A stretch of 64,000 nt of DNA from Halorhabdus salina (GTDB lineage: Archaea; Halobacteriota; Halobacteria; Halobacteriales; Haloarculaceae), in NCBI RefSeq assembly GCF_013839425.1, contig NZ_JACDNP010000004.1, positions 124,001-188,000 on the forward strand, read 5' to 3'. Positions 1 to 64,000 of the stretch are shown piece after piece (positions within the stretch are counted from its first letter, which is position 1; each line of letters opens with the position of its first letter). Position numbers and translations under genes: made by a program. The notes under the pieces are model-generated. The model did not search any database. It worked only from the letters and a program-made list of their open reading frames with translations, and was not told the DNA's origin.

Positions 1-978
1 TAAGGCGAGCTGATAGACTTTCATGTGATCGTTGGCGAGTTCGGGCAGGAAGGTGTTGGCGAACTCCTCGACGGCCTCATCGAGGTAGGCGTCACAGGCG
101 TCCATAACCGATCGTTCGATCGTGAATTCGTGGGCACCGCCGCCGGGCTGCTGGATGACGTCTGTGAACGGCTCGAAGTGATCGAAGTCGGCGTGTCGTT
201 CCTTGTATTCGCGAGCGGTCTGGGTGTCGATATTGACCCGACCCTGGGTTTCGCTTTCGACGTTCGTGGCGATCCGTCGGTCGACCTCGTTGCCGGTGAC
301 TGAGCCGGTCGTGAACGGTGTGAGCTGCTCACCACGGCGATAGGCGGAGGCTTCCAAATTCGTCGATCCCATGTTGACCGCGAGGAATATCTCGTTGATC
401 GCCTCCAGCCCGTCGCCAAAGGCGGGAATCGCCCCACACAGCGACTCGGGGTAGCTCTGAATGAAGTGGTCGCCGATGCCGCTGCCCTCGACAACCGACT
501 GGAGATTGGCCAACCCGCGCTCGTTATCGATGGTCGGGATGGCGTAGACGACCCCACTGTTTGCCGGGATGTCGTTGGCCTCGATAACCGACGTGAAGAA
601 GCGCTCGGTCAGTTCGGCCCCGCGTTCGTCTTCCGGGAGTCCAGAGCGAAGCATGAACTGGACACGTTCGGGGTACTGTTCGGCGGCTTCCTCTCCGTAG
701 AGGACCTGTTCTTCGCCGCTGATGGGATCGTCGTAAGTCGCCAGACAGGTCAGCGTCTGGGTGGTAGCCAGCCCCCCCTGGCCGTCGGGTTTCGCGAGGA
801 CCGTCCGCGTACTCCCGAGTTTGACGCCGACTGGGGCCGGCTGGCCGTCCGCCCCCGATTCGTCCGCGTCTGCTGACGATTCATCGACAGGGTCCTCGTC
901 TGTGTCCGGTTCTGGGTCCGCTTCTTCCACGTCCTCCTGTTCAGCTGGTTCGTCTGCTTCGGCGTCCTCGACACTCAT
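1..978 (-). CDS. actin-superfamily ATPase (MreB/salactin-like), C-terminus cut by window edge
   Basis: The reading frame stays open from an ATG at 978 to the window edge, so 326 codons are visible and the C-terminus is missing. Residues 1-48 are a very acidic, probably disordered leader. The actin fold begins at about residue 50 with a phosphate-1-like loop (GVKLGSTRT, 51-59). A phosphate-2-like loop follows at about 200-207 (VNMGSTN), and the segment after GNEVDRRI resembles the MreB subdomain that follows phosphate 2. Such proteins polymerise with ATP; haloarchaeal members (salactin, volactin) form dynamic filaments. Assignment to that group is inference. A TATA box lies 30 nt upstream, so the mRNA is probably leaderless. 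A FlaD/E-domain gene lies just upstream on the same strand. Confidence 0.7.
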   Translation of the reverse strand, partial: MSVEDAEADEPAEQEDVEEADPEPDTDEDPVDESSADADESGADGQPAPVGVKLGSTRTVLAKPDGQGGLATTQTLTCLATYDDPISGEEQVLYGEEAAEQYPERVQFMLRSGLPEDERGAELTERFFTSVIEANDIPANSGVVYAIPTIDNERGLANLQSVVEGSGIGDHFIQSYPESLCGAIPAFGDGLEAINEIFLAVNMGSTNLEASAYRRGEQLTPFTTGSVTGNEVDRRIATNVESETQGRVNIDTQTAREYKERHADFDHFEPFTDVIQQPGGGAHEFTIERSVMDACDAYLDEAVEEFANTFLPELANDHMKVYQLAL

Positions 979-1002
979 ACGATGGCAGATTGTCCCTGCG
1001 GC

Positions 1003-1012
1003 AGTATATAAC
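1003..1012 (-). promoter_or_regulatory. TATA box of the actin-like gene
   Basis: Read on the minus strand this is GTTATATACT. Its centre is 30 nt before the ATG at 978, the usual spacing for a leaderless haloarchaeal transcript, and it supports that start codon. Confidence 0.6.
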
Positions 1013-1090
1013 TACGTGTCGAAAATCAGCGCTGATACCAACGGACGCCGACGGCCTTTCGGGGAAGAGAGTCACCGGCGAGGCAGTAAC

Positions 1091-1597
1091 TCACTGCATC
1101 GACGTGAGTTTGGCGACGTGGACCAGACTCAGCAGGTGATCATCGATCGACAGCTCCGAGGAGTCGGTGCCCGTCTCCTCGAGACCGAGCAAGTAGTCTT
1201 CGAGGTCGTCGCTAACCGTCTCGGTGATCCAGCCGACTTCGGCGTAGTAGTCGACGGCCTCGTTGGCCCCACGGAACCCGGCTTTCTCCAGCAGGAACGA
1301 GAGCCACTCGAAGACGATCAGTTCACCGGCGTAGCTCTCGGGGAGTTCCTGGAGATACGGTTTCTCCAACTCGCCCCCGACCATGCTCTCTAAGGGCAAC
1401 AACTGGCGGTACAGTTGTGACCGATAGTCGCCGTCACCGAGGACGTCACCGCCGAGGCTGCCACCACCGGTGTCGAATCCCGGCGTCGGCGTCTCCTCCT
1501 CGACGTCCTCGTCACCGACCGGAATCGTGGCCCCACCGCGCTCGCGGGCCATCTTCCGGAGTTCGTCGAGGTCGTAATCCTTCGGGTTGATCGTCAT
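1091..1597 (-). CDS. FlaD/E-domain (archaellum accessory-like) protein
   Basis: A 168-residue protein with a short disordered, Gly-rich segment (about 25-55) and a domain at about 79-140 that matches the archaellum FlaD/FlaE (ArlD/E) pattern: a PYLxELP motif, then FEWLSFLLEKAGFRGANEA and an AVDYYxxVGWI motif. ArlC/D/E proteins link the archaellum motor to the chemotaxis response protein through CheF. This copy stands alone, away from any archaellin or motor gene in the window, and sits just upstream of the actin-like gene and divergent from parA-cheW. Its role is therefore likely in motility, polarity or signalling, but it need not be a motor part. The domain call is fairly secure; the function is inferred. 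Confidence 0.72.
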   Translation of the reverse strand: MTINPKDYDLDELRKMARERGGATIPVGDEDVEEETPTPGFDTGGGSLGGDVLGDGDYRSQLYRQLLPLESMVGGELEKPYLQELPESYAGELIVFEWLSFLLEKAGFRGANEAVDYYAEVGWITETVSDDLEDYLLGLEETGTDSSELSIDDHLLSLVHVAKLTSMQ

Positions 1598-1752
1598 GGC
1601 TCTCTATTACTGATACATAAAAGCTACTCTATGTTAAAGGTTGCACTCACGTCGAACGCGCGTCTGACGCCTGGAAACCGGGAATTTCACTGCGGACCGA
1701 TCGTTGAATTTCCGCCATACCAGGCAATTTCAGCATTTGATACCCGCGAGCG

Positions 1753-1763
1753 TATTTTTATTA
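1753..1763 (+). promoter_or_regulatory. TATA box of parA-cheW
   Basis: TATTTTTATTA lies about 37 nt before the parA ATG at 1795. The inverted repeat at 1761-1792 overlaps its 3' end and covers the predicted start of transcription. Confidence 0.6.
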
Positions 1764-1792
1764 GTTGTCGAACCCGAGGGTCTGACAACTAA
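1761..1792. promoter_or_regulatory. perfect 9-bp inverted repeat between TATA box and parA start
   Basis: TTAGTTGTC at 1761-1769 is the exact reverse complement of GACAACTAA at 1784-1792, with a 14-nt spacer. It sits between the TATA box and the parA start codon. That is a natural place for an operator, or for a hairpin at the 5' end of the parA-cheW transcript. No regulator is identified. Confidence 0.6.
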
Positions 1793-1794
1793 CG

Positions 1795-2706
1795 ATGCCC
1801 AGCCAGATAGCTGCCCAGACGCCAACCGTCTGCGTGACCAACGCAAAAGGCGGAACGGGCAAGACGACGATCGCAATCAACGTCGCCGGGGCACTCAACG
1901 AGCGCGGCCACGACGTCCTGTTCGTCGATATCGATCCACAGGGCAACGCCACGGAAGGGCTCGGACTGCTCGATGCCTACGACGCCGAACCGCCGACGTT
2001 GTTCGACATCTTGACCGACCACGCGGTACGGGACTCGGTCGGAGAGTTGATCGTCGAACACGAGGAGATGGATGTATTGCCGAGTTCGATCGATCTGCTC
2101 CAGGCTGAACACGAACTGACGATCGCCGATCTCGTCGCCTGGACCAAGACCGACGACTCGGTGGCGGTCGATCCAGCCGACCTCGGCCAGCTTGCGATCA
2201 ATATCACGCCCGAGGCAATCACCGGTGAGCACGCCCTGGATTCCCTCGACCAGACGCTGGCGGAACTCGATACGGAATACGATTACATCATTATCGATTC
2301 GCCGCCGTTCTACGGGAAGTTGACTGACACGGCGATTTACGCCGCCCAGAACGTGCTCGTACCGGCACTCACAGAGGCCACTTCCGAGCGAGCGATCGAG
2401 TTGCTCATCGATCAAATCGCCGCCCTAGAGGGCCAGGTCGACATCACTGTCGAGACCGTTGGCGTCGTCGCCAATCGGGTCGAACAGACCAACGAGGACG
2501 CCACGATGCTGTCGTGGCTCAACGAAGTGTTCGAAGACTATCCCCTCTGGGAAGTGCGAAAGCGCGTCGCGCTCCAGCGAGCCTTCTCAGCCGGCACATC
2601 TATCTTCGCCTACGAACAACAGGTAGACATGGAAGACGTGTTTCTGGATATCGCCAAACAGTTCGAGACACACTTTGAACGGGAACCCCAGGAGGTGACA
2701 GCATGA
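1795..2706 (+). CDS. parA: ParA/MinD-family ATPase next to cheW
   Basis: A 303-residue SIMIBI-class ATPase. It has the deviant Walker A motif KGGTGKTT at 18-25 with the signature lysine, the Walker A' motif DIDPQGN at 45-51, and Walker B YDYIIIDSPP at 162-171. Its last codons overlap the ATG of the CheW gene (ATGA), so the two are co-transcribed and translationally coupled. ParA proteins form ATP-dependent patterns on membranes or nucleoids and place cargo. In bacteria a ParA relative (ParC) positions chemoreceptor arrays, so the pairing with CheW suggests positioning of signalling clusters here. No ParB-like partner is adjacent. The family is certain; the cargo is inferred. Confidence 0.9.
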   Translation: MPSQIAAQTPTVCVTNAKGGTGKTTIAINVAGALNERGHDVLFVDIDPQGNATEGLGLLDAYDAEPPTLFDILTDHAVRDSVGELIVEHEEMDVLPSSIDLLQAEHELTIADLVAWTKTDDSVAVDPADLGQLAINITPEAITGEHALDSLDQTLAELDTEYDYIIIDSPPFYGKLTDTAIYAAQNVLVPALTEATSERAIELLIDQIAALEGQVDITVETVGVVANRVEQTNEDATMLSWLNEVFEDYPLWEVRKRVALQRAFSAGTSIFAYEQQVDMEDVFLDIAKQFETHFEREPQEVTA

Positions 2707-3692
2707 GCGACGAAGACGACGAGCGCATGGATCGGGCCCGCCGTATCCGAAACCTTCGCGAGGGTCGTCGAGGCGAGGACGAACCAACCGACGAGTCGCC
2801 AGACGCGGACGACGGCCTCGGCGAGCCGCCGGAGTCTGCTAGTTCGGACGGGTCGAACGACCCCGACGCGGATGGAGACAACGCGACGGACACTGACAAC
2901 GCCGACGAGGGGGCAGGGTCAGAGACAGCCGACGGAAAGGAGTCAACGAGCGACGACACTGGAACACCTGGCACTGACGACGAATCGGACACCGCCCAGC
3001 CGATGCCAGAAGACACTGACACTGACGAGACTGCGGCGGCCGGGACTGATCCCGACGAAGAGAGCCAGACAGGATCTGATTCGGACGACGAGGCTCTATC
3101 GGCCGCACAGGCGGCCGCACAGGCGGCAAGTGAGTTCGAAGGTGAGGACGCGGTGTCGATGGACGTCGAAGGGGTTGGCGAGACAGCCGCCGGTGAAGCG
3201 TCGACGGACGAATCGGCGGCCTCGGCTGGGGCAACGGTCGCGGATGCGAGCGTTGTGGAACAACACGAAGAGGAGACCCGTGTTCTGGAATTCCGCCTCG
3301 GTGACGAACTGTACTGTCTCGACATCACCTACGTCGAGGAGATCGTTCGCGAAGAAGCGATCACGCGCGTCCCAAACACGCCCGAGTACGTCAGCGGCGT
3401 CGTCGATCTCCGCGGCCAGATTACGACGATCCTCGATCCGAAAACTGCCGTGGATATCGGCGGCGGGAGCGACGACCGTCTCATACTTGTCTTTGACGCA
3501 GACACGTTCGACGATCACGGGTATATCGGCTGGCTAGTCGACGAGGTCAATCAGGTCACGCCGATCACGGAGTCAGAAGTCAAAGAGTCGCCGATCGACG
3601 AACCGTACATCAACGGCGTCATCGAGCGCGACGACGAGTTCGTCATCTGGACGAGTCCCGAAATGGCCCTGGACGTCGGAACCGACGAATAG
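2703..3692 (+). CDS. cheW: CheW chemotaxis adaptor with long acidic N-terminal region
   Basis: The CheW/SH3-like domain occupies about residues 192-329, including a VxxIVREE-like segment and the VSGVVDLRGQITTILD core. CheW couples chemoreceptors to the histidine kinase CheA. Typical CheW proteins are about 150-170 residues. This one has an additional stretch of about 190 residues made almost only of Asp, Glu, Ser, Thr, Gly and Ala, with a short basic patch near the N-terminus (RARRIRNLREGRR) and an Ala/Gln-rich stretch near 131-143. The long tail is probably disordered and may tether the adaptor. The ATG overlaps the parA stop. cheA, cheY and receptors are not in the window. Confidence 0.92.
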   Translation: MSDEDDERMDRARRIRNLREGRRGEDEPTDESPDADDGLGEPPESASSDGSNDPDADGDNATDTDNADEGAGSETADGKESTSDDTGTPGTDDESDTAQPMPEDTDTDETAAAGTDPDEESQTGSDSDDEALSAAQAAAQAASEFEGEDAVSMDVEGVGETAAGEASTDESAASAGATVADASVVEQHEEETRVLEFRLGDELYCLDITYVEEIVREEAITRVPNTPEYVSGVVDLRGQITTILDPKTAVDIGGGSDDRLILVFDADTFDDHGYIGWLVDEVNQVTPITESEVKESPIDEPYINGVIERDDEFVIWTSPEMALDVGTDE

Positions 3693-3738
3693 CTATTCTG
3701 CGCTTTCAGGACTGAGACAGCCCAAACCACCCCGTCGG

Positions 3739-4872
3739 CTAGATCGATTCTGTGGCGTGTTCGATAGCTTCGGTGATTGCCCCGATATCGGCGAGGTAGC
3801 CCGCGCCCACGACCGTTTTGACGGCGACTGCTGGGGGGCCGGTGAGGACACTGGGGCCAACGCTGGCGACGGCGTCGTCACCGACGCTGACTGTCCAACC
3901 GAGGTCGTCATACCGATATCGGTCCAGCCGTGGTTCGAAGGACGGAGTGTCCGATCGGCGGTGCTCGACAACTCGTGCAAGGTTTGTCGCGACGACCGGC
4001 GCTTGCCGGATCGCCGTGTGAGCCATCGCCGGTGCACGCCGGCCGTTCTCGTCGATCACTTCCACAGCGTCGCCTGCGCCAAATACCCGCTCGCTCAAGC
4101 GTAGCGTCGCCGGCACGCGCGATCGGCCTTCCCCGACGGCCGTTGGCCCGCGGATCCCGCCGGCCCAGACGAACTGGTCGTACTCCTGCTGTTGGCCGTC
4201 AGCAAGGGCGACGCTATCGGCGCCGACGCCGGTGATCGTCGTCCCGGTCCTGACGGTGACGCCGGCCCCGTACAGAGCGTCGTCGATCGCCTGCTGCATC
4301 CGATCCTCGAATCCCGGTGGGACGGCGTCGCCCTGTTCGAGGATGGTGATCTCGATGCGATCGCCCGCCTCGTGTTCGGTCGCGAGTGCGGCGAGTTCGC
4401 CCGCGACCTGGACGCCGGTCAAGCCTCCGCCGCCCACGACGACCCGGCCGCCATCGTCGAGAACCGCGAGAAATTCCTCGCGGATCCGTGCAGCGTCGCC
4501 GGCCCGGTGCAGGACCGTCCCGTAGCTTTCGGCGCCGTCGATGCCGTGAAATTCCGGCTCTGACCCGATACAGACCGCGCCGACGTCGAACTGCAGCTCT
4601 GAGCCGTCAGCCATAGTGGCGGACCCTGCCTCAACGTCGATATCGTCGACTCGCCGCTCGTCGACCGTCGTCCGATCCAGTAGCGTTTCCAGCGGGAACG
4701 ACAGCGACTCTGCGACGTCAGGCCGGCGGATTGCCCGGTGGAGCAGGTGGCGAACGACGTGGGTCCCGGAGTCGTCGACGAGGTGAATTTCGACGTCGGC
4801 GGGCAAGGACTGTTCGAGGTGACGGGCGACGCCGAGGCCGGCGTACCCGCCGCCGAAGACGGCGACGCGCAT
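3739..4872 (-). CDS. NAD(P)/FAD-dependent oxidoreductase, NDH-2-like
   Basis: A 377-residue flavoprotein of the pyridine-nucleotide disulfide oxidoreductase superfamily. The FAD Rossmann motif GGGYAG is at 7-12, the NAD(P) motif GGGGLTG at 147-153, and the second FAD contact FGAGDA near residue 267. There is no CxxC, so it resembles type II NADH dehydrogenases or related NADH-quinone reductases rather than thioredoxin reductase. I chose the ATG at 4872: a TATA-like box (GCATTTAGGC) lies about 30 nt before it. A GTG two codons upstream is the alternative. The gene is convergent with cheW. A quinone-reducing role would suit a genome whose nuo complex lacks the NADH module, but substrate is inferred. 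Confidence 0.75.
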   Translation of the reverse strand: MRVAVFGGGYAGLGVARHLEQSLPADVEIHLVDDSGTHVVRHLLHRAIRRPDVAESLSFPLETLLDRTTVDERRVDDIDVEAGSATMADGSELQFDVGAVCIGSEPEFHGIDGAESYGTVLHRAGDAARIREEFLAVLDDGGRVVVGGGGLTGVQVAGELAALATEHEAGDRIEITILEQGDAVPPGFEDRMQQAIDDALYGAGVTVRTGTTITGVGADSVALADGQQQEYDQFVWAGGIRGPTAVGEGRSRVPATLRLSERVFGAGDAVEVIDENGRRAPAMAHTAIRQAPVVATNLARVVEHRRSDTPSFEPRLDRYRYDDLGWTVSVGDDAVASVGPSVLTGPPAVAVKTVVGAGYLADIGAITEAIEHATESI

Positions 4873-4909
4873 AGCCACAGTTAGATCGCCAGCCGCCTAA
4901 ATGCACGCT

Positions 4910-5881
4910 TCAGAACAGCGCGGCGTCGGCGTCCCGGACGCGGGCGGGACCGCCGACTCGCCAGACGCGTGTCTCGATCCCGAGCTCAGTGATTGCCTCC
5001 TCGACGCGATCGACGTACTCGGCCCTCGTGTTGACGTAGATGCTTGCCCCGGTGTCCCCTGAGAAGTAGACGGGGATGCCGTCCTCGCGGAGGGTCCGTA
5101 CGGTCTCGAAGACTTCGAGGGTCTCGGGTTGCCAGTAGACCCAACCTTCCGGGCCGGTCATCGTCGTTGCTGCCAGCGAGAGCGTGTCGTGTTCGGCGAT
5201 CTCGAAGGTGCGCTCGAAGTCACCTCGTCCGAGGGCGTCCCGCATGTCCGCCAGTTGGGCGTGGATGTGGGCGAGCCGAGCCTCGAACATGTGACTGTCT
5301 TCGGCCTCCTCGTGGGCGGCTTCGGTCTCCTTGTAGGCAGGGATCACCGCGCCGACAACTCGCACGTCGTCCTCGAACTCGACGTCGAGTCGTTTGGAGC
5401 GGCAGTCCCGGTCGTTGCTCCCCGCTCGGAGATCCGAAAACCCACCCGTAACTGCCCGTGCCGCCGAGGTCGAACCACGACGGGCAACAGTCGAGATCTC
5501 GGGACGGGAGAGATCGAGTCCGGCCGCCTCGACGAGCGCCATTGCAAGCGCCGCAAAGCCCGATGACGAGGAGCCAAAGCCGACATTTGACGGGAAGTTG
5601 TTTTCGCTGTTCATCCGGACGGCATGGTCGATATCGGCCCGCTGTCGGACGTGATCGACCACAGTCCGAATCCGCTCGGCACCACGTCCCTCGACGCGGT
5701 CGCCATCGATGACGTACTCGTCATCCGTTCGATCGGGTTCGAAGGCGACAGTCGTCGTCGATTCACTCGGCGCGGTACAGAGGCTGATCGAGTCGTGATA
5801 CGGCGTCCGGAGGTCGGAATCGCGTATCCCGTGATATTTTACCAGTCCCTGGATCGGATGGGCGGTCGCTGTCGCTTTCAT
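4910..5881 (-). CDS. mvaD: phosphomevalonate decarboxylase (MvaD)
   Basis: A 323-residue GHMP-kinase-fold enzyme. The start MKATATAHPIQGLVKYHG is typical of haloarchaeal MvaD, the ATP loop is PSNVGFGSSSSG at 97-108, and a C-terminal FSGDTGASIYV segment holds the conserved acidic residue of the decarboxylases. Haloarchaea use a modified mevalonate pathway in which this enzyme decarboxylates mevalonate 5-phosphate to isopentenyl phosphate, feeding archaeal lipid synthesis. I chose the ATG at 5881 because a TATA box (CGATATCTAAG) centres 29 nt upstream. A longer frame from 5905 would add eight residues not expected in the family. Confidence 0.88.
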   Translation of the reverse strand: MKATATAHPIQGLVKYHGIRDSDLRTPYHDSISLCTAPSESTTTVAFEPDRTDDEYVIDGDRVEGRGAERIRTVVDHVRQRADIDHAVRMNSENNFPSNVGFGSSSSGFAALAMALVEAAGLDLSRPEISTVARRGSTSAARAVTGGFSDLRAGSNDRDCRSKRLDVEFEDDVRVVGAVIPAYKETEAAHEEAEDSHMFEARLAHIHAQLADMRDALGRGDFERTFEIAEHDTLSLAATTMTGPEGWVYWQPETLEVFETVRTLREDGIPVYFSGDTGASIYVNTRAEYVDRVEEAITELGIETRVWRVGGPARVRDADAALF

Positions 5882-6203
5882 ACCTACTTGTGTTCCCGCC
5901 GGCACTTAGATATCGTGTAATCGGAACCTTGCCCGGCCGTCCGAAAGCGGGCGAACGGTCGAGAATGCCGTCCGATCTTTTCAGACACGGAGTCACGTCC
6001 GAGGGACCCAAGTCCAGAGACCAGTCGGACAGCGACGAGCAGGCCAGCCAGCGGCGTCGTGCGTAACCCGACACCGTGCAAGGTGAGCAAGACGGTACGG
6101 TCACGCGAGCGAATCGAGACGGACCTGCGGTCAGGACCGGATAGGGAACCAGTGAACCGGGACGCAAAAACTCCAGCGACGGCGGAATCAGACCGAACGG
6201 GGC
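5882..6203. other. 322-bp intergenic region between nuoN and mvaD
   Basis: Both flanking genes are on the minus strand. The region carries the mvaD TATA box (5905-5915). A 68-codon frame at 5884-6090 on the minus strand starts hydrophobic and ends basic; its composition is unlike haloarchaeal proteins and I do not call it a gene. No clear hairpin terminator was found after nuoN. Confidence 0.4.
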
Positions 6204-7697
6204 CTACAGCAGCGCGCCCGCAGCAGCGATCGCATCCTCGCTGACGAGCCCGAAGCCGGGCAGGAGCAGTACCGTCACGACTGCCGCGACGATGATGGCC
6301 GCATAGAGTCCGACCGGGTAGGTGTCGATCTCAAAGTCTTGGCTTGGCTCTTCGATCCACAGCGCCTTGACGACTCGGGCGTAGTAGAACAGGCTGAGCG
6401 CGCTGGCGATCGCTCCGACCGCGGCGAGCCACCACAGGCCCGCACCGACCGCGGCACCGAAGAGAACGTACTTCGAGAGGAAACCCGCCCCGACAGGCAG
6501 GCCAGCGAGGCTGAACAGGAAGATCGTCATCGCTACCGAAGCGATCGGGGCCTCCTGTGCCAATCCGTTGTAGTCCTCGAAGGTCCGCCCGACGTCCCAG
6601 TACTCCGCCAGGCCGACGAACAGGAACGCGCCGGTGTTCATGAACCCGTAGACCAGCAGGTGCAGCATGCCGGCCCCGAGCACAAGGTCGGCGTTGGCAG
6701 TCGGCGTCAGGGCCGCCAACGCGATCAAGACGTAGCCGGCGTGGCCGATCGAAGAGTAAGCGAGCATCCGCTTGACGGACTCCTGGGTCGCGGCGGCGAA
6801 GTTCCCCAGGACCATCGTCACGACGGCAAGCGCCTGGAAGAGTACGAGCCAGTCGATGGTCGTCGCCACAGCCTCGATCGGGAAGGCCGTCGTGAAGATC
6901 CGGAACGCCAGGATGAACCCGGCGGCCTTCGAGGCCGATGAGAGAAACGCCGAGATGGGTGTCGGCGCACCCTCGTAAGCTTCCGGCGCCCAGAAGTGGA
7001 ACGGGACGATTGCGGTCTTGAACGCGACGCCGCCGGCGACCATCACGATCCCGACGCCGAGGATTCCGGGCAGTGCAGTCGGGTCGACCGCGGCTGCCAC
7101 GGCGTCGAACTGCAGCGACCCGGTCGCGCCGTAGATCAGGCTGATCCCGTAGGCGAAGATCGCCGACGAGAGCGCCCCGATCAGGAAGTACTTCAGCCCT
7201 GCTTCGACGCTCCCCTGGTTGTCCTTGAGGTAGGCAACCAATGCGTAAGAGGGCAGACTCGATAGCTCCAGGGCAAGGAACGCCGTCACGAAGCTATCGA
7301 CCGATCCCAGCAGCGTCATCCCAGTCGCGGCCAGGAAGAGCAACGAGAAGTACTCTGCCTGGTAGGGGTCGTCCGCAATGTAGTCGTAGCTCGCGAGCAC
7401 GACGAGGGCGAGGACGCTGGCGACGATCGTCCCGAGCACCAGCGTCATCCCGTCGACCATGAGCTGGCCGCCGAATAGTTCGATGGGGGCGTTTTGGCCG
7501 GTGTCCGCGATCAGGTACCAGACGTTGAAGGCGAGTGCGCCAAGTGCACCGGCCAGTCCGACGGCGGTCAGCAGTACCGGACTCGTCGTGTCGGGTTCGG
7601 ACTCGATGCTGTCGATCAAGAACAACACCAGCGCGGTCGCGGCGAGGATGAGCGCCGGTGCCAGCGCAGCCCACGTCGGCAGTTCGATTGCCGCCAT
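6204..7697 (-). CDS. nuoN: NADH-quinone oxidoreductase-like subunit N
   Basis: A 497-residue polytopic membrane protein of the antiporter-like NuoL/M/N group: about 14 hydrophobic segments, with the conserved Lys-containing helix near GLKYFLIGALSSAIF and the FKTAIVPFHFWAPEAYEGAP segment diagnostic for NuoN. It forms one proton channel of the membrane arm of the complex I-like enzyme. It is the last gene of the nuoJ1-N transcription unit; its ATG overlaps the nuoM stop by one base (TGATG). Haloarchaeal nuo complexes lack the NADH-oxidising NuoE/F/G module and probably take electrons from another donor. Confidence 0.95.
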   Translation of the reverse strand: MAAIELPTWAALAPALILAATALVLFLIDSIESEPDTTSPVLLTAVGLAGALGALAFNVWYLIADTGQNAPIELFGGQLMVDGMTLVLGTIVASVLALVVLASYDYIADDPYQAEYFSLLFLAATGMTLLGSVDSFVTAFLALELSSLPSYALVAYLKDNQGSVEAGLKYFLIGALSSAIFAYGISLIYGATGSLQFDAVAAAVDPTALPGILGVGIVMVAGGVAFKTAIVPFHFWAPEAYEGAPTPISAFLSSASKAAGFILAFRIFTTAFPIEAVATTIDWLVLFQALAVVTMVLGNFAAATQESVKRMLAYSSIGHAGYVLIALAALTPTANADLVLGAGMLHLLVYGFMNTGAFLFVGLAEYWDVGRTFEDYNGLAQEAPIASVAMTIFLFSLAGLPVGAGFLSKYVLFGAAVGAGLWWLAAVGAIASALSLFYYARVVKALWIEEPSQDFEIDTYPVGLYAAIIVAAVVTVLLLPGFGLVSEDAIAAAGALL

Positions 7698-9226
7698 CAG
7701 GCACCACCTCCCAGTGCGAGGATCGGACTAACCGCGTCTTGAATCATCCCATAGAAGAGGTCTGGGGCGACACCCAAAGCGATCACGCAGGCAAGCAACA
7801 CCACCAGCGGGGCGACGTCCTGGACGGGTGCCCGGCCGAGTTCGTAATCAGTCTCTAGGTCGAACGGGCCAAAGAGCGTCCGCTGCATCGCAAGGAGCAG
7901 GTAGCCAGCGACGATGACGATACCGAACATGGCCAGGGCGGTGAAGATCGGCGCGCCCGGCAGGACTGTCGAGGGGAAGGCCCCGAGGAAGATCAGCACC
8001 TCAGCGGCGAACCCGCTCATAAGTGGCAGTCCCATGTAGCCAAAGGCTGCGGCGACGAAAATGCCGACCGTCACGGGCATCCGATCCGCGAGCCCGGACA
8101 TGTCGCCGACCATCCGCGTGTGAGTCTGGTTATAGATGACGCCGACGGTCATGAACATCAACCCGGAGATGAAGCCGTGACTGACCATCTGGAAGGTCGC
8201 CCCGCCCACGCCGTGGGCGGTGTAGGCGATCAGTCCCAGCAGGACGTACCCCATCGAGGAGATCGAGGAGTACGCGACGATCCGCTTCAGGTCACGCTGG
8301 GCGAGTGCGAGCAAGGCACCGTAGATGACACTCACCACGGCGAAGATCGCGATGATCTCCGCGTTAGCTTTCGCGACATCGGGCAACATCGTGAAGTTGA
8401 AGCGCAGCAGTGCGTAGGTCCCCATCTTCAGGAGGACACCCGCCAGTAGCACCGACACCGGCGTCGGCGCTTCGACGTGGGCGTCGGGCAGCCAGGTGTG
8501 GAAGGGGACCATCGGGACCTTCACCGCGAAGCCGGCGAACATGGCGATGAAAGCCGCCCCTTTCAGTGCACCCGGGCCGAGCCCAGCGAGTCCGGTGAGT
8601 TCGCCAGCCTGGAGGGCCTGGGTTATCTCCGGTAAGCCAAGCGTCGTGATGCTGTCGCCCAGCCCAAAGACCAGGGCGATGAAGCCGATGAACATCACCA
8701 GGCTGGCGACGTTGGTGTAGACGAAGAACTTGATCGCGGCGTATTTGCGGCGCGGACCGCCCCAGATGGCGATCAGGAAGTACATCGGCACCAGCACGAC
8801 TTCCCAGAAGACGAACCACAGGAAGAAGTCAAGCGCCCCGAACACGCCCAGCAGCCCTGCCTCTAGTAAGAGCACGAGGGCGTAGAACTGTGACTGGCGT
8901 TCGTCGATCGGCGTCCAGGCCGAGACGATCGCCGTCGTCGTGAGGATTGTTGTCAGGATGACAAGGGGCAGACTCACGCCGTCGAGGCCGACGTGCCACT
9001 GGAGCTGGTAGCCGGCCAGGCTGATCCATTCGATCGTGGTCTCGAAGGCAGGATTGGTCCCGAGCAGGGCGTTGCTCGCCCCGTCAAAGGCCGACCACAG
9101 GTAGAAGCTGCCTAACAGCGGGACGAGGCTGATCGCCGCGGCCAGCTTCCCGGCGTAGCGGTTGGGTGCCACCGCGACGATTCCAGCACCGAGGAGGACA
9201 CTCACGAGAAGGGCTTCCAGCAGCAT
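7697..9226 (-). CDS. nuoM: NADH-quinone oxidoreductase-like subunit M
   Basis: A 509-residue polytopic membrane protein. The KVPMVPFHTWLPDAHVEAPT motif and the following TPVSVLLAGVLLKMGTYALLR segment are characteristic of NuoM. The conserved Glu used in proton pumping is expected in the WFVFWEVVLVPMYFLI helix. It works as an antiporter-like proton channel between NuoL and NuoN. The gene starts right after nuoL (adjacent stop and start) and ends inside the nuoN start codon, so translation is likely coupled. Confidence 0.95.
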   Translation of the reverse strand: MLLEALLVSVLLGAGIVAVAPNRYAGKLAAAISLVPLLGSFYLWSAFDGASNALLGTNPAFETTIEWISLAGYQLQWHVGLDGVSLPLVILTTILTTTAIVSAWTPIDERQSQFYALVLLLEAGLLGVFGALDFFLWFVFWEVVLVPMYFLIAIWGGPRRKYAAIKFFVYTNVASLVMFIGFIALVFGLGDSITTLGLPEITQALQAGELTGLAGLGPGALKGAAFIAMFAGFAVKVPMVPFHTWLPDAHVEAPTPVSVLLAGVLLKMGTYALLRFNFTMLPDVAKANAEIIAIFAVVSVIYGALLALAQRDLKRIVAYSSISSMGYVLLGLIAYTAHGVGGATFQMVSHGFISGLMFMTVGVIYNQTHTRMVGDMSGLADRMPVTVGIFVAAAFGYMGLPLMSGFAAEVLIFLGAFPSTVLPGAPIFTALAMFGIVIVAGYLLLAMQRTLFGPFDLETDYELGRAPVQDVAPLVVLLACVIALGVAPDLFYGMIQDAVSPILALGGGA

Positions 9227-11269
9227 TCAGAACCACCCCCCGTAGAGGCCGAGCACGACGAGAATCACGACAAGCCCCAGCGTCAGCAACGTGGCGTAGT
9301 GGGTCACGATCCCTGATTGAATGCGCCGGACGCGCTCGCTGGCGAACAGACTCACGCTGCTGGTTGCGTTGACGACGCCATCGATAACGCTCTGATCGAA
9401 CGTGTCGGCGGCCCGCGAGAGCGGGAGCGTTACGTCACGTGCGAGCCAGACCTGATACTCGTCCTGATAGTAGTTGTTCATGAGTAGCGTCTTCAGCGAG
9501 CCGAGTCTGTCCGTGTGCTCTTCGGGGTCGGGGACGGCGTAGAGTCGGTACGCCAGGCCGGCACCGAGCAATGCCAGTCCGAGCGAGACCGCTGCGCCCG
9601 CGAGGACGGTTCCAGTCTCGCCCAACGGGTTCGTGGCCGTGTAGCCCGCGAACTCGTGCATCAGGCCGTGGTCGCCGGTGTAGTGGTGGACGGCCGTTCC
9701 GAACGAATCGGGTGCTTTGTCCAGCCAGTCGTGGAGGAAGGTCAGGTGGACGCCGGTAACCTTCTCGACCGGCGCGAGATTGATGACGCCCGCGACGGCT
9801 GCCAGAATTCCAAGCACCGCAAGCGGGAGTTTGACGTTCCAGCGGACGCCGTGTGGATCCTCGGCAGTCTCGGTCCGAGGCTCACCGTGGAAGGTCAGGA
9901 ACACCATCCGGAAGGTGTAGAAGCCGGTGAAGACGACCGCCAGCAAGCCCATCGCGTAGCCGGCCAGCAAGAGTGGGTTGCCGCCCAGCCCGTGGATCAG
10001 CGTCTCGTAGAGCACCTCGTCCTTCGACCAGAAGCCGGCAAAGGGGAAGATGCCCGCCAGGGCGAGCGAGCCTGAGAGGAACGCGTAGTAGGTGACGGGC
10101 ATCTTGTCCTTCAGCCCGCCCATGTCCCACATGTTCTCGTTGTGGTGCATCGCGATGATGACCGCCCCGGCACCCAGGAACAGGAGTGCCTTGAAGATGG
10201 CGTGGGTCGTCAGGTGGAAGACCGCGGCGACGTACCCGCCGCCGCCCAGCGCGAGCATCATGTACCCGTACTGGCTGATCGTCGAATAGGCCAGCACCTG
10301 TTTGAGTTCCTGTTTGACCAGGGCCATCGACGCCGCGAACAGCGCGGTAAATCCGCCGACGAGGGCGATCACACCCAGCGCAGTCGGCGACAGCAGGTAG
10401 AAGCCGTACATCCGCGCGACGAGGTAGACCCCGGCGGCGACCATCGTCGCCGCGTGGATGAGCGCCGAGACGGGGGTCGGCCCCTCCATCGCATCGGGCA
10501 GCCACGTATGCAGAGGGAACTGGGCGGACTTGCCGATCACGCCACCCAGGACGAGCAATCCGAGCACCGTGAACCAGGCTTGCTCACCGAGTCCGAAGAA
10601 CGTCGTCACGCTTGTTTCGCCAGCCAGAGCCTGTTCTGCCATGTGCGGGAAGCTTTCCGGGCCGGCGAACATGCCGGTGCCAAAGGTCGCGAAGATGCCG
10701 ACGGTCCCGACGAGGAAGAAGTAGTCCCCGAAGCGGGTCACGAGGAAGGCCTTCTTCGCAGCCGAGGGCGGCCCCTCTTCACGGAACCAGAACCCGATCA
10801 GCAAATACGAACACAGGCCGACGAGTTCGAAGAACATGAACGCCATCAAGAGATTGTCCGCGAGGACAAAGGCGAGCATACTGAACGAGAACAGGCCGAG
10901 CTCGGCGTAGTATCGCGGGAGGCCGGTCTCGCCCTCGTCATTCATATAGCCAAGCGAGAAGATGAACACCAGCAGGGCGATCAGTGAGACGATCACGAGC
11001 ATCAGCGCTGAGAGCGGATCGATCAGGATACCCAGATGCAGCGTGAGCGTATCCTGCCCAGCAACGAATGTGTAGAGGTCAGCGTTGTAGGTCTCGCCGC
11101 CCGCGACGGTCACGAGCGTCCAGATCGAAAGAACGAGCGAGCCGGCCAGGGCAGTGCTGCCGGCTAGCGCGCCACGTTTTGGGAGGAACTTGCCACCGAA
11201 CAGCGCAACCACGAACGCTGCCAGCGGTAACAATGCGATTGCCGGCGCGAAGTCGAATGCTCCTGTCAT
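9227..11269 (-). CDS. nuoL: NADH-quinone oxidoreductase-like subunit L
   Basis: A 680-residue membrane protein with about 16 hydrophobic segments, the distal proton-pumping subunit of complex I. Diagnostic stretches are the EGPTPVSALIHAATMVAAGV motif and KSAQFPLHTWLPDAM, plus a long C-terminal extension ending in a final membrane helix, which corresponds to the lateral helix region of NuoL. It lies between nuoK (one base between the genes) and nuoM, the standard gene order. Confidence 0.95.
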   Translation of the reverse strand: MTGAFDFAPAIALLPLAAFVVALFGGKFLPKRGALAGSTALAGSLVLSIWTLVTVAGGETYNADLYTFVAGQDTLTLHLGILIDPLSALMLVIVSLIALLVFIFSLGYMNDEGETGLPRYYAELGLFSFSMLAFVLADNLLMAFMFFELVGLCSYLLIGFWFREEGPPSAAKKAFLVTRFGDYFFLVGTVGIFATFGTGMFAGPESFPHMAEQALAGETSVTTFFGLGEQAWFTVLGLLVLGGVIGKSAQFPLHTWLPDAMEGPTPVSALIHAATMVAAGVYLVARMYGFYLLSPTALGVIALVGGFTALFAASMALVKQELKQVLAYSTISQYGYMMLALGGGGYVAAVFHLTTHAIFKALLFLGAGAVIIAMHHNENMWDMGGLKDKMPVTYYAFLSGSLALAGIFPFAGFWSKDEVLYETLIHGLGGNPLLLAGYAMGLLAVVFTGFYTFRMVFLTFHGEPRTETAEDPHGVRWNVKLPLAVLGILAAVAGVINLAPVEKVTGVHLTFLHDWLDKAPDSFGTAVHHYTGDHGLMHEFAGYTATNPLGETGTVLAGAAVSLGLALLGAGLAYRLYAVPDPEEHTDRLGSLKTLLMNNYYQDEYQVWLARDVTLPLSRAADTFDQSVIDGVVNATSSVSLFASERVRRIQSGIVTHYATLLTLGLVVILVVLGLYGGWF

Positions 11270-11270
11270 G

Positions 11271-11573
11271 TTACCTCCGCATCGTCGTCGGCACCGTCAC
11301 GTCGATGTCTCCGAAGTTCCGGTCCAACACGAGGATGATCCCGAGACCGATCGCCACTTCGGCGGCCGCCAGGGCCATCACGAGCAGGGCAAACACCTGG
11401 CCCGTGAGGTTCCCGTAGTGTAGCGAGAAGGCAACGAGATTGATGTTCGCGGCGTTGAGCATCAACTCGACAGACATGAGGAACATGAGTGCGTTAGAGC
11501 GAGCCATGACGCCGAAGACGCCAATCGCGAAGACGGCCGCCGAGAGCACCAGATAGTGGACGACGCCAACCAT
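11271..11573 (-). CDS. nuoK: NADH-quinone oxidoreductase-like subunit K
   Basis: A 100-residue protein with three membrane helices, the usual size of NuoK. The second helix holds the conserved Glu in SVELMLNAANINLVAF and the third runs into LVMALAAAEVAIGLGI, where the second conserved Glu sits. It is one of the small membrane subunits that form the fourth proton path. Its ATG overlaps the stop of the upstream nuoJ2 gene by one base. Confidence 0.95.
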   Translation of the reverse strand: MVGVVHYLVLSAAVFAIGVFGVMARSNALMFLMSVELMLNAANINLVAFSLHYGNLTGQVFALLVMALAAAEVAIGLGIILVLDRNFGDIDVTVPTTMRR

Positions 11574-11896
11574 CAGTCATCACCCCCCTCGCGGACGCGA
11601 TCCAGTACCGACCCGTCTTCACGGCGGGCCAGCAGTATCGCCCCGTCCAGCGCGGCGTCGAGCACGATCGCGATGAGAATGAACGAAACCAGGAATCCCT
11701 CGGTGACCAGTGGCGACTGATCGGCCATATCGAACAATGCGTACCCGATCCCAGCGGTGATACTTGCACCCGCCTCGAAACCCGCAGCCGCGGGGAACGT
11801 CGCCGTGAGGAACACTGCCGCGAGGACGGCGAACAGTGCAAGCGCGGCCACTGCGCCGGCGGGATTGAGATCGCGAGCCAGCCGCGGACGACTCAC
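11573..11896 (-). CDS. nuoJ2: NADH-quinone oxidoreductase-like subunit J, C-terminal part
   Basis: A 107-residue protein with about three hydrophobic segments. In haloarchaea NuoJ is encoded by two consecutive genes; this one corresponds to the C-terminal half, judged from position (between nuoJ1 and nuoK) and size rather than from a strong motif. The start overlaps the nuoJ1 stop (ATGA) and its stop overlaps the nuoK start (TGATG), so it belongs to a tightly coupled unit. Confidence 0.8.
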   Translation of the reverse strand: MSRPRLARDLNPAGAVAALALFAVLAAVFLTATFPAAAGFEAGASITAGIGYALFDMADQSPLVTEGFLVSFILIAIVLDAALDGAILLARREDGSVLDRVREGGDD

Positions 11897-12177
11897 TGTT
11901 TCACCCCGCGTTGATTCGGTTCGGAGTCGCCGTCAGCCCCGCGCGTCAACATGACGGCGAAGGTAATCAGGATGAGCACGCCGCCGACGTACACCAGGAC
12001 CTGCATCGCCGCGACGAACGGCGCCTGGACCATGACGTAGTGGACGGCGACGCTGAGCAGTGCCACGCCGAGCAACAGCGCCGAGTGCCAGACGTCCCGT
12101 GTGAGGACGACCCCGAGGCTCGCACCGACGGTCGTCAGCGCAAAAAGCCCAAACGTGACTGTCTCTAGTACTCCCAT
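11893..12177 (-). CDS. nuoJ1: NADH-quinone oxidoreductase-like subunit J, N-terminal part
   Basis: A 94-residue membrane protein with three helices. The segment AAMQVLVYVGGVLILITFAV matches the conserved NuoJ helix 3, whose pi-bulge helps couple quinone reduction to proton pumping. It is now the first gene of its transcription unit because a 3.5-kb insert separates it from nuoI. A TATA-like box at 12214-12223 may serve as its own promoter. Confidence 0.9.
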   Translation of the reverse strand: MGVLETVTFGLFALTTVGASLGVVLTRDVWHSALLLGVALLSVAVHYVMVQAPFVAAMQVLVYVGGVLILITFAVMLTRGADGDSEPNQRGVKQ

Positions 12178-12213
12178 GCTAGGTCACTTTGCGCCCGCCC
12201 GCCCTTTGAAGAT

Positions 12214-12223
12214 TTCTTTATCC
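12214..12223 (-). promoter_or_regulatory. candidate promoter for the detached nuoJ1-N unit
   Basis: On the minus strand this reads GGATAAAGAA, centred about 42 nt before the nuoJ1 ATG. A promoter is needed here because nuoJ1-N is no longer contiguous with nuoA-I and the nearest upstream gene belongs to an ABC transporter. Read-through from that transporter cannot be excluded. Confidence 0.4.
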
Positions 12224-12313
12224 CGCAAAGCTTCCGGCAAATTCGACCGGTATTGGCTACGTTGGCCCGTGACACGCCGGAATTGGCCCCTCCGACCAGG
12301 TGGCGGCTATCGG

Positions 12314-13144
12314 TCAATAATCACCGAGAACTCCCAGACGGCGTGCCCGTCGGGTCGTGAGCAGGAACACGCCGTACCCGAGGCCGAGATAGAGGACGGC
12401 AGTCCCAACGAGGAGCGTGAGGTCGACCGGCTCGAACGCCCACAGATTGACGCCTTCGCGCATGGATTCCTGGAGCATGGCGCTGCCCTGAACGAGCGGC
12501 AACAGCCGGAGCCACGGAATCTCGAAGACCGGCGCGGAGATCAGTGCGATGAACACGAACTGCAGGAGGTTCACCACGTTGTTGATCCGCTTATAGAGGA
12601 CACTCAGCCCGCCCATCGCTAGCCCGAGGCCGAACACGGAGGCCACCGCGAGCCAGGCGACGACAACCACGGTCACTACCGGCAACGCCAGAGTCTGACC
12701 GGTCAGCACCAGCATCACGGCGAGGACGACCGCCGACGTGAGAAAGGTCCGGAGCGTGACAGCGATCGATTTCGCGAGAATGACTGGTCCGAACCCGAAC
12801 GGCGTCATGAAGTGCCGCTCCAGCGTTCCCCAGCTGGCTTCCGCCTGAATGGCGCTCGTGATCCCGTAATAGGAACCCTGGGCGAGCGTCCAGAGGAAGT
12901 ACCCGACGATCAACCCCTCGATGGTGTCGGTGATCGCCTGGCCGGCGACCATGCGGCCGCCATAGAACATCAGTCCGAAAAAGATGAGCGTGACCAGCAG
13001 GCCCGTGGCGGCGTTGACAGGGTACCGCAGCCAGATTATCAGATCACGATAAATCACGGCCTTTAGCAGGTGGTAGTACCCGCCGGTCCGCGTCGGCCCG
13101 CCGGCGTCTATCCCCTCAGGCTGGCTCCCCTCGGCGACGGTCAC
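12314..13144 (-). CDS. ABC-2 type exporter permease
   Basis: A 276-residue membrane protein with six predicted helices and an N-terminal cytosolic stretch before AVIYRDLIIWLRYPVNAATG, the layout of ABC-2 type permeases (DrrB/NodJ-like). It starts with GTG overlapping the ATPase stop (GTGA), so it forms a two-gene exporter with the upstream ATPase. Substrate unknown: such pairs export lipids, drugs or polysaccharides. The pair sits between the two halves of the nuo cluster. Confidence 0.82.
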   Translation of the reverse strand: MTVAEGSQPEGIDAGGPTRTGGYYHLLKAVIYRDLIIWLRYPVNAATGLLVTLIFFGLMFYGGRMVAGQAITDTIEGLIVGYFLWTLAQGSYYGITSAIQAEASWGTLERHFMTPFGFGPVILAKSIAVTLRTFLTSAVVLAVMLVLTGQTLALPVVTVVVVAWLAVASVFGLGLAMGGLSVLYKRINNVVNLLQFVFIALISAPVFEIPWLRLLPLVQGSAMLQESMREGVNLWAFEPVDLTLLVGTAVLYLGLGYGVFLLTTRRARRLGVLGDY

Positions 13145-14211
13145 CGTTTTGTCCCCCCATCGTCGGGAGACCGCTCGTCACCCTCGCCGGTCACTTCGAG
13201 GAACGCCTCCGCGAGGTCCGGCTGGATTGTCTCGACGTCCGCGAGTTCGACGCCCGCCGCTTCCAGGGCGTCCGTCAGTCGATAGAACGTCGTCGAATCG
13301 GCCGCAACCTCGAATCGAACGCGGCCGTCCAGTCGCTCGACGCCAGTCAGATCGAACCGATTGCGGAGGTCGTCCAGGGTCGACTCGTCGATGTGTCGAC
13401 CAGTGATCCGATAGCCCCGGGTCTCGAACCCGTCGAGTAGATTGGCCACCGTGTCGTCGACGACAATCTGGCCCTCGTTCATGATAATCACACGGTCACA
13501 GACGTCCTCGATCACCGCCATGTCGTGACTCGAAACGAGCAATGTCAGATCGCGCTCCTCGGCCAGCCGAACCAGTTCGTTTCGGAGGGTCAACGAACTC
13601 TCGATATCCAATCCGAGTGTCGGCTCGTCGAGGAAAGCCACCGAGACATCGCCAACGAGAACGCTCGCCAGCGAGACCTTCTGTTTCATGCCCCGCGAGA
13701 GGTCCCGGACGGCGGTGTCGGCCTCCTCGGCGATATCGAACGCCTCCAGGAGTTCGGTGTGTCGTCGGGCAAGCGTGTCGGGGTCGTGGCCGCGAATAGC
13801 CGCGAAGTAGCGGAGATTCTCCCGGACGGTCAACCGCCAGTAGTCGTTGCGCGCCCCCTCGAGCATCGCGTCGACGTGTTCGTAGGCTGCTTTCGGGCGG
13901 TCGTAGACGTCGATGCCCTGAATTGTGACGTCGCCCGCGTCGGGGAGGACCAAGCCAAGAATCGACTTGATCGTCGTGGTCTTGCCGGCGCCGTTGGGTC
14001 CGAGCAACCCCACTACTTCGCCTGACTCAACCGCGAAGGAGACATCCTGAACAGCGGTGACCGCCTCCTCACCGCTGCCGAAGGTCTTCGTGAGCCCGTC
14101 AACGTATAGCGCCGCCGCTTCGGGTGAGACAGTCCGGTTCTTCTGCGCCCGGCTATCCGCACCGACCGTCTCGGAGAAGTCTTGTTTGATTGCCTGCGGG
14201 GAGCCAGTCAT
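13141..14211 (-). CDS. ABC transporter ATP-binding protein
   Basis: A 356-residue ATPase. After an N-terminal stretch of about 35 polar residues come Walker A GPNGAGKTT (71-79), an LSRGMKQK signature, Walker B FLDEPTLGLD and the switch histidine in SSHDMAVIED. A C-terminal domain of about 90 residues resembles the DUF4162 tail found on CcmA/DrrA-type exporters. I chose the ATG at 14211: a TATA-like TTGTATCG lies about 27 nt upstream. A TTG seven codons earlier is the alternative. It is coupled to the permease downstream. Confidence 0.88.
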   Translation of the reverse strand: MTGSPQAIKQDFSETVGADSRAQKNRTVSPEAAALYVDGLTKTFGSGEEAVTAVQDVSFAVESGEVVGLLGPNGAGKTTTIKSILGLVLPDAGDVTIQGIDVYDRPKAAYEHVDAMLEGARNDYWRLTVRENLRYFAAIRGHDPDTLARRHTELLEAFDIAEEADTAVRDLSRGMKQKVSLASVLVGDVSVAFLDEPTLGLDIESSLTLRNELVRLAEERDLTLLVSSHDMAVIEDVCDRVIIMNEGQIVVDDTVANLLDGFETRGYRITGRHIDESTLDDLRNRFDLTGVERLDGRVRFEVAADSTTFYRLTDALEAAGVELADVETIQPDLAEAFLEVTGEGDERSPDDGGTKR

Positions 14212-14396
14212 CGATGTAGTGACATGGTTCAAGAGCGATACAAGTGAATCTTTCTACACCTCGTGGGATGCGGGGACGGTCTCACGACTCGGCAGGTGAC
14301 TCATACGGATTGCTGTCAGTCAGTATCGGAATGATCGCACGACTGCGTCTGATCGAACCACAAACGAGTCGATCCACAAAGGTCTTTGGCTGCCGA

Positions 14397-14570
14397 TCAC
14401 GAGACGTCGCGTTCGAAGACGAGGCCGACCGTCGTCCCGCCCTGGGCGATTGTCTCGGTCAGTTGCCACCCCTCTGATGCGTACTCGTTGATGATCGCAT
14501 CCAGGTCGCCGATCGATTGCTGGGGCCCCTCCGTTTCGTGGACAGTGTAGACATATTCTTGATTCGACAT
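14397..14570 (-). CDS. small DUF4177-like protein
   Basis: A 57-residue acidic protein (start MSNQEYVYTVHE, end LVFERDVS). The pattern of a short strand, an LDAIINEYASEGWQL helix and a closing VFERD strand matches small DUF4177-type domains, whose function is unknown. It is encoded alone on the minus strand between the ABC ATPase and the divergent DUF456 gene, inside the segment that interrupts the nuo cluster. Composition and start context look like a real haloarchaeal gene. Confidence 0.62.
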   Translation of the reverse strand: MSNQEYVYTVHETEGPQQSIGDLDAIINEYASEGWQLTETIAQGGTTVGLVFERDVS

Positions 14571-14784
14571 GCCTGAGACAATGGCCGCCAGCGACAAAAA
14601 GGGCGTCCTGGTCCGAAATTCGTCCACCCACTTCACGGTTGGCGTCGGCGCACACTCGCGTCTCACGTCGAGGAACGGCAAGTAGTACCCCGGCCGCTGT
14701 CACGGTGCAGGTTCCGAGCCAGCGGCGATCCGACTCGATCGGGACTGCCAGTGCGCATTTCAGGTCCTGGCCGAAATGTGACGC

Positions 14785-15270
14785 ATGGAGATCACTGTCT
14801 TCCTCGTCGTTGCGATGGCGTTGCTGGTCGGTGGCGTCGTGGGCAGTTTCGTCCCGATGGTCCCGGCGGGGTTGCTCTCGATCGGTGGCATCGCCGTGTA
14901 CTGGTGGAGCACGGGCTACGTGACTCCTGGGTTGATTGTCTTCGTTGGGTTCATCGCCGTCGGGTTACTCGTCGTTGCAGTCGACTACGTAGCGGGCGCG
15001 GTCGCCGCGAAGGCTGGCGGCGCCTCGACACTGAGTAGTCTGGCCGGGGCTGTCGTCGGCTTCCTTCTATTCTTCGTGCTGGGGCCAGTCGGGATCGTCC
15101 TCGGCATCACTGCGACGGTGTTTGCCCTGGAGTTGTACCGCGGCAACGCACGAAGTGAGAGTCTAAAAGCCGCCGTGTACGCTCTCGTCGGAGCGCTTGG
15201 TTCGAGCGTGATGCAGTTCGTGTTGACACTGTCGATGCTAGTCGCGTTTGGCCTCGTCGTCGCGCTCTGA
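14785..15270 (+). CDS. DUF456 family membrane protein
   Basis: A 161-residue, strongly hydrophobic protein with about five membrane segments, Gly-rich turns (VGSFVPMVPAG) and the AVDYVAGAVAAKAGGAS motif typical of DUF456 proteins. Function unknown; the family is widespread in bacteria and haloarchaea. It is the only plus-strand gene between the two nuo halves and converges on nuoI. The 400 bp after its stop are filled by a hairpin array. Confidence 0.78.
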   Translation: MEITVFLVVAMALLVGGVVGSFVPMVPAGLLSIGGIAVYWWSTGYVTPGLIVFVGFIAVGLLVVAVDYVAGAVAAKAGGASTLSSLAGAVVGFLLFFVLGPVGIVLGITATVFALELYRGNARSESLKAAVYALVGALGSSVMQFVLTLSMLVAFGLVVAL

Positions 15271-15326
15271 GGCCACCTTTTTTCATCATCGGGTCGCTCG
15301 CAGTGCTCGCGAACCGCTCTCTGCTC

Positions 15327-15663
15327 ACGGACGTTTCGCGTCCGTATGCTCGCGGGCCATGCGCGGCGCACAGCGCCGCGAGTTCGAGGCGGTTGAAAAC
15401 CGCCTCGCCGCCCGCTCGCACTGTCCGTGGGAGCAAGGCTCCCACGCTATTCGCATGGTCAGCGGGACCTCGGCCCCGCTCGACTCGAAAAAGCTGGACC
15501 AAAAAGATCGGGACCTCGCTGCCTGGCGGCTTCTTCTCGCGGGCGCTAAGCACCCGCTCGAATAGTCCGCGGAACTCCGTTCCGCGCTATCGCCGCTCGG
15601 CTTCCCGAGGTCGCTCGGCGACCTCGCTTCGCTCGCTGCCGCGAACCGCGGCCTTCGGCCGCG
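15327..15663. repeat. array of nine compact hairpins between DUF456 gene and nuoI
   Basis: Within 340 bp I count nine inverted repeats. Stem pairs: 15327-15333/15339-15345; 15362-15369/15373-15380; 15385-15394/15398-15407 (10 bp); 15426-15434/15438-15446 (9 bp); 15461-15466/15475-15480; 15539-15543/15553-15557 with an inner GCT/AGC pair; 15568-15575/15579-15586 (8 bp); 15606-15614/15618-15626 (9 bp); 15647-15653/15657-15663. Most stems are perfect and six have 3-nt loops. The stems differ in sequence, so this is not a tandem repeat. The array fills the gap between two convergent genes and stops within 10 bp of the nuoI stop. No gene is supported here. Confidence 0.85.
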
Positions 15664-15670
15664 TATGCTT

Positions 15671-16132
15671 CTACTGATAGTCGACTTCGCCTTCGCCCTC
15701 ACCGACCCAGCTACCACGATCCGGTTCCCGCGATTCGAGGGGATCGATATCCTTGTACCAGGGAACGTTCTTGAGTTGTTCCTTGTTGTAGGCCAGGTCG
15801 TCCTTGGTATCGCCGGTGAACTCGAAGTTCTGGGTCAGCACGATGGCGTCGGTCGGACAGACCTCCTCACAGAGCCGGCAGTAGATACACTGGCCAACGT
15901 GGAGGTTGTACTGTTCGCCGTTGCGCTGATCGTCCATGACGATCTGAATGGTGTCGTTCGGACAGACGTTCTCACACTGTCGACACCAGATACACCGCTC
16001 CTGGCTGTACTTGTGGACGCCCCGGAAGCGCGGACTCACCTCGGGGGCTTCTTCGGGATACTTGACGGTGAATGTCTTGCCGTCCAGTGCGTGTTTCATC
16101 GTCGTCGCGAGTCCTTTGAGGATACCGATCAT
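15671..16132 (-). CDS. nuoI: NADH-quinone oxidoreductase-like subunit I
   Basis: A 153-residue ferredoxin-like subunit with two 4Fe-4S motifs, CIWCRQCENVCP and CIYCRLCEEVCP, which carry clusters N6a and N6b. It passes electrons toward NuoB at the membrane interface. It is the last gene of the upstream nuo half. In the usual order nuoJ would follow directly; here the hairpin array follows instead. Confidence 0.96.
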   Translation of the reverse strand: MIGILKGLATTMKHALDGKTFTVKYPEEAPEVSPRFRGVHKYSQERCIWCRQCENVCPNDTIQIVMDDQRNGEQYNLHVGQCIYCRLCEEVCPTDAIVLTQNFEFTGDTKDDLAYNKEQLKNVPWYKDIDPLESREPDRGSWVGEGEGEVDYQ

Positions 16133-16181
16133 TGGAATGACCCTCCGAATGGAGTTTTACCGTAGTCGATAGTGGCAGTCA

Positions 16182-17267
16182 TCAGGCGATCACCCCGACG
16201 ATGACCGCCGTCAACAGCAGATTCGCCAGCGAGAGCACGAGCATCCCCTTCCAGCCGATCTGAATCAATTGATCGATGCGGACCCGCGGTACCGCCGAGC
16301 GAGCCCACTGGGTCAGCAAGAACACGCCCCAGATCTTGATCGTGAACCAGACGATGCCCGGCAACACCGGACCGGCGGGTCCACCCAGGAACAGCGTGGC
16401 GATGATCGCCCCGCCGAGGAAGATGTGGATGAACTCGCCGAGGTAAAACAGGACGAAGTAGACGCTTGAGTACTCAGTCTGGTAGCCGGCGACGATCTCG
16501 GTCGGCGCTTCGGGAATGTCGAATGGGTTGCGTCCAACTTCGGCGAGATTTGCAGCCATGAAGAGGGCGAACGCGAAGGGATTGATAAATCCAAACCAGC
16601 TGGGGATCGAAATGCTGCCGATGGTGAACAGCGTCGCTTGCTGGGCTCCGACGATGGTGTCAGGGGTGGTGACGTTCCCCAGCTGAAGCGTCCCGGCGAA
16701 GATGACGACCGACGCGCCCGTCAAGACGAGTGGAATCTCATAGGCGATATTCTGTGCGACAGCACGCAATCCGCCGAGGAAGGAGTACTTGTTGTTCGAG
16801 GCGTACCCGGCCATCAGCAGGCCGAGCGAGGCGATCGACGCGATGGCGAAGACGTACGCCAGGCCGATCTCGGGGTCGGCCAACTGGATACCTGACCCCA
16901 TCGGGATGACGGCGAAGGCAAGCAGCGCCGACCCGGCCAACACGATCGGTGCCAAGTCGTAGGCCGGCCGGTCGGCATCTTCGGGGATGATGAGTTCCTT
17001 CGAGAGCAACCGCACCGAGTCGACGACGATTGTCCCGATCCCCGCGGGACCGATCCGATTGACTGAGATCCGATCGGTGAAGGAGGCGGTAATCTTCCGC
17101 TTTGCGTACGGGCCGGCGAAGGCCGTGTTCAAGAGGACGAACGACCCGACCAATCCGGCAGCGAGGATAGACACGCCAAAGACGAGCAGTGGTCCCGCCG
17201 TCGACGGGTCCAACCCGAGTAGCTCCAGGAAGCGGTCAGTCAGCGACATCGCCCCCGGGACGATCAT
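16182..17267 (-). CDS. nuoH: NADH-quinone oxidoreductase-like subunit H
   Basis: A 361-residue protein with about eight membrane helices. Diagnostic NuoH stretches are NPFDIPEAPTEIVAGYQTEYS and FGFINPFAFALFMAANLAEVGR, which line the quinone chamber. It anchors the hydrophilic arm to the membrane. The ATG at 17267 overlaps the nuoCD stop (ATGA); a second Met at residue 7 is an alternative start. Confidence 0.96.
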   Translation of the reverse strand: MIVPGAMSLTDRFLELLGLDPSTAGPLLVFGVSILAAGLVGSFVLLNTAFAGPYAKRKITASFTDRISVNRIGPAGIGTIVVDSVRLLSKELIIPEDADRPAYDLAPIVLAGSALLAFAVIPMGSGIQLADPEIGLAYVFAIASIASLGLLMAGYASNNKYSFLGGLRAVAQNIAYEIPLVLTGASVVIFAGTLQLGNVTTPDTIVGAQQATLFTIGSISIPSWFGFINPFAFALFMAANLAEVGRNPFDIPEAPTEIVAGYQTEYSSVYFVLFYLGEFIHIFLGGAIIATLFLGGPAGPVLPGIVWFTIKIWGVFLLTQWARSAVPRVRIDQLIQIGWKGMLVLSLANLLLTAVIVGVIA

Positions 17268-18946
17268 CTGTCTACCTCCCCAAGCACGATATCCAGGCTT
17301 CCGAGCGAGGCGACCATGTCGGGGATGTACTCGCCCTCAGACATAACCGGCAGCGTCTGGAGGTTCGAGAAACAGGGGCTGCGGATCTTGAAGCGAGCGG
17401 GTTTATCCGTGCCGTCGCTGCGGATGTAGATCCCGAGTTCGCCTTTCGCTCCTTCAACGGCCCGGTAGATCTCCTTGTCCGGGTCCGGTCTGAGCGTCCG
17501 GGGGACGTTCGACTGGATCTCGCGGTCGTCTTCGGGCCAGTCTTCGAGCAGGTCGACACACTGCTTGATGATCTTCGCCGACTCCTCGACCTCCTGCATC
17601 CGGACGAGCAGTCGGGCGTAGTTGTCACAGCCGTCCTCGGTGACGACGTCCCAGTCGAGTTCGTCATAGTAGCCGTAGGGGTCGTCCCGCCGCAGGTCGT
17701 AATCGACGCCTGACCCGCGGGCAACCGGTCCCGTCGCGCCGTAGGATTTGGCGGTTTCCGGCTGTAGAATCCCGGTATCTACCGCGCGCATCTGGAAAAT
17801 CTCGTTGCCCGAGATGAGGTTGTGATACTCTTCGAGGCGGTCCGGCAGTTCGTCGAGGAAGTCCCGGATCTTCTCGAGATATTCGTCGCGGGGTTCGGGA
17901 AGGTCCCAGGCGACCCCGCCCAAGCGGAAGTAGTTGAACATGAGCCGCTGGCCCGTGAGATCCTCCAGTAAGTTCTGGACGACCTCTCGATCGCGCACGG
18001 CGTACATGAAGATGACTGTGAAGTCACCGTACAGATCCAGCCCGAACGTGCCCACCGCGAGCATGTGGGCGGCGATCCGGGTTAGCTCGGCGCTCATCGT
18101 CCGCAGCACCTGCGCGTACTCGGGGACGTCGATGTCCGCGAGGTCCTCGGCGGCACGGGCGTAGGCCCACTCGTTGAGCAGCCCCCCCGGCGAGTAGTCC
18201 CAGCGGTCGGGGTAGGGCATGATCTGGTGGCGGTAGGTGCCCTGCTGGCACATCTGCTCTTCACTGCGATGGAGATAGCCAATGTCGGGGTCTAGATCGA
18301 CGATCTGTTCGCCATCAAGCACCGTCTTCACGTGAAGCACGCCGTGCGTCGCGGGATGGTGCGGACCGATGTTGACGAACATCGTATCGGAATCGTCCCC
18401 ACTGCCGCGGTGGTCCTCCTCGAGCGGGTTGGCATGCTCCCGGAGCGGGACGACCTGTGGTTGAGTCTGATTGTATCGCTCCGAGAGGGGATGGCCTTGC
18501 CAGGTCTCAGGCAGCAGGATCCGACGGAGATCGGGGTGATCCTCGTAGTTGATCCCGACGAGGTCGTAGGCCTCCCGTTCGTGCCAGTCGGCAGTGTCGT
18601 AGACACCGGCAGCCGACTGACTGACTGGTTCGTCCTTGCTCGTAGGCACGACGACACTCAGTTCCTGGGTCGGATCGTCGTACTTCTTGAGGTGATAGAT
18701 CGACTCGAAGCGGTCGTCGTACTCCTGGGCTGTGACCGCCGAACAGTGATCGAATCCAGCCTCCTCTTTCAGCGTCGAGAGGACATCCTCAACCTCGTCC
18801 GGCCGAATGACGAACCCTTCGGCGTTGACGTGCTCCTCGCGATCGAGCACGCGGCCCTCCAGCAGTGCTTCGAGTTCGTCGTAATCCAGGCCGTCCTCGG
18901 TCACGCCGACGTCGGGTTCGGATGGGGTACGTTCCTGTAAACTCAT
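17264..18946 (-). CDS. nuoCD: fused NADH-quinone oxidoreductase-like subunits C and D
   Basis: A 560-residue fusion. Residues about 30-165 are the NuoC (30-kDa) domain, with YDLVGINYEDHPDLRRILLP near its end. Residues about 190-560 are the NuoD (49-kDa) domain, starting NIGPHHPATHGVLHVK and containing the quinone-site His-rich loop HPATHG. NuoC-NuoD fusions are common in haloarchaea. ATGA overlaps link it to nuoB upstream and nuoH downstream. Confidence 0.96.
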   Translation of the reverse strand: MSLQERTPSEPDVGVTEDGLDYDELEALLEGRVLDREEHVNAEGFVIRPDEVEDVLSTLKEEAGFDHCSAVTAQEYDDRFESIYHLKKYDDPTQELSVVVPTSKDEPVSQSAAGVYDTADWHEREAYDLVGINYEDHPDLRRILLPETWQGHPLSERYNQTQPQVVPLREHANPLEEDHRGSGDDSDTMFVNIGPHHPATHGVLHVKTVLDGEQIVDLDPDIGYLHRSEEQMCQQGTYRHQIMPYPDRWDYSPGGLLNEWAYARAAEDLADIDVPEYAQVLRTMSAELTRIAAHMLAVGTFGLDLYGDFTVIFMYAVRDREVVQNLLEDLTGQRLMFNYFRLGGVAWDLPEPRDEYLEKIRDFLDELPDRLEEYHNLISGNEIFQMRAVDTGILQPETAKSYGATGPVARGSGVDYDLRRDDPYGYYDELDWDVVTEDGCDNYARLLVRMQEVEESAKIIKQCVDLLEDWPEDDREIQSNVPRTLRPDPDKEIYRAVEGAKGELGIYIRSDGTDKPARFKIRSPCFSNLQTLPVMSEGEYIPDMVASLGSLDIVLGEVDR

Positions 18947-19641
18947 GGCGAATCAACCCAGTTGAACCGCATCACGAGGTCCTCTTCGTCGATCTCTTCG
19001 GCGAGGTGATCGACGAGTTCGTCTGCTTCGAGGTCGCCGAACTCCTCCAGTTCGTAGGGCTTGACGACGACGGGCGAGGACTCGCCGTTGGCGATGCGCT
19101 CCTGGAGTTTCGCGACGCCGTACACGAGTGCTTCGGGCCGGGGTGGACAGCCGGGGACGTGAATGTCAACGGGGATGACCTCCTCGGCGCCCTTGACGAC
19201 GTTGTAGCCCTCCTGGAAGGGGCCACCCGAGATGGTACAGGAACCCATGCCGATGACGAACTTGGGTTCGGGCACTTGGTCGTAGACGCGTTTCATCCGC
19301 GGGGCGAACTTCGAGACGATGGTCCCGGGAACGATCATCACGTCGGCCTGGCGCGGGGAGGCCCGGGGGACCCCCGCGTGGAAGCGATCGAGGTCGTGCT
19401 TGACGGCGTAGGTGTGCATCATCTCGATCGAGCAGCAGGCAATCCCGAACTGGAGCATGAACATCGACGAGCCCCGCACCCAGTTCATGAACTGGTCGAA
19501 CTTCGTGAGGATGAACGGCGAGGAGCCAAAGGCCTCCCGCAGCCGGGAGTTGAAGCGGTCGTCGACGCCCTCGCCCATCCGGGCCTCACGCGTCGTTTTC
19601 ACGTCGGTACTCTCGGCCGGCGGTGTGTTGTCGCTGCTCAT
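18943..19641 (-). CDS. nuoB: NADH-quinone oxidoreductase-like subunit B
   Basis: A 232-residue subunit that binds terminal cluster N2. The cluster cysteines are visible in IACCSIEMM, GMGSCTISGG and VPGCPPRPE. The N-terminal 40 residues form a polar extension and the C-terminal 60 residues an acidic one. It lies three bases after nuoA and overlaps nuoCD by four. Confidence 0.96.
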   Translation of the reverse strand: MSSDNTPPAESTDVKTTREARMGEGVDDRFNSRLREAFGSSPFILTKFDQFMNWVRGSSMFMLQFGIACCSIEMMHTYAVKHDLDRFHAGVPRASPRQADVMIVPGTIVSKFAPRMKRVYDQVPEPKFVIGMGSCTISGGPFQEGYNVVKGAEEVIPVDIHVPGCPPRPEALVYGVAKLQERIANGESSPVVVKPYELEEFGDLEADELVDHLAEEIDEEDLVMRFNWVDSP

Positions 19642-19644
19642 GTA

Positions 19645-20049
19645 TCACTCGGTCAGTTCCTGTTGTGCGCGCGGACTGCGAATCCATCTGACTGCGCCGT
19701 TACGCCACGCCCAGGCGAGGCCGACAGCCAAAATGCCGATGAACGCGACCATCGGCAGCAGGGCCGGGCCGAGGCCGACGGCGTCGACGGCGTCCCCGTA
19801 GATGACCGTCCACGGGAAGATGAGGACAGTCTCGATGTCGAAGACGACGAACAGTAGCGCGACCATGTAATACTGGATGTTGAACCGGATCCGGGTATTG
19901 CCGGTCGGCACTTCGCCGCTCTCGTAGCTAGCTCGCTTGCTGTCCTCGGGCACGCTCGGACGCAGCAGGGCCGAGACACTCATCATGCCGAGCGGGATCA
20001 ACACCCCTACCAGCGCCAAGGCACCGATCGCGATCCAGGGATTGCTCAT
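19645..20049 (-). CDS. nuoA: NADH-quinone oxidoreductase-like subunit A
   Basis: A 134-residue protein with three membrane helices and the conserved YESGEVPTGNTRIRFN loop followed by the FDIETVLIFPW helix with its acidic pair. It is the first gene of the nuoA-B-CD-H-I unit. A TATA-like box is centred about 38 nt upstream. Confidence 0.95.
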   Translation of the reverse strand: MSNPWIAIGALALVGVLIPLGMMSVSALLRPSVPEDSKRASYESGEVPTGNTRIRFNIQYYMVALLFVVFDIETVLIFPWTVIYGDAVDAVGLGPALLPMVAFIGILAVGLAWAWRNGAVRWIRSPRAQQELTE

Positions 20050-20081
20050 TCGATCTCTCTGGGTCGGTTTGGGAGCGGTCC

Positions 20082-20091
20082 CACATAAGGG
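20082..20091 (-). promoter_or_regulatory. candidate promoter of nuoA-I
   Basis: CCCTTATGTG on the minus strand, about 38 nt before the nuoA ATG, is the best A/T-rich box in an otherwise G+C-rich leader. It implies a short 5' UTR of about 10-15 nt. Confidence 0.45.
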
Positions 20092-20191
20092 TTCAGTGTT
20101 TCACCCGGAAACGTGCCCAATAGCGGCCCATGTTGCCGTTTTCAGGGGTTTCAGTCAAAGAGAGTGTGACGGCGTACTGAGCCATGTGCTA

Positions 20192-20249
20192 CAATCCACT
20201 CGGCTGAATCGGACGTTCGGCCGCGAACTCGTCCGATATGCCTGGATTG
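20192..20249. terminator. long imperfect hairpin between purE and nuoA
   Basis: The inner stem is ATCGGACGTTCG (20208-20219) paired with CGAAC/GTCCGAT (20224-20237): 12 bp with a 2-nt bulge and loop GCCG. An outer pair, CAATCC (20192-20197) and GGATTG (20244-20249), flanks it across unpaired arms. It lies just after the purE stop and before the nuoA promoter, on the strand shared by both genes, so a terminator or processing role for purE mRNA is likely. No T-run follows. Confidence 0.5.
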
Positions 20250-20270
20250 CCGCTGAGATATAGCTCGCGC

Positions 20271-20912
20271 TCAGTTGTCCTCGAACGCGGTCGTCCCCCG
20301 TTCGTGAAGCTCCCGCGAGACATCACCGACGGCCTGCTGGAGGCCATTGTGGTAATCGACGAGCCGCTCTCGCAGTTCGAGATGTTTTCGGGCGAGCAGC
20401 TGGACGGCCGACAGCGCGGCGTTGAAGGATTTGCCGGCGTCGACGGCGACGAGTGGCGCGCCCTGTGGCATGCCGATCACCGAGTCGAGGGACTTCTCCT
20501 GGACGGGGACGCCGATCACGGGCAACGGGTATGCGATCGAGGCAGTCATGTTCGGTAGGTCGGCGCTCTTGCCGCCTGCACCTGCGATGATCACCTCCAG
20601 GCCCCGCGCCTCGGCGGTCTCGGCGTAGGCGTACATGAGTTCGGGCGTCCGGTGGGCCGAGACAAGGAACGTCTCGAAGGTGAACCGCGAGTCGGGTGGG
20701 TTCTCGTAGTCAGTTTGCTCTTCGAATCCGAGCTCCTCAGTCAGGACATCGTAGGCACCTGGACGGCCGGATTCGGACCCGGCCATCACGTCCAAGTCTG
20801 AATCCGAGCCCATGATGATTCCGACGTCCGGCGTTTGCTCGTCTGGTCGGTCCATCTCGGCCTCTGCTTCGAGTTGGTCGATCAATGATCGGACGCTCTC
20901 GGCGGTCGTCAT
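20271..20912 (-). CDS. purE: N5-carboxyaminoimidazole ribonucleotide mutase
   Basis: A 213-residue PurE. It converts N5-CAIR to CAIR in purine synthesis. The GIIMGSDSDLDVM start of the domain, SAHRTPE and AGAGGKSADLPNM motifs are all present, including the catalytic Ser and His. Compared with bacterial PurE (about 165 residues) it has an N-terminal helix of about 28 residues and an insert of roughly 17 residues between GSDSDLDVM and SAHRTP. It works with PurK, which is encoded 2.8 kb upstream on the same strand beyond an ABC transporter cassette. Confidence 0.93.
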   Translation of the reverse strand: MTTAESVRSLIDQLEAEAEMDRPDEQTPDVGIIMGSDSDLDVMAGSESGRPGAYDVLTEELGFEEQTDYENPPDSRFTFETFLVSAHRTPELMYAYAETAEARGLEVIIAGAGGKSADLPNMTASIAYPLPVIGVPVQEKSLDSVIGMPQGAPLVAVDAGKSFNAALSAVQLLARKHLELRERLVDYHNGLQQAVGDVSRELHERGTTAFEDN

Positions 20913-20990
20913 GGGTGGCCGTGCTCGCGGGGGTGGCCTAATTCTATCGGGTTGATGTGCAGCATCTGGCTCCGGCCGTGCCTTCGCTTC

Positions 20991-21827
20991 TCAGAGGTCG
21001 CGGGTTCCAAACCAGTGGTGACTGGCTGTGAGGAGAACAGCCACACCGACGAGGAGGATCACCGCTCCGACGAGATCGAACGTTCCGTGGATGAGCACGT
21101 CCTGCGGGTCGAAGTACCGCATCGGTGAAATCCCGCCGACCCACTTGTAGTCCGTCGTCGCGATCACTGACTCGCCGAGCCACCCGAGGAAGACGATCCC
21201 GAGCGCGAGGCGACCGGCCGTCCGGCCCCGGCGGACGACTGCGCCGACGAGGAGGCCAAAGGCACTCCAGAAGAGGAGATAGGGGATCGAGAGCGCGTGG
21301 ACGACCGCGAGATCCACGATCGACAGCGACTGCCCCGCTGCGAGCGCCATCACGTACAGGACAGCCGGGACCACGACGTTGAGGACGACGATCGGAACCA
21401 GCACGGCGACAAACTTGCCAAGCAGGACGCTCCGGCGGGCGACAGGACCGGCCAGTAACGTGTCCATGCGTCCCTCGCCGAGATCGCCGGCGACCGTCCC
21501 GGCGGCCGTATACGCCAGGTAGCCACCGAGTCCAACGATCCAGCCCAGCGTGTAGAACTCGCTGGCGAGCAGTCCCTCGATCGAGGCAAGGCTCTCGAAG
21601 CCGAACAGTTCGTTCACGATCGGCGGCATCGCGTCCAGCATCTCGGAGAACCCCGCGTCGATCATCTGCGGGCCAATCCAGATGTACAGTGCTCCGAACG
21701 CAGAGAACAGCACCGCGAGGACGGCCGTCACCGTGAGCCGGTTGCGTCCCTCAAAGCGGGCGACTTCGGCCAGTGGACTCACTGCGGACGGCCCCTCAGC
21801 GGGCGCGCCGTCGGTCGCCGTCTTCAT
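20991..21827 (-). CDS. ABC-2 type permease (second of two paralogues)
   Basis: A 278-residue protein with six predicted helices. It is clearly a paralogue of the permease encoded next to it: both have a long first external loop followed by a helix ending in LAYxAxGTxAGD, then GRMDTLL, and a PIVVxNVV helix. The pair probably arose by tandem duplication and forms a heterodimeric ABC-2 exporter channel. The ATG overlaps the stop of the sister gene by one base at 21827. Substrate unknown. Confidence 0.8.
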   Translation of the reverse strand: MKTATDGAPAEGPSAVSPLAEVARFEGRNRLTVTAVLAVLFSAFGALYIWIGPQMIDAGFSEMLDAMPPIVNELFGFESLASIEGLLASEFYTLGWIVGLGGYLAYTAAGTVAGDLGEGRMDTLLAGPVARRSVLLGKFVAVLVPIVVLNVVVPAVLYVMALAAGQSLSIVDLAVVHALSIPYLLFWSAFGLLVGAVVRRGRTAGRLALGIVFLGWLGESVIATTDYKWVGGISPMRYFDPQDVLIHGTFDLVGAVILLVGVAVLLTASHHWFGTRDL

Positions 21828-22612
21828 TAGACATCCACCTCCCCGAACAGCCAGGCACTCCCGACCAGCAGGACGACCGCGACGGCGAGGAGAATTCCTG
21901 CGCCGGTGGGATCGTAGGCGCTCTCGGTGAGGGCCCCGAGCGGATCGTAGTAGCGCATGGGGGCAATCGCCCCCAACCAGGACACGTCCGTCCCCGAGAC
22001 GAGCATTTCCAGGAGGAAGGTCCCGATGATCGTCCCGGCTGCCACGCCTTCCGCGATGCGCCGCCGGGGGGCGGCGACGGAAACGGCCATGCCGAAGGCG
22101 CCGCAGGCGAGCAAGTACGGGACCGACAGGGTATGAACCGCAGCGAGGTCGACGAGCGGAATCGATTCCGCAATGAGGAGGGTCGCTCCGTAGACCCCCG
22201 CGAAGGTGACGACGTTCACGACGACGATCGGCGTGAGCAGCGCGAGGTACCGCTCGCCGAGGAGGCGCGCTCGCGAGACGGGGGCCACGAGCAGCGTGTC
22301 CATCCGCCCGTTTTCGACGTCACCGGCGATCGTCCCCCCGGCGAGGTACGCCAGATAAGCACCCAGGCCGAGCAGCCAGACGTACTCGTAGAGTTCGATC
22401 GCGATGAACCCTTCCAGGGTCCCCATGTGCCGGAGTCCCATCTGCTCGACCATGGCGGCGGGCAACTGCTCGAACAGCGTCTCCAGATCGACGTCACCGA
22501 GGATCCCGGGCGCGATGAGCGTCATCATCCCGCCGAATGCCGCGATGCTTGCCCCGATGACGACCGAACTCGGCGCCAGTCGTTCCGCGTCGAAGCGCGT
22601 CGTCTCAAACAT
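21827..22612 (-). CDS. ABC-2 type permease (first of two paralogues)
   Basis: A 261-residue membrane protein with six helices, matching the downstream permease throughout (GTIAGDVENGRMDTLLVAPV compared with GTVAGDLGEGRMDTLLAGPV). Together with that protein and the ATPase at 22605-23651 it forms a complete ABC-2 exporter. It overlaps the ATPase gene by eight bases. Related haloarchaeal cassettes are annotated only as ABC transporters. Confidence 0.8.
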   Translation of the reverse strand: MFETTRFDAERLAPSSVVIGASIAAFGGMMTLIAPGILGDVDLETLFEQLPAAMVEQMGLRHMGTLEGFIAIELYEYVWLLGLGAYLAYLAGGTIAGDVENGRMDTLLVAPVSRARLLGERYLALLTPIVVVNVVTFAGVYGATLLIAESIPLVDLAAVHTLSVPYLLACGAFGMAVSVAAPRRRIAEGVAAGTIIGTFLLEMLVSGTDVSWLGAIAPMRYYDPLGALTESAYDPTGAGILLAVAVVLLVGSAWLFGEVDV

Positions 22613-23651
22613 CGGCCTCCTCCGATCGCTCGGCTCGCCTCCTCGCGTTCTTGTCGTCTTCGTCCGTGGCGTCTCGCCGTGCCCCGTTTTCGACCGCTTC
22701 GACTCGTTCGCTGGGGTCCTCGCCGTAGAACCGCATGAACACGTCTTCGAGCGGTGCCTCTTCGATACTCAGATCCAGAATCTCGTATTCGAGCAGCCGT
22801 TCGAGGAGCGGCTCGTACGCCCCCGTATAGGTGAACGAGACGGTCGTCGCGTGGTCCGGGCCGACAGCCGAGTCGCGCCGCTCTTCCGGCTCCGGGGAAG
22901 CCGCGTCACCGCTGATTTCGACGTCGTGGACGCCATCGAGCGCGAGCTCAGCGGCCTCGACCTCGCCACCGAGACGCGCCCGGACGGTCTTGCCGCTCCG
23001 GTCGATCAGCGATTCGACGGCTTCGAGTTCGACGAGCCGACCGTCCCGGATGATCGCGATCCGATCACAGACTTTCCGGACCTCGCTCAGGATGTGTGAG
23101 GAGAAGAAAAAGGTCTTGCCACGCTGTTGCTCGCTGCGGATGAACGCGAGCAGTTCCTCCTGTTTCAGCGGGTCCAGCCCCGAAGTGGGTTCGTCCATGA
23201 TCAGGAGGTCGGGATCGTGCATGAACGCCAGGACGATCGCGAGCATCTGCTTGTTCCCGCGGGAGTACTCCCGGACTTTCCGGTCTAAGGGCGGGTCGAA
23301 CAGTTCGAGCAGCTCGTCGCTACGGACGTCACCTCGCAACGCGCCGTGATAGGCGAGGAGTCGCCGTCCGGTCACGTTCTCGTTGAAACTTGGTTCGGCC
23401 GGGAGGTAGCCGATATCGGCCCGGACCGTTCGGAGGGCCTCGGCATCCCGGATGTCCGCGTCGAGGACCATCGCCGTCCCATCGGTCGGAGACTGAAAGC
23501 CCATCAGCGTCCGGATCGTCGTCGTCTTGCCCGCCCCGTTCGGCCCGAGAAAGCCGAATACTTCCCCGCCTTCGACGTCGAAAGAGAGGTCTTCGACGCC
23601 CCGCACGTCCCCGTAATACTTCGTCAACCCGTCCGTGCGAAGTGCCGGCAT
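22605..23651 (-). CDS. ABC transporter ATP-binding protein
   Basis: A 348-residue ATPase: Walker A GPNGAGKTT (36-44), signature YSRGNKQM, Walker B LLIMDEPTSGLD, and SSHILSE with the switch histidine. A C-terminal regulatory region of about 120 residues holds an acidic linker and ends in a basic patch. It is first in a three-gene unit with two paralogous permeases. The cassette separates purK from purE. Confidence 0.9.
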   Translation of the reverse strand: MPALRTDGLTKYYGDVRGVEDLSFDVEGGEVFGFLGPNGAGKTTTIRTLMGFQSPTDGTAMVLDADIRDAEALRTVRADIGYLPAEPSFNENVTGRRLLAYHGALRGDVRSDELLELFDPPLDRKVREYSRGNKQMLAIVLAFMHDPDLLIMDEPTSGLDPLKQEELLAFIRSEQQRGKTFFFSSHILSEVRKVCDRIAIIRDGRLVELEAVESLIDRSGKTVRARLGGEVEAAELALDGVHDVEISGDAASPEPEERRDSAVGPDHATTVSFTYTGAYEPLLERLLEYEILDLSIEEAPLEDVFMRFYGEDPSERVEAVENGARRDATDEDDKNARRRAERSEEADV

Positions 23652-23735
23652 ACTGGATCTCGTGGGATATCGGCCGATCGGGACATGAAAATATCGGTTA
23701 GATAGACAGCGCTGACCGCTGGCTTTGGGACGTCG

Positions 23736-24920
23736 TTACTCGAACGTCAACTCGTCTCGAATCGCCCGCGTCCGTTCGAGCAGCGCGGTCGGCTCGTCGT
23801 CACCCACTGCCGTGACGTGACCCATCTTCCGGAGGCGATAGACCTCGGCTTTTCCGTAGTAGTGCAGTGACGCGCCGTCGGCTTCGAGGACGCTATCGAC
23901 GTTCCGGAGCGTCGCCGCCTGTCGCTGTTCGACGTCACCTAAAATGTTCGCCGTCACTGTCGGCGAGCGGCGATCAGTCGCGCCCAGGGGCCACCCCGCG
24001 ACGGCCCGGAGATGCTGTTCGAACTGTGAGGTCAGACAGCCCTCGATCGTCCAGTGCCCGGAGTTGTGCGGTCGCGGGGCGATCTCGTTGAGCAGAATCT
24101 CGCCGTCGGTCGTCTCGAAGAGCTCGATCCCAAAGACGCCTCGCCCGTCCAGCACGTCCAGCACGTCGAGGGCGACCTCGCGGGCGCGCTCACGAACCGC
24201 TGGCTCAGCCCGGGCCGGCGAGACCGTCTCCCGGAGAATCTCCTCGCGGTGGATCGTCTCGGTCACGGGGAAGGCATCCTGTTCACCGTCGCCCTTGACC
24301 CCCATGACGGCGAGTTCGCGCTCGAAGTCGACGAGGCCCTCGACCATCGCCGCGCCCGAGGGATCTTCGGGTGTGGCCCCCGGCGCAGCCTCGACGATCG
24401 TCTCGAAGGCCTCGGTGACGTCCTCGGGCGAGTCAATCGGGACGTTGCCCCGGCCGTCGTAGCCTCCCTTGCGGGCTTTCAGCATGGCTGGATAGCCAAG
24501 TTCATCGAGTGCTGCCCGCAGGTCGGCCAGAGAGTCGACGCCGCGGAACGGCGGGACCGGGACGCCTGCGTCTTCGAGCCGGCGCTTCTGGACGAGTTTG
24601 TCCTCGATCGTTCGGAGCGTGTCGGGATGGGGGTGGACTGGCGTGCCCGTCTCCTCGCTCACCGAATCGAGTATGTCCGGGTCGGCGAGTTCGATCTCGT
24701 AGGTGAGATAGTCAACCCGCTCGGCGAGTTCCCGGAGGGCCGCACGATCGTCGAAGTCGGCGACGAGCTGGTCGCGGGTGACCGGCGCAGCCGGTGGGTT
24801 CGGCGTCGGATCGACGATCAGCAGTTCCATCCCCAGCGGCGCGGCGGCCTCCCCCAGCATGCGACCGAGTTGCCCGCCACCGACCACGCCGACGGTCGGG
24901 CCGGGCGCTGTCACGTCCAT
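23736..24920 (-). CDS. purK: 5-(carboxyamino)imidazole ribonucleotide synthase
   Basis: A 394-residue ATP-grasp enzyme that carboxylates AIR with bicarbonate and ATP to N5-CAIR, the substrate of PurE. It shows the N-terminal VGVVGGGQLGRML motif, the Lys-rich ATP loop KARKGGYDGRGN, and the metal site around FGIELFETTDGEILLNEIAPR, PHNSGHW. I chose the ATG at 24920; a longer frame upstream is basic and unlike the family. purK and purE are usually adjacent; here 2.8 kb of ABC transporter genes lie between. Confidence 0.95.
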   Translation of the reverse strand: MDVTAPGPTVGVVGGGQLGRMLGEAAAPLGMELLIVDPTPNPPAAPVTRDQLVADFDDRAALRELAERVDYLTYEIELADPDILDSVSEETGTPVHPHPDTLRTIEDKLVQKRRLEDAGVPVPPFRGVDSLADLRAALDELGYPAMLKARKGGYDGRGNVPIDSPEDVTEAFETIVEAAPGATPEDPSGAAMVEGLVDFERELAVMGVKGDGEQDAFPVTETIHREEILRETVSPARAEPAVRERAREVALDVLDVLDGRGVFGIELFETTDGEILLNEIAPRPHNSGHWTIEGCLTSQFEQHLRAVAGWPLGATDRRSPTVTANILGDVEQRQAATLRNVDSVLEADGASLHYYGKAEVYRLRKMGHVTAVGDDEPTALLERTRAIRDELTFE

Positions 24921-24984
24921 GTTCGGCCCAATCCAGCGCCGACGGTTAAGCGTTTCAGAACCGGGTGAGCTGTCGAAACAGCCG

Positions 24985-26889
24985 TCAGTTAGCTGTCCAG
25001 TCCTCGTGAATCCAGAACGTCCGCATTCGGTCGCCGCCTTGGCGTATCGCGGCCTCGCGAGCGACGTACGCCGCTTCCAGCGTGTCCGTCGGCACCGTCC
25101 TGTCCTCACCGGCCGTCAGGACGATTGGTGGCGGATCGTCGCCGATCTGTGCCTGGAGCGTCTCTGCGTCGCGCACGCACTCGACGGCTGCGTCGCTCCG
25201 GGAGAGGTACCACGGCAGCGGGAGCATCGGATTGTACCATTTGATACACTGCGGCCGGGTATCCAGTCCCGGCGTCTGGCCGGTCGGTCGTGTCAGTGAC
25301 TCGCCGTAAACGATGACGTCCGTCCCGTCGTGCTCGCCCGCGATGCGATCCAGGTCGTCGATCGGCCCGCGAAGCGCGTTCTCGGGCTGGGCGTACTGGA
25401 CGAGCTTGTTCCCGTTTCCTGGGACGAGCACGCTGTCGCCCCCGGCGCTGTTCGTGTAGACCGCGCCAGTGCTGACGACAACCATCTGCACGACGAGAAG
25501 CGCGATTACCACACCAGCGATGGCAGTTCCAACCCAGTCCTCGTGCGCGAACAGGGCAGCGCCGCGACGGTAGATCGCCGCCAGCGCGACGCCAGCCGGG
25601 ATCGACAGCGGGACGAGGACGTGGATCAGCAACCACGCCCCGAAGATGTCCGTCCCCACTGGATAGCCAAGTAACGAGGCAACGCCCGCGTACCCGGTGA
25701 AGATCACCAGTGCCCGGGAATTCCCTCGTCCGTATCGCTCCATGAGCGTCCCGACCACCGCCAGGGCAGTGAGCGGGAGCGCGGCGACGAGGATGACCTC
25801 GAGGAACTGTCCCAGCACGCACGGGTAGCCAGTGATCGCGTCGACGCCGAACAGTCCTGCGAGGTCCATGCCAACCAGACCCGTCGTCGAGCAACTGGGC
25901 GCGCCACTGTGGCCGAACCAGTACGACAGCCCTTCCGCGATGTGATCGACCGTCGTCCCGACGAGGGCCGGGAGCTTCGTTGGATCGAAAATGGCGGCCC
26001 AAAGGCCGACACCACCCTCACCGCGCGGATATTCGAGGCCGGCCATGCCGGCCCCTCGCGGCGCGTAGATGACCAGGATGGTCAGGCCGCCGATCAGGGC
26101 TGCACCGACGAGGTGGGCGAGGTGCGTTCGCGCGTCGCGGATGGTCTCCCGTCCCTGGCTGGCGAGTCGCTGGACGTTCGTCGCGAGCAGCGCGAACCCA
26201 CTGTCGTACTCCTCTGGCTTGTACAGCGTGTGCTCGACGAGCAGGGCGGCCGCGCCGAACCAGGTCAGCAGATAGACGACGGCGTTCTCTTTCGAGCCGA
26301 ATCCGAGCGCGACGAACACGGCACTCGCGTAGAGATATCGCGGGCGTCGTGTGTCGAGGAACCTGACCAGCAGGCCCAGCGCCACGAACATGAACGTCGC
26401 GACCAGCAGATCGCTCCGCATGAACCGCGAGTAATACAGCAGGACAGGATTGAGCGCCAGGAGCCCGGCCGTCGCGACGAGTTCTGACCGTCGGAGGTGC
26501 TTTCGAAACAGCCAGACTGACCCGGGCAGGAGGGTAGCACCAATCACGGCTACTGGCAAGCGCATCGTCGTGTCGCTGGGCCCCAGGATCGGCATCAGCC
26601 ACCGAGTCACGTGCTGGAGGACCGGGCCGTGGATGATGTAGCGATACGCGAAGTCCCCGGTTTCCGCGAAGTGCAGTGCCCAGTAGGCCACCCGCCCTTC
26701 GTCGTAATGAGCGACGCGGCCACCGAGCCCGAACAGTCGCATGCTGACGGCGACTGCGACGATGGCCACGAGCGCCACGACGAGCGGATTGTATTCGCCC
26801 AGGGCTGCTCGATATCGCTCGCCCAATCGACCGGCGAGCCGCTCGACCTCGTCGCGGGCGGTCGCGTCCGCAGAGTCGTCTTCGGCCAC
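24985..26889 (-). CDS. TIGR03663 family (Agl23-like) membrane glycosyltransferase, copy 1
   Basis: A 634-residue polytopic protein of the GT39/PMT-like superfamily. After the first membrane helix comes the catalytic-type acidic motif HYDEGRVAYW (Asp63-Glu64) and then the HGPVLQH loop. PVLLYYSRFMRSDLLVATFM is the family signature. About 11-12 helices are followed by a C-terminal extracellular domain of about 170 residues. The family is linked to haloarchaeal N-glycosylation and flippase activity; donor and acceptor are unknown. The start is a GTG. The neighbouring gene at 26947-28842 is a paralogue. Confidence 0.8.
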   Translation of the reverse strand: MAEDDSADATARDEVERLAGRLGERYRAALGEYNPLVVALVAIVAVAVSMRLFGLGGRVAHYDEGRVAYWALHFAETGDFAYRYIIHGPVLQHVTRWLMPILGPSDTTMRLPVAVIGATLLPGSVWLFRKHLRRSELVATAGLLALNPVLLYYSRFMRSDLLVATFMFVALGLLVRFLDTRRPRYLYASAVFVALGFGSKENAVVYLLTWFGAAALLVEHTLYKPEEYDSGFALLATNVQRLASQGRETIRDARTHLAHLVGAALIGGLTILVIYAPRGAGMAGLEYPRGEGGVGLWAAIFDPTKLPALVGTTVDHIAEGLSYWFGHSGAPSCSTTGLVGMDLAGLFGVDAITGYPCVLGQFLEVILVAALPLTALAVVGTLMERYGRGNSRALVIFTGYAGVASLLGYPVGTDIFGAWLLIHVLVPLSIPAGVALAAIYRRGAALFAHEDWVGTAIAGVVIALLVVQMVVVSTGAVYTNSAGGDSVLVPGNGNKLVQYAQPENALRGPIDDLDRIAGEHDGTDVIVYGESLTRPTGQTPGLDTRPQCIKWYNPMLPLPWYLSRSDAAVECVRDAETLQAQIGDDPPPIVLTAGEDRTVPTDTLEAAYVAREAAIRQGGDRMRTFWIHEDWTAN

Positions 26890-26946
26890 GATAGAGGTTC
26901 CAGAGCGCGGGTACTGAATGATTGCGGTTTTCGTTCGCGACGGTGG

Positions 26947-28842
26947 TCACTGGCCCGCGTTCCACCAGTCCTCGTGGATGTAGAACGTCGCTTCCGAGCC
27001 GGAGGTCCGGAGTTCGTACGTCAGCGCGTAGTACTCGGCTTCGAACGCCGATTCAGGCACGGTGTTGTCGTTCTCACGGACCACGACTACTGGGACCGGC
27101 TCCTCGCTGTCGATGCTATCCCGAAGCGTACTTTCGTTGGCTGCACACGCGGTCTCGGTGTCGTAGGCGGCCAGATACCAGTTGATCGGGAGGGTGTTGC
27201 CCCACACTGTACAGACGGGTCGGAAGTCCTTGTGAGCGGTAGAGGCATTCTCCTTGACGAACGATCCCCCGTCGTCAATCGAGCCGTCGTAGATCAATAC
27301 GTCGGTGCCGTCGTGTACTGGGGAGATATGCTGGATCTGTTCGAGGGCCGGCCGGAGATCATCGCCGGGTTGCCCGTACTGGACGAGCGGATTGTCCTCC
27401 GATCGGGCGGTAGCGCCGTACGCGCCGGCGACGGCCGTCGAGACGACCAGCACGGCAATGAAGCCGATGACGACCGCCGAGAAGCCGACTTCGATCCGGT
27501 CGTCCTGACGGATGGCGTCGATCGCCCACCGGCCGAACACGCCAAGCCCGACGGCAGCCGGAATTGCAAGCGGGACTATCGTATGGGTCATGCCCCACTT
27601 CCAGCCGCTCCCGATCGAGAACGTCAACGGGTAGCCCAGCCAGGAAGCAACTCCTGCATATGTCATGAACAACACCAGCGTCCGGCTCTTGGCAGCTGCA
27701 TACCGTTCTCGCAGGAAGCCGATCGCCCCAAGGATCAGTAGCGGGAAGGACTTCGCGAACAGCCCTTCGGTCATCGATCCGAGCCGTTCGAGGTATGGCA
27801 CCGTATTGCTCGTTCCACTGACCTCGGGCGGCCCAGGGAGATCGAGGACGACGCCGTCGAGCCCACCGAACTGGAAGTACTCGGCCTCCGGATAGACGAC
27901 GTAGGCGAACGTATCAGCGACGAGTTCGGGGAGTTTCCAGGGCGCGGTGACTGCCTCCCACAGGCCGAGGGTCGCACTGGCGTCGCTTGGCGGATAGAGC
28001 ATCCCGGCCATTCCCCCGCCGCGGGGCGCGAACATGAACACGAACAGCGCGATGAAGAGGGCGGCCACAGCGAGACCGTGGCCCCCGTAATACAGCAGCC
28101 AGCCCAGGAGGCTTCGACTCCCATCGTGCACTTGATCACGGATACCTGCCAGTTTCGACCTGACGAGTCCGCCCGCGCTGCGATACGCTCGGGGGCGGTA
28201 GAAGGCCGCGTCGAGGCAGAGTGCGCCGGCTCCGAGCCAGGTGAGGAGGTACAGCGGCGCGTTCTCCTTCGAAGCAATACCGAAGACGAGCAGCGCCGTT
28301 GCGCCGTAGACGTACCGCGGTTTTCGGGTATCATAGAAGCGGACGAGCAAACCGAACGCAGTGAACATGAATGTCGCGACCAGCAGATCGCTCCGCATGA
28401 ACCGCGAGTAGTACAACAACACGGGGTTGGCAGCAAGCAGGGCTGCCAGAGCGACCGTTTCGACATCGTCGAGATGCTCACGATACAGGAGAGAAGCGAG
28501 CGGCAGGAGGCCGCCGATCACCGCGACTGGCAAGCGAGCGGTGAAGTCGTTCGCGCCGAACAGAGCGAACAGGTAGCGATCGGCGTGCTGGATGAACGGA
28601 CCGTGCGTGTGGGAGTTATAGGCGAAGTGTCCCGTCTCGAAGGCGTGATCAATCCAGTAGGCGACACGAGCCTCGTCCCAGTGAGCAACCCGCCAGCCGA
28701 GTTGAAAGAACCTGGCGAGCAGGCCAATCGCCGCCACCGCGAGAACCGCGACGACGACTGGATGTGTCCGGACGTAGGTCCGGATTCGCTCGCCAAGCCC
28801 CATCCCGGCGGCGGGATCAGCGGCCGCGAAACCGTCGGACAT
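26947..28842 (-). CDS. TIGR03663 family (Agl23-like) membrane glycosyltransferase, copy 2
   Basis: A 631-residue paralogue of the previous entry, with the same order of elements: HWDEARVAYW (Asp56-Glu57), HGPFIQH, and a nearly identical NPVLLYYSRFMRSDLL stretch. The C-terminal domain holds two Cys (in RPVCTVWGN and TACAAN), as copy 1 does at the matching places (PQCIKW and ECV), which suggests a conserved extracellular disulfide. The two genes are on one strand, 57 bp apart, and look like a tandem duplication that has diverged. Confidence 0.8.
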   Translation of the reverse strand: MSDGFAAADPAAGMGLGERIRTYVRTHPVVVAVLAVAAIGLLARFFQLGWRVAHWDEARVAYWIDHAFETGHFAYNSHTHGPFIQHADRYLFALFGANDFTARLPVAVIGGLLPLASLLYREHLDDVETVALAALLAANPVLLYYSRFMRSDLLVATFMFTAFGLLVRFYDTRKPRYVYGATALLVFGIASKENAPLYLLTWLGAGALCLDAAFYRPRAYRSAGGLVRSKLAGIRDQVHDGSRSLLGWLLYYGGHGLAVAALFIALFVFMFAPRGGGMAGMLYPPSDASATLGLWEAVTAPWKLPELVADTFAYVVYPEAEYFQFGGLDGVVLDLPGPPEVSGTSNTVPYLERLGSMTEGLFAKSFPLLILGAIGFLRERYAAAKSRTLVLFMTYAGVASWLGYPLTFSIGSGWKWGMTHTIVPLAIPAAVGLGVFGRWAIDAIRQDDRIEVGFSAVVIGFIAVLVVSTAVAGAYGATARSEDNPLVQYGQPGDDLRPALEQIQHISPVHDGTDVLIYDGSIDDGGSFVKENASTAHKDFRPVCTVWGNTLPINWYLAAYDTETACAANESTLRDSIDSEEPVPVVVVRENDNTVPESAFEAEYYALTYELRTSGSEATFYIHEDWWNAGQ

Positions 28843-28973
28843 ATTGACTTGCTGTGAGCCGGGGGGTTAGAATCCTTCTGGTATCCGAAACGAGAGCCCC
28901 CGCCCTTCCAAGAAACTAGCGTCTGTCTGAGAGAGAGTCAATACCGGGAGCGAGTGGGATCGCCGAGCGTGGC

Positions 28974-29939
28974 CTAGCTGTGGATACCCATCGCTTCGAT
29001 CTGTTCCTGATAGCGGTTCCGGATCGTGACCTCCGTCACCTGGGCGACGTCGGCGACTTCGCGCTGGGTTTTCTTCTCGTTGCAGAGCAACGAGGCGGCG
29101 TAAATCGCAGCGGCGGCGTAGCCCGTCGGGGATTTCCCCGAGAGCAGCCCTTTCTCGGCGGTCGTCTCGATGATCTCGTTGGCTTTCGACTGGACTTCCT
29201 CGCTGAGATCGAGTTCCGAGCAAAAGCGGGGGACGTACTTCTTGGGGTCGACAGGTTCCATCTCCAGGCCGAGTTCCTGAGAGATATACCGGTAGGTCCG
29301 GCCGATTTCCTTGCGCTCGACCCGGGAAACCTCACTGATTTCTTCTAAACTCCGCGGGATGCCTTCTTTTCGACAGGCGGCATACAGCGCCGAGGTCGCG
29401 ACACCCTCGATGGAGCGGCCGCGGATGAGATCCTCGTCTAAGGCCCGACGATAGATGACTGAGGCGACCTCGCGTACCGAACGCGGGACGCCCAGCGCCG
29501 AGGCCATGCGGTCAATCTCGCTCAGGGCAAACTGCAGGTTGCGCTCACCGGCATCCTTCGTACGGATGCGTTCCTGCCACTTGCGCAGGCGGTGCATCTG
29601 GGATCGTTTCTTCGAGGAGATGGAGCGACCGTAGGCGTCTTTATCTTTCCAGTCGATGGTAGTCGTCAACCCCTTGTCGTGCATCGTCTGGGTCGTCGGC
29701 GCGCCCACCCGTGATTTCTCCTGGCGCTCCTGGTGGTTGAACGCCCGCCACTCGGGCCCTGGATCGATGTTCTCCTCCTCGACGACGAGACCACAGTCGT
29801 CACAGATAATCTCGCCCCGGTCGGCGTCCTTGACGAGGTTGTCAGAATCACACTCCGGACATTCTCTCACCCCCTCTTGTTCGTCTGATTCGGTCTCGGA
29901 CTCGCGCTCGCGCTCGCGCTGGCGGGTGGACCGTGTCAT
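28974..29939 (-). CDS. tfb: transcription initiation factor TFB
   Basis: A 321-residue archaeal TFIIB homologue. The basic/acidic leader (1-24) precedes a zinc ribbon with CPEC at 27-30 and CDDC at 46-49. A B-reader/linker segment follows, then two cyclin-like repeats of about 90 residues (about 125-215 and 220-312). It recruits RNA polymerase to TBP-bound TATA boxes. Haloarchaea carry several TFBs; which one this is cannot be told from the window. The C-terminal helix-turn-helix ([16 protein letters not shown]) reads the BRE. Confidence 0.97.
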
Positions 29940-29941
29940 CG

Positions 29942-29952
29942 CACTTATATAG
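29942..29952 (-). promoter_or_regulatory. strong TATA-like element abutting the tfb start codon
   Basis: CTATATAAGTG on the minus strand is the best TATA match near tfb, but its centre is only about 9 nt before the ATG. If used, transcription would start inside the coding region. It could instead be a site where TBP or TFB blocks or retunes the real promoter. Confidence 0.45.
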
Positions 29953-29967
29953 TAGCAGCGTCCCTTG

Positions 29968-29977
29968 ACTTAAATCC
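29968..29977 (-). promoter_or_regulatory. likely TATA box of tfb
   Basis: GGATTTAAGT on the minus strand is centred 33 nt before the tfb ATG, the expected place for a promoter with a very short leader. Confidence 0.5.
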
Positions 29978-30273
29978 TTGGAATTCATTTAGTTCGATTG
30001 TTACATTAGGTGGAGAGGGCGTCCACTCGAACGGCCCATAGAACAGGTAACGCGCGATAATATCGGCCGATATGGGCGCTTGCCCGTCTGTCGTCGATGG
30101 GATGCTGCTCGACTTGCGTGCAGACGCCACCGCGCCCCGATTCATGTCGCGAGAGACTATGCTGCTGGCTCGGGTAGCAGGCCTCCACCGGCATCTTTCG
30201 TGTGGCTCGGTGGGGTGGCTCGCCGGCCGGTGGATCAAAACGCCCTAAGCCGACGGCGGCCTATCCGTCACTA
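29978..30273. other. intergenic region between tfb and rnhA
   Basis: The two genes are divergent. Apart from the tfb promoter elements at its left end, it holds a weak A/T box before rnhA (around 30240-30250). Frames on either strand here have basic, Ser/Pro/Arg-rich products unlike haloarchaeal proteins. I see no supported gene or RNA. Confidence 0.4.
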
Positions 30274-30870
30274 ATGCCGGTCATCGAGTGCGACGAAGGG
30301 GCTGCACGCCAGCGGCTGGAAGCCGCTGGGGTCGATGTCGAGCCGGGAAACACTGACCACGAGCGCTGGCGGGCGAGCCACGCTGGTGCAACAGCGGTTG
30401 CCTACGACGAGAAAGTCGTCGTCCAGGGAAGCGATGCCGGGCGACTCATCGCCGTCTTACGGGACGAGGGCGGGCGCGCACACGTCTACGTCGACGGTGC
30501 GTCACGGGGCAATCCCGGCCCGGCGGCGATCGGTTGGGTGATCGTGACTGGTGAGGGTGGCATCGTCACCGAGGGGGGCAAGCGGATCGGGCGCGCGACG
30601 AACAACCACGCCGAGTACGCGGCGTTGATCCAGGCACTGGAAATCGCCGAAGAGTACGGATTCGACAGCGTCGAGGTCCGAAGCGATTCGGAACTGGCCG
30701 TCCGACAGGTCCGTGGCGAGTGGGACACGAACGATCCGGACCTGCGCGAACAACGGGTCCGCGTCCGGGAGTTGCTGACTGTCTTCTCGACGTGGTCGAT
30801 CGAACACGTCCCCCGCGAGATCAACGAACGGGCCGACCGACTGGCCAACGAGGCGTTCGAAGATGACTGA
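30274..30870 (+). CDS. rnhA: ribonuclease HI
   Basis: A 198-residue protein. The N-terminal 65 residues form a haloarchaeal-specific domain. The RNase H fold starts at HVYVDGASRGNPG, with catalytic Asp74, followed by AEYAALIQAL (Glu), EVRSDSELAVRQVRGEW (Asp) and the final INERADRLANEA (Asp). It degrades RNA in RNA-DNA hybrids, in primer removal and R-loop clearance. The ATG at 30274 fits known haloarchaeal lengths; a longer in-frame start at 30202 adds a basic leader and is less likely. It overlaps the next gene by 8 bases. Confidence 0.93.
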   Translation: MPVIECDEGAARQRLEAAGVDVEPGNTDHERWRASHAGATAVAYDEKVVVQGSDAGRLIAVLRDEGGRAHVYVDGASRGNPGPAAIGWVIVTGEGGIVTEGGKRIGRATNNHAEYAALIQALEIAEEYGFDSVEVRSDSELAVRQVRGEWDTNDPDLREQRVRVRELLTVFSTWSIEHVPREINERADRLANEAFEDD

Positions 30871-31441
30871 AGACACCGAGCCGACACCGGACGCCGAGGA
30901 CGGTAAGCTGCCGGCGGACGTGATCGAAAACGCGCTCCGGCTGACGCGGCTGGCCCGACGGACAGAGGGTGATCGCGCCGCCACACACGATGAGCGTCGT
31001 GACACGATACTGGCCACCTACGGCTACGAGGCTCGCGTTCGCGAGGACGATGATGGTGCCGTCCTGGTCTGTTATCCAGCGGAGTGGCTTCGGGATGGCG
31101 AAGTCGTCTTCGATCGCATCGAGGATCGCTCGCGCGCGGTCGAACGCCCGCTCACCGGCGACGAGGATTGGGATGCCGTCGAAGAAGCTAACCGGGAGAT
31201 CGTCGCGCGCGTCGGCGAGGAATACGGTTCGGTACACGAAGAAAACGTCCGGGCGTTCGCGGATTTCCTCGGGAACCACCACGTCTGTCGGATCGCTACG
31301 GCGACGCCGGCCCAGGTCCGGGAGTTTCGAGAGGAGTACTATGCGCGCAACGTCTGGCCCGACGACGAGCAGCGGGCCGCGCTAGCCCAATCGCTCCGGA
31401 TTGCGTTTGACGTCGCCAACGTAGACCAACCGCCGATTTGA
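30863..31441 (+). CDS. rnhA operon protein (haloarchaeal, function unknown)
   Basis: A 192-residue acidic, soluble protein that starts inside the end of rnhA. It has a helical N-terminal part (VIENALRLTRLARRTEGD), a central beta-rich part (VLVCYPAEWLRDGEVVFD) and a helical C-terminus (VREFREEYYARNVWPDDEQ). I recognise it only as the conserved partner gene that follows rnhA in haloarchaea; no enzymatic motif is visible. It converges on the PadR gene, with four bases between. Confidence 0.75.
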   Translation: MTEDTEPTPDAEDGKLPADVIENALRLTRLARRTEGDRAATHDERRDTILATYGYEARVREDDDGAVLVCYPAEWLRDGEVVFDRIEDRSRAVERPLTGDEDWDAVEEANREIVARVGEEYGSVHEENVRAFADFLGNHHVCRIATATPAQVREFREEYYARNVWPDDEQRAALAQSLRIAFDVANVDQPPI

Positions 31442-31445
31442 AAAA

Positions 31446-31805
31446 TTATCGCGCGTCTTCGAGGAGCGCTGCGATGTCGTCACCGCGTTCCTCGGTCTGG
31501 ACGATCTTCGAAAGCTCCCAGGAGAGCTGTTCGAGCAGGACATCGTAGCCCTTCTCGGTGAGCGAGTACTCGTTGGTTCGCTTGTCGAGTTCACTCTTCT
31601 TGACCAAGTCCATCTCGACGAGGTCGTCGAGGTTGGGGTACAGTCGTCCGTGGTTGACGTCAGAGCTGTAATACGTTTCCAGCTCTCGTTTGACAGCCAG
31701 CCCGTAGCGTGCCTCTTCGGCCAGGATAGCCAGAATGTTCTGCTGGAATGCGGTTAGTTCTCGGGCGATACTCGGTGTTTCCGTCTCAGCCTGCGCCTCT
31801 GACAT
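31446..31805 (-). CDS. PadR-family transcriptional regulator
   Basis: A 119-residue winged-helix protein. The fold runs from LTAFQQNILAILAEEARYGLAVKREL through the recognition helix and wing VNHGRLYPNLDDLVEMDLVKKSE to EYSLTEKGYDVL. PadR proteins usually repress nearby or their own genes in response to small molecules. The promoter carries an inverted repeat (31831-31844), suggesting autoregulation. Confidence 0.88.
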   Translation of the reverse strand: MSEAQAETETPSIARELTAFQQNILAILAEEARYGLAVKRELETYYSSDVNHGRLYPNLDDLVEMDLVKKSELDKRTNEYSLTEKGYDVLLEQLSWELSKIVQTEERGDDIAALLEDAR

Positions 31806-31830
31806 GGTAGGATATATGTCATCACGCCAT

Positions 31831-31844
31831 TTAACCTTTGTTAA
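31831..31844. promoter_or_regulatory. inverted repeat in the PadR promoter
   Basis: TTAAC-CTTT-GTTAA is a 5-bp inverted repeat with a 4-nt spacer. It lies 26-39 nt before the PadR gene start, where the TATA box should be, so a bound regulator would block TBP. Autoregulation is an inference. Confidence 0.4.
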
Positions 31845-31995
31845 CTGTAACGATCATCTGCGCACCGCCCGGAGTCGCCTTTTCGCAAGACGTGGTCCCG
31901 ATTAGCGACGGTCAGTCGCCCTCCGTTGGTGCACAGTGGGCTACACGCCCGGCAACTCGAAAGGCATTTTTGATGGCCTGCCACAGACGGAGATG

Positions 31996-32529
31996 ATGGT
32001 AAACCTCTTCGAAGACCTCGAAACGGGACCGAATCCGCCCGAAGAGATCTACGCGGTCGTCGAGTGCCTGAAAGGCGAGCGCAACAAGTACGAATACGAC
32101 AAGGACATCCCCGGCGTCGTGCTGGATCGTGTCCTCCACAGTAACGTCCACTACCCCAGTGACTACGGATTTATCCCGCAGTCCTATTACGACGACGGCG
32201 ACCCATTCGACGTGCTCGTTCTCGTCGAAGACCAGACGTTCCCTGGCTGTGTCATCGAGGCCCGTCCGGTCGCGATGATGAAGATGGACGACGACGGCGA
32301 GCAGGACGATAAGGTTATCGCCGTCCCCATCGAAGACCCGCGCTACGACCACATCGAGGATCTTGAAGACATCCCACAACAGACGCTTGACGAGATCGAC
32401 GAGTTCTTCGCGACCTACAAGAACTTAGAGGAAGGTAAAGAAGTCCAGACGCTGGGCTGGGAGGACAAGCAGGCGGCGATGGACGCGATTGAACACGCCC
32501 AGGACCTCTACGAAGCGGAGTTCGAGTAA
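31996..32529 (+). CDS. ppa: inorganic pyrophosphatase, family I
   Basis: A 177-residue soluble enzyme that hydrolyses pyrophosphate and pulls biosynthetic reactions forward. The active site is seen in KYEYDKDIPG, HYPSDYGFIPQSY and the DGDPFDVLVL acidic cluster that binds metal. The start is the ATG of MVNLFEDLE: a TATA-like GCATTTTTG lies about 25 nt upstream, and haloarchaeal homologues begin there. An upstream frame from 31936 would add 20 atypical residues. Confidence 0.95.
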   Translation: MVNLFEDLETGPNPPEEIYAVVECLKGERNKYEYDKDIPGVVLDRVLHSNVHYPSDYGFIPQSYYDDGDPFDVLVLVEDQTFPGCVIEARPVAMMKMDDDGEQDDKVIAVPIEDPRYDHIEDLEDIPQQTLDEIDEFFATYKNLEEGKEVQTLGWEDKQAAMDAIEHAQDLYEAEFE

Positions 32530-32586
32530 TCGAACGGTCGTCGGTGCCGTAGTAATTCTTTTCCGGGGAGTCCTCGAGTAGCTGGT

Positions 32587-33216
32587 ATGGCCGACCAGCG
32601 GGATCTCACTGCCCGTGTCAGGGAGGGCTACGACCGGATCGCCGCCGAGTACGACGAGCACCGCTCGACGGACGACACTGATGTCCCACTCGTCGAACGG
32701 TTTTGCGACGGCCTTGGGCCAAACGCAGACGTCCTCGACGCCGGTTGTGGTGCGGGAATGCCGGTCACGGAGCTATTAGCCGAGGGTCACACCGTGACCG
32801 GACTCGACCTCTCCCGTGAACAACTGTCGCTGGCGACCGGTCGTCTTCCTGGCCAATCGTTCGTCGAGGGTGAGATGACGCGACTGCCATTCGATGACGA
32901 TAGCTTCGACGGTCTCACGTCGTTTTACGCCGTCATCCACGTTCCCCGAGAACGTCACGAAGACGTCTTCGCGGAGTTTCATCGCGTCTGCCGGCCCGGA
33001 GCGACCCTGCTCTGTACGGTCGGCGATGCCGACTGGACGGGCCACAACGAAGACTGGATGGGGATGGGCGAGGCGATGTACTGGGATATCCCTGGGCTGG
33101 ATCGAGCGCGCGAGCTGCTCGAAAACGCCGGATTCAGCGTCGAACGCGTCGATTACGTTATGGACGACGTCGCCGATGACCCGGCGCGGAAACCCTTCGT
33201 CTGGGCCCGTGCCTGA
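32587..33216 (+). CDS. class I SAM-dependent methyltransferase
   Basis: A 209-residue Rossmann-fold methyltransferase. Motif I is VLDAGCGAGMPVTELLAEG, followed by the ribose-binding acidic residue in VTGLDLSREQL and post-motifs FDGLTSFYAVIHVP and RPGATLLCTVGD, the UbiE/Methyltransf_11 layout. The substrate cannot be read from the sequence. It is monocistronic. Confidence 0.82.
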   Translation: MADQRDLTARVREGYDRIAAEYDEHRSTDDTDVPLVERFCDGLGPNADVLDAGCGAGMPVTELLAEGHTVTGLDLSREQLSLATGRLPGQSFVEGEMTRLPFDDDSFDGLTSFYAVIHVPRERHEDVFAEFHRVCRPGATLLCTVGDADWTGHNEDWMGMGEAMYWDIPGLDRARELLENAGFSVERVDYVMDDVADDPARKPFVWARA

Positions 33217-33351
33217 CTCCGAGCAAGAACGCCGTTCGCGTCGCTAGTTCTCGGTGACAGAGTGATGTTTCCCGGTTATCACCGCCCGTTCCACCCATGC
33301 GGTATGATTATGGGTAATTATTTGGGCGTGTGGGTCGTTGTCTAGAGCGTA
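33217..33351. other. intergenic segment with a promoter-like element
   Basis: It carries a TATA-like box, GGTAATTATTT, at about 33313-33323. That is about 35 nt before the small frame at 33352. No other feature seen. Confidence 0.3.
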
Positions 33352-33459
33352 ATGGCTACCGAACGTCCCACTGTCGGGATCGCCCATCTCACGGTCGTCC
33401 CGGAAAACTTCAAACCGGCCGATTCACCCCCTGAAACGTCGCCGGATCGCCACGACTGA
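33352..33459 (+). CDS. possible 35-residue peptide
   Basis: ATG at 33352 to TGA at 33457-33459 gives 35 residues (MATERPTVGIAHLTVVPENF, then a Pro/Ser/Asp-rich tail). A TATA-like box about 35 nt upstream and an acidic, haloarchaeal composition favour a real gene. The first half reads like the first strand of a larger domain, so it may be the remnant of a truncated gene. No homologue is recognised. Confidence 0.35.
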   Translation: MATERPTVGIAHLTVVPENFKPADSPPETSPDRHD

Positions 33460-33544
33460 TCGCGAGTTTTGCCGGTGTCGGCGTTGCCCGTCAGGGACGG
33501 CCGCGAAAAGAACCTTCTTGTGTCAGTCACCAGTACCGCGAGGT

Positions 33545-34888
33545 ATGGGACTGTTCGATCGGATTCGCAGCGACGATGACCCCCGGGTCGCCTTCTTCGG
33601 CATCGATGGCGTCCCGTACAGCCTGATCGCCGACAACGAGGATCGCTTCGAGAACCTCACCGCTATCGCTGAGTCGGGGGCTGGCGGAGCCATCGACAGC
33701 ATCGTGCCTCCCGAGTCAAGCGCCTGTTGGCCCTCCCTGACGACGGGCGTCAACCCGGGTCAGACGGGTGTCTACGGCTTCCAGGATCGGGAGGTCGGGT
33801 CGGCGGAGACGTACGTGCCGATGGGCACCGACGTCCAGGCCACCCGTCTGTGGGATCGCGTCCAATCGGCCGGCCGAGACGCGACGGTGATGAACGTCCC
33901 CGTGACGTTCCCGCCCCAGCGTGATGTCCAGCGGATGGTCTCTGGGTTCCTCTCACCTGGCGTCGAGAAGGCGGCCTATCCCGACGAAATCCGCGAGACA
34001 CTCCAGGACAGCGACTATCGGATCGACGTCAACGCCAAACTCGGGCACAACGACGACAAGACGGAGTTCATCGAGGATGCCCACGAGACGCTCGAGAAGC
34101 GCTTTGACGCCTTCAGGCAGTACATCGAAGCCGACGACTGGGACCTCTTTTTTGGCGTCTTCATGACGACCGACCGGGTCAATCACTTCCTGTTCGAGGA
34201 CTACGAGAAAGACGGCGAGTACAAGGAAGCCTTCCTCGAGTTCTACGAGAAAGTCGACGACTACCTGGGCCAACTGCGCGAGATGCTGGCCGACGACGTG
34301 ACAATGGTCGTCGCGTCTGATCACGGGTTTACCACGCTCGACCACGAGGTTCACTGCAACGAGTGGCTCCGAGAGGAAGGCTGGCTAAGCTACGACGCCG
34401 ACGAGCCAGAAGAACTTGGTGACTTAGACGAATCGACGAAAGCCTACTCGTTGATCCCCGGCCGCTTTTACGTCAACCTGGACGACCGCGAGGCTAACGG
34501 CAGTGTCCCGGAAGACGACTACGAGGATGTCAGAGCCGACCTCAAAGCCAAACTCGAAGCCTGGGAAGGGCCGGATGGTCGACCGGTCGCCGAGCGCGTC
34601 GTCACCAAAGAAGAAGCCTTCCGTGGTGACCACGACGACATCGCGCCGGATCTCGTCGTCATTCCGAACCACGGCTTCGATCTGAAAGCCGGGTTCAAGG
34701 GCAGTTCGGACGTCTTCGGTGTCGGGCCGCGAAACGGCATGCATAGTTTCGATAACGCCTGCCTGTTCGTCGACGACGATGGCGCTCGGATCAGTGACGT
34801 CGATCTCTACGATATTGCGCCGACACTCCTCTCGCTGCTTTCCGTCGAGTACGATCGTACCGAATTCGACGGCTCGAGCCTGGTCTAA
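33545..34888 (+). CDS. alkaline phosphatase superfamily phosphodiesterase/nucleotide pyrophosphatase
   Basis: A 447-residue protein of the type I phosphodiesterase/nucleotide pyrophosphatase group. The first metal Asp is in FFGIDGVPY (Asp21), the likely nucleophile in PPESSACWPSLTTG (Ser58/59), with MTTDRVNHFLFED (Asp and His metal ligands), VVASDHGF (Asp-His) and a final His in GMHSFDN. There is no signal peptide, so it probably acts in the cytoplasm on nucleotide or phospho-ester substrates; relatives include cofactor-independent phosphoglycerate mutases and AP3A hydrolases. The ATG at 33545 fits; an upstream start at 33518 is less likely. Confidence 0.85.
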   Translation: MGLFDRIRSDDDPRVAFFGIDGVPYSLIADNEDRFENLTAIAESGAGGAIDSIVPPESSACWPSLTTGVNPGQTGVYGFQDREVGSAETYVPMGTDVQATRLWDRVQSAGRDATVMNVPVTFPPQRDVQRMVSGFLSPGVEKAAYPDEIRETLQDSDYRIDVNAKLGHNDDKTEFIEDAHETLEKRFDAFRQYIEADDWDLFFGVFMTTDRVNHFLFEDYEKDGEYKEAFLEFYEKVDDYLGQLREMLADDVTMVVASDHGFTTLDHEVHCNEWLREEGWLSYDADEPEELGDLDESTKAYSLIPGRFYVNLDDREANGSVPEDDYEDVRADLKAKLEAWEGPDGRPVAERVVTKEEAFRGDHDDIAPDLVVIPNHGFDLKAGFKGSSDVFGVGPRNGMHSFDNACLFVDDDGARISDVDLYDIAPTLLSLLSVEYDRTEFDGSSLV

Positions 34889-34965
34889 CTGGCCAATTCT
34901 CACGACCAGCCCGACAACAGCGAGTGCCACAGATTTTTGCGCTGACGCTACGTACCATCGGGCGG

Positions 34966-35622
34966 ATGGAGATCGATCTCGACGGGGACCTGGCTGGAGA
35001 CCTCGAAGCCGAGGCTGAAGAGCGCGGCTTCGACAGCCTCGAGGCCTACGTCCGGTGGCTGCTCGAGCACCGGGAGGCCGTGCTTCGTCCGCCCGGCGAC
35101 CGACTTGCGTCCCGCATTGACGCTCTCGAAGACGAAATCGAACACCTCCGCGGCGCGATCGAGGCTGCCGGGACACCGGACGCGGCCTCGATCAAAGCCG
35201 AAGACTGGATCGACGAGTCCCGTGACCAGACAGACTGGGACGACGACACGGAGACGGCCACTGGCGGAGGATTCGAGTTTTCCGGCGGGACGGGCACTGA
35301 GAGTGATGAGCTGGATGCGCCTGCGGAGTCACCAACCACCAGTGGGGGCGACTCCGTGGACGAATCCGATCACGCGGCTAGCCTTGATCCCCAGGACGAG
35401 CAGTCTACGTCCGATGAACTCGAAGAGAGTGGTATCAGTGAGTTTGCCTACTCGGACGATCTCGAACCGCCCCCGGAGAGTGACGACGAACCAGCCGAGG
35501 CCGACGACACCAGCGAGGAACCGGAGGACGGCGCGGACGACGACGAGATCGCCGACGCGATCGCTGATATCGATCTGGCCGAGGAAGACGAGGCGGCAGA
35601 CGCCGAATCGAGTGGCGAGTAG
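34966..35622 (+). CDS. CopG/RHH-like N-terminus with long acidic tail, function unknown
   Basis: A 218-residue protein. The first 40 residues (IDLDGDLAGDLEAEAEERGF and EAYVRWLLEHRE) look like a ribbon-helix-helix dimer, a strand followed by two helices. A short coiled-coil-like helix follows at about 45-70 (RIDALEDEIEHLRGAIEA). The remaining 140 residues are low-complexity Asp/Glu/Ser. The tail is too acidic to bind DNA and may shield the N-terminus or bind a basic partner. The start at 34966 drops a hydrophobic leader present in a longer frame. It is convergent with cetZ. Confidence 0.65.
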   Translation: MEIDLDGDLAGDLEAEAEERGFDSLEAYVRWLLEHREAVLRPPGDRLASRIDALEDEIEHLRGAIEAAGTPDAASIKAEDWIDESRDQTDWDDDTETATGGGFEFSGGTGTESDELDAPAESPTTSGGDSVDESDHAASLDPQDEQSTSDELEESGISEFAYSDDLEPPPESDDEPAEADDTSEEPEDGADDDEIADAIADIDLAEEDEAADAESSGE

Positions 35623-35629
35623 CTGGCCG

Positions 35630-36709
35630 TCAGAATAGATCTTCGAGTTCGTCGTTCTGGAAGTCGTCGACTTGGCCCGTCGATTGGTCGGTTGCTCCTT
35701 GGTAGGCTTCGGCCGCGCGGTCGAGGAAGGCTTCGAGACGCTGTGAGCGCTCGACGCCGCCGAGCAACACCAGTGCGGCGAGCCGGTCGCTCTCCAGTGG
35801 GAAGTCCCCGCCCCGGACTTCGAGACTGCCGGTTTCTTCTTCGAGCCAACTACGGGCGCGTTCGACGCCCTTTCGCGAGATGCGCTCGGGTTGGCCGGCG
35901 ATGACGAGCAGTGCCGTCTCGGCCTCGACAGCGTTCGGGAGGCTTGTCCCGGTCAGGAGGGCATTGCGGGTCAGGCTCGTGATCGTGTTGACGTTCTCGT
36001 CGGCATCGTCACTCGCTTCCGCGCTGGCATAGCCAAGCGCTGCGAGCCCGCCCGGCCGGAGCGTGTTGATGATCTCACTGGAGTCGACGACGCTCTCGCC
36101 GACACCCTCGACGATTTCGCCCGAGGCGAGCAGGAGGCCGATTCGCTGGGCGATGTTGTCGTTGATCGTGTCGAATCCCTCTGCGACGCTCTCCTCGGCG
36201 GAGTGCCAGGCGTCGTTGTCCACGAGCAGTGTCGCATCCGCTTCTCGGGCGACGGTCTTCAGCGAGCGGCCCGCGTTGGCCTGGTAGATCGACCCCTCGC
36301 TCCGTCCGGGGAGGATTCCCAGGACGTACACTGGGACGTCGTAGATTCGTTTGAGCTCCTTTGCCAGCACGGGTGCGCCGCCCGACCCGGTGCCACCGCC
36401 CAGGCCGGCGACGACCATGATCGCTTCCGCTCGGGAGGTAATTCGCCCACCCAGGCCATCCAGTACTTCCGTGGCCTCCGCCTGCATGATCTCCGCACCG
36501 AGTTCGTTGTCGCCACCGACACCGTGACCCTTGACGCGATCCTGGCCGATGACCATCGTTTCGATATCGAGCGCCTGGAGATCGGTCTTGGCTGTATTGA
36601 CCGCCAACGCCCCCTGAACGGCGTCGAACCCCCTCTCGTAGTCGTGGGTTGCCAGCGCTTCGGTGACCTTCCCACCGGCCTGGCCGAGACCAATCAAGAC
36701 GACCTTCAT
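35630..36709 (-). CDS. cetZ: CetZ-family tubulin/FtsZ homologue
   Basis: A 359-residue GTPase. The nucleotide-binding pocket is seen in IGLGQAGGK (6-14), the tubulin signature GGGTGSG (104-110) and the acidic TLLVDNDAWHS segment. The start MKVVLIGLGQAGGK is CetZ-like rather than FtsZ1/FtsZ2-like. CetZ proteins control cell shape, rod formation and motility in haloarchaea. Which CetZ paralogue it represents cannot be told. The C-terminus ends in DDFQNDELEDLF, an acidic/hydrophobic tail that may bind partners. It is divergent from the gene at 36839. Confidence 0.92.
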   Translation of the reverse strand: MKVVLIGLGQAGGKVTEALATHDYERGFDAVQGALAVNTAKTDLQALDIETMVIGQDRVKGHGVGGDNELGAEIMQAEATEVLDGLGGRITSRAEAIMVVAGLGGGTGSGGAPVLAKELKRIYDVPVYVLGILPGRSEGSIYQANAGRSLKTVAREADATLLVDNDAWHSAEESVAEGFDTINDNIAQRIGLLLASGEIVEGVGESVVDSSEIINTLRPGGLAALGYASAEASDDADENVNTITSLTRNALLTGTSLPNAVEAETALLVIAGQPERISRKGVERARSWLEEETGSLEVRGGDFPLESDRLAALVLLGGVERSQRLEAFLDRAAEAYQGATDQSTGQVDDFQNDELEDLF

Positions 36710-36838
36710 ACCAACAGCGTTGGGTCACCGGGTATTCAACCTTGTGACAATTCACGGCTCGGCAACGCGTCCCAACTCTCCCCGGTGTGCCGTGCCGGTG
36801 GCGACGCGCCCTTGTAGGATTGGCTCGTACCGGATCCC

Positions 36839-37255
36839 ATGTTCGACACCATCGATCCCGGTGAGCACGACGGTCCGTCACTCCGGCAGGCCTTCGAGCG
36901 AAGTCTACAGACAACAATCGAAACAGCCGGCGTCGAGACAGTCCGGGACCGTACCGGCCTCGATCGGGAGACGCTCGCGGCGATCGCCGACGGTGAGAGT
37001 ACGGATCTGACCGTCGACGACGCCGCAGCAATTATCGCTGTCGAGGATGACCGCGATGCCGACGCAATTGCAGCCGACGCCCGGGACCGCCTGCTGTTAG
37101 CCATGTCGAGTGCCGTCATGGATGTGGACGCGCTCGCGCGCAGAATCGACGGGGATGTCACTGCCAAGGAACTCCAGCAGAAAATCGAGGGTCGCCACCC
37201 GATGGGCCTTGGGGAATATGCCGACGTGCTGGCCGCCGTTACGGAGGGACAGTGA
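36839..37255 (+). CDS. conserved haloarchaeal protein, possibly DUF5791
   Basis: A 138-residue, acidic, helical protein. Its central part has a helix-turn-helix feel (VETVRDRTGLDRETLAAIADGE) and the C-terminus (VTAKELQQKIEGRHPMGLGEYADVLA) is another helical hairpin. I tentatively link it to the haloarchaeal DUF5791 family. Its stop overlaps the GTG start of the next gene (GTGA), so it is first in an operon with an NAD-binding protein. Confidence 0.6.
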   Translation: MFDTIDPGEHDGPSLRQAFERSLQTTIETAGVETVRDRTGLDRETLAAIADGESTDLTVDDAAAIIAVEDDRDADAIAADARDRLLLAMSSAVMDVDALARRIDGDVTAKELQQKIEGRHPMGLGEYADVLAAVTEGQ

Positions 37256-38145
37256 CGCAAATCGTCATCCTGGGGTGTGGCTACGTTGGCTGTGCCCTCG
37301 CCGAACGACTCGACGCCCACGAGGTCGTGGGAGTCCGCCGCTCGACCGACGGCCTCGCGGCGGTCGAGGCGGCCGGCGCACAGCCGATCCAGGCCGACGT
37401 GACTGATCCGGACGCCCTCGAAGCCGTGCCCGACGCCGACTGGCTCGTCTTCGCGGCGAGTGCCGGCGGTCGCGACGCCGAGGCGGCCCGGGAAACCTAC
37501 GTCGAGGGACTCCGGACGGCCATCGACCACTTTGGAGCTCGATCGTCGCCTCCCGAGCGAGTCGTGTACACCTCCAGTACAGGCGTCTACGGCGATCACG
37601 ACGGGGGCTGGGTCAACGAAGAGACGGATCTGGAACCGACGACCGAGAAGACGCGCGTCCTCGCCGAGGCCGAACGGATCGCTCGCGAGCGCCCGCCGGC
37701 GGGAATGGACGGGACTGTCGCGCGCTTTGGCGGTCTGTACGGCCCGGATCGCTACCGCCTTCAACGGTATCTCGATGGGCCGGTCACGGCGGGCTATCTG
37801 AACATGGTTCATCGCGCGGATGCGGCCGGGGCAGTTCGCTTCCTGCTCGAAGCAGACGAAGGACGGGACGCCGTCGTCAACGTCGTCGACGATGACCCCG
37901 TCGAAAAGTGGGCCTTGGCCGACTGGCTGGCCGAGCAGTGTGCCGAACCCGAACCGCAAAAAGAGACGCTGGCGGCACGCCTCGAGGCTGTCGATTCTGA
38001 CCAGCGGCGACGGCGTCTCCGGGCGAACAAGCGCGTGAGCAACGATCGCCTCCGGAAATGGGGGTACGAGTTTACCTATCCCACGTTTCGCGAGGGGTAT
38101 CATGACGCAATCAGCCAGTTCCTCGCCGATAACGACGAGTCCTGA
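37252..38145 (+). CDS. NAD(P)-dependent epimerase/dehydratase-like protein
   Basis: A 297-residue extended SDR-like protein. The Rossmann motif ILGCGYVGCALAE is at the N-terminus, with a VYTSSTGVYGDHDGGWVNEE segment holding the Ser and Tyr of SDR epimerases (YGDH in place of YGxxK). It resembles the YeeZ-type group of nucleoside-diphosphate-sugar epimerase-like proteins. The start is GTG overlapping the upstream stop. Substrate unknown. Confidence 0.75.
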   Translation: MTQIVILGCGYVGCALAERLDAHEVVGVRRSTDGLAAVEAAGAQPIQADVTDPDALEAVPDADWLVFAASAGGRDAEAARETYVEGLRTAIDHFGARSSPPERVVYTSSTGVYGDHDGGWVNEETDLEPTTEKTRVLAEAERIARERPPAGMDGTVARFGGLYGPDRYRLQRYLDGPVTAGYLNMVHRADAAGAVRFLLEADEGRDAVVNVVDDDPVEKWALADWLAEQCAEPEPQKETLAARLEAVDSDQRRRRLRANKRVSNDRLRKWGYEFTYPTFREGYHDAISQFLADNDES

Positions 38146-38200
38146 CGGTCCGAGGAGCTGGGCCGAAAGTTCTTAACAGCCGGGAGAGACAGTGGTCGGT

Positions 38201-39394
38201 ATGTCGGCTTCGGTGCCCGCGGACATCGAGGAAACAGTCGCGTCGATGCTCGCCGACGTCAGTGAGTTCGTCGCGGCCAACCCGCTTCTCGTGGGGGCGC
38301 TCATCGTCGCGGGCCTGTTCGTCGTCGTCGGCCTCGCGGTGGTCATCCGCCGTCTCAGGCGCACGCCGGGCAAGCGCCTTCGCACCGCTCTGGCCGGGTA
38401 CGAGCGCGTGAGCGTCCTGTTACATCCAAATCCCGATCCGGACGCGATGGCGGCCGCCCAGGGCGTTGCCGAACTGGCCGCAAGCGTCGACACCGAAACC
38501 GCCCTCCAACACCCCGGACAGATCCGCCATCAGGAGAATCGAGCCTTCGAGACGGTCCTGGAGCTGGAGCTCGATCAAATCGAGGAGGCAGCCGAACTCG
38601 ACGGCGAGGCGGTGGTACTGGTCGATCACAACGAGCCGCGCGGGTTTTCGGGCGCTGAAAGCGTCTCGCCGGTGGCCGTCGTCGATCACCATCCCGGCGA
38701 CGGGACTGGTTCGTCGTTTACCGATGTCCGACCGGCCTATGGGGCCTGCGCGACAATTCTCGCCGAGTACACTGAGGACTTCGGTCTCGACCCAGTCGAT
38801 CCGGAAGCCGAGAATGGGGACGAAGACGGTGAGTTCCTCCCGCCTGACGTCGCAACAGGAATGCTCTACGGCATCCAGGCCGACACGAACCACCTGACAA
38901 AAGGCTGTTCACCCGCAGAGTTCGAGGCCGCTTCGTACCTCTACCCGGGCGTCGACCAGGACGCTCTCGATCGGATCGCTAACCCCGAGGTCGACACTGA
39001 AGTCCTCGAAATCAAGGCCCGGGCGATCATGGAACGGGACGTTCGGGATGCCTTTGCCGCCAGCGACGTCGGTGAGGTCTCGAACGTCGACGCCATTCCA
39101 CAGGCGGCCGATGAGTTGCTACGCCTGGAGGGCGTCACGGCGGTCGTCGTGCTAGGCGAGAAAGACGGGACGCTCCATCTCTCCGGCCGATCACGCGATG
39201 ATCGTGTCCACATGGGGAAAGCGCTCCAGGCGGCCGTCGCGGAGGTCCCGATGGCCGAGGCCGGCGGTCACGCGCGGATGGGCGGCGGACAGGTGAGTCT
39301 CGATCACATGGCCGGACTCGGGCCGGGCGAGGGCGTTACCAGGGAGGAACTCTACGAGCGCCTGTTCGAGGCGATGACCGGCGATCGACAGTAG
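38201..39394 (+). CDS. membrane-anchored DHH-family phosphoesterase
   Basis: A 397-residue protein. A single membrane helix (PLLVGALIVAGLFVVVGLAV) comes first, then a DHH domain: HPNPDPDAMA near residue 75, VLVDHNEP, and the name-giving Asp-His-His at 162-164. The C-terminal DHHA1 part ends with GGHARMGGG. NrnA-like proteins degrade short oligoribonucleotides, cyclic dinucleotide products or pAp. The membrane anchor recalls GdpP-type c-di-AMP phosphodiesterases, but no PAS or GGDEF part exists. A GTG three codons upstream is the alternative start. Confidence 0.85.
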   Translation: MSASVPADIEETVASMLADVSEFVAANPLLVGALIVAGLFVVVGLAVVIRRLRRTPGKRLRTALAGYERVSVLLHPNPDPDAMAAAQGVAELAASVDTETALQHPGQIRHQENRAFETVLELELDQIEEAAELDGEAVVLVDHNEPRGFSGAESVSPVAVVDHHPGDGTGSSFTDVRPAYGACATILAEYTEDFGLDPVDPEAENGDEDGEFLPPDVATGMLYGIQADTNHLTKGCSPAEFEAASYLYPGVDQDALDRIANPEVDTEVLEIKARAIMERDVRDAFAASDVGEVSNVDAIPQAADELLRLEGVTAVVVLGEKDGTLHLSGRSRDDRVHMGKALQAAVAEVPMAEAGGHARMGGGQVSLDHMAGLGPGEGVTREELYERLFEAMTGDRQ

Positions 39395-39602
39395 CCCAGC
39401 GCCGGAGACTCCGGTTGTCCCGATCGTTTGCGAACATGACCCATAGACAGCCCCGACGGTACCTGGTGGTATCGCGACCGGCATCACGAATCGTTCGCAC
39501 GGACGTACTTCCGGCCGTACGGGGACCCGGCAAGGCACCCAAAACGAACGGCGTGTCCGAAACCGACTCGACCAATATCAGGCGACGACGAAGAGAGAAG
39601 CG

Positions 39603-41174
39603 TTAGCTCGCGGCGATAACGTCGTCGATACGGACGATCATCGTCGCGGCCTCGGTCGCACTCTCGACGGCCTCCCGCTTGACCGCGGCGGGATCGATGA
39701 CGCCGTGCTCGATCGGATCGGCGATGACGCCGGTCTGGCCCTCGCTGATGACCCCGGAGAGGTCACCGCCCTCGTAGGCAGCCCGGAGATCGACCAGGGC
39801 GTCGATCGGGTCCATACCGGTGTTGGTCGCGAGCGTCCGCGGAACCACGTCGATCGCGTCGGCGAACGCTTCGACGGCCAACTGTTTGCGGCCCTCGACC
39901 CCGGCAGCTTCCGAGCGGACGTGGTCGGCGACAGCGATCTCGGTTGCGCCGGCACCCGGGACGACACCGCCGCGTTCGAGGGCGGCAGTCACGACGTCCA
40001 GAGCGTCCTTGATTGCGCGTTCGAGTTCGTCGACAACGTGTTCGGTGCCACCGCGGGCGAAGATCGTGACGGCCTCGGCGGCCGCACCACCTTCGATGAA
40101 CGTCAGCTCCTCGTCGCCGTAGGCACGGGCGGACACGCTATCGGCCTCGCCGAGTTCGTCGGTCTCTAAGTCCTCGACGGACCCGACACGGCTCGCACCG
40201 GTCGCACCGGCGATGGCTTCCAGATCGTCCGAGCCCTCGATCGCCAGGATACCGTGCTTGGCGAGGTAGGCACCGACGCGATCCTCGACGTCGCCGCTGA
40301 CGAACACGACTTCGACGCCGAGATCGGCGAGTTTCTGGGCATACCCACGCAGTTCCTCCTCTTCGGCCTCGATGGCGGCGTTGAGCTGATCGACGTTGTT
40401 CACGTTGTACTCGGCGTCGATGTTGCTCTCACGCAGGTCGAGATCGCTGTCGACGGCGGCGATTGCCGCGTTCTCGACCGTTCGGGGCATGTTGTCGTGG
40501 ACCGGTTCCTCGTCAACGATGACACCCTCGACGAGTTCGGTCGCACTGGAAGAGGAGCCGACCTGGGCATGGATCGTGATGTTATCCCGCTCGACGCGGC
40601 CGTCCCGAACGTGGCTGACTGCCTCGACGACCGTCTCCGCGAGCGGGCCGGCAGCGACATCGCCGGTCCCCTTGCCGGTCATGCTGGATTCGGCGACCTC
40701 GATCAGCGATTCGTCGTCCAAGTCACCGTCGACGACAAGGTCGTCAACGGCTTCACGAGCGATGCGGGCGGCCTCGTGATACCCCTCGACGATCGTCGTC
40801 GCGTGGACGTCATCCTCGAGCAGGTCCTCGGCTTTGGCCAGCAGTTCGCCGGCGAGAATCGAGGCCGTCGTGGTCCCGTCGCCGACTTCCTCTTCCTGAG
40901 TCTCGGCGACTTCGACGAGCATGTTCGCAGCGGGATGCTCGATGTCCATCTCGTCGAGAATGGTCGCCCCGTCGTTGGTGATGACGACGTCGCCATCGGA
41001 GACGAGCATCTTGTCCATCCCGCGAGGGCCAAGCGTCGTGCGGACGGCCTCGCTGACGGCCTTACCCGCGGAAATATTCGAACTCTGTGCGTCTTTGCCT
41101 TGTGTGCGCTGGGAGTCGTCGCTGAGAATAAACATCGGCTGACCGCCCATGCGCGGCTGTCCGGACTGTGACAT
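39603..41174 (-). CDS. thermosome subunit (group II chaperonin)
   Basis: A 523-residue chaperonin subunit. ATP-binding motifs are [19 protein letters not shown] and [28 protein letters not shown] lies in the C-terminal equatorial domain. It folds proteins in an ATP-driven closed ring with built-in lid. The C-terminus ends in RIDDVIAAS, with no Gly-Gly-Met tail such as several haloarchaeal thermosome subunits have. A strong TATA box lies 40 nt upstream. The number of other subunit genes in this genome is unknown. Confidence 0.97.
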
Positions 41175-41516
41175 AGTGGATCTTCACTTAGTTCATCCAT
41201 TGCGGTTCTATATAAATATTGCTATCCCTGTCCGGAATCTACCCGGAGCGGGGCGCCCTGAATTAGCGCCGTCAGCCGTGCCAAAGGCCTTTAAAACGGA
41301 GATAGCAGCGGTCGCCGGAAAGTTAAACAACCCACTGATGACGACGACTTGCACCCAATTCGAAATGAGGGGTTGACACTATCGACAGCGCATGGGGCTC
41401 GTGGGAGACCGTGTACACAACATCCGCGAGGTATGATACGGCCGCCAGGTAGAACGCGTCGACCCGAGATTGCCAGCGGGACGGCGTTTATGCCCCAGGC
41501 CATGCAATGGTATGAT
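41175..41516. other. 342-bp divergent region between thermosome and RnfC-like gene
   Basis: The thermosome promoter is TATATAAATA at 41209-41218, the strongest TATA box in the area. For the rightward gene, GTTTATG at 41486-41492 lies about 25-30 nt before the ATG at 41517. The middle part (about 41230-41480) holds no supported gene or hairpin. Confidence 0.5.
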
Positions 41517-42608
41517 ATGGCTCAACATGCGTCGTTTGGGTTTGACAAGGGGGGAATCGCGCCGCGAATCCAACGGGCTGGGGTGGCAGGGGCCGGCGGG
41601 GCCGGATTTCCGGCCTACGCGAAGTGGGAACGGCTCGAAGACGTCGACGCAGTGTTGATCAACCATCAGGAGAGCGAACCCAACTTCCTCAAAGATCGGT
41701 GGATCGGTCGCGAGCACACCGAGCTGCTGGCGTCGTTCTGTGACGCGTTGCTAGATGCAGTGCTCGATACCGTCGTGATCGGGACGAAAGAACACTATCG
41801 CGGGGTCTGGGTCGGTGCCCTTGAGGAGGCCACCGACGCGACGGTGGTCAAACCCGACGAACTGCCGGTCGACGTCGACGATCGGGAGGGCGTCATCGTC
41901 GCCTGCACGGGCGACCGCTACGAGTACGGGATGGAGAGTGTCCTGTTGCGAGAGATCGCCGACACTGTGATCGGTCGGGATCTTCCCGTCGATCACGGCT
42001 GGATCGTCCAGAACACCGAGACGCTGTGGAATATTGCTCGCGGCCTGGCCGACGGACGGCCGGTCACCCACAAGTACCTCCACGTCGATGGGGACACGCC
42101 CCGCCACCGGTTTCTCAAAGTGCCGGTCGGGACACCTGGGACGGATCTGCTTGCAGCTGCGGGGCGGCCCGGCGGGCCTGGCTCCCACGAGATCCTCGCC
42201 GACGGCGGGCCAGGATGGAGTTTCGAGATCGAACGCGACCCCGACATGTTCGGCGTCACGAAGCGGACCAATTGCCTGCTAATCATCGACGAACAGTTGG
42301 CCGCCGACAACCGGATCGGCAACGGCCGGATCAACATCCTCGGGCCCCAGGCCTGGAAAGGCCGGACCCTGGAAGACGAACCGACCGAGCTGGAGCCCGA
42401 TCGCGTTCGAATCCCGTTGTTGAGCAATCCCGAGTACGAGGGCGTCGCGACCTACGCCGAGCCGACCGTCTCGCCCAGCGATACCGTGACCGTCGGCGAT
42501 CAGATCGCACGCCCTGGTGAAGACGCCATCAGCAACGCCCACCACGCCTCGATCGACGGTGAAGTCACAGCCGTCACCGAACATCACATCACGATCGAGC
42601 GGCGCTGA
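41517..42608 (+). CDS. RnfC/PduS/NuoF-like flavoprotein without Fe-S motifs
   Basis: A 363-residue protein of the Complex I 51-kDa/RnfC/PduS superfamily. The FMN loop is GVAGAGGAGFPAYAKW (22-37) and the nucleotide-site motif is NHQESEPNFLKDR (49-61). An SLBB-type segment follows (HGWIVQNTETLWNIARGLADG) and a C-terminal barrel-sandwich part (VTVGDQIARPGE). No CxxCxxC cluster for 4Fe-4S centres is present, unlike NuoF, RnfC and PduS. It may be a soluble NAD(P)H:flavin diaphorase or a distant NADH module. Start at 41517 from TATA spacing; Met codons at 41502 and 41490 are alternatives. Confidence 0.75.
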   Translation: MAQHASFGFDKGGIAPRIQRAGVAGAGGAGFPAYAKWERLEDVDAVLINHQESEPNFLKDRWIGREHTELLASFCDALLDAVLDTVVIGTKEHYRGVWVGALEEATDATVVKPDELPVDVDDREGVIVACTGDRYEYGMESVLLREIADTVIGRDLPVDHGWIVQNTETLWNIARGLADGRPVTHKYLHVDGDTPRHRFLKVPVGTPGTDLLAAAGRPGGPGSHEILADGGPGWSFEIERDPDMFGVTKRTNCLLIIDEQLAADNRIGNGRINILGPQAWKGRTLEDEPTELEPDRVRIPLLSNPEYEGVATYAEPTVSPSDTVTVGDQIARPGEDAISNAHHASIDGEVTAVTEHHITIERR

Positions 42609-42635
42609 GCGGCGGTCCCGGTCACCGACGAACCG

Positions 42636-43655
42636 TCAGCGGTCAAGCACGAGCACGTGACGATCGAGCGACCGATGGACGCGGCGCTCGAAATGCGCCG
42701 CGACGGTCCAGCCAGCCGCCTCAGCGACGGCCTGCCAGGACCGGTCGCCGACGATAACCGTCCGGGACGCAAGTCGGTGGGCTTCCGCGAGTGCGTCGCC
42801 AACCAGCGCTGCCAGCGTGTCACCAGTGATCTTCGTCTGTCGTCCGTAGGGGGCATCGAAGACGACCGCGTCGACGGCGTCATCCCGGAACGGGAGTCGT
42901 CGCGCGTCGCCTTTGCAGACGGCACACTCGTCGTCGACCAGTGCTGCCAGGTTCTCTCGTGTCCCCGCGGCCATCTTTTCGAGCGCGTCGACGCCGACGG
43001 GCCTGGCACCGACGAGTCCCGCCTCGATCAACAGCCCGCCAGTGCCACACATCGGATCGAGGACGGTCGCGCCAGGCCGAGCCCCAGCGATATTGACTAG
43101 GGCGCGAGCGAGCGTCGGATCCATGCTGCCGGGCTGGAAGAAGGGGCGGTCGGTCGGCGCGCGGTCGGTAAACGTCCGCGGCGGGTCACTGGCGAGCCAC
43201 CCGATCGCACAAACGCCTGGGTCTGCCTCGGACGCGACATTGACAGCAGAGGACTGCTTAACGGACGGGGAGCCGGCGAAGACGACCCGGAGTTCCTGAT
43301 CCGGATCGTCCAGATCGACCGACAGTCCTGCCTCGACCAGTACCGAGCCGAGTTCGCGCTCTGCGGCCTGCGTACTCACGCCGGTCGCCCCGCGGACGTC
43401 ACGGGCGCGGACGGCAACCGATCCTGAGCGGTCGATCGACGCCGATTCGAGGATCTCTCGGGCCGCCGCGATGGTTGGCTCGGCCGTCCCGACGAGGTCG
43501 CTCACGCGGTGGGTGAGCGCCAGGGTCGAGGCCCGCTCAGTGACCGATTGGGCCGTCGCGAGTCCGCCGGCGATCACCGAGACGCCGCTGGCGGCACTGG
43601 CTGCCTCGTAGGCGGCGAAGTCGTCGTCGGTGCCCGCCAGTTCCAGCAGGTACAC
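42636..43655 (-). CDS. tRNA (guanine-10-N2) methyltransferase-like (Trm-G10)
   Basis: A 339-residue protein: an N-terminal THUMP region (about 50-150) followed by a Rossmann-fold methyltransferase. Motif I is VLDPMCGTGGLLIEAGL and the catalytic N-methylase motif is DAPYGRQTKI. Archaeal Trm-G10 dimethylates G10 in tRNA. I prefer the GTG at 43655 (VYLLELAG...), matching the start of homologues; an ATG at 43724 would add a 23-residue Arg-rich leader. Confidence 0.85.
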   Translation of the reverse strand: MYLLELAGTDDDFAAYEAASAASGVSVIAGGLATAQSVTERASTLALTHRVSDLVGTAEPTIAAAREILESASIDRSGSVAVRARDVRGATGVSTQAAERELGSVLVEAGLSVDLDDPDQELRVVFAGSPSVKQSSAVNVASEADPGVCAIGWLASDPPRTFTDRAPTDRPFFQPGSMDPTLARALVNIAGARPGATVLDPMCGTGGLLIEAGLVGARPVGVDALEKMAAGTRENLAALVDDECAVCKGDARRLPFRDDAVDAVVFDAPYGRQTKITGDTLAALVGDALAEAHRLASRTVIVGDRSWQAVAEAAGWTVAAHFERRVHRSLDRHVLVLDR

Positions 43656-43747
43656 GGTGAAACGGTGTTGGCGTCGGCGCTTGGCTCTGGCGGTTCGGTG
43701 CCACCAACGGACGGTGGTAAGCATCGTTGGATCAGCGTGTCACAGAA

Positions 43748-43797
43748 GGCAGTGCAAGATACAGAAAATGGGTTCAACACGAGCGTGTTGCACTGCC
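43748..43797. promoter_or_regulatory. perfect 10-bp inverted repeat upstream of the HIT gene
   Basis: GGCAGTGCAA (43748-43757) and TTGCACTGCC (43788-43797) are exact reverse complements, 30 nt apart. A second pair, AGTCAGT (43798-43804) and ACTGACT (43827-43833), begins at the next base and flanks the expected TATA position of the HIT gene. The two together fill the gap between the divergent trm-G10 and HIT genes. Confidence 0.55.
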
Positions 43798-43837
43798 AGT
43801 CAGTGGAGTTTTGTTTGGTGCAGCGAACTGACTAACT

Positions 43838-44260
43838 ATGTCGGATTGCGTGTTTTGCTCCATCGTTGCCGAGGAATCACCTGCGTATCGCATATATGAG
43901 GACGACCGTTCACTTGCCTTCCTCGATATTGAACCTGCGTCTCGTGGGCATACGCTTATCATTCCGAAGTCGCACTACGAAACTGTCACCGACATGCCTG
44001 AATCCCTCGTCGGGGATATATTCCAAACCGTTCACCACGTTGCTGGTGCGCTTGAATCGGTCTATCAACTCGATGGCTACAACGTCGTCCAGTCCAACGG
44101 CGTCGCTGCAGGCCAAGAGGTCTTCCACGCTCACATTCACATCATCCCTCGATACGAAAATGATACGGTGGCTTTGGGGTGGTGTAGCGAGGCTGCGGAT
44201 GAAACGATGCAACAGGAGATCGCCGACACGGTTCGGGAGGAGTTAGATTCGCGGTCGTGA
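43838..44260 (+). CDS. HIT family hydrolase
   Basis: A 140-residue histidine-triad protein: CVFC near the N-terminus and the triad HAHIHIIPR at 97-105. HIT enzymes hydrolyse or transfer nucleotidyl groups (e.g. AMP-lysine, Ap4A-like). The G+C content is visibly lower than in neighbours, with many A/T third positions. That suggests more recent acquisition or weak codon selection. Its promoter carries paired inverted repeats. Confidence 0.92.
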   Translation: MSDCVFCSIVAEESPAYRIYEDDRSLAFLDIEPASRGHTLIIPKSHYETVTDMPESLVGDIFQTVHHVAGALESVYQLDGYNVVQSNGVAAGQEVFHAHIHIIPRYENDTVALGWCSEAADETMQQEIADTVREELDSRS

Positions 44261-44395
44261 CCAATACGCGCATTCCATCTTGCACGGGAGTCCTGACACG
44301 ACGTGGGTGAGAAGTGTATGCGAATCGTTCTATGACACACTCCTGGATACCCCACGCGTATCCCCAATCCCGGTTGTATAGCCGTGAAATGGCCG

Positions 44396-44416
44396 GCACC
44401 CCGAATATGGGGGTGC
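44396..44416. promoter_or_regulatory. inverted repeat upstream of the tbp promoter
   Basis: GCACCCC (44396-44402) pairs with GGGGTGC (44410-44416) around a 7-nt loop. It lies just before the A/T-rich tbp promoter, and could be a terminator for the HIT transcript or an operator for tbp. Confidence 0.45.
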
Positions 44417-44455
44417 TTATATATCTTAAATACCAACTTTTATAAGACTTAAATA
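44416..44455 (+). promoter_or_regulatory. tbp promoter with several overlapping TATA elements
   Basis: Four TATA-like boxes occur in 40 bp: CTTATATATC (44416-44425), CTTAAATA (44425-44432), CTTTTATAAG (44437-44446) and a second CTTAAATA (44448-44455). The third is centred 32 nt before the tbp ATG and is the likely functional box. The extra boxes may let TBP regulate its own synthesis. Confidence 0.55.
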
Positions 44456-44473
44456 CGATTTATGACGCGAACC

Positions 44474-45034
44474 ATGGCTGATCCCAAGGAAACGATCAAT
44501 ATCGAAAACGTAGTGGCCTCGACGGGCATCGGTCAGGAACTCGATCTCCAGAGCGTGGCGATGGACCTGGAGGGGGCTGACTACGACCCCGAGCAGTTCC
44601 CCGGCCTCGTCTATCGGACTCAGGAACCCAAGTCGGCGGCACTGATCTTCCGCTCGGGCAAGATCGTCTGTACCGGTGCCAAGAGCACCGACGACGTTCA
44701 CCAGAGTCTCCGGATCGTCTTCGACAAGCTCCGAGACCTGGAGATCCAGGTCGACGAGGATCCCGAGATCGTCGTCCAGAACATCGTCACGTCGGCCGAC
44801 CTGGGCCGGAACCTCAACCTCAACGCCATCGCCATCGGGCTTGGCTTAGAGAACATCGAGTACGAACCCGAGCAGTTCCCCGGCCTCGTCTATCGACTCG
44901 ACGACCCCGACGTCGTTGCGCTGCTCTTTGGCTCGGGCAAACTCGTCATCACGGGCGGCAAAGAGCCCGACGACGCCAGGAAAGCCGTCGACAAGATAGT
45001 CTCCCGGCTCGAAGAGCTGGGCCTGCTCGAATAA
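44474..45034 (+). CDS. tbp: TATA-box-binding protein
   Basis: A 186-residue TBP made of two direct repeats. Each has the motif EQFPGLVYR followed by an ALxFxSGKxVxTG strand. It bends TATA DNA to nucleate transcription with TFB, encoded 14.5 kb to the left. I chose the ATG of MADPKETINIENVV, which matches haloarchaeal TBPs; an ATG four codons earlier is possible. Short acidic N-terminus and C-terminal LEELGLLE as usual. Confidence 0.97.
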   Translation: MADPKETINIENVVASTGIGQELDLQSVAMDLEGADYDPEQFPGLVYRTQEPKSAALIFRSGKIVCTGAKSTDDVHQSLRIVFDKLRDLEIQVDEDPEIVVQNIVTSADLGRNLNLNAIAIGLGLENIEYEPEQFPGLVYRLDDPDVVALLFGSGKLVITGGKEPDDARKAVDKIVSRLEELGLLE

Positions 45035-45068
45035 CAACCGACAAGCGGCTCCCCTCCGAAGCGTCGAT

Positions 45069-45521
45069 ATGATCGGCTCGTTCTCTCTCTTTGTGTCCAC
45101 TGCCGAGGCACCCGTCGGGCCAGCTACCGTAAGTTCCGCCCTCCAGACGGGACCGATCGGTGGTGGCCTCGCCGCTGCCATCGGCGTCTTTCTGTCCGTC
45201 GCGGCCTTTTATGCCGTCACCCTTCATCTCGCGGCAACCTTCTTCCTCGGGGATGTCCCCAGCCAGAAGGCCGCCACAGTGGGTCCCGTGCCGGCGATCG
45301 TCTCGATTCTGTTGGGCCGGTGGGGGATCGAGAGCGTCGCGTTCATCTCCCAGGAATTGGGCGTGCTGATCGTCGTCAGCGTGACGCTGCTCACCGACGG
45401 GCTAGCGATCGCGAGGGTGTATGGACTCGACAGACGACCGACGGCGGCACTGACGCTATTGCACTTCGCGTTTGCGACCGCGCTCGGGATATCGCTGGCG
45501 AACCTGTTGGGCTTCATCTGA
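45069..45521 (+). CDS. small membrane protein, haloarchaeal, function unknown
   Basis: A 150-residue hydrophobic protein with four predicted membrane helices (about 30-55, 70-85, 92-112 and 125-148) and a short charged loop (YGLDRRPT). No catalytic motif is visible. It follows tbp by 34 bp on the same strand and could be co-transcribed. I do not recognise a named family with confidence. Confidence 0.7.
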   Translation: MIGSFSLFVSTAEAPVGPATVSSALQTGPIGGGLAAAIGVFLSVAAFYAVTLHLAATFFLGDVPSQKAATVGPVPAIVSILLGRWGIESVAFISQELGVLIVVSVTLLTDGLAIARVYGLDRRPTAALTLLHFAFATALGISLANLLGFI

Positions 45522-45647
45522 CTATCTTGCTAGTTCCTCCCACTACTGTAGTCACGAGATAATCAGTGAGAGATAGGCCCCTGTTTGTGACATTCACGCG
45601 TAGATCGAGCGGTTTATCATTAAACGGTATTGTACTAACTACACACA

Positions 45648-46559
45648 ATGGCAGACGTCGCAATCATCGGAGGCGGGCCGGCCGGCCTGGCCGCCGCCGT
45701 CTACACCGCACGCGCAGATCAGGAAACGCTCATCTTCGACAAAGGGGACGGCACGACCAGAGACGTCGACTGGATGGAGAACGTCTACGGCTTCCCGGAG
45801 GGCGCGAGTGGCCCGGAACTCGTCGAAGCCGGCCAGGAACACGCCACGAAGTTCGGCGCGGAAATCGTCCAAGAGGAGGTCGTCCGCGTCGGCGAAGAAG
45901 GGAAGGGCTACGTCGTCGAAACCGAGGTCGACGAGTACGAGGTCGAAGGCGTCATCCTCGCGACCGGAGCGTCCTACGAGAGTCCCGCAATCACGGACGT
46001 CGACGAGTACGAGGGTGGCGGCGTTTCCTACTGCGTCGAGTGTGACGCCTTCTTCTATCAGGACGCACCCGTCGCGGTCGTCGGGGCGGGCAACTACGCC
46101 GCAAAGGAGGCGATGATGCTGCTGGATTACACCGACGACATCCGGATCCTCACCAACGGTAACGAGGTCGCGATCGACGACGCACTCCTCGAACAACTCG
46201 CCGAGGAAGGCATCGAAATCGTTCGCGAACCGGCCGATCGGATCGTCGGCGACGACGTGGTCGAGGGCGTCGAGCTGAAATCCGGCGACGTGATCGACGT
46301 CGAGGGCGTCTTCGTCGCGCTGGGTGCGGCCGGCGGGACCGACATCGCGGATATGCTCGGAATTGCCCGCGACGGTGACTATCTCGACGTCGACGACGAA
46401 CAGTACACCGGCGTCGATCGCGTCTACGCTGCGGGTGACATCACGGGCGGGCAACGGCAGGTGAATGTCTCCGTCGGCGAGGGAACCACGGCAGCGATCA
46501 ATCTCTTAGAGGACTTCCGGGGCGGCGACTACGTCGACTACAAGAAGATCGAAGCCTGA
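45648..46559 (+). CDS. thioredoxin-reductase-like FAD oxidoreductase
   Basis: A 303-residue flavoprotein of the low-molecular-weight thioredoxin reductase type. FAD motif IIGGGPAGLAAAVYTA is at 6-21, the redox pair CVEC at 129-132, NAD(P) motif VVGAGNYAAKEA at 144-155 and the second FAD contact VYAAGDITGG. Classical TrxB has CATC in this place, so the partner may be thioredoxin, glutaredoxin or another redoxin. The TATA-like run before the gene (around 45615-45632) is A/T-rich compared with the surroundings. Confidence 0.85.
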   Translation: MADVAIIGGGPAGLAAAVYTARADQETLIFDKGDGTTRDVDWMENVYGFPEGASGPELVEAGQEHATKFGAEIVQEEVVRVGEEGKGYVVETEVDEYEVEGVILATGASYESPAITDVDEYEGGGVSYCVECDAFFYQDAPVAVVGAGNYAAKEAMMLLDYTDDIRILTNGNEVAIDDALLEQLAEEGIEIVREPADRIVGDDVVEGVELKSGDVIDVEGVFVALGAAGGTDIADMLGIARDGDYLDVDDEQYTGVDRVYAAGDITGGQRQVNVSVGEGTTAAINLLEDFRGGDYVDYKKIEA

Positions 46560-46656
46560 TCGGCAGATCTCGGGCGACTGGGATGCCGGTTGGTGAACGC
46601 CGGCCGGTTCGACAGACGAACCCCCGATCAAGACGCGATCCAGGCGACGAGAGACG

Positions 46657-46720
46657 GTGGCTGTGGATGAAAGCAGTTATTCGTCGGGACGGGAAACAGG
46701 GGGTAATGATCCACAGTCAC
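46657..46720 (+). promoter_or_regulatory. 12-bp inverted repeat upstream of aspartate kinase
   Basis: GTGGCTGTGGAT (46657-46668) and ATCCACAGTCAC (46709-46720) pair over 12 positions, with one G-T (G-U in RNA). The 40-nt interior includes a TATA-like AGTTATTC. The right arm ends 3 nt before the Shine-Dalgarno run. It may be an mRNA leader hairpin (attenuator-like) or an operator flanking the promoter. Confidence 0.5.
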
Positions 46721-46723
46721 ACG

Positions 46724-46731
46724 GGAGGAGG
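46724..46731 (+). promoter_or_regulatory. strong Shine-Dalgarno site of aspartate kinase
   Basis: GGAGGAGG lies 6 nt before the ATG at 46738. A strong SD is unusual here, where most first genes appear leaderless. It fixes the start codon and implies a leader mRNA. That favours the upstream inverted repeat being transcribed. Confidence 0.6.
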
Positions 46732-46737
46732 ACTCGC

Positions 46738-47916
46738 ATGCGCGTCGTAGTGAAGTTCGGCGGGACCAGCCTCGGAAGCGGCGAGCGTATCGAGCGGGCA
46801 GCCAATTCGATCGCGGAAGTGGTCGAACAGGGCCACGAAGTCGCTATCATCGCGAGCGCGATGGGATCGACCACCGACGACCTGCTCAGCGAGATCGAGT
46901 TCGAGGTCGACGAGGCCGACCGAGCGGAGATTGTCAGTATGGGCGAGCGGACGTCGGTCCGGATGCTCAAGGGAGCGCTTGCGGCCCGCGGAATCGGCGC
47001 GTCGTTCTACGAGCCGGGCGTCGAAGACTGGCCGATCATCACTGACGAGTACGGCGAAGTCGACGTCGAGGAAACCCAGAAGCGCGCCCACGCGCTTGCT
47101 GGCCGGATGAAAGATGACGTCCCCATCATCACCGGGTTCCTGGCGGAAGACCACCACGGAGACGTCACCACGCTCGGTCGCGGCGGCAGCGACACGACTG
47201 CGGTAATGCTCGGCAAATACATGGAGGCCGACGAAGTGATCATCGTCACCGACGTCGAGGGCGTCATGACCGGCGATCCCCGCGTGGTCGAAGGGGCCCG
47301 CAACGTCGGCGAGATCACCGTCGACGAGCTCCGAAACCTCTCTTTCCGGGGAGCCGAAGTCGTCGCCCCCAGCGCACTCGCCTACAAGGGCGGCACGATG
47401 GACGTCCGGGTCGTCCACTACCAGCACGAAAACCTACTCTCTGGCGGCACTTCTATCGAAGGTGAGTTCCAGAAGCTGATCGATCTCCAGGAGAACAAAC
47501 TGTGCTGTGTGACCGTCGCCGGACGGGCGATTCGAAACCAGGCGGGGATCCTTGCCGAACTCTCTTCGGCACTTGCCGAGGAGGGCATCAACGTCGAAGC
47601 AGTGTCCAGTGGCATGGACTCGATCACCTTCTATCTCGACAAGGAAGTTGCCGAAGATGCCGAGGCGATCCTCCACGACGAGGTCGTCGACGACGACATT
47701 CTCTCGAGCATCACGGTCAAACACGAAATTGCCGTCATTCGCGTCACCGGCGGTGAACTCCCGGACGAACCGGGCGTGATCCACCAAGTGATCGACCCCG
47801 TCTCCTCGGCCCACATCAATCTTCTCGACGTCATCACGAGCGCCACCTCGATCGCCGTGTTCGTCCCCTGGGAAGACCGCGAACAGGCACTCAAGCTGAT
47901 CCAGGAAGCGTTCTAA
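46738..47916 (+). CDS. lysC: aspartate kinase
   Basis: A 392-residue enzyme that phosphorylates aspartate, the first step toward lysine, threonine and methionine. The amino-acid-kinase domain starts VVVKFGGTSLGSGERI. TTLGRGGSDTTAVML is the substrate loop, followed by VTDVEGVMTGDPR. Two ACT domains follow (about 265-330 and 335-392), the usual sites for feedback inhibition by amino acids. The start is fixed by a strong SD; an upstream in-frame GTG at 46657 lies inside the inverted repeat and is unlikely. Confidence 0.94.
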   Translation: MRVVVKFGGTSLGSGERIERAANSIAEVVEQGHEVAIIASAMGSTTDDLLSEIEFEVDEADRAEIVSMGERTSVRMLKGALAARGIGASFYEPGVEDWPIITDEYGEVDVEETQKRAHALAGRMKDDVPIITGFLAEDHHGDVTTLGRGGSDTTAVMLGKYMEADEVIIVTDVEGVMTGDPRVVEGARNVGEITVDELRNLSFRGAEVVAPSALAYKGGTMDVRVVHYQHENLLSGGTSIEGEFQKLIDLQENKLCCVTVAGRAIRNQAGILAELSSALAEEGINVEAVSSGMDSITFYLDKEVAEDAEAILHDEVVDDDILSSITVKHEIAVIRVTGGELPDEPGVIHQVIDPVSSAHINLLDVITSATSIAVFVPWEDREQALKLIQEAF

Positions 47917-47961
47917 CTGCGACGCGGGACGATCACTCTGTCAGACGATCGCCAACAACAG

Positions 47962-48621
47962 TCACTGGCCACGGCTGAGTCGGGTTCCGATCCGGCGTGG
48001 CAAGGGAGTGTCCCGGACGGCTTTCAGCACCGCCCCGACGTCGTATTCGACCCGATGTAGATCATACGTCATCGCGTCGAGATCGACGACCGCGTAGGCC
48101 CCGCGCGGATCACTGTCTCGGGGTTGCCCGACGCTGCCCGGGTTCAGGACGAGTCCGTCCCCAAAGTGTTCTCCGTGCTGGACGTGGGTATGACCGAGAA
48201 TCAGCACGTCTTCGTCACCGAGCAAGCCCGGCCCGAACTCCTCGGGATACGTGTAGTGATCGGGATTGTCGGGGTGGCCGTGAACGATTTTCAGCCGGCC
48301 GTCGAACAACTGTCGCTCAGTCGGCAAGGCGGCCAGCCACTCGCGCTGGTCGATCGACAGTTGGTCGCGGGCATACTCCACGCCCGCGGCCGCCATGTCG
48401 TTGAACGCCGGAAACTCACCGGTCGCGACGGCCCGATCGTGGTTCCCCTGAACTGTCGGAATCTCCCGCTCACGGACCCACTCCAGACACTCCGCCGGCC
48501 AGGGACCATACCCCACGACGTCGCCCGCTGAGACGATATGATCGACGTCAGGAAGGTCGGCCGCGACCGCCTCCAGGGCGACCTTGTTCGAATGGATGTC
48601 AGAGATAACGGCGATTTTCAC
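47962..48621 (-). CDS. metallophosphoesterase, YfcE/MJ0936-like
   Basis: A 219-residue calcineurin-like phosphoesterase: VISDIHSN, GDVVGYGPWP, GNHD, VHGHP and GHTHVQHG give the full set of metal ligands. YfcE and MJ0936 relatives are phosphodiesterases of unknown physiological substrate. I prefer the GTG at 48621 (KIAVISDIHSN); a GTG five codons upstream is the alternative. It is convergent with lysC. Confidence 0.88.
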   Translation of the reverse strand: MKIAVISDIHSNKVALEAVAADLPDVDHIVSAGDVVGYGPWPAECLEWVREREIPTVQGNHDRAVATGEFPAFNDMAAAGVEYARDQLSIDQREWLAALPTERQLFDGRLKIVHGHPDNPDHYTYPEEFGPGLLGDEDVLILGHTHVQHGEHFGDGLVLNPGSVGQPRDSDPRGAYAVVDLDAMTYDLHRVEYDVGAVLKAVRDTPLPRRIGTRLSRGQ

Positions 48622-48720
48622 ACACTTCGTTCGCACTCCAGAAAGTTAGAACTGGTCGTTTCGTCTTGCCAACCCAAAACGATCGGGACGGTCGTGCCGT
48701 TTCGCTCACCAGGAACGACC

Positions 48721-49320
48721 TCACTCGTTGACGATCGCCGTCTCGAACTCGCCCGGGGAACCGGCGACACCGGCTGCACAGACCGCGTGTTCGAAGGAAT
48801 GGTCGTACACGTCGCGTGCGGCACCGGCGGCGGTCGTGGCCTCGAGGTCGAAGGCCACTGGCTGGTCACGTTCGTAGGTCGCCACGAGCGTCGGTTCCGT
48901 GACGGCTTCGACCAGCAGTGCGTCCCGGCGAACGATGCCGATTGCCGCCCCGGCTTCTCCGGCAGTCGGATCCTCGTCGTCGATGCCGACGATACCGGCG
49001 ATCCGGGGCGTGTCGTAGTCGTCTTTCTCGAAGTCCAGGGCCTGCAGGGGGTCGGCCAGTGCGTCCCGTGCCGGCACACCGAGCGCGAGTTTCTCGGCGA
49101 TCGGATCGACGTGTGAGCCGTTGCCGATCACGACACCGCGATCGGTCACCTGGACGCAGTTGTACGAGATATAGGGGTTGTCGGTCTCGGGGGCGTCTTC
49201 GGTCGGGGCGACCGTAATCGTCCCATCGCGATCGACGGCCTGGCGATTTGGAAACGAACGGGATGAGACTCGATACGCGCCCACGTCCGGTCCGACGACG
49301 ACGAATCTACCGACATACAT
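48721..49320 (-). CDS. purO: archaeal IMP cyclohydrolase
   Basis: A 199-residue PurO that closes the purine ring (FAICAR to IMP). Archaea that lack the bacterial-type PurH cyclohydrolase domain use it. Typical segments are [29 protein letters not shown] and [13 protein letters not shown]. The ATG at 49320 matches the conserved start; a longer frame adds 21 unrelated residues. It is not linked to purE/purK in this window. Confidence 0.9.
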
Positions 49321-49432
49321 AGACGACTCCACCCGTGCATCGTAGAAAGACCGTTCGGTTTCCAGTCGAAACGGGGGCGTCACTCACGCATCGCGAAGCG
49401 AGGGCAGTAGTCCAGCAACGCAAAACAGGGGC

Positions 49433-51631
49433 TCAGTCCAGCAACTCGAGACGCTGCGTGTGGACGATGTCGTCGGCAGCGTGACCCACCATGATATCGA
49501 ATGCGCCGGGTTCGGCAGCCCACTCGCGGTCGACCGTCCAAAAGGCCAGATCGACGTCCTCGATCGTGACGGTTACCGCAGCAGTCTCGCCCGCGTCAAG
49601 GTCGACGGTCTCGAAATCGAGCAACTCCTTGACGGGCCGGGAGCGACTCCCGACCAGATCCCGGACGTAAAACTGAACGACGTCCCGGCCGGCCACGTCG
49701 CCGACGTTCTCGACGGTGACGGTTGCCTCAAGGGTCTCGCCTGACTCGATCGCAGCTGTCGAGAGCGTCAGGTCGGTGTAAGCGAAGTCGGTGTAGCTCT
49801 CGCCGTGGCCGAAGGCAAACAGCGGCTCGTTCGGCGCGTCGATGTACCCCGTGGCGTAGGCGCTCTCGCCATCGTCGCCCGGACGACCAGTCGGCAGTCG
49901 ATCGTGGGCGAGTGGAACCTGACCCACCGAGTACGGGAAGCTCATCGGGAGATGTCCCGCGGGCACGTGCTCGCCGAACAACGTCTCGGCGACGGCCGGT
50001 CCGCCCTCAACCCCGGGATGCCAGACGTCCAGAATCGCCGGGACCGACTCGGCAAGCCAATCGATCGCAAGCGGGCGACCGTTCATCAGCACGGCCACGA
50101 CGGGCGTGTCCGTCTCGACGAGTGCCTCGACCAGTCGTCGCTGCTCGCCGGGCAGGTCGATCTCCGTCCGGCTCGCGGCCTCGCCCGTGATCTCGGCCGT
50201 CTCGCCCACGACGGCGGCGGCCACGTCTGCGTCAGTGGCCGTTTCGACCGCCGCCTCGATAGACTCTTCAGTCACGTCGCCCGGGAGCTCGTAGCCCGGC
50301 GTGAAGGGGACCTCGCGGTCGAGGAACGCTTCGAGGCCGTCCCGGATCGTGATCGCGTCCTCGGGCCGCCCCTCGAAGCTCCAGGCCCCGAGCGTATCCT
50401 CGCCGCTGTCGGCCAGCGCGCCGATCAATGCGACGTCGGCCTCGGGATCGAGTGGGAGCCGGTCGTCCTCGTTTTGGAGGAGGACGAACGACTCGCGGGC
50501 GGCCTCGCGGGCTGCTTGGCGGTGCTTGTCGGCCAGCATCGTTTCGTCGCGTCGCTCCTCGTCAAAGTAGCGGTAGGGGTCCTCGAAGAGGCCCAGCAGG
50601 CCTTTGACGGTCAGGACGCGTCGAACAGCGTCGTCGAGTCGGTCTTCGCTTACCTCGCCGTCGCGGACGAGATCGGGCAGTTCGTCGATCACGACCTCGC
50701 TGGCCATGTCGATCTCCGAGCCGGCCTGGATGGCCTTCCGGGCCGCATCGCGGCGGTTCTCGGCCGTGCCGTGCTGGATCTGCTCGCGGAAGGATGCCCA
50801 GTCAGAGACCAGCACGCCCGAGAAGTCCCACTCGCCCTTGAGGACGTCATTGAGAGGCGATTCGTTGCCGCTGGCGGGGATCCGTTCGTGGACGTTGAAG
50901 GCGTTCATGAGCGACCCGACGCCCGCCTCGACGCTCGCCTCGAACGGCGGGAGGTGGCGCTCGCGCAGGGCCGTCTCGGAGACGTCGACAGTGTTGTACT
51001 CCCGGCCACCCTCGACGGCCCCGTAGGCGGCGAAGTGCTTTGCACAAGCGAGGACTGTGTCGGGATCACTCAGATCGTCGCCCTGGAATCCGCGGACTCG
51101 GGCCCTGGCGAAGGCACTTCCGAGTACCGGACTCTCGCCAGCGCCCTCCATCACGCGCCCCCAGCGCGGGTCACGCGAGACATCGACCATCGGGGCGAAC
51201 GTCCAGTTGTGCCCCGCGGCGGCCGCTTCCGTCGCGGCGATCCGTTCGGCGCGTTCGGCCAGGTCGGGATTCCAGGAGGCCGCCTGAGCCAGCGGGATCG
51301 GGAAAATCGTCTCGTAGCCGTGGATGACATCGAAGCCGATCAACAGCGGGATGCCCAGACGTGACTCCTCGACGGCCAGTTCCTGGAGGTGGCGTTTCGT
51401 CTCAAGATCGGTGGCGTTCAGCAACGAGCCGACCTCGCCGTCGGCGACGGCACTCTCTAGTTCTTCCCCCTCGTCTTCGGTCCCCGTGACGAAGTGAACG
51501 GAGCGCTGATTGAGTTGGCCGGCCTTTTCTTCGAGTGTCATTGTATCCAGTAGCGAGTCGACGTGCGACTGGATCTCGGCCCGACGACCGTCCACAACGT
51601 ACTGGTCGAGCCGACTGTCCGAGAGCGGCAT
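49433..51631 (-). CDS. GH3 family beta-glucosidase
   Basis: A 732-residue glycoside hydrolase of family 3. The N-terminal barrel shows GFDVIHGYETIFPIPLAQ, RDPRWGR (154-160), KHF (199-201) and the nucleophile Asp277 in VLVSDWASF. A five-stranded sandwich domain and a fibronectin-III-like C-terminal domain follow. There is no signal peptide, so it acts in the cytoplasm on imported oligosaccharides, releasing glucose. It is divergent from two GH94 genes. Specificity (beta-1,4, 1,3 or 1,2) cannot be read directly. Confidence 0.92.
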   Translation of the reverse strand: MPLSDSRLDQYVVDGRRAEIQSHVDSLLDTMTLEEKAGQLNQRSVHFVTGTEDEGEELESAVADGEVGSLLNATDLETKRHLQELAVEESRLGIPLLIGFDVIHGYETIFPIPLAQAASWNPDLAERAERIAATEAAAAGHNWTFAPMVDVSRDPRWGRVMEGAGESPVLGSAFARARVRGFQGDDLSDPDTVLACAKHFAAYGAVEGGREYNTVDVSETALRERHLPPFEASVEAGVGSLMNAFNVHERIPASGNESPLNDVLKGEWDFSGVLVSDWASFREQIQHGTAENRRDAARKAIQAGSEIDMASEVVIDELPDLVRDGEVSEDRLDDAVRRVLTVKGLLGLFEDPYRYFDEERRDETMLADKHRQAAREAARESFVLLQNEDDRLPLDPEADVALIGALADSGEDTLGAWSFEGRPEDAITIRDGLEAFLDREVPFTPGYELPGDVTEESIEAAVETATDADVAAAVVGETAEITGEAASRTEIDLPGEQRRLVEALVETDTPVVAVLMNGRPLAIDWLAESVPAILDVWHPGVEGGPAVAETLFGEHVPAGHLPMSFPYSVGQVPLAHDRLPTGRPGDDGESAYATGYIDAPNEPLFAFGHGESYTDFAYTDLTLSTAAIESGETLEATVTVENVGDVAGRDVVQFYVRDLVGSRSRPVKELLDFETVDLDAGETAAVTVTIEDVDLAFWTVDREWAAEPGAFDIMVGHAADDIVHTQRLELLD

Positions 51632-51876
51632 GATATAGAGCGCTACGCCCTTGCACCCATTTTAATCTTTGCAGAACAATTTCATCCTCGAAATAGCCAC
51701 GGGGCGAAAAATACGGCCCAACAAGCCAGTGATGCTGTCGCTCACGTGTTTATAGTCGGATATACAACACATAGGAATATTGTTAGGTTGGATGTTACAC
51801 ATACATCAGCGAATACCTATTCCGGCGATAAACGGGGTTAGAAAGTTATTCAAGGCGGGTTTCCGTCTCTTGGTAC
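51632..51876. promoter_or_regulatory. divergent promoter region of the glycoside cluster
   Basis: For GH3, AAAGATTAAAATGGG (minus strand, about 51656-51670) is centred 32 nt before its ATG. For the first GH94 gene, AAGTTATTCA (51843-51852) is centred about 30 nt before its ATG. The region between is visibly A/T-rich for this genome and holds repeated GGAATA/TATTCC hexamers (near 51773 and 51820), a possible regulator site. No coding potential seen. Confidence 0.5.
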
Positions 51877-54627
51877 ATGGCAAAACGACAGTTACGCGAC
51901 AACGAAACAGATGTCGATGACTGGGCGTTCGTCGACGACGCAGGAACGTTCCAACTAGACGAACCACAGCGATCGAGTTATCTGTATTTCCCATTGGTCA
52001 ACGAGGCCGGCATCATGTCGGCAGTCACGCCGAAACTCCACGGAGACGTCAACGCGAGCCAACACGAGTTCTTGACGCCGCCGACAGCCGTCGAGGACCT
52101 CCACAACAAGCGTACGGCACGGAACTTCTGGGTGTACGAACACGGCAAAGGACCGTGGTCGGCCGTCGGCAACAGCGCAACACAGATTCCCGAGGAAGGG
52201 CCCGACGGCGCGGAGTCCGTCTCGATGGAAGGTGGCCTCCTCTATCACGAGATCACTCGCAAGAACGACGACCGCGGCCTGAAAGCCGAGATCACCAACT
52301 TCGCGCCAGTGCGCGACGACATGGTCGAACTCATGCGCGTTCGCGTCACGAACACCGGCGAGGACGCAAAGACGATCACGCCGACCGCCGCAGTCCCGAT
52401 CTACGGTCGCTCGGCCGACAACATCCGCGATCACCGCCACGTCACCTCGCTGCTACACGAGACCTGGACTGACGAGTACGGTGTCCTCGTCAGCCCGACC
52501 CTCTCCTTCGACGAGCGTGGCCACACACTCAACGAGACGACCTATGGCGTCCTCGGAACCGACGCCGACGGCACCGCGCCCGAGAGTTTCTACCCCGTCG
52601 TCGAGGACTTCATCGGCGAGGGTGGCAACCTCGAGTGGCCGGAAGCCGTCGTCGAAGACCTCGAGGGCGTCGAAGCGGGCACCGAGGTCGACGGCTACGA
52701 GAGCCTCGGTGGCCTCCGATTCGAGACGACCGAACTCGAACCCGGCGAGACAGAGGAATACGTCGTCATGCAGGCGATCTGGGACGAGGACCCCGGCGCG
52801 ACCGCGCTGGCGGAACGCTACGGGTCGAGCGAGGCCGTCGAGGAGGAACTCGTGGCCTGTCAGGCCCACTGGACCGAGAAATCCAATGCCGTCGAGTTCG
52901 ACACCGGCGACAATACGTTCGATCAGTGGATGCGCTGGGTCACACTCCAGCCCGTCTTCCGGCGGCTCTTTGGCAACTCCTTCCTGCCGTATCACGACTA
53001 CGGCCGCGGTGGTCGCGGCTGGCGGGACCTCTGGCAGGACATTCTCTCGCTGTTGCTGACCGAACCTGACAACGTTACCGACCTACTCTATCACAACTTC
53101 GCTGGCGTGCGCTTCGACGGCTCGAACGCGACGATCATCGGCGACGAACCCGGCGAGTTCAAAGCCGACCGGAACAATATCCCTCGCGTCTGGATGGACC
53201 ACGGGGCCTGGCCGTGGCTGACGACCCGCTTCTACCTGGATCTCAGCGGCGACCTGGATTTCCTGCTGCGCGACCAGCAATACTACCGGGACCTCCACGT
53301 CAACCGTGCCAGCGAGCAGGACGACGAGTGGTCGCCCGAAGACGGCACCGAACTGTACACCGACGACGGCGATGTCTACGAGGGAACCGTCCTCGAACAC
53401 CTGCTCGTCCAGCACCTCACGCAGTTCTTCAACGTCGGCGAGCACAACGTGATGCGCTTGGAAGACGCCGACTGGAACGACGCCATGGACATGGCCCCCG
53501 AACGGGGCGAGAGCGCGGCGTTCACCGCGCTATACGCCTGGAACATGCTCGACATGAGCGAGTTGCTCGGGGATCTCCAGGCCGAACTCGGCGTCGACGA
53601 AATCGAGATCGCCCAGGAGATAGAGACGCTACTTGACACGCTGGGCGAGTCGGTGGACTACGAGGACCCCGAGGCCAAACAGGCCCGGCTGGACGAATAC
53701 CTGGACACCTGGGAACTGACGGTCTCCGGCGAGACGATGACCGTCGCGATCGACGATCTGGCGGCCGACCTAGAAACCAAGGCCGAGTGGCTCTACGAGC
53801 AGTTGCGCGACCAGGAGTTCATCGAGAACGAGGCGGGCCACCAGTGGTTCAACGGCTACTACGACGACAGCGGCCGGCGCGTCGAGGGCGACCACGAGAA
53901 CGGCGTCCGGATGACCCTGACCGGCCAGGTGTTCACGCTAATGGGCGAGGTCGCGACCGACGAACAGGCCGATGCGATCGTCGACGCCGCTGACGAGTAC
54001 CTCTATGAACCCAAGATGCGTGGCTACCGGCTCAACACCGACTTCGAGGAGGTCAAGACCGACCTCGGGCGTGGCTTTGGCTTTGCCTTTGGCCACAAAG
54101 AGAACGGTGCGATGTTCAGCCACATGGCCGTCATGTACGCAAACGCCTTGTACCGCCGCGGGAAGGTCGAGGCTGGTCACAAGGTTCTGTCGGGCATCTA
54201 CGAGCAGAGCAAGGACTTCGAGGTCAGCCGGATCTATCCCGGCATTCCGGAATACTTCAGCGAGCGCGGCCGCGGAATGTACACCTTCCTCACCGGCTCG
54301 GGCAGCTGGCTGCTGTTGACGACGGTCACGGAAGTCTTCGGCGTCAAGGGTGACCTCGGCGACCTGCTGCTCGAACCGAAACTGCTGGCCGAACAGTTTG
54401 ACGACGGGAAGGCAACCATAACCTGCCAGTTCGCCGACCGCCGACTCGACCTGACCTACCACAACGCAGCGCAGGCAGGCTACGGTGACTACGCGGTTAG
54501 CGAGGTCACGCTGAACGGCGAGGCAGTCAACTTTGAGCGCACCGACGACGGCGTCGTGATCGAGCGCGAAATAGTGACTGACCTCGATAGCGAGGCCGTC
54601 CACGACCTGGACGTCACGCTCGAATAA
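51877..54627 (+). CDS. GH94-family glycoside phosphorylase (cellobiose phosphorylase-like)
   Basis: A 916-residue protein with an N-terminal beta-sandwich (about 1-300), linker helices and an (alpha/alpha)6 barrel. The catalytic loop is DADWNDAMD with Asp535 as likely general acid. A phosphate-binding loop GSGSW occurs near 807. GH94 enzymes split beta-glucosides with phosphate to give glucose-1-phosphate, saving ATP. No signal peptide: intracellular. It is 38 bp upstream of a second, longer GH94 gene. Confidence 0.85.
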   Translation: MAKRQLRDNETDVDDWAFVDDAGTFQLDEPQRSSYLYFPLVNEAGIMSAVTPKLHGDVNASQHEFLTPPTAVEDLHNKRTARNFWVYEHGKGPWSAVGNSATQIPEEGPDGAESVSMEGGLLYHEITRKNDDRGLKAEITNFAPVRDDMVELMRVRVTNTGEDAKTITPTAAVPIYGRSADNIRDHRHVTSLLHETWTDEYGVLVSPTLSFDERGHTLNETTYGVLGTDADGTAPESFYPVVEDFIGEGGNLEWPEAVVEDLEGVEAGTEVDGYESLGGLRFETTELEPGETEEYVVMQAIWDEDPGATALAERYGSSEAVEEELVACQAHWTEKSNAVEFDTGDNTFDQWMRWVTLQPVFRRLFGNSFLPYHDYGRGGRGWRDLWQDILSLLLTEPDNVTDLLYHNFAGVRFDGSNATIIGDEPGEFKADRNNIPRVWMDHGAWPWLTTRFYLDLSGDLDFLLRDQQYYRDLHVNRASEQDDEWSPEDGTELYTDDGDVYEGTVLEHLLVQHLTQFFNVGEHNVMRLEDADWNDAMDMAPERGESAAFTALYAWNMLDMSELLGDLQAELGVDEIEIAQEIETLLDTLGESVDYEDPEAKQARLDEYLDTWELTVSGETMTVAIDDLAADLETKAEWLYEQLRDQEFIENEAGHQWFNGYYDDSGRRVEGDHENGVRMTLTGQVFTLMGEVATDEQADAIVDAADEYLYEPKMRGYRLNTDFEEVKTDLGRGFGFAFGHKENGAMFSHMAVMYANALYRRGKVEAGHKVLSGIYEQSKDFEVSRIYPGIPEYFSERGRGMYTFLTGSGSWLLLTTVTEVFGVKGDLGDLLLEPKLLAEQFDDGKATITCQFADRRLDLTYHNAAQAGYGDYAVSEVTLNGEAVNFERTDDGVVIEREIVTDLDSEAVHDLDVTLE

Positions 54628-54665
54628 CGACGGGAATCCACGACACAATCCAACCCAAACCAACC

Positions 54666-57600
54666 ATGGACCGACATTCATTCGACGACCGCAACCGATT
54701 CGTCATCAGCGAGTACGACGACCGCGACCCCTTTTCGAGCTTCCTGCCCGGCATTGCCGGCGAGATGGGCATCCCGCTGTGGGTGCTGTACGTCAACCGC
54801 GGGCAGGCCATCGCTAGCATGGGCGTCGGCGACAAGGACAGTGCGATCATGGAGTTCCTGCCGGCGAACAAGGCCTACCGCCAGACCGACGAGGTCGGCT
54901 TTCGCACCTTCATCGATGTCGATGGCGAGTTCTACGAGCCCTTCGCTCCCGATTCTGACGGTGATCGGGAGATGTACGTCGGTGCGAACGAACTCGAACT
55001 CACCGAGACTCACGAGGAATACGGGCTCGAAGTGACCGTCCGGTATTTCACCGTGACCGAGGAACCGTTCGCGGGCCTCGTTCGCGAGGTCGACATCGAA
55101 AACACCGGCGAGGAATCGATCGACCTCTCCGTCCTGGACGGCCTGCCAGTCGTCATCCCCTACGGCGTTCCCGACGATGAACTCAAGTTCGTCGCCCGGA
55201 CGGCCGAGGCCTGGATGGCCGTCAAACACCTCGAGTCGGGCGTGCCCTTCTACCAGGTCAACCCGACGATGGGCGAGGAGGCGACGCTCCAGGAGGCCGA
55301 CGGCGGGCACTTCTACACGGCCGTCGCCGACGGCGAGCCCCTCGACCCGGTGGTCGATCCGAATGTCGTCTTCGGCCAGGACACCTCATTCTCGGCCCCC
55401 GAGCCGTTCCTCGACGGGGGACTTGAGGCGATCTACGACGCCGAACAGATCACCGTCGGGCGGACGCCATGTGGCTTCTTCGGGACCGAGGAGACCCTCG
55501 AACCCGGCGAAACGCTCTCGCTCGAAGAACTCGTCGGCCACGCCACCGATCACGAGCAGGCACTCGATCACGCCGCGCGGCTGGACGCCGACTTCGCCGC
55601 CCAGCAGCGCGACCGCGCGAACGACCTCGCCCGTGATCTGACAGATCACGTCGCCGTCGAGACCGCAGACGAAACCTTCAATCAGTACACGCGCCAGACG
55701 TTCTTCGACAATGTCCTGCGTGGCGGCTGGCCCGTCCTGCTCGGTGAAGACGACGATATCGTTCAGCACGTCTACTCCCGCAAGCACGGCGACCTCGAAC
55801 GGGACTACAACGACTTCTACGTCGCCCCCGAGTTCTACTCACAGGGCAACGGGAACTTCCGTGACGTCCTGCAGAACCGCCGTGAGGACGTCTGGCTCAA
55901 GCCCGGTGTCGAGGACTTCAACGTCGTCTCGTACATGAACCTCGTCCAGGCCGACGGGTACAACCCACTTGTCCTTGAGGGCAACCGCTTCTTCGTCGAA
56001 CCCGAGGACCGCAACGCGATTCTCGATCTGGTCGAGGCACCCGACGCCGTCAAGGAGACGCTCGAAGACGCCTTCACGCCCGGTGGCCTTCTCACCGCCG
56101 CGATCGTCGAGGACGGTGGGCTGACGGTCGATCCCGACGAGTTCCTCTCGGTCGCCCTGGAGAAAGCCACCCGACACTTCGAGACCTCTTTTGGCGACGG
56201 CTACTGGGTCGACCACTGGACGTACAACCTCGATTCCATCGAGAAGTACCTGGATATCTATCCCGACCGGAAGGCCGACCTCTTCTTCGGTCGCGAGGAG
56301 TACACCTTCCAGGATACCGACGTCGAGGTGCGTCCGCGGGAACTGAAGTACGTCGACATCGACGGTCAGATTCGCCAGGCCAACACGCTCGAACACGACG
56401 AGGCAAAGCGGGAACTCATCGAGTCCCGGGACGCCCGACCGTACGCCGTCCGGACAGACGACGGCCACGGCGAAGTCTTCGAGACGAACCTCCTTGGAAA
56501 GCTGAGTGCCCTGGGACTGGTGAAGTTCGCGACGATGGACCCGAAGGGCATGGGCATCGAGATGGAGGCCGGCAATCCCGGCTGGGACGACGCCATGGCG
56601 GGCCTCCCGGCGATTTTCGGCTCGTCGATGCCCGAGACCTACGAACTCTCCCGACTGCTCGCGATGGCCAGAGACGCCATCGCGGACGCCCCGAGCGAGG
56701 TCGACAGTCTCACGCTGCCCGTCGAGATCTACGACCTGCTGGATGCGGTCCGTGACGCACTCGCGTGGTACCGCGAGACCGACCGCGATGGCCGCGATCA
56801 CGCTTACTGGGACCGCGTCGCGACCGCCCGCGAGCAGTACCGCGATCGCGTCCACTGGGGCTTCGACGGCGAGACTGTCGACATCTCACTCGACGAACTC
56901 GACGAGACGCTCGCCGCATTCGAGCAGAAGGTCGATGACGGGATCGCTCGCGCCAAGGAACTGAACGACGGCGAAGTGCCGACGTACTTCCGGTTCCACG
57001 TCGAGGAGTACAGCGAACGCGACCTCGAGGAGATTCCCGGGGGACTCGATGACGACGACGCCTTCGTCGAAGTGGAGTCCTTCGAGCCCGAGGCCCTCCC
57101 GCTGTTCCTCGAAGGCCCGGTCCGGGCACTCAAGAGCGGTGCCGAGGCCGGCAACGCTGCGACGATCTACGAGCAGGTCAAGTCGAGTGGCCTCTACGAC
57201 GAGAAGCTGGGCATGTACAAGGTCAACGCCGACCTCTCGGGCCAGCCCTTCGACATCGGTCGCGCCCGGACGTTCACGCCCGGGTGGCTCGAAAACGAGT
57301 CAATCTGGCTGCACATGGAGTACAAGTACCTCAAGGCACTCCTCCGTGCCGGTCTCTACGAGGAGTTCTTCACCGATCTCCGGGACGCGGCGATCCCCTT
57401 CCAGGATCCCGAACAGTACGGCCGGAGCCCCCTCGAGAATTCCTCGTTCATCGTCTCCAGTGATCACCCCGACGAATCGTTGCACGGCCGCGGCTTCGTC
57501 GCCCGGCTGACCGGCTCGACGGTGGAGTTCCTCAGCATGCTCCATCACATGCTGTTCGGCGAGCAGCCCTTCGCCCTCGAAGACGGCGAACTCACGCTCG

Positions 57601-57854
57601 GGCTTGCCCCGCGACTGCCCGACTGGCTGTTCGATGACGGCCGTCTCACGGGCACGTTCCTCGGTGAGACGACCGTCGAGTACCGCAACCCCGAGGGCGA
57701 GGACACCTTCGGCGACGGCGTCGCCCCGGCAAGCGTGACCGTCGAATTCGACGACGGCGAGACCGTCGAGGTCGACGGCGCGACGGTCGGCGAACCGTAC
57801 AGCCAGCGCATCCGCGACGGTGACGCAGAGACGATTACGGTCGAACTGCGCTAA
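54666..57854 (+). CDS. long GH94-family protein (oligoglucan phosphorylase-like)
   Basis: A 1062-residue GH94-type protein. It starts with a beta-sandwich region (FSSFLPGIAG, YVNRGQ, GFRTFIDVDGEFYEPF), continues to a helical barrel, and has GWDDAMAGL with Asp642 where other GH94 enzymes have DWND. LTGSTVEF (near 950) stands at the phosphate loop. The length exceeds cellobiose phosphorylases (about 800) and approaches 1,2-beta-oligoglucan phosphorylases (about 1,100). Combined with a neighbouring GH3 beta-glucosidase, beta-1,2-glucan use is an alternative to cellodextrin use. Function is inferred. Confidence 0.78.
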   Translation: MDRHSFDDRNRFVISEYDDRDPFSSFLPGIAGEMGIPLWVLYVNRGQAIASMGVGDKDSAIMEFLPANKAYRQTDEVGFRTFIDVDGEFYEPFAPDSDGDREMYVGANELELTETHEEYGLEVTVRYFTVTEEPFAGLVREVDIENTGEESIDLSVLDGLPVVIPYGVPDDELKFVARTAEAWMAVKHLESGVPFYQVNPTMGEEATLQEADGGHFYTAVADGEPLDPVVDPNVVFGQDTSFSAPEPFLDGGLEAIYDAEQITVGRTPCGFFGTEETLEPGETLSLEELVGHATDHEQALDHAARLDADFAAQQRDRANDLARDLTDHVAVETADETFNQYTRQTFFDNVLRGGWPVLLGEDDDIVQHVYSRKHGDLERDYNDFYVAPEFYSQGNGNFRDVLQNRREDVWLKPGVEDFNVVSYMNLVQADGYNPLVLEGNRFFVEPEDRNAILDLVEAPDAVKETLEDAFTPGGLLTAAIVEDGGLTVDPDEFLSVALEKATRHFETSFGDGYWVDHWTYNLDSIEKYLDIYPDRKADLFFGREEYTFQDTDVEVRPRELKYVDIDGQIRQANTLEHDEAKRELIESRDARPYAVRTDDGHGEVFETNLLGKLSALGLVKFATMDPKGMGIEMEAGNPGWDDAMAGLPAIFGSSMPETYELSRLLAMARDAIADAPSEVDSLTLPVEIYDLLDAVRDALAWYRETDRDGRDHAYWDRVATAREQYRDRVHWGFDGETVDISLDELDETLAAFEQKVDDGIARAKELNDGEVPTYFRFHVEEYSERDLEEIPGGLDDDDAFVEVESFEPEALPLFLEGPVRALKSGAEAGNAATIYEQVKSSGLYDEKLGMYKVNADLSGQPFDIGRARTFTPGWLENESIWLHMEYKYLKALLRAGLYEEFFTDLRDAAIPFQDPEQYGRSPLENSSFIVSSDHPDESLHGRGFVARLTGSTVEFLSMLHHMLFGEQPFALEDGELTLGLAPRLPDWLFDDGRLTGTFLGETTVEYRNPEGEDTFGDGVAPASVTVEFDDGETVEVDGATVGEPYSQRIRDGDAETITVELR

Positions 57855-57873
57855 AGGGAATCAGCGGAGACGC

Positions 57874-59061
57874 TCACGAGATCGCCTCTTCTTTCATAGC
57901 GAACACCTGTCCGTCAGTTATCCGATAGACGACTCTTGCAGCCAGTAGCGCGATCACGATTTCCAGCCCGCCGGCAACCAGAAAGGCAGCGAGGAAACCG
58001 TAGCGGTCGGTAACCATGCCGCCGACGAGGAAACCGGCAAGCATCCCGAGACTGCCGAAGACGTTGAATCCGCCCATGGCCGACCCGCGCTCGCTGGCCG
58101 GGACAAGATCTGTCACGAGCGCCATCGTCGCCGGTGCGACTGCCGCCCCGCAGACTCCGACGACGACCATCAGCGTCGCCGCGAGGGCGAATACTGGCGC
58201 AACTCCCACGGCGACGATCGTCACGCCATACAGGAGCGAGCCGACGACGACAGGGAGAAACCGCCCGACGCGATCCGAGAGGCGTCCCATGGGATACTGG
58301 AGGGCAGCGAAGGGGAAGAAAAACAGCGCGAGGGTGATCCCGGCGAGTGCGGGTCCGACGCCAAATGTATCCGTGAAGTACGCGACCCCAGTGAGGGCGA
58401 AAAAGCCAGCCGTCAGGCGATCGATGAATCCGAACGCGTAGGGCACGATCAGGGCCGGTCGGCCACGCAAGCGGGCCAGCAGCGGCGCGAGGTCGATACC
58501 GCCGTCCGGCGTTCGGTCCGGGACTGTCGCCCCAAGCAGTGCCGCGCCGGCGAGGACAGCTGCACCCGCGTACAGCGGGGCCAGCGGGTCGACCGTCGAG
58601 AGCGCACCGCCGGTGATCGAGCCGAGTGCCGCACCGAAGCCGATCGCTGCACCGGCAGCACCCATGTTTCGACCGTGACCGCCAGCGAGATCCATCAGCT
58701 TCGTGATCGACAGCGAGAACGCCCCGATCGTGAACGCGCCGCCGAGCACCCGGAGTGCCAGCACGACGCCGAAGCCGAGACCCAGACGCGGGGCGAACGC
58801 GACGGCCAGATAGCTGGCTGCGCCGCCGGTTGCACCGGCGACAACCAGCGGCGTTCGGCGTCCGAGCCGATCGCTGGCCAGCCCCCACAAAACTGCGCAG
58901 GTGACGAACGCCCCGAACTCGGCGACCAGAAACCACGTTCGTGGGAGGATTTCGCCTCCGCCCCCCAATGCTTGAACGAGGCCCTCGAGTCCAGGATAGA
59001 GGAATACCTGCGAGACTAGCACGGCCCAGACGACGAGACTCAGGCGCGTCCGGTCGGTCAT
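57874..59061 (-). CDS. MFS transporter
   Basis: A 395-residue protein with 12 predicted helices. The MFS motif between helices 2 and 3 is GLASDRLGRRTP, repeated between helices 8 and 9 as GRLSDRVGRFLP. It converges on the GH94 pair, ending 19 bp from it. It could import the oligosaccharides used by the cluster or export a metabolite; the sequence resembles the broad multidrug-like group, so a sugar role is only suggested by location. Confidence 0.8.
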   Translation of the reverse strand: MTDRTRLSLVVWAVLVSQVFLYPGLEGLVQALGGGGEILPRTWFLVAEFGAFVTCAVLWGLASDRLGRRTPLVVAGATGGAASYLAVAFAPRLGLGFGVVLALRVLGGAFTIGAFSLSITKLMDLAGGHGRNMGAAGAAIGFGAALGSITGGALSTVDPLAPLYAGAAVLAGAALLGATVPDRTPDGGIDLAPLLARLRGRPALIVPYAFGFIDRLTAGFFALTGVAYFTDTFGVGPALAGITLALFFFPFAALQYPMGRLSDRVGRFLPVVVGSLLYGVTIVAVGVAPVFALAATLMVVVGVCGAAVAPATMALVTDLVPASERGSAMGGFNVFGSLGMLAGFLVGGMVTDRYGFLAAFLVAGGLEIVIALLAARVVYRITDGQVFAMKEEAIS

Positions 59062-59468
59062 GAGCGCCGGGACTGCCTACGATGCTCGTCGAACAGCCGA
59101 CGCGCCACCCCCAGACGACCGGTGACGAAGTCGATCTGTTGTCCCGTTTCGATACGCATCACCTGCATGCACTCGCTACCAGCCCTTGAATGCTATCGGA
59201 TCGAAACCGGGAACGCCGGCAGGTGGCGGGGTCGCTCTGGAGATACCTGCTGTCGGCTCACAGCGACAGCGGTTCGGGCCCTTGCGCGCCGGGGATCGGC
59301 GGGTCGCGGTCGCTGTAATACTTCTGACCGATCGCGGCTTGTTACAGTCGCCCCCAATTTCGCGGTCGGGCGACCCCGAAATCCGGGCTACGAGGGTTCA
59401 CTGCGCGCGACTGGCAGGGGTCGAATCTCAGGGATATTTGCGACTCACGACGTTGTTCGCCACAAAAG
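59062..59468. other. 407-bp region between MFS gene and tRNA-Gln
   Basis: It contains an inverted repeat GTCGCCC (59347-59353)/GGGCGAC (59368-59374), 14 nt apart, about 95 nt beyond the 3' end of the tRNA. This is a possible end point for the tRNA transcript. No coding frame with haloarchaeal composition was found. Confidence 0.35.
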
Positions 59469-59541
59469 TAGTCCATCCTGGATTCGAACCAGGGTCGCGA
59501 GCCCCAGAAGCTCGCAGGATTGGCCGCTACCCCAATGGACT
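59469..59541 (-). tRNA. tRNA-Gln (anticodon CTG)
   Basis: The minus strand folds as a full cloverleaf. The acceptor stem AGTCCAT/ATGGACT has 7 perfect pairs. The D-arm contains GGGTAGCGGCC. The anticodon stem-loop has CGAGC/GCTCG around TTCTGGG, giving anticodon CTG for codon CAG. The T-arm is CCTGG-TTCGAAT-CCAGG and the discriminator is A. CCA is not encoded. No intron is seen. Confidence 0.93.
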
Positions 59542-59599
59542 GCGCGTATTGCGGATTCGTGGGTCCGCAATTAAACATTGTCGCTTTCGGGCAGGTCTG

Positions 59600-60190
59600 T
59601 CATTCATTCGCGAGCGTCGCATCCGCATTTTCGGGCACTTCGTAGTGTTCTCTTCGATGACAGTTAGCACACAGCACTTGACAGCTATTGATCTCGTTTT
59701 TGATCTTTTCTTTCGCGTAGCCGTTCGCGACCATCTTCGAGACGCCGAGCGTTTTCTCGTCTACGTTTTCGTGATGGAAATCGAGTACGGCCGGATCGCC
59801 CTCGCCACAGCGTCGGCAGCGACAGTGTTCGGCCTTGTAGTCGTGTAACCACCTGCGAAGTCTCGCACGCCGGCGGTCCTTCTTGGCGATGTCCCGCTCT
59901 CTGTTTTTGTAGTACCATCGCATGTTTCCGGATAGCTCCTCCCATGCTTTTCCAGGTTGCAGTTCGACCCACTCGGGCTTGGGTTGGACGTCAGGTCCGC
60001 CGTTCTCTCCTTGGTCATACGTTGTGAGACCTGCCGCTTCCTTCGCCTCGTTCCATGCACCGACGACGCGAAGAATCGTCGACGCCGAGGGCGTCATACC
60101 GAGTGCCTCGTACTGAGCTTTCGTCGGTGATTCGCCGAGTTCCGCTGTGGCATCCTGAAGTGCCTCGATACAGTCCTGTTCCTCGAGCAT
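59600..60190 (-). CDS. HNH endonuclease (homing-type)
   Basis: A 196-residue protein. The first 55 residues resemble the helical repeat found in homing HNH endonucleases (SPTKAQYEALGMTPSASTI, then VVGAWNEAKEAAGL). A basic middle (RERDIAKKDRRRARLRRW) precedes the nuclease. There, zinc cysteines CRCRRC (123-128) and CQVLCANC (170-177) flank the catalytic DFHHE (137-141), and CHRREH ends the fold. It is coded just upstream of tRNA-Gln on the same strand, 58 bp apart, with a more basic composition than neighbours. A selfish or phage-derived origin is likely; no intron or intein is seen. Confidence 0.85.
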   Translation of the reverse strand: MLEEQDCIEALQDATAELGESPTKAQYEALGMTPSASTILRVVGAWNEAKEAAGLTTYDQGENGGPDVQPKPEWVELQPGKAWEELSGNMRWYYKNRERDIAKKDRRRARLRRWLHDYKAEHCRCRRCGEGDPAVLDFHHENVDEKTLGVSKMVANGYAKEKIKNEINSCQVLCANCHRREHYEVPENADATLANE

Positions 60191-60372
60191 ACACGTTCTG
60201 GGTTCGTCATGACTGATAAAGGAGCCCTGTGCGCGCCAGGAGCCAAAATGGGTAGTCCATCGCTCCCCAGTTGGCGTATGTGGACGAAAAGGAGTATCGC
60301 GAAACTGGCCGCAAAGAAGGGTTTAGGCCAGCGGAATCGTCGTCCGCAAGGTCATCCACCGGCAAATTCGGA

Positions 60373-61212
60373 TCAGGTGTCTGCATCCGGCGCCGATGTC
60401 AGTCCTCGCACAGCACCGTCTGTGAGTTCGCGCGCCTTCGATTCGAGACGATCAGCGACGGCCTCGATCGGTTCGTCGTTCGCCGCGCCCGCCGCAACGA
60501 TGTCGACTAAGGCACTCCCGACGATGATCCCGTCCGCACCGGCCGAGACGATCCGTTCGGCGTGCTCACCGGTCTTGATACCGAACCCGACGGCTTTGGG
60601 TACGTCCCAGTCGGCGAGGCGAGCGAGACTCTCGTCAGTCTGATCGCTCACGTCGTCACGAGCGCCAGTCGTCCCCAGGCGGGCCTGGACGTAGACGTAT
60701 CCCGAGACCCGGTCCATCATCCGCGTCAAGCGCTCGCCTTCGGTCGTCGGCGCGACGATGAAGACCAGGTCCAGGTCGTGCTCGTCGCAGGCCGCCCGGA
60801 GTGGATCCGCCTCTTCGGCCGGGAGGTCAGGGATAACTAATCCCGAAATCCCTGCCGAAGCGGCTCGCTCGACGAAGTCGCGCGGTCCTCGTTGCTGACC
60901 GTACTGATAGACGAGATTGTAGTAGGTCATACAGACCAGCGGGGCCTCGACGTCCAGATCCCCCACAAAGTCGAAAAAGCGCTCGGGCGTCATCCCAGCT
61001 TCCAGCGATCGCACGATCGCGTCCTGAATCGTCGACCCTTCGGCAATGGGCTCCGAGAACGGGAGCCCGAGTTCGATGATGTCTGCGCCCCCACGATCCA
61101 GCGCCTCGACGTATGCCAGGGAGGACTCATAATCCGGATCGCCGGCAACCAGATACGGGATGAACGCCGGGTCGCCAGCCTCGAATACGGCGTCGATTGC
61201 GTCGTTGCTCAT
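60373..61212 (-). CDS. trpA: tryptophan synthase alpha subunit
   Basis: A 279-residue TIM-barrel enzyme that cleaves indole-3-glycerol phosphate to indole and glyceraldehyde-3-phosphate. Catalytic Glu is in [10 protein letters not shown]; the second acid lies at [27 protein letters not shown] is loop 6 and [13 protein letters not shown] the phosphate-binding region. The ATG overlaps the trpB stop (ATGA), so it is the last gene of trpCBA. The C-terminal 20 residues are polar and not in bacterial TrpA. Confidence 0.95.
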
Positions 61213-62456
61213 CGCTCGGCCTCCGCGAAGACACTCATGTCGACGTCGACGTCCAGGTCACGCTGCTCCGTTTCCTCGATGACGGTCTCTAAATCCTTGT
61301 CGCCGCGTCCAGAGAGATTGAGAACCGTCACGTCACCCACCGCGTCCGGGTTTTCGTCCAGATAGCCGAACGCGTGCGCGCTTTCCAGAGCGGGAATGAT
61401 CCCCTCCCGTTGGGAGAGGCGGTGGAACGCTTCCAGAGCAACCTCGTCGTCGACGTTTGCCGCCTGGACGCGCCCCGAATCGACGAGATGGGCGAGTTCC
61501 GGGCCGACACCCGCATAGTCCAGGCCCGCAGAGACGCTGTGGGACTCCATGATCTGGCCGTCGCTGTCCTGGAGGAGTTTCGTCCGCGCGCCGTGAAGGA
61601 CACCCTCTTCGCCTGTCGACAGCGTCGCGGAGTTGGGCGCGACACCCGTCTCTTCGTCGACATCGAGCGACGAGCCGCCGGCCTCGACAGCGATCAAATC
61701 GACAGCCTCGTCCTCGCGAAACGCGTCGAAGGCGCCCATCGTGTTCGACCCACCACCGGCACAGGCAACCACGGAGTCCGGTAGTTGCCCCGTCTGTTCG
61801 CGGATCTGCTCGCGGGCCTCCTCGCCGATGACCGACTGGAAGTCACGGACCATCCGCGGGAAGGGGTCTGGACCGACTATCGACCCGATGACGTAGTGGG
61901 TATCTTCGACGTTGGTCGCCCAGTCGCGCATCGTCTCGCTGATTGCTTCCTTGAGCGTCCCGCGGCCGGTCGTGACCGGATTGACCGCGGCACCGTTGAG
62001 TCGCATCCGGAAGACGTTGGGCCGCTGGCGGTTGATATCGGTCGACCCCATGAAGATCTCACAGGGCATGTCCAGGTGGGCCGCGGCCATCGCGGTCGCG
62101 GTGCCGTGCTGGCCGGCCCCGGTCTCGGCGATGATCCGCTCTTTGCCCATGTACTTCGCCAGCAGGACCTGCCCGAGGGCGTTGTTGAGCTTATGCGCGC
62201 CGCCGTGTAGCAAGTCCTCCCGTTTGAGATAGACCTCGGTGTCATAGCGGTCGCTCAACTGGTCGGCACGCTGGAGTGGCGTGGGGCGACCGCCAAAGTC
62301 CGCCAGGCGCTTCCGGAACTCGTCCATAAAGCCGTCCTCGTTGTCGAGGACGTATCGTTCGTAGGCGTCGCGCAATTCCTCGATCGCTGGCATCAGCGCC
62401 TCGGGGACGTACTGGCCGCCGTAAGCGCCGAACTTGCCGTCAGTGTGGCTGCTCAT
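61209..62456 (-). CDS. trpB: tryptophan synthase beta subunit
   Basis: A 415-residue PLP enzyme that joins indole and serine to tryptophan. The PLP lysine is Lys89 in [22 protein letters not shown] and [12 protein letters not shown] are the substrate and phosphate-binding loops. It is TrpB1-like: it starts with [16 protein letters not shown], and trpA is adjacent. It overlaps trpC and trpA by four bases on each side. Confidence 0.96.
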
Positions 62457-63238
62457 GTGTCAGGTGTCTCCGTTAGTGTGGTAAGCCGTTCCGTGTTCGC
62501 TCGCACGTCACCATCCATAATCGCCGAACCGATCAGCTGGCCGTCCGCGCCAGCCTCCTGCATCCGGGTCACGTCGGCTCGCGTCTCGATCCCGCTCTCG
62601 GCGATCAGCGTCACATCATCGGGAACCGCCGGCGCGACCGACTCGAAGGTCGAGAGATCCAGTTCCAGTTCGGCGAGATCGCGGTTGTTCACACCGATGA
62701 TTTCTGCACCCGCATCGATCGCCCGTCGGACCTCTTCGCGGGAGTGGGTCTCGACAAGCACCTGAAATCCCCGGTCGCGAGCGGCCTCGAGCATGGCGTC
62801 GAGATCGTCCGTCCCGTCCGCTTCGAGAAATCGGACGATGAGGAGGACGATGTCCGCCTCGATCACGTCGAGTTGCTCCTCATAGAGCAGGAAGTCCTTC
62901 CGGAGGATCGGCACGTCGACGGCCTCCCGCACTTGGCGAAGCGTTTCGGCTGACCCACCGAAATGCTCGGGTTCAGTCAGCACCGACAGTGCGGCCGCAC
63001 CGCCCGCGACCATCTGCTCGGCGAGTTCGACCGGATCGTCCACGCGGGTTCCGTCAGTCGTCGGACTCGTCGGCTTGACTTCGGCAATCGTCGGAACCCG
63101 TCCGGCGCGTTCGGCCCGCTCGAACGCGTCGGGTAACGATCGCGGCTGCACGTCGACCCGCCCGTCGGCCTCGCTTCGGTCGCGGGCAGCCTCGATGATC
63201 GACCGTACCGCCGGCGCTATCCCCTCACCATCGTCCAT
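62453..63238 (-). CDS. trpC: indole-3-glycerol phosphate synthase
   Basis: A 261-residue TIM-barrel enzyme. [10 protein letters not shown] carries the catalytic Lys; [12 protein letters not shown] and [14 protein letters not shown] are the matching conserved strands. It is first in trpCBA. Two TGTACG boxes one helical turn apart lie between its TATA box and ATG, a probable operator. Anthranilate-branch genes (trpD, E, F, G) are not in the window. Confidence 0.95.
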
Positions 63239-63241
63239 TAC

Positions 63242-63257
63242 CGTACACTAACGTACA
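63242..63257 (-). promoter_or_regulatory. tandem TGTACG boxes in the trpCBA promoter
   Basis: On the minus strand TGTACG occurs at 63257-63252 and again at 63247-63242, exactly 10 bp apart, just before the ATG at 63238. A TATA box (CTTATGATC) is at 63265-63273. The methanogen trp regulator TrpY binds TGTACA 'TRP boxes'; similarity to that site is suggestive only. Confidence 0.5.
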
Positions 63258-63335
63258 GACATGATCATAAGACTTGCGACACAGAGCCGTCCCTAGACAG
63301 AAGCGAGAGCGGAGAACCCCCAGTTGCCAGTCCGT

Positions 63336-63581
63336 TCAGAACGTGTACCCCTCGTCGGGGTCATCGTCGTGGATCGCGGGGTCCTGCTGGTCTTCGACGG
63401 TCTGGGAGAACAGATCGTCTTCGGCCAGGTCGGTCGATTCTTCGGTCGTCTCGTAGGCCGAGACGCCCATCGTCAGGAGTTCTTCGACGGCCTGGTCGCG
63501 GTTGACGAACTCACCTTGCTCGACAAGTCGGTCGATATCGCTTTCGATGCGGTCAGCCAGCGAGATCGAAATTTTCGGCAT
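63336..63581 (-). CDS. small ribbon-helix-helix-like protein
   Basis: An 81-residue protein. The N-terminus PKISISLADRIESDIDRLVE, then EFVNRDQAVEELLTMGVSAYE, is a typical ribbon-helix-helix (CopG/MetJ-like) fold: one strand and two helices. The C-terminal 30 residues are very acidic. It is likely a small DNA-binding regulator or antitoxin-like protein. No toxin gene is adjacent. The ATG at 63581 fits; seven extra residues in a longer frame are not needed. Confidence 0.7.
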   Translation of the reverse strand: MPKISISLADRIESDIDRLVEQGEFVNRDQAVEELLTMGVSAYETTEESTDLAEDDLFSQTVEDQQDPAIHDDDPDEGYTF

Positions 63582-63774
63582 ATCCGACGGTGGGTGTTGC
63601 ATCCGGATGAATCTATCCCTCGTGTCCGGCCACCCGAGACGGGCCTCAAGCGTAACGCCACTCTCGCGGTGGTCCGATCACGGACTGGAAGCGGAACTAA
63701 TTGCTATCCGGCCGTTCCCATTATTTTAGGCTAGCCAAAACACTCATACGTACCAGGTCACCTACGAGAGAGTA

Positions 63775-63924
63775 ATGGCCCGCTCCGACAATGTTGACAG
63801 TGATCGCGACGAGGAGGTCGCTGTGCAGTCCTTCGAGTCATCGCCCGACCGGACAGTGTTTTCCGAGGACGGCAACCCCGACGGGTGGATCGCGACCGAT
63901 CTGACCGTCGAGCCGGTGCGCTGA
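63775..63924 (+). CDS. small acidic protein of 49 residues
   Basis: ATG at 63775 to TGA at 63922-63924. The sequence starts MARSDNVDSDRDEEVAVQ and ends with a VFSEDGNPDGWIATD block, a pattern seen in small haloarchaeal proteins (DUF7331-like; tentative). Codon use and acidity fit a real gene. Function unknown. Confidence 0.5.
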   Translation: MARSDNVDSDRDEEVAVQSFESSPDRTVFSEDGNPDGWIATDLTVEPVR

Positions 63925-63980
63925 GGATCTGGCCGGTCACGTCAGAACGTTTTAGCGCACGCCAGACGTAGGCCGTCCGA

Positions 63981-64000
63981 ATGAGTTCCGTACCTGAACG
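63981..64000 (+). CDS. start of a gene cut by the right edge (very tentative)
   Basis: ATG at 63981 opens a frame MSSVPE that runs off the window. A TATA-like GTTTTAGC lies about 30 nt upstream (63949-63956), the spacing of leaderless genes here. Nothing can be said about the product. Confidence 0.3.

What the first reader, a model, noticed from the sequence alone, without database searches (positions are those of the whole stretch)
15271..15670. Island of nine distinct perfect hairpins at a convergent gene junction
Nine short stems, mostly 7-10 bp with 3-nt loops, are packed in 340 bp with different sequences. This is not a CRISPR, REP copy set or coding region. Possible roles are a bidirectional terminator, an mRNA 3'-end protector, a source of small RNAs, or a scar of an inserted element. 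It exactly fills the gap between the 3' ends of DUF456 and nuoI.
Basis: seen in the sequence. Interest (0 to 1): 0.68.

Follow-up and report, generated by a model that had tools for sequence, protein, structure and literature searches.

The report
Dispersed terminator insertions at gene ends
The hairpin cluster is the largest local copy of a small non-coding DNA cassette that has been inserted many times just after genes in salt-loving archaea, carrying likely stop-transcription signals for both strands and copying the end of the gene so that the gene stays intact.

Summary
15271-15670 fills the nuoI/DUF456 gap and is the densest hairpin cluster in 785 kb of this Halorhabdus genome (0 of 2000 shuffles reach it). 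It is not a one-off. It is an expanded member of a dispersed, polar element: T5-GGTCCAGM-T5, then a covarying imperfect hairpin, then AAAAAGGTGG. A covariance model of the simple form finds it in 85 of 99 genomes of the order, usually 1-40 copies each. The exact 18-mer was absent from 164 other genomes of the phylum. Elements sit at gene 3' ends, often convergent ones. In 33 of 119 copies, AAAAAGGTGG is followed directly by a copy of the upstream gene's last 20-80 nt. Orthologous sites in sister species lack the element (dapD, gatB, nuoI, sufS), and there the native tail plus flank continues exactly where the element ends. So these are insertions with long target duplications, not simple tandem repeats. 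No reverse transcriptase was found in 99 genomes; the enzyme is unknown. Each element has a T-tract facing in from both sides. Best reading: a transposase-less insertion element acting as a portable bidirectional terminator. Termination is inferred, not shown. I found no published description in the papers searchable here.

The parts
15271..15670 (-). Whole island: expanded (multi-hairpin) element filling the nuoI-DUF456 3'-3' gap; element orientation is that of nuoI
15273..15283 (+). Conserved element end CCACCTTTTTT (= AAAAAAGGTGG on the element strand), starting 2 nt after the DUF456 stop; T-tract terminator for DUF456 (inferred)
   Evidence: same kind of end in 119 of 128 copies of the T motif
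15488..15505 (-). Conserved double T-tract TTTTTGGTCCAGCTTTTT; terminator for nuoI (inferred)
   Evidence: (17 copies in own genome with up to 2 mismatches, 0 in reversed control)
15273..15497 (-). Unit bounded by the inverted ends CCACCTTTTT / AAAAAGCTGG, with the expanded inner part (five hairpins)
   Evidence: I12; about 86-87% identical over 192-227 nt to other loci in two sister genomes, matches ending near these bounds
15327..15345 (.). Hairpin, 7-bp stem, 5-nt loop
15362..15380 (.). Hairpin, 8-bp stem, 3-nt loop
15385..15407 (.). Hairpin, 10-bp stem, 3-nt loop
15426..15446 (.). Hairpin, 9-bp stem, 3-nt loop
15461..15480 (.). Hairpin (AGCGGGACC-type), 6-bp perfect stem, 8-nt loop; base hairpin present in other Halorhabdus copies
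15568..15586 (.). Hairpin, 8-bp stem, 3-nt loop (nuoI-side leader of the element)
15606..15626 (.). Hairpin, 9-bp stem, 3-nt loop (nuoI-side leader)
15647..15663 (.). Hairpin CGCGGCC-GAA-GGCCGCG soon after the nuoI stop; part of the duplicated gene end in sister species
14785..15270 (+). DUF456 gene (convergent neighbour)
15671..16132 (-). nuoI (convergent neighbour, insertion target)

Best explanation
The island is an expanded copy of a small, non-coding, transposase-less insertion element of Halobacteriales that sits just after stop codons and works as a portable bidirectional terminator. Anatomy on the nuoI strand: a short hairpin leader, then TTTTT-GGTCCAGC-TTTTT, then an imperfect hairpin (here expanded by nested hairpin modules), then AAAAAAGGTGG. 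nuoI transcripts would stop at the double T-tract. DUF456 transcripts, coming from the other side, would stop at CCACCTTTTTT two bases after their stop codon. The inner hairpins lie between the two stop points. Shown by sequence comparison: the family, its two conserved ends, covarying stems, orientation with the upstream gene, and insertion with a duplication of that gene's 3' end. Inferred: transcription termination, and that spread is partly by homologous recombination of filled alleles between lineages. Unknown: the enzyme that inserts it.
For: Dispersed family in own and sister genomes. T motif in own genome 17 copies with up to 2 mismatches, reversed control 0; 103 of 243 genomes and 44 of 77 genera of the order; 0 of 164 genomes of other orders of the phylum. 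119 of 128 T-motif copies have A4-8GG[TC]GG within 260 bp (chance windows 74 of 640), mostly 25-66 bp away; 33 of 119 then carry a copy of the upstream gene end. The reverse test (reverse gene's tail at the other end) gives 0 of 80. Filled versus empty orthologous sites: after GGTGG, about 220 nt match the empty site starting 49, 49, 79 and 33 nt before the stop at 95, 90, 95 and 80% identity for dapD, gatB, nuoI and sufS. Covariation: 95.1% of cells paired against 81.4% in shuffles, 68 against 22.6 double changes. Covariance model: 85 of 99 genomes. Context of the 128 copies: 62 convergent, 2 divergent. Haloferax 3' ends: intergenic termination sites are T-stretches, with hairpins found upstream of 503 termination sites (PMC7237163).
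Against: No transcript data. The window copy itself has no duplicated nuoI tail and scores weakly with the simple-form model (21.4 bits, E 0.11), because its inner part is expanded. An empty site could also arise by precise loss through recombination between the direct repeats, so gain versus loss is not proven for each case. The direct copies differ mostly at third codon positions (17/6/64), which a simple self-duplication followed by decay does not predict. The gene calls used for context are home-made.
Confidence: 0.72

Rival explanations
1. Ordinary, vertically inherited terminators: conserved 3' UTR structures that evolve by local tandem duplication of gene tail plus terminator and by recombination between species, without any mobile element.
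For: Tandem arrays of tail plus element exist (L188, L217, L241, L267). nuoI carries elements in several genera. Tails differ mainly at synonymous sites.
Against: Empty orthologous sites flow straight into the native flank, and filled sites have no second terminator of this kind after the second tail (dapD in G004, gatB, sufS). Elements of one sequence family sit at unrelated loci.
Confidence: 0.18
2. A folded DNA recombination site (working like an integron attC or an integrase att site) at which foreign 3' ends are joined; termination is incidental.
For: Long imperfect palindrome with conserved ends, an unpaired base and asymmetric mismatches on one arm, a variable inner stem-loop, and a junction always at the same end. 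The hairpin lies between the two predicted termination points, so it may act as DNA.
Against: No attC or att consensus was tested or seen. Duplicated tails start at different points even in one gene, unlike a fixed core. No linked recombinase gene was found.
Confidence: 0.12
3. MITE mobilised by a canonical DDE transposase that recognises CCASVTTTTT / AAAAAGGTGG.
For: Short inverted ends, small size and no coding capacity, as for MITEs.
Against: Target copies of 20-80+ nt of variable length are far longer than canonical duplications (established knowledge). Insertion is polar relative to the gene. No search for a matching transposon was made.
Confidence: 0.07
4. Source of small RNAs or an mRNA 3'-end protector.
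For: Stable folds on both strands; three stable hairpins lie in the predicted nuoI 3' UTR.
Against: No Rfam match. Inner hairpins lie beyond the predicted stop points. Does not explain the conserved ends or insertions.
Confidence: 0.08
5. Reverse-transcriptase-driven insertion (DGR-like or target-primed).
For: Long variable target duplications at gene 3' ends next to hairpins resemble such systems.
Against: 0 of 99 genomes of the order have an RVT_1 match, with the search ringing in 3 control genomes.
Confidence: 0.03

Closest known systems
Small mobile repeats (SMR), PATEs and MITEs of Haloquadratum walsbyi (PMC3119063)
   Same: Transposase-less, short, palindromic, multi-copy haloarchaeal elements; SMRs are about 80-110 bp with inverted ends and an unknown mover.
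   Different: SMRs make no target duplication and the SMR-A families prefer other mobile elements; PATEs relate to IS605 ends. Here the target is the 3' end of genes, with a long duplication, polar orientation and T-tracts at both ends, across the order.
REP/BIME, RUP and BOX interspersed palindromes of bacteria
   Same: Intergenic palindromic repeats, often at convergent gene ends, with proposed termination or mRNA roles.
   Different: Different sequences and host domain; no conserved double T-tract ends and no duplicated gene tail (own knowledge; PMC3733652 and PMC3049150 seen as abstracts only).
Archaeal T-tract terminators (Haloferax 3'-end mapping, PMC7237163)
   Same: T-stretch termination, sometimes with an upstream hairpin.
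   Different: In the passages read, not described as a dispersed element family with fixed ends and insertion duplications.
Integron attC sites
   Same: Imperfect hairpin, unpaired bases on one arm, variable inner part, conserved outer boxes, fixed junction end.
   Different: No attC boxes seen, no integrase, variable target point; analogy only (own knowledge).

Membership tests
Order-wide haloarchaeal 3'-end element described here | T5-N8-T5 motif (GGTCCAGM or close variant) | tested here: met
   15488-15505 (-), exact
Order-wide haloarchaeal 3'-end element described here | AAAAAGGTGG end downstream on the same strand | tested here: met
   15273-15283, 204 nt after the T motif, the longest spacing of 119
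Order-wide haloarchaeal 3'-end element described here | Simple inner hairpin matching covariance model R1 | tested here: inconclusive
   21.4 bits, E 0.11; inner part is the expanded type, which occurs at other loci
Order-wide haloarchaeal 3'-end element described here | Copy of the target gene end after GGTGG (optional feature, seen in about a quarter of copies) | tested here: not met
   Absent in the window copy (DUF456 stop follows at once); present at the same nuoI site in G002, G004, G005 and H. amylolytica
Haloquadratum SMR | Terminal inverted repeats without target duplication | tested here: not met
   Inverted ends present, but the family shows long target duplications
CRISPR / identical repeat array | Regularly spaced identical repeats | tested here: not met
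   Stems all differ; only short two-copy direct repeats
Rfam RNA families | Covariance model match | tested here: not met
   No hit up to E 1 in 15000-16000
Retroelement-driven insertion (DGR, group II intron) | Reverse transcriptase in hosts | tested here: not met
   0 of 99 genomes
Archaeal intrinsic terminator | RNA 3' ends at the T-tract | not testable with these tools
   No transcript data
Integron attC | R/L boxes with GTTRRRY and integron integrase | not tested
   Resemblance of layout only

The most novel reading that the evidence does not exclude
Haloarchaea carry an order-wide class of self-contained 'terminator cassettes' that are inserted after genes by an unknown, reverse-transcriptase-free, structure-specific mechanism. 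It joins the fixed AAAAAGGTGG end of a folded cassette to a gene's last codons while supplying or copying an intact gene tail. This separates overlapping convergent genes and gives both a terminator.
Probability: 0.3. Interest if true: 0.88.

Novelty: new variant of a known kind. Interest (0 to 1): 0.72.

Why it matters
If right, transcription ends in a whole order of archaea are partly built by a dispersed element rather than evolving one by one. The element spares its host gene by duplicating the gene's tail, so it can enter housekeeping genes (nuoI, gatB, dapD, sufS, argF, ileS, DNA polymerase D large subunit). It offers many natural filled/empty pairs for testing archaeal termination, and it points to an unidentified insertion enzyme that makes long target duplications without reverse transcription.

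Tried and rejected
First gene calls were skewed by N runs and spurious ORFs inside islands; a stricter caller was used. CRISPR and Rfam: no. Search for larger, gene-bearing versions with a distant tail copy (up to 60 kb) in the sampled 785 kb: none; only two close pairs among 10 GGTGG ends. Viral contigs: 11 motif hits, but all have low G+C (0.30-0.44) and 10 of 11 lack the GGTGG end, so I take them as chance or unrelated. Plasmids: two Halorussus replicons carry one copy each. Reverse gene tail at the T-motif end: 0 of 80. Reverse transcriptase: 0 of 99 genomes. Simple tandem duplication: rejected by empty sites. Literature searches found no description. The library lacks most subscription papers, so absence there is weak evidence.

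Full report
Check of the observation. The interval 15271-15670 is exactly the gap between the stop codons of DUF456 (+) and nuoI (-). It holds nine perfect stem-loops of 6 bp or more, of which seven are non-overlapping with stems of 7-10 bp and six of those have 3-nt loops. Shuffles that keep dinucleotides give 0.36 on average and never 7 (0 of 2000). The interval is the densest of 7846 windows sampled over 785 kb of the same genome. Both strands fold far better than shuffles.

Where it is. The nuoI protein is 99% identical to that of Halorhabdus amylolytica, so the window is from a Halorhabdus-like haloarchaeon. The genus is held as seven genomes G000-G006.

It is a dispersed family. BLAST of the island against its own genome gives 46 places at E<=10, 10 of them at E<=0.001, including a 287-bp relative at another locus. 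All six sister genomes have several matches each, to different sub-blocks of the island. Comparing copies showed a fixed framework on the nuoI strand: gene stop, a GCATACG-type hairpin, a second hairpin, TTTTTGGTCCAG[AC]TTTTT, one or more hairpins, AAAAAGGTGG. The T motif occurs 17 times with up to 2 mismatches in the own genome and 0 times in the reversed control. It occurs in 103 of 243 genomes and 44 of 77 genera of the order, again with 0 in controls. It is absent from 164 genomes of other orders of the phylum. Variants of the 8-nt spacer (CGCCCACG, CACCCACG, CATCCACG and others) behave the same.

Conserved ends and fold. Of 128 copies of the T motif, 119 have A4-8GG[TC]GG within 260 bp, against 74 of 640 random windows; most spacings lie at 25-66 bp. 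In the window copy the spacing is the longest (204 bp). The simple form is a long imperfect palindrome: CCA..TTTTT, a short variable stem, a conserved GAG/CGA mismatch step, a G-C pair, one unpaired base, GGT/ACC, a variable inner stem-loop, AAAAA..TGG. On 26 clean examples the pairs hold in 95.1% of cells (81.4% in shuffles) with 68 double changes (22.6 in shuffles). These examples were picked by eye for completeness, so the figure leans upwards. A covariance model built from them finds 18 copies in the own genome, and matches in 85 of 99 genomes of the order, up to 43 each. The window copy scores only 21.4 bits (E 0.11) because nested hairpin modules have enlarged its inner part. The same enlarged unit, about 15273-15496, is about 86-87% identical over 192-227 nt to other loci in two sister genomes.

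Insertion with a copied gene end. In 33 of 119 copies, the sequence directly after AAAAAGGTGG is a copy of the upstream gene's 3' end. In the 28 coding cases the copy begins 20-83 nt before the stop. No such copy of the reverse gene was found at the other end (0 of 80). The decisive comparison is with orthologous sites. dapD in G006, gatB in G004, nuoI in G006 and sufS in G003 have no element. In the filled relatives (G004, G000, G004, G000) the roughly 220 nt after GGTGG match the empty site from 49, 49, 79 and 33 nt before the stop, at 95.4, 89.5, 94.9 and 79.8% identity. The filled state therefore equals the empty state plus element plus a duplicated tail. At gatB the convergent genes appear to overlap at their stops in the empty genomes; the filled genome separates them and both remain intact (read from the sequences). 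Loss by recombination between the two tails would also recreate an empty site, so direction is not proven for each case.

A puzzle. Tail copies differ at codon positions 17/6/64 (28 pairs). A dead copy should differ evenly over the three positions. Either the upstream tail arrived from another lineage by recombination, or the copies recombine often. In nuoI of G004 the downstream tail carries the codons seen in G006 and the upstream tail differs, which fits import. Other parts of the same tails are shared within G004, which fits local copying. I leave both open.

The nuoI site. Between nuoI and nuoJ, Halorhabdus genomes carry inserted genes: DUF456, a DUF4177-like gene and an ABC transporter, and in two species VapC/VapB-like genes (the last named by eye). 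H. amylolytica, G002 and G005 have two elements in tandem with a second nuoI tail; G004 has one element and a second tail; G006 has none. The window has one element directly against the DUF456 stop.

Function (inferred). Each element presents a T-tract soon after the stop of genes on both sides: the double T-tract for the upstream gene, and CCACCTTTTT for a convergent gene, whose stop lies 0-5 nt away in about a third of cases. In Haloferax, intergenic transcript ends map to T-stretches and hairpins lie upstream of many termination sites (PMC7237163). So bidirectional termination is the most economical role. The inner hairpins lie between the two stop points and may matter as DNA. No transcript data were available.

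What moves it. No reverse transcriptase domain was found in 99 genomes of the order, which removes the retroelement route as a general answer. No gene-bearing version was seen in the sampled 785 kb. The enzyme is unknown. The layout resembles integron attC sites, but no defining attC feature was tested.

Novelty. I found no description in the papers searchable here. The nearest known kind is the transposase-less small mobile repeats of Haloquadratum (PMC3119063), from which it differs by its gene-end target, long duplication, polarity and double terminator design.

Noticed in passing
L165:12284-12481 (G000:C12:92284-92481); also L312, L316: A different dispersed hairpin-pair family, CGG.AGA-hairpin, CAGCCCA, TCAGAA-hairpin, GGACG; in L316 it is inserted inside a T-tract motif.
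   Followed up: no
L379 about 366-440 (G006) and L328 (G005, after dapD): A hairpin module inserted at the same point inside the T motif (TTTTTGGTCCA^G..TTTTT) at two unrelated loci, suggesting nested elements that target this motif.
   Followed up: no
window 13141-15670; L318-L321: The nuoI-nuoJ junction of the nuo operon is an insertion hotspot in Halorhabdus (DUF456, DUF4177-like gene, ABC transporter, VapBC-like genes differ between species).
   Followed up: partly
L188, L217, L241, L267: Tandem arrays of gene tail plus element with nearly identical units of roughly 98-147 bp.
   Followed up: no
L205, L208 (G107): Versions in which the two arms are a perfect palindrome (TTTTTTCTTCGTCGGG...CCCGACGAAGAAAAAA), unlike the usual asymmetric arms.
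   Followed up: no
L039, L046, L041: Elements lie next to the 3' ends of what look like tRNA genes, with CCACCTTTTT placed as their terminator.
   Followed up: no
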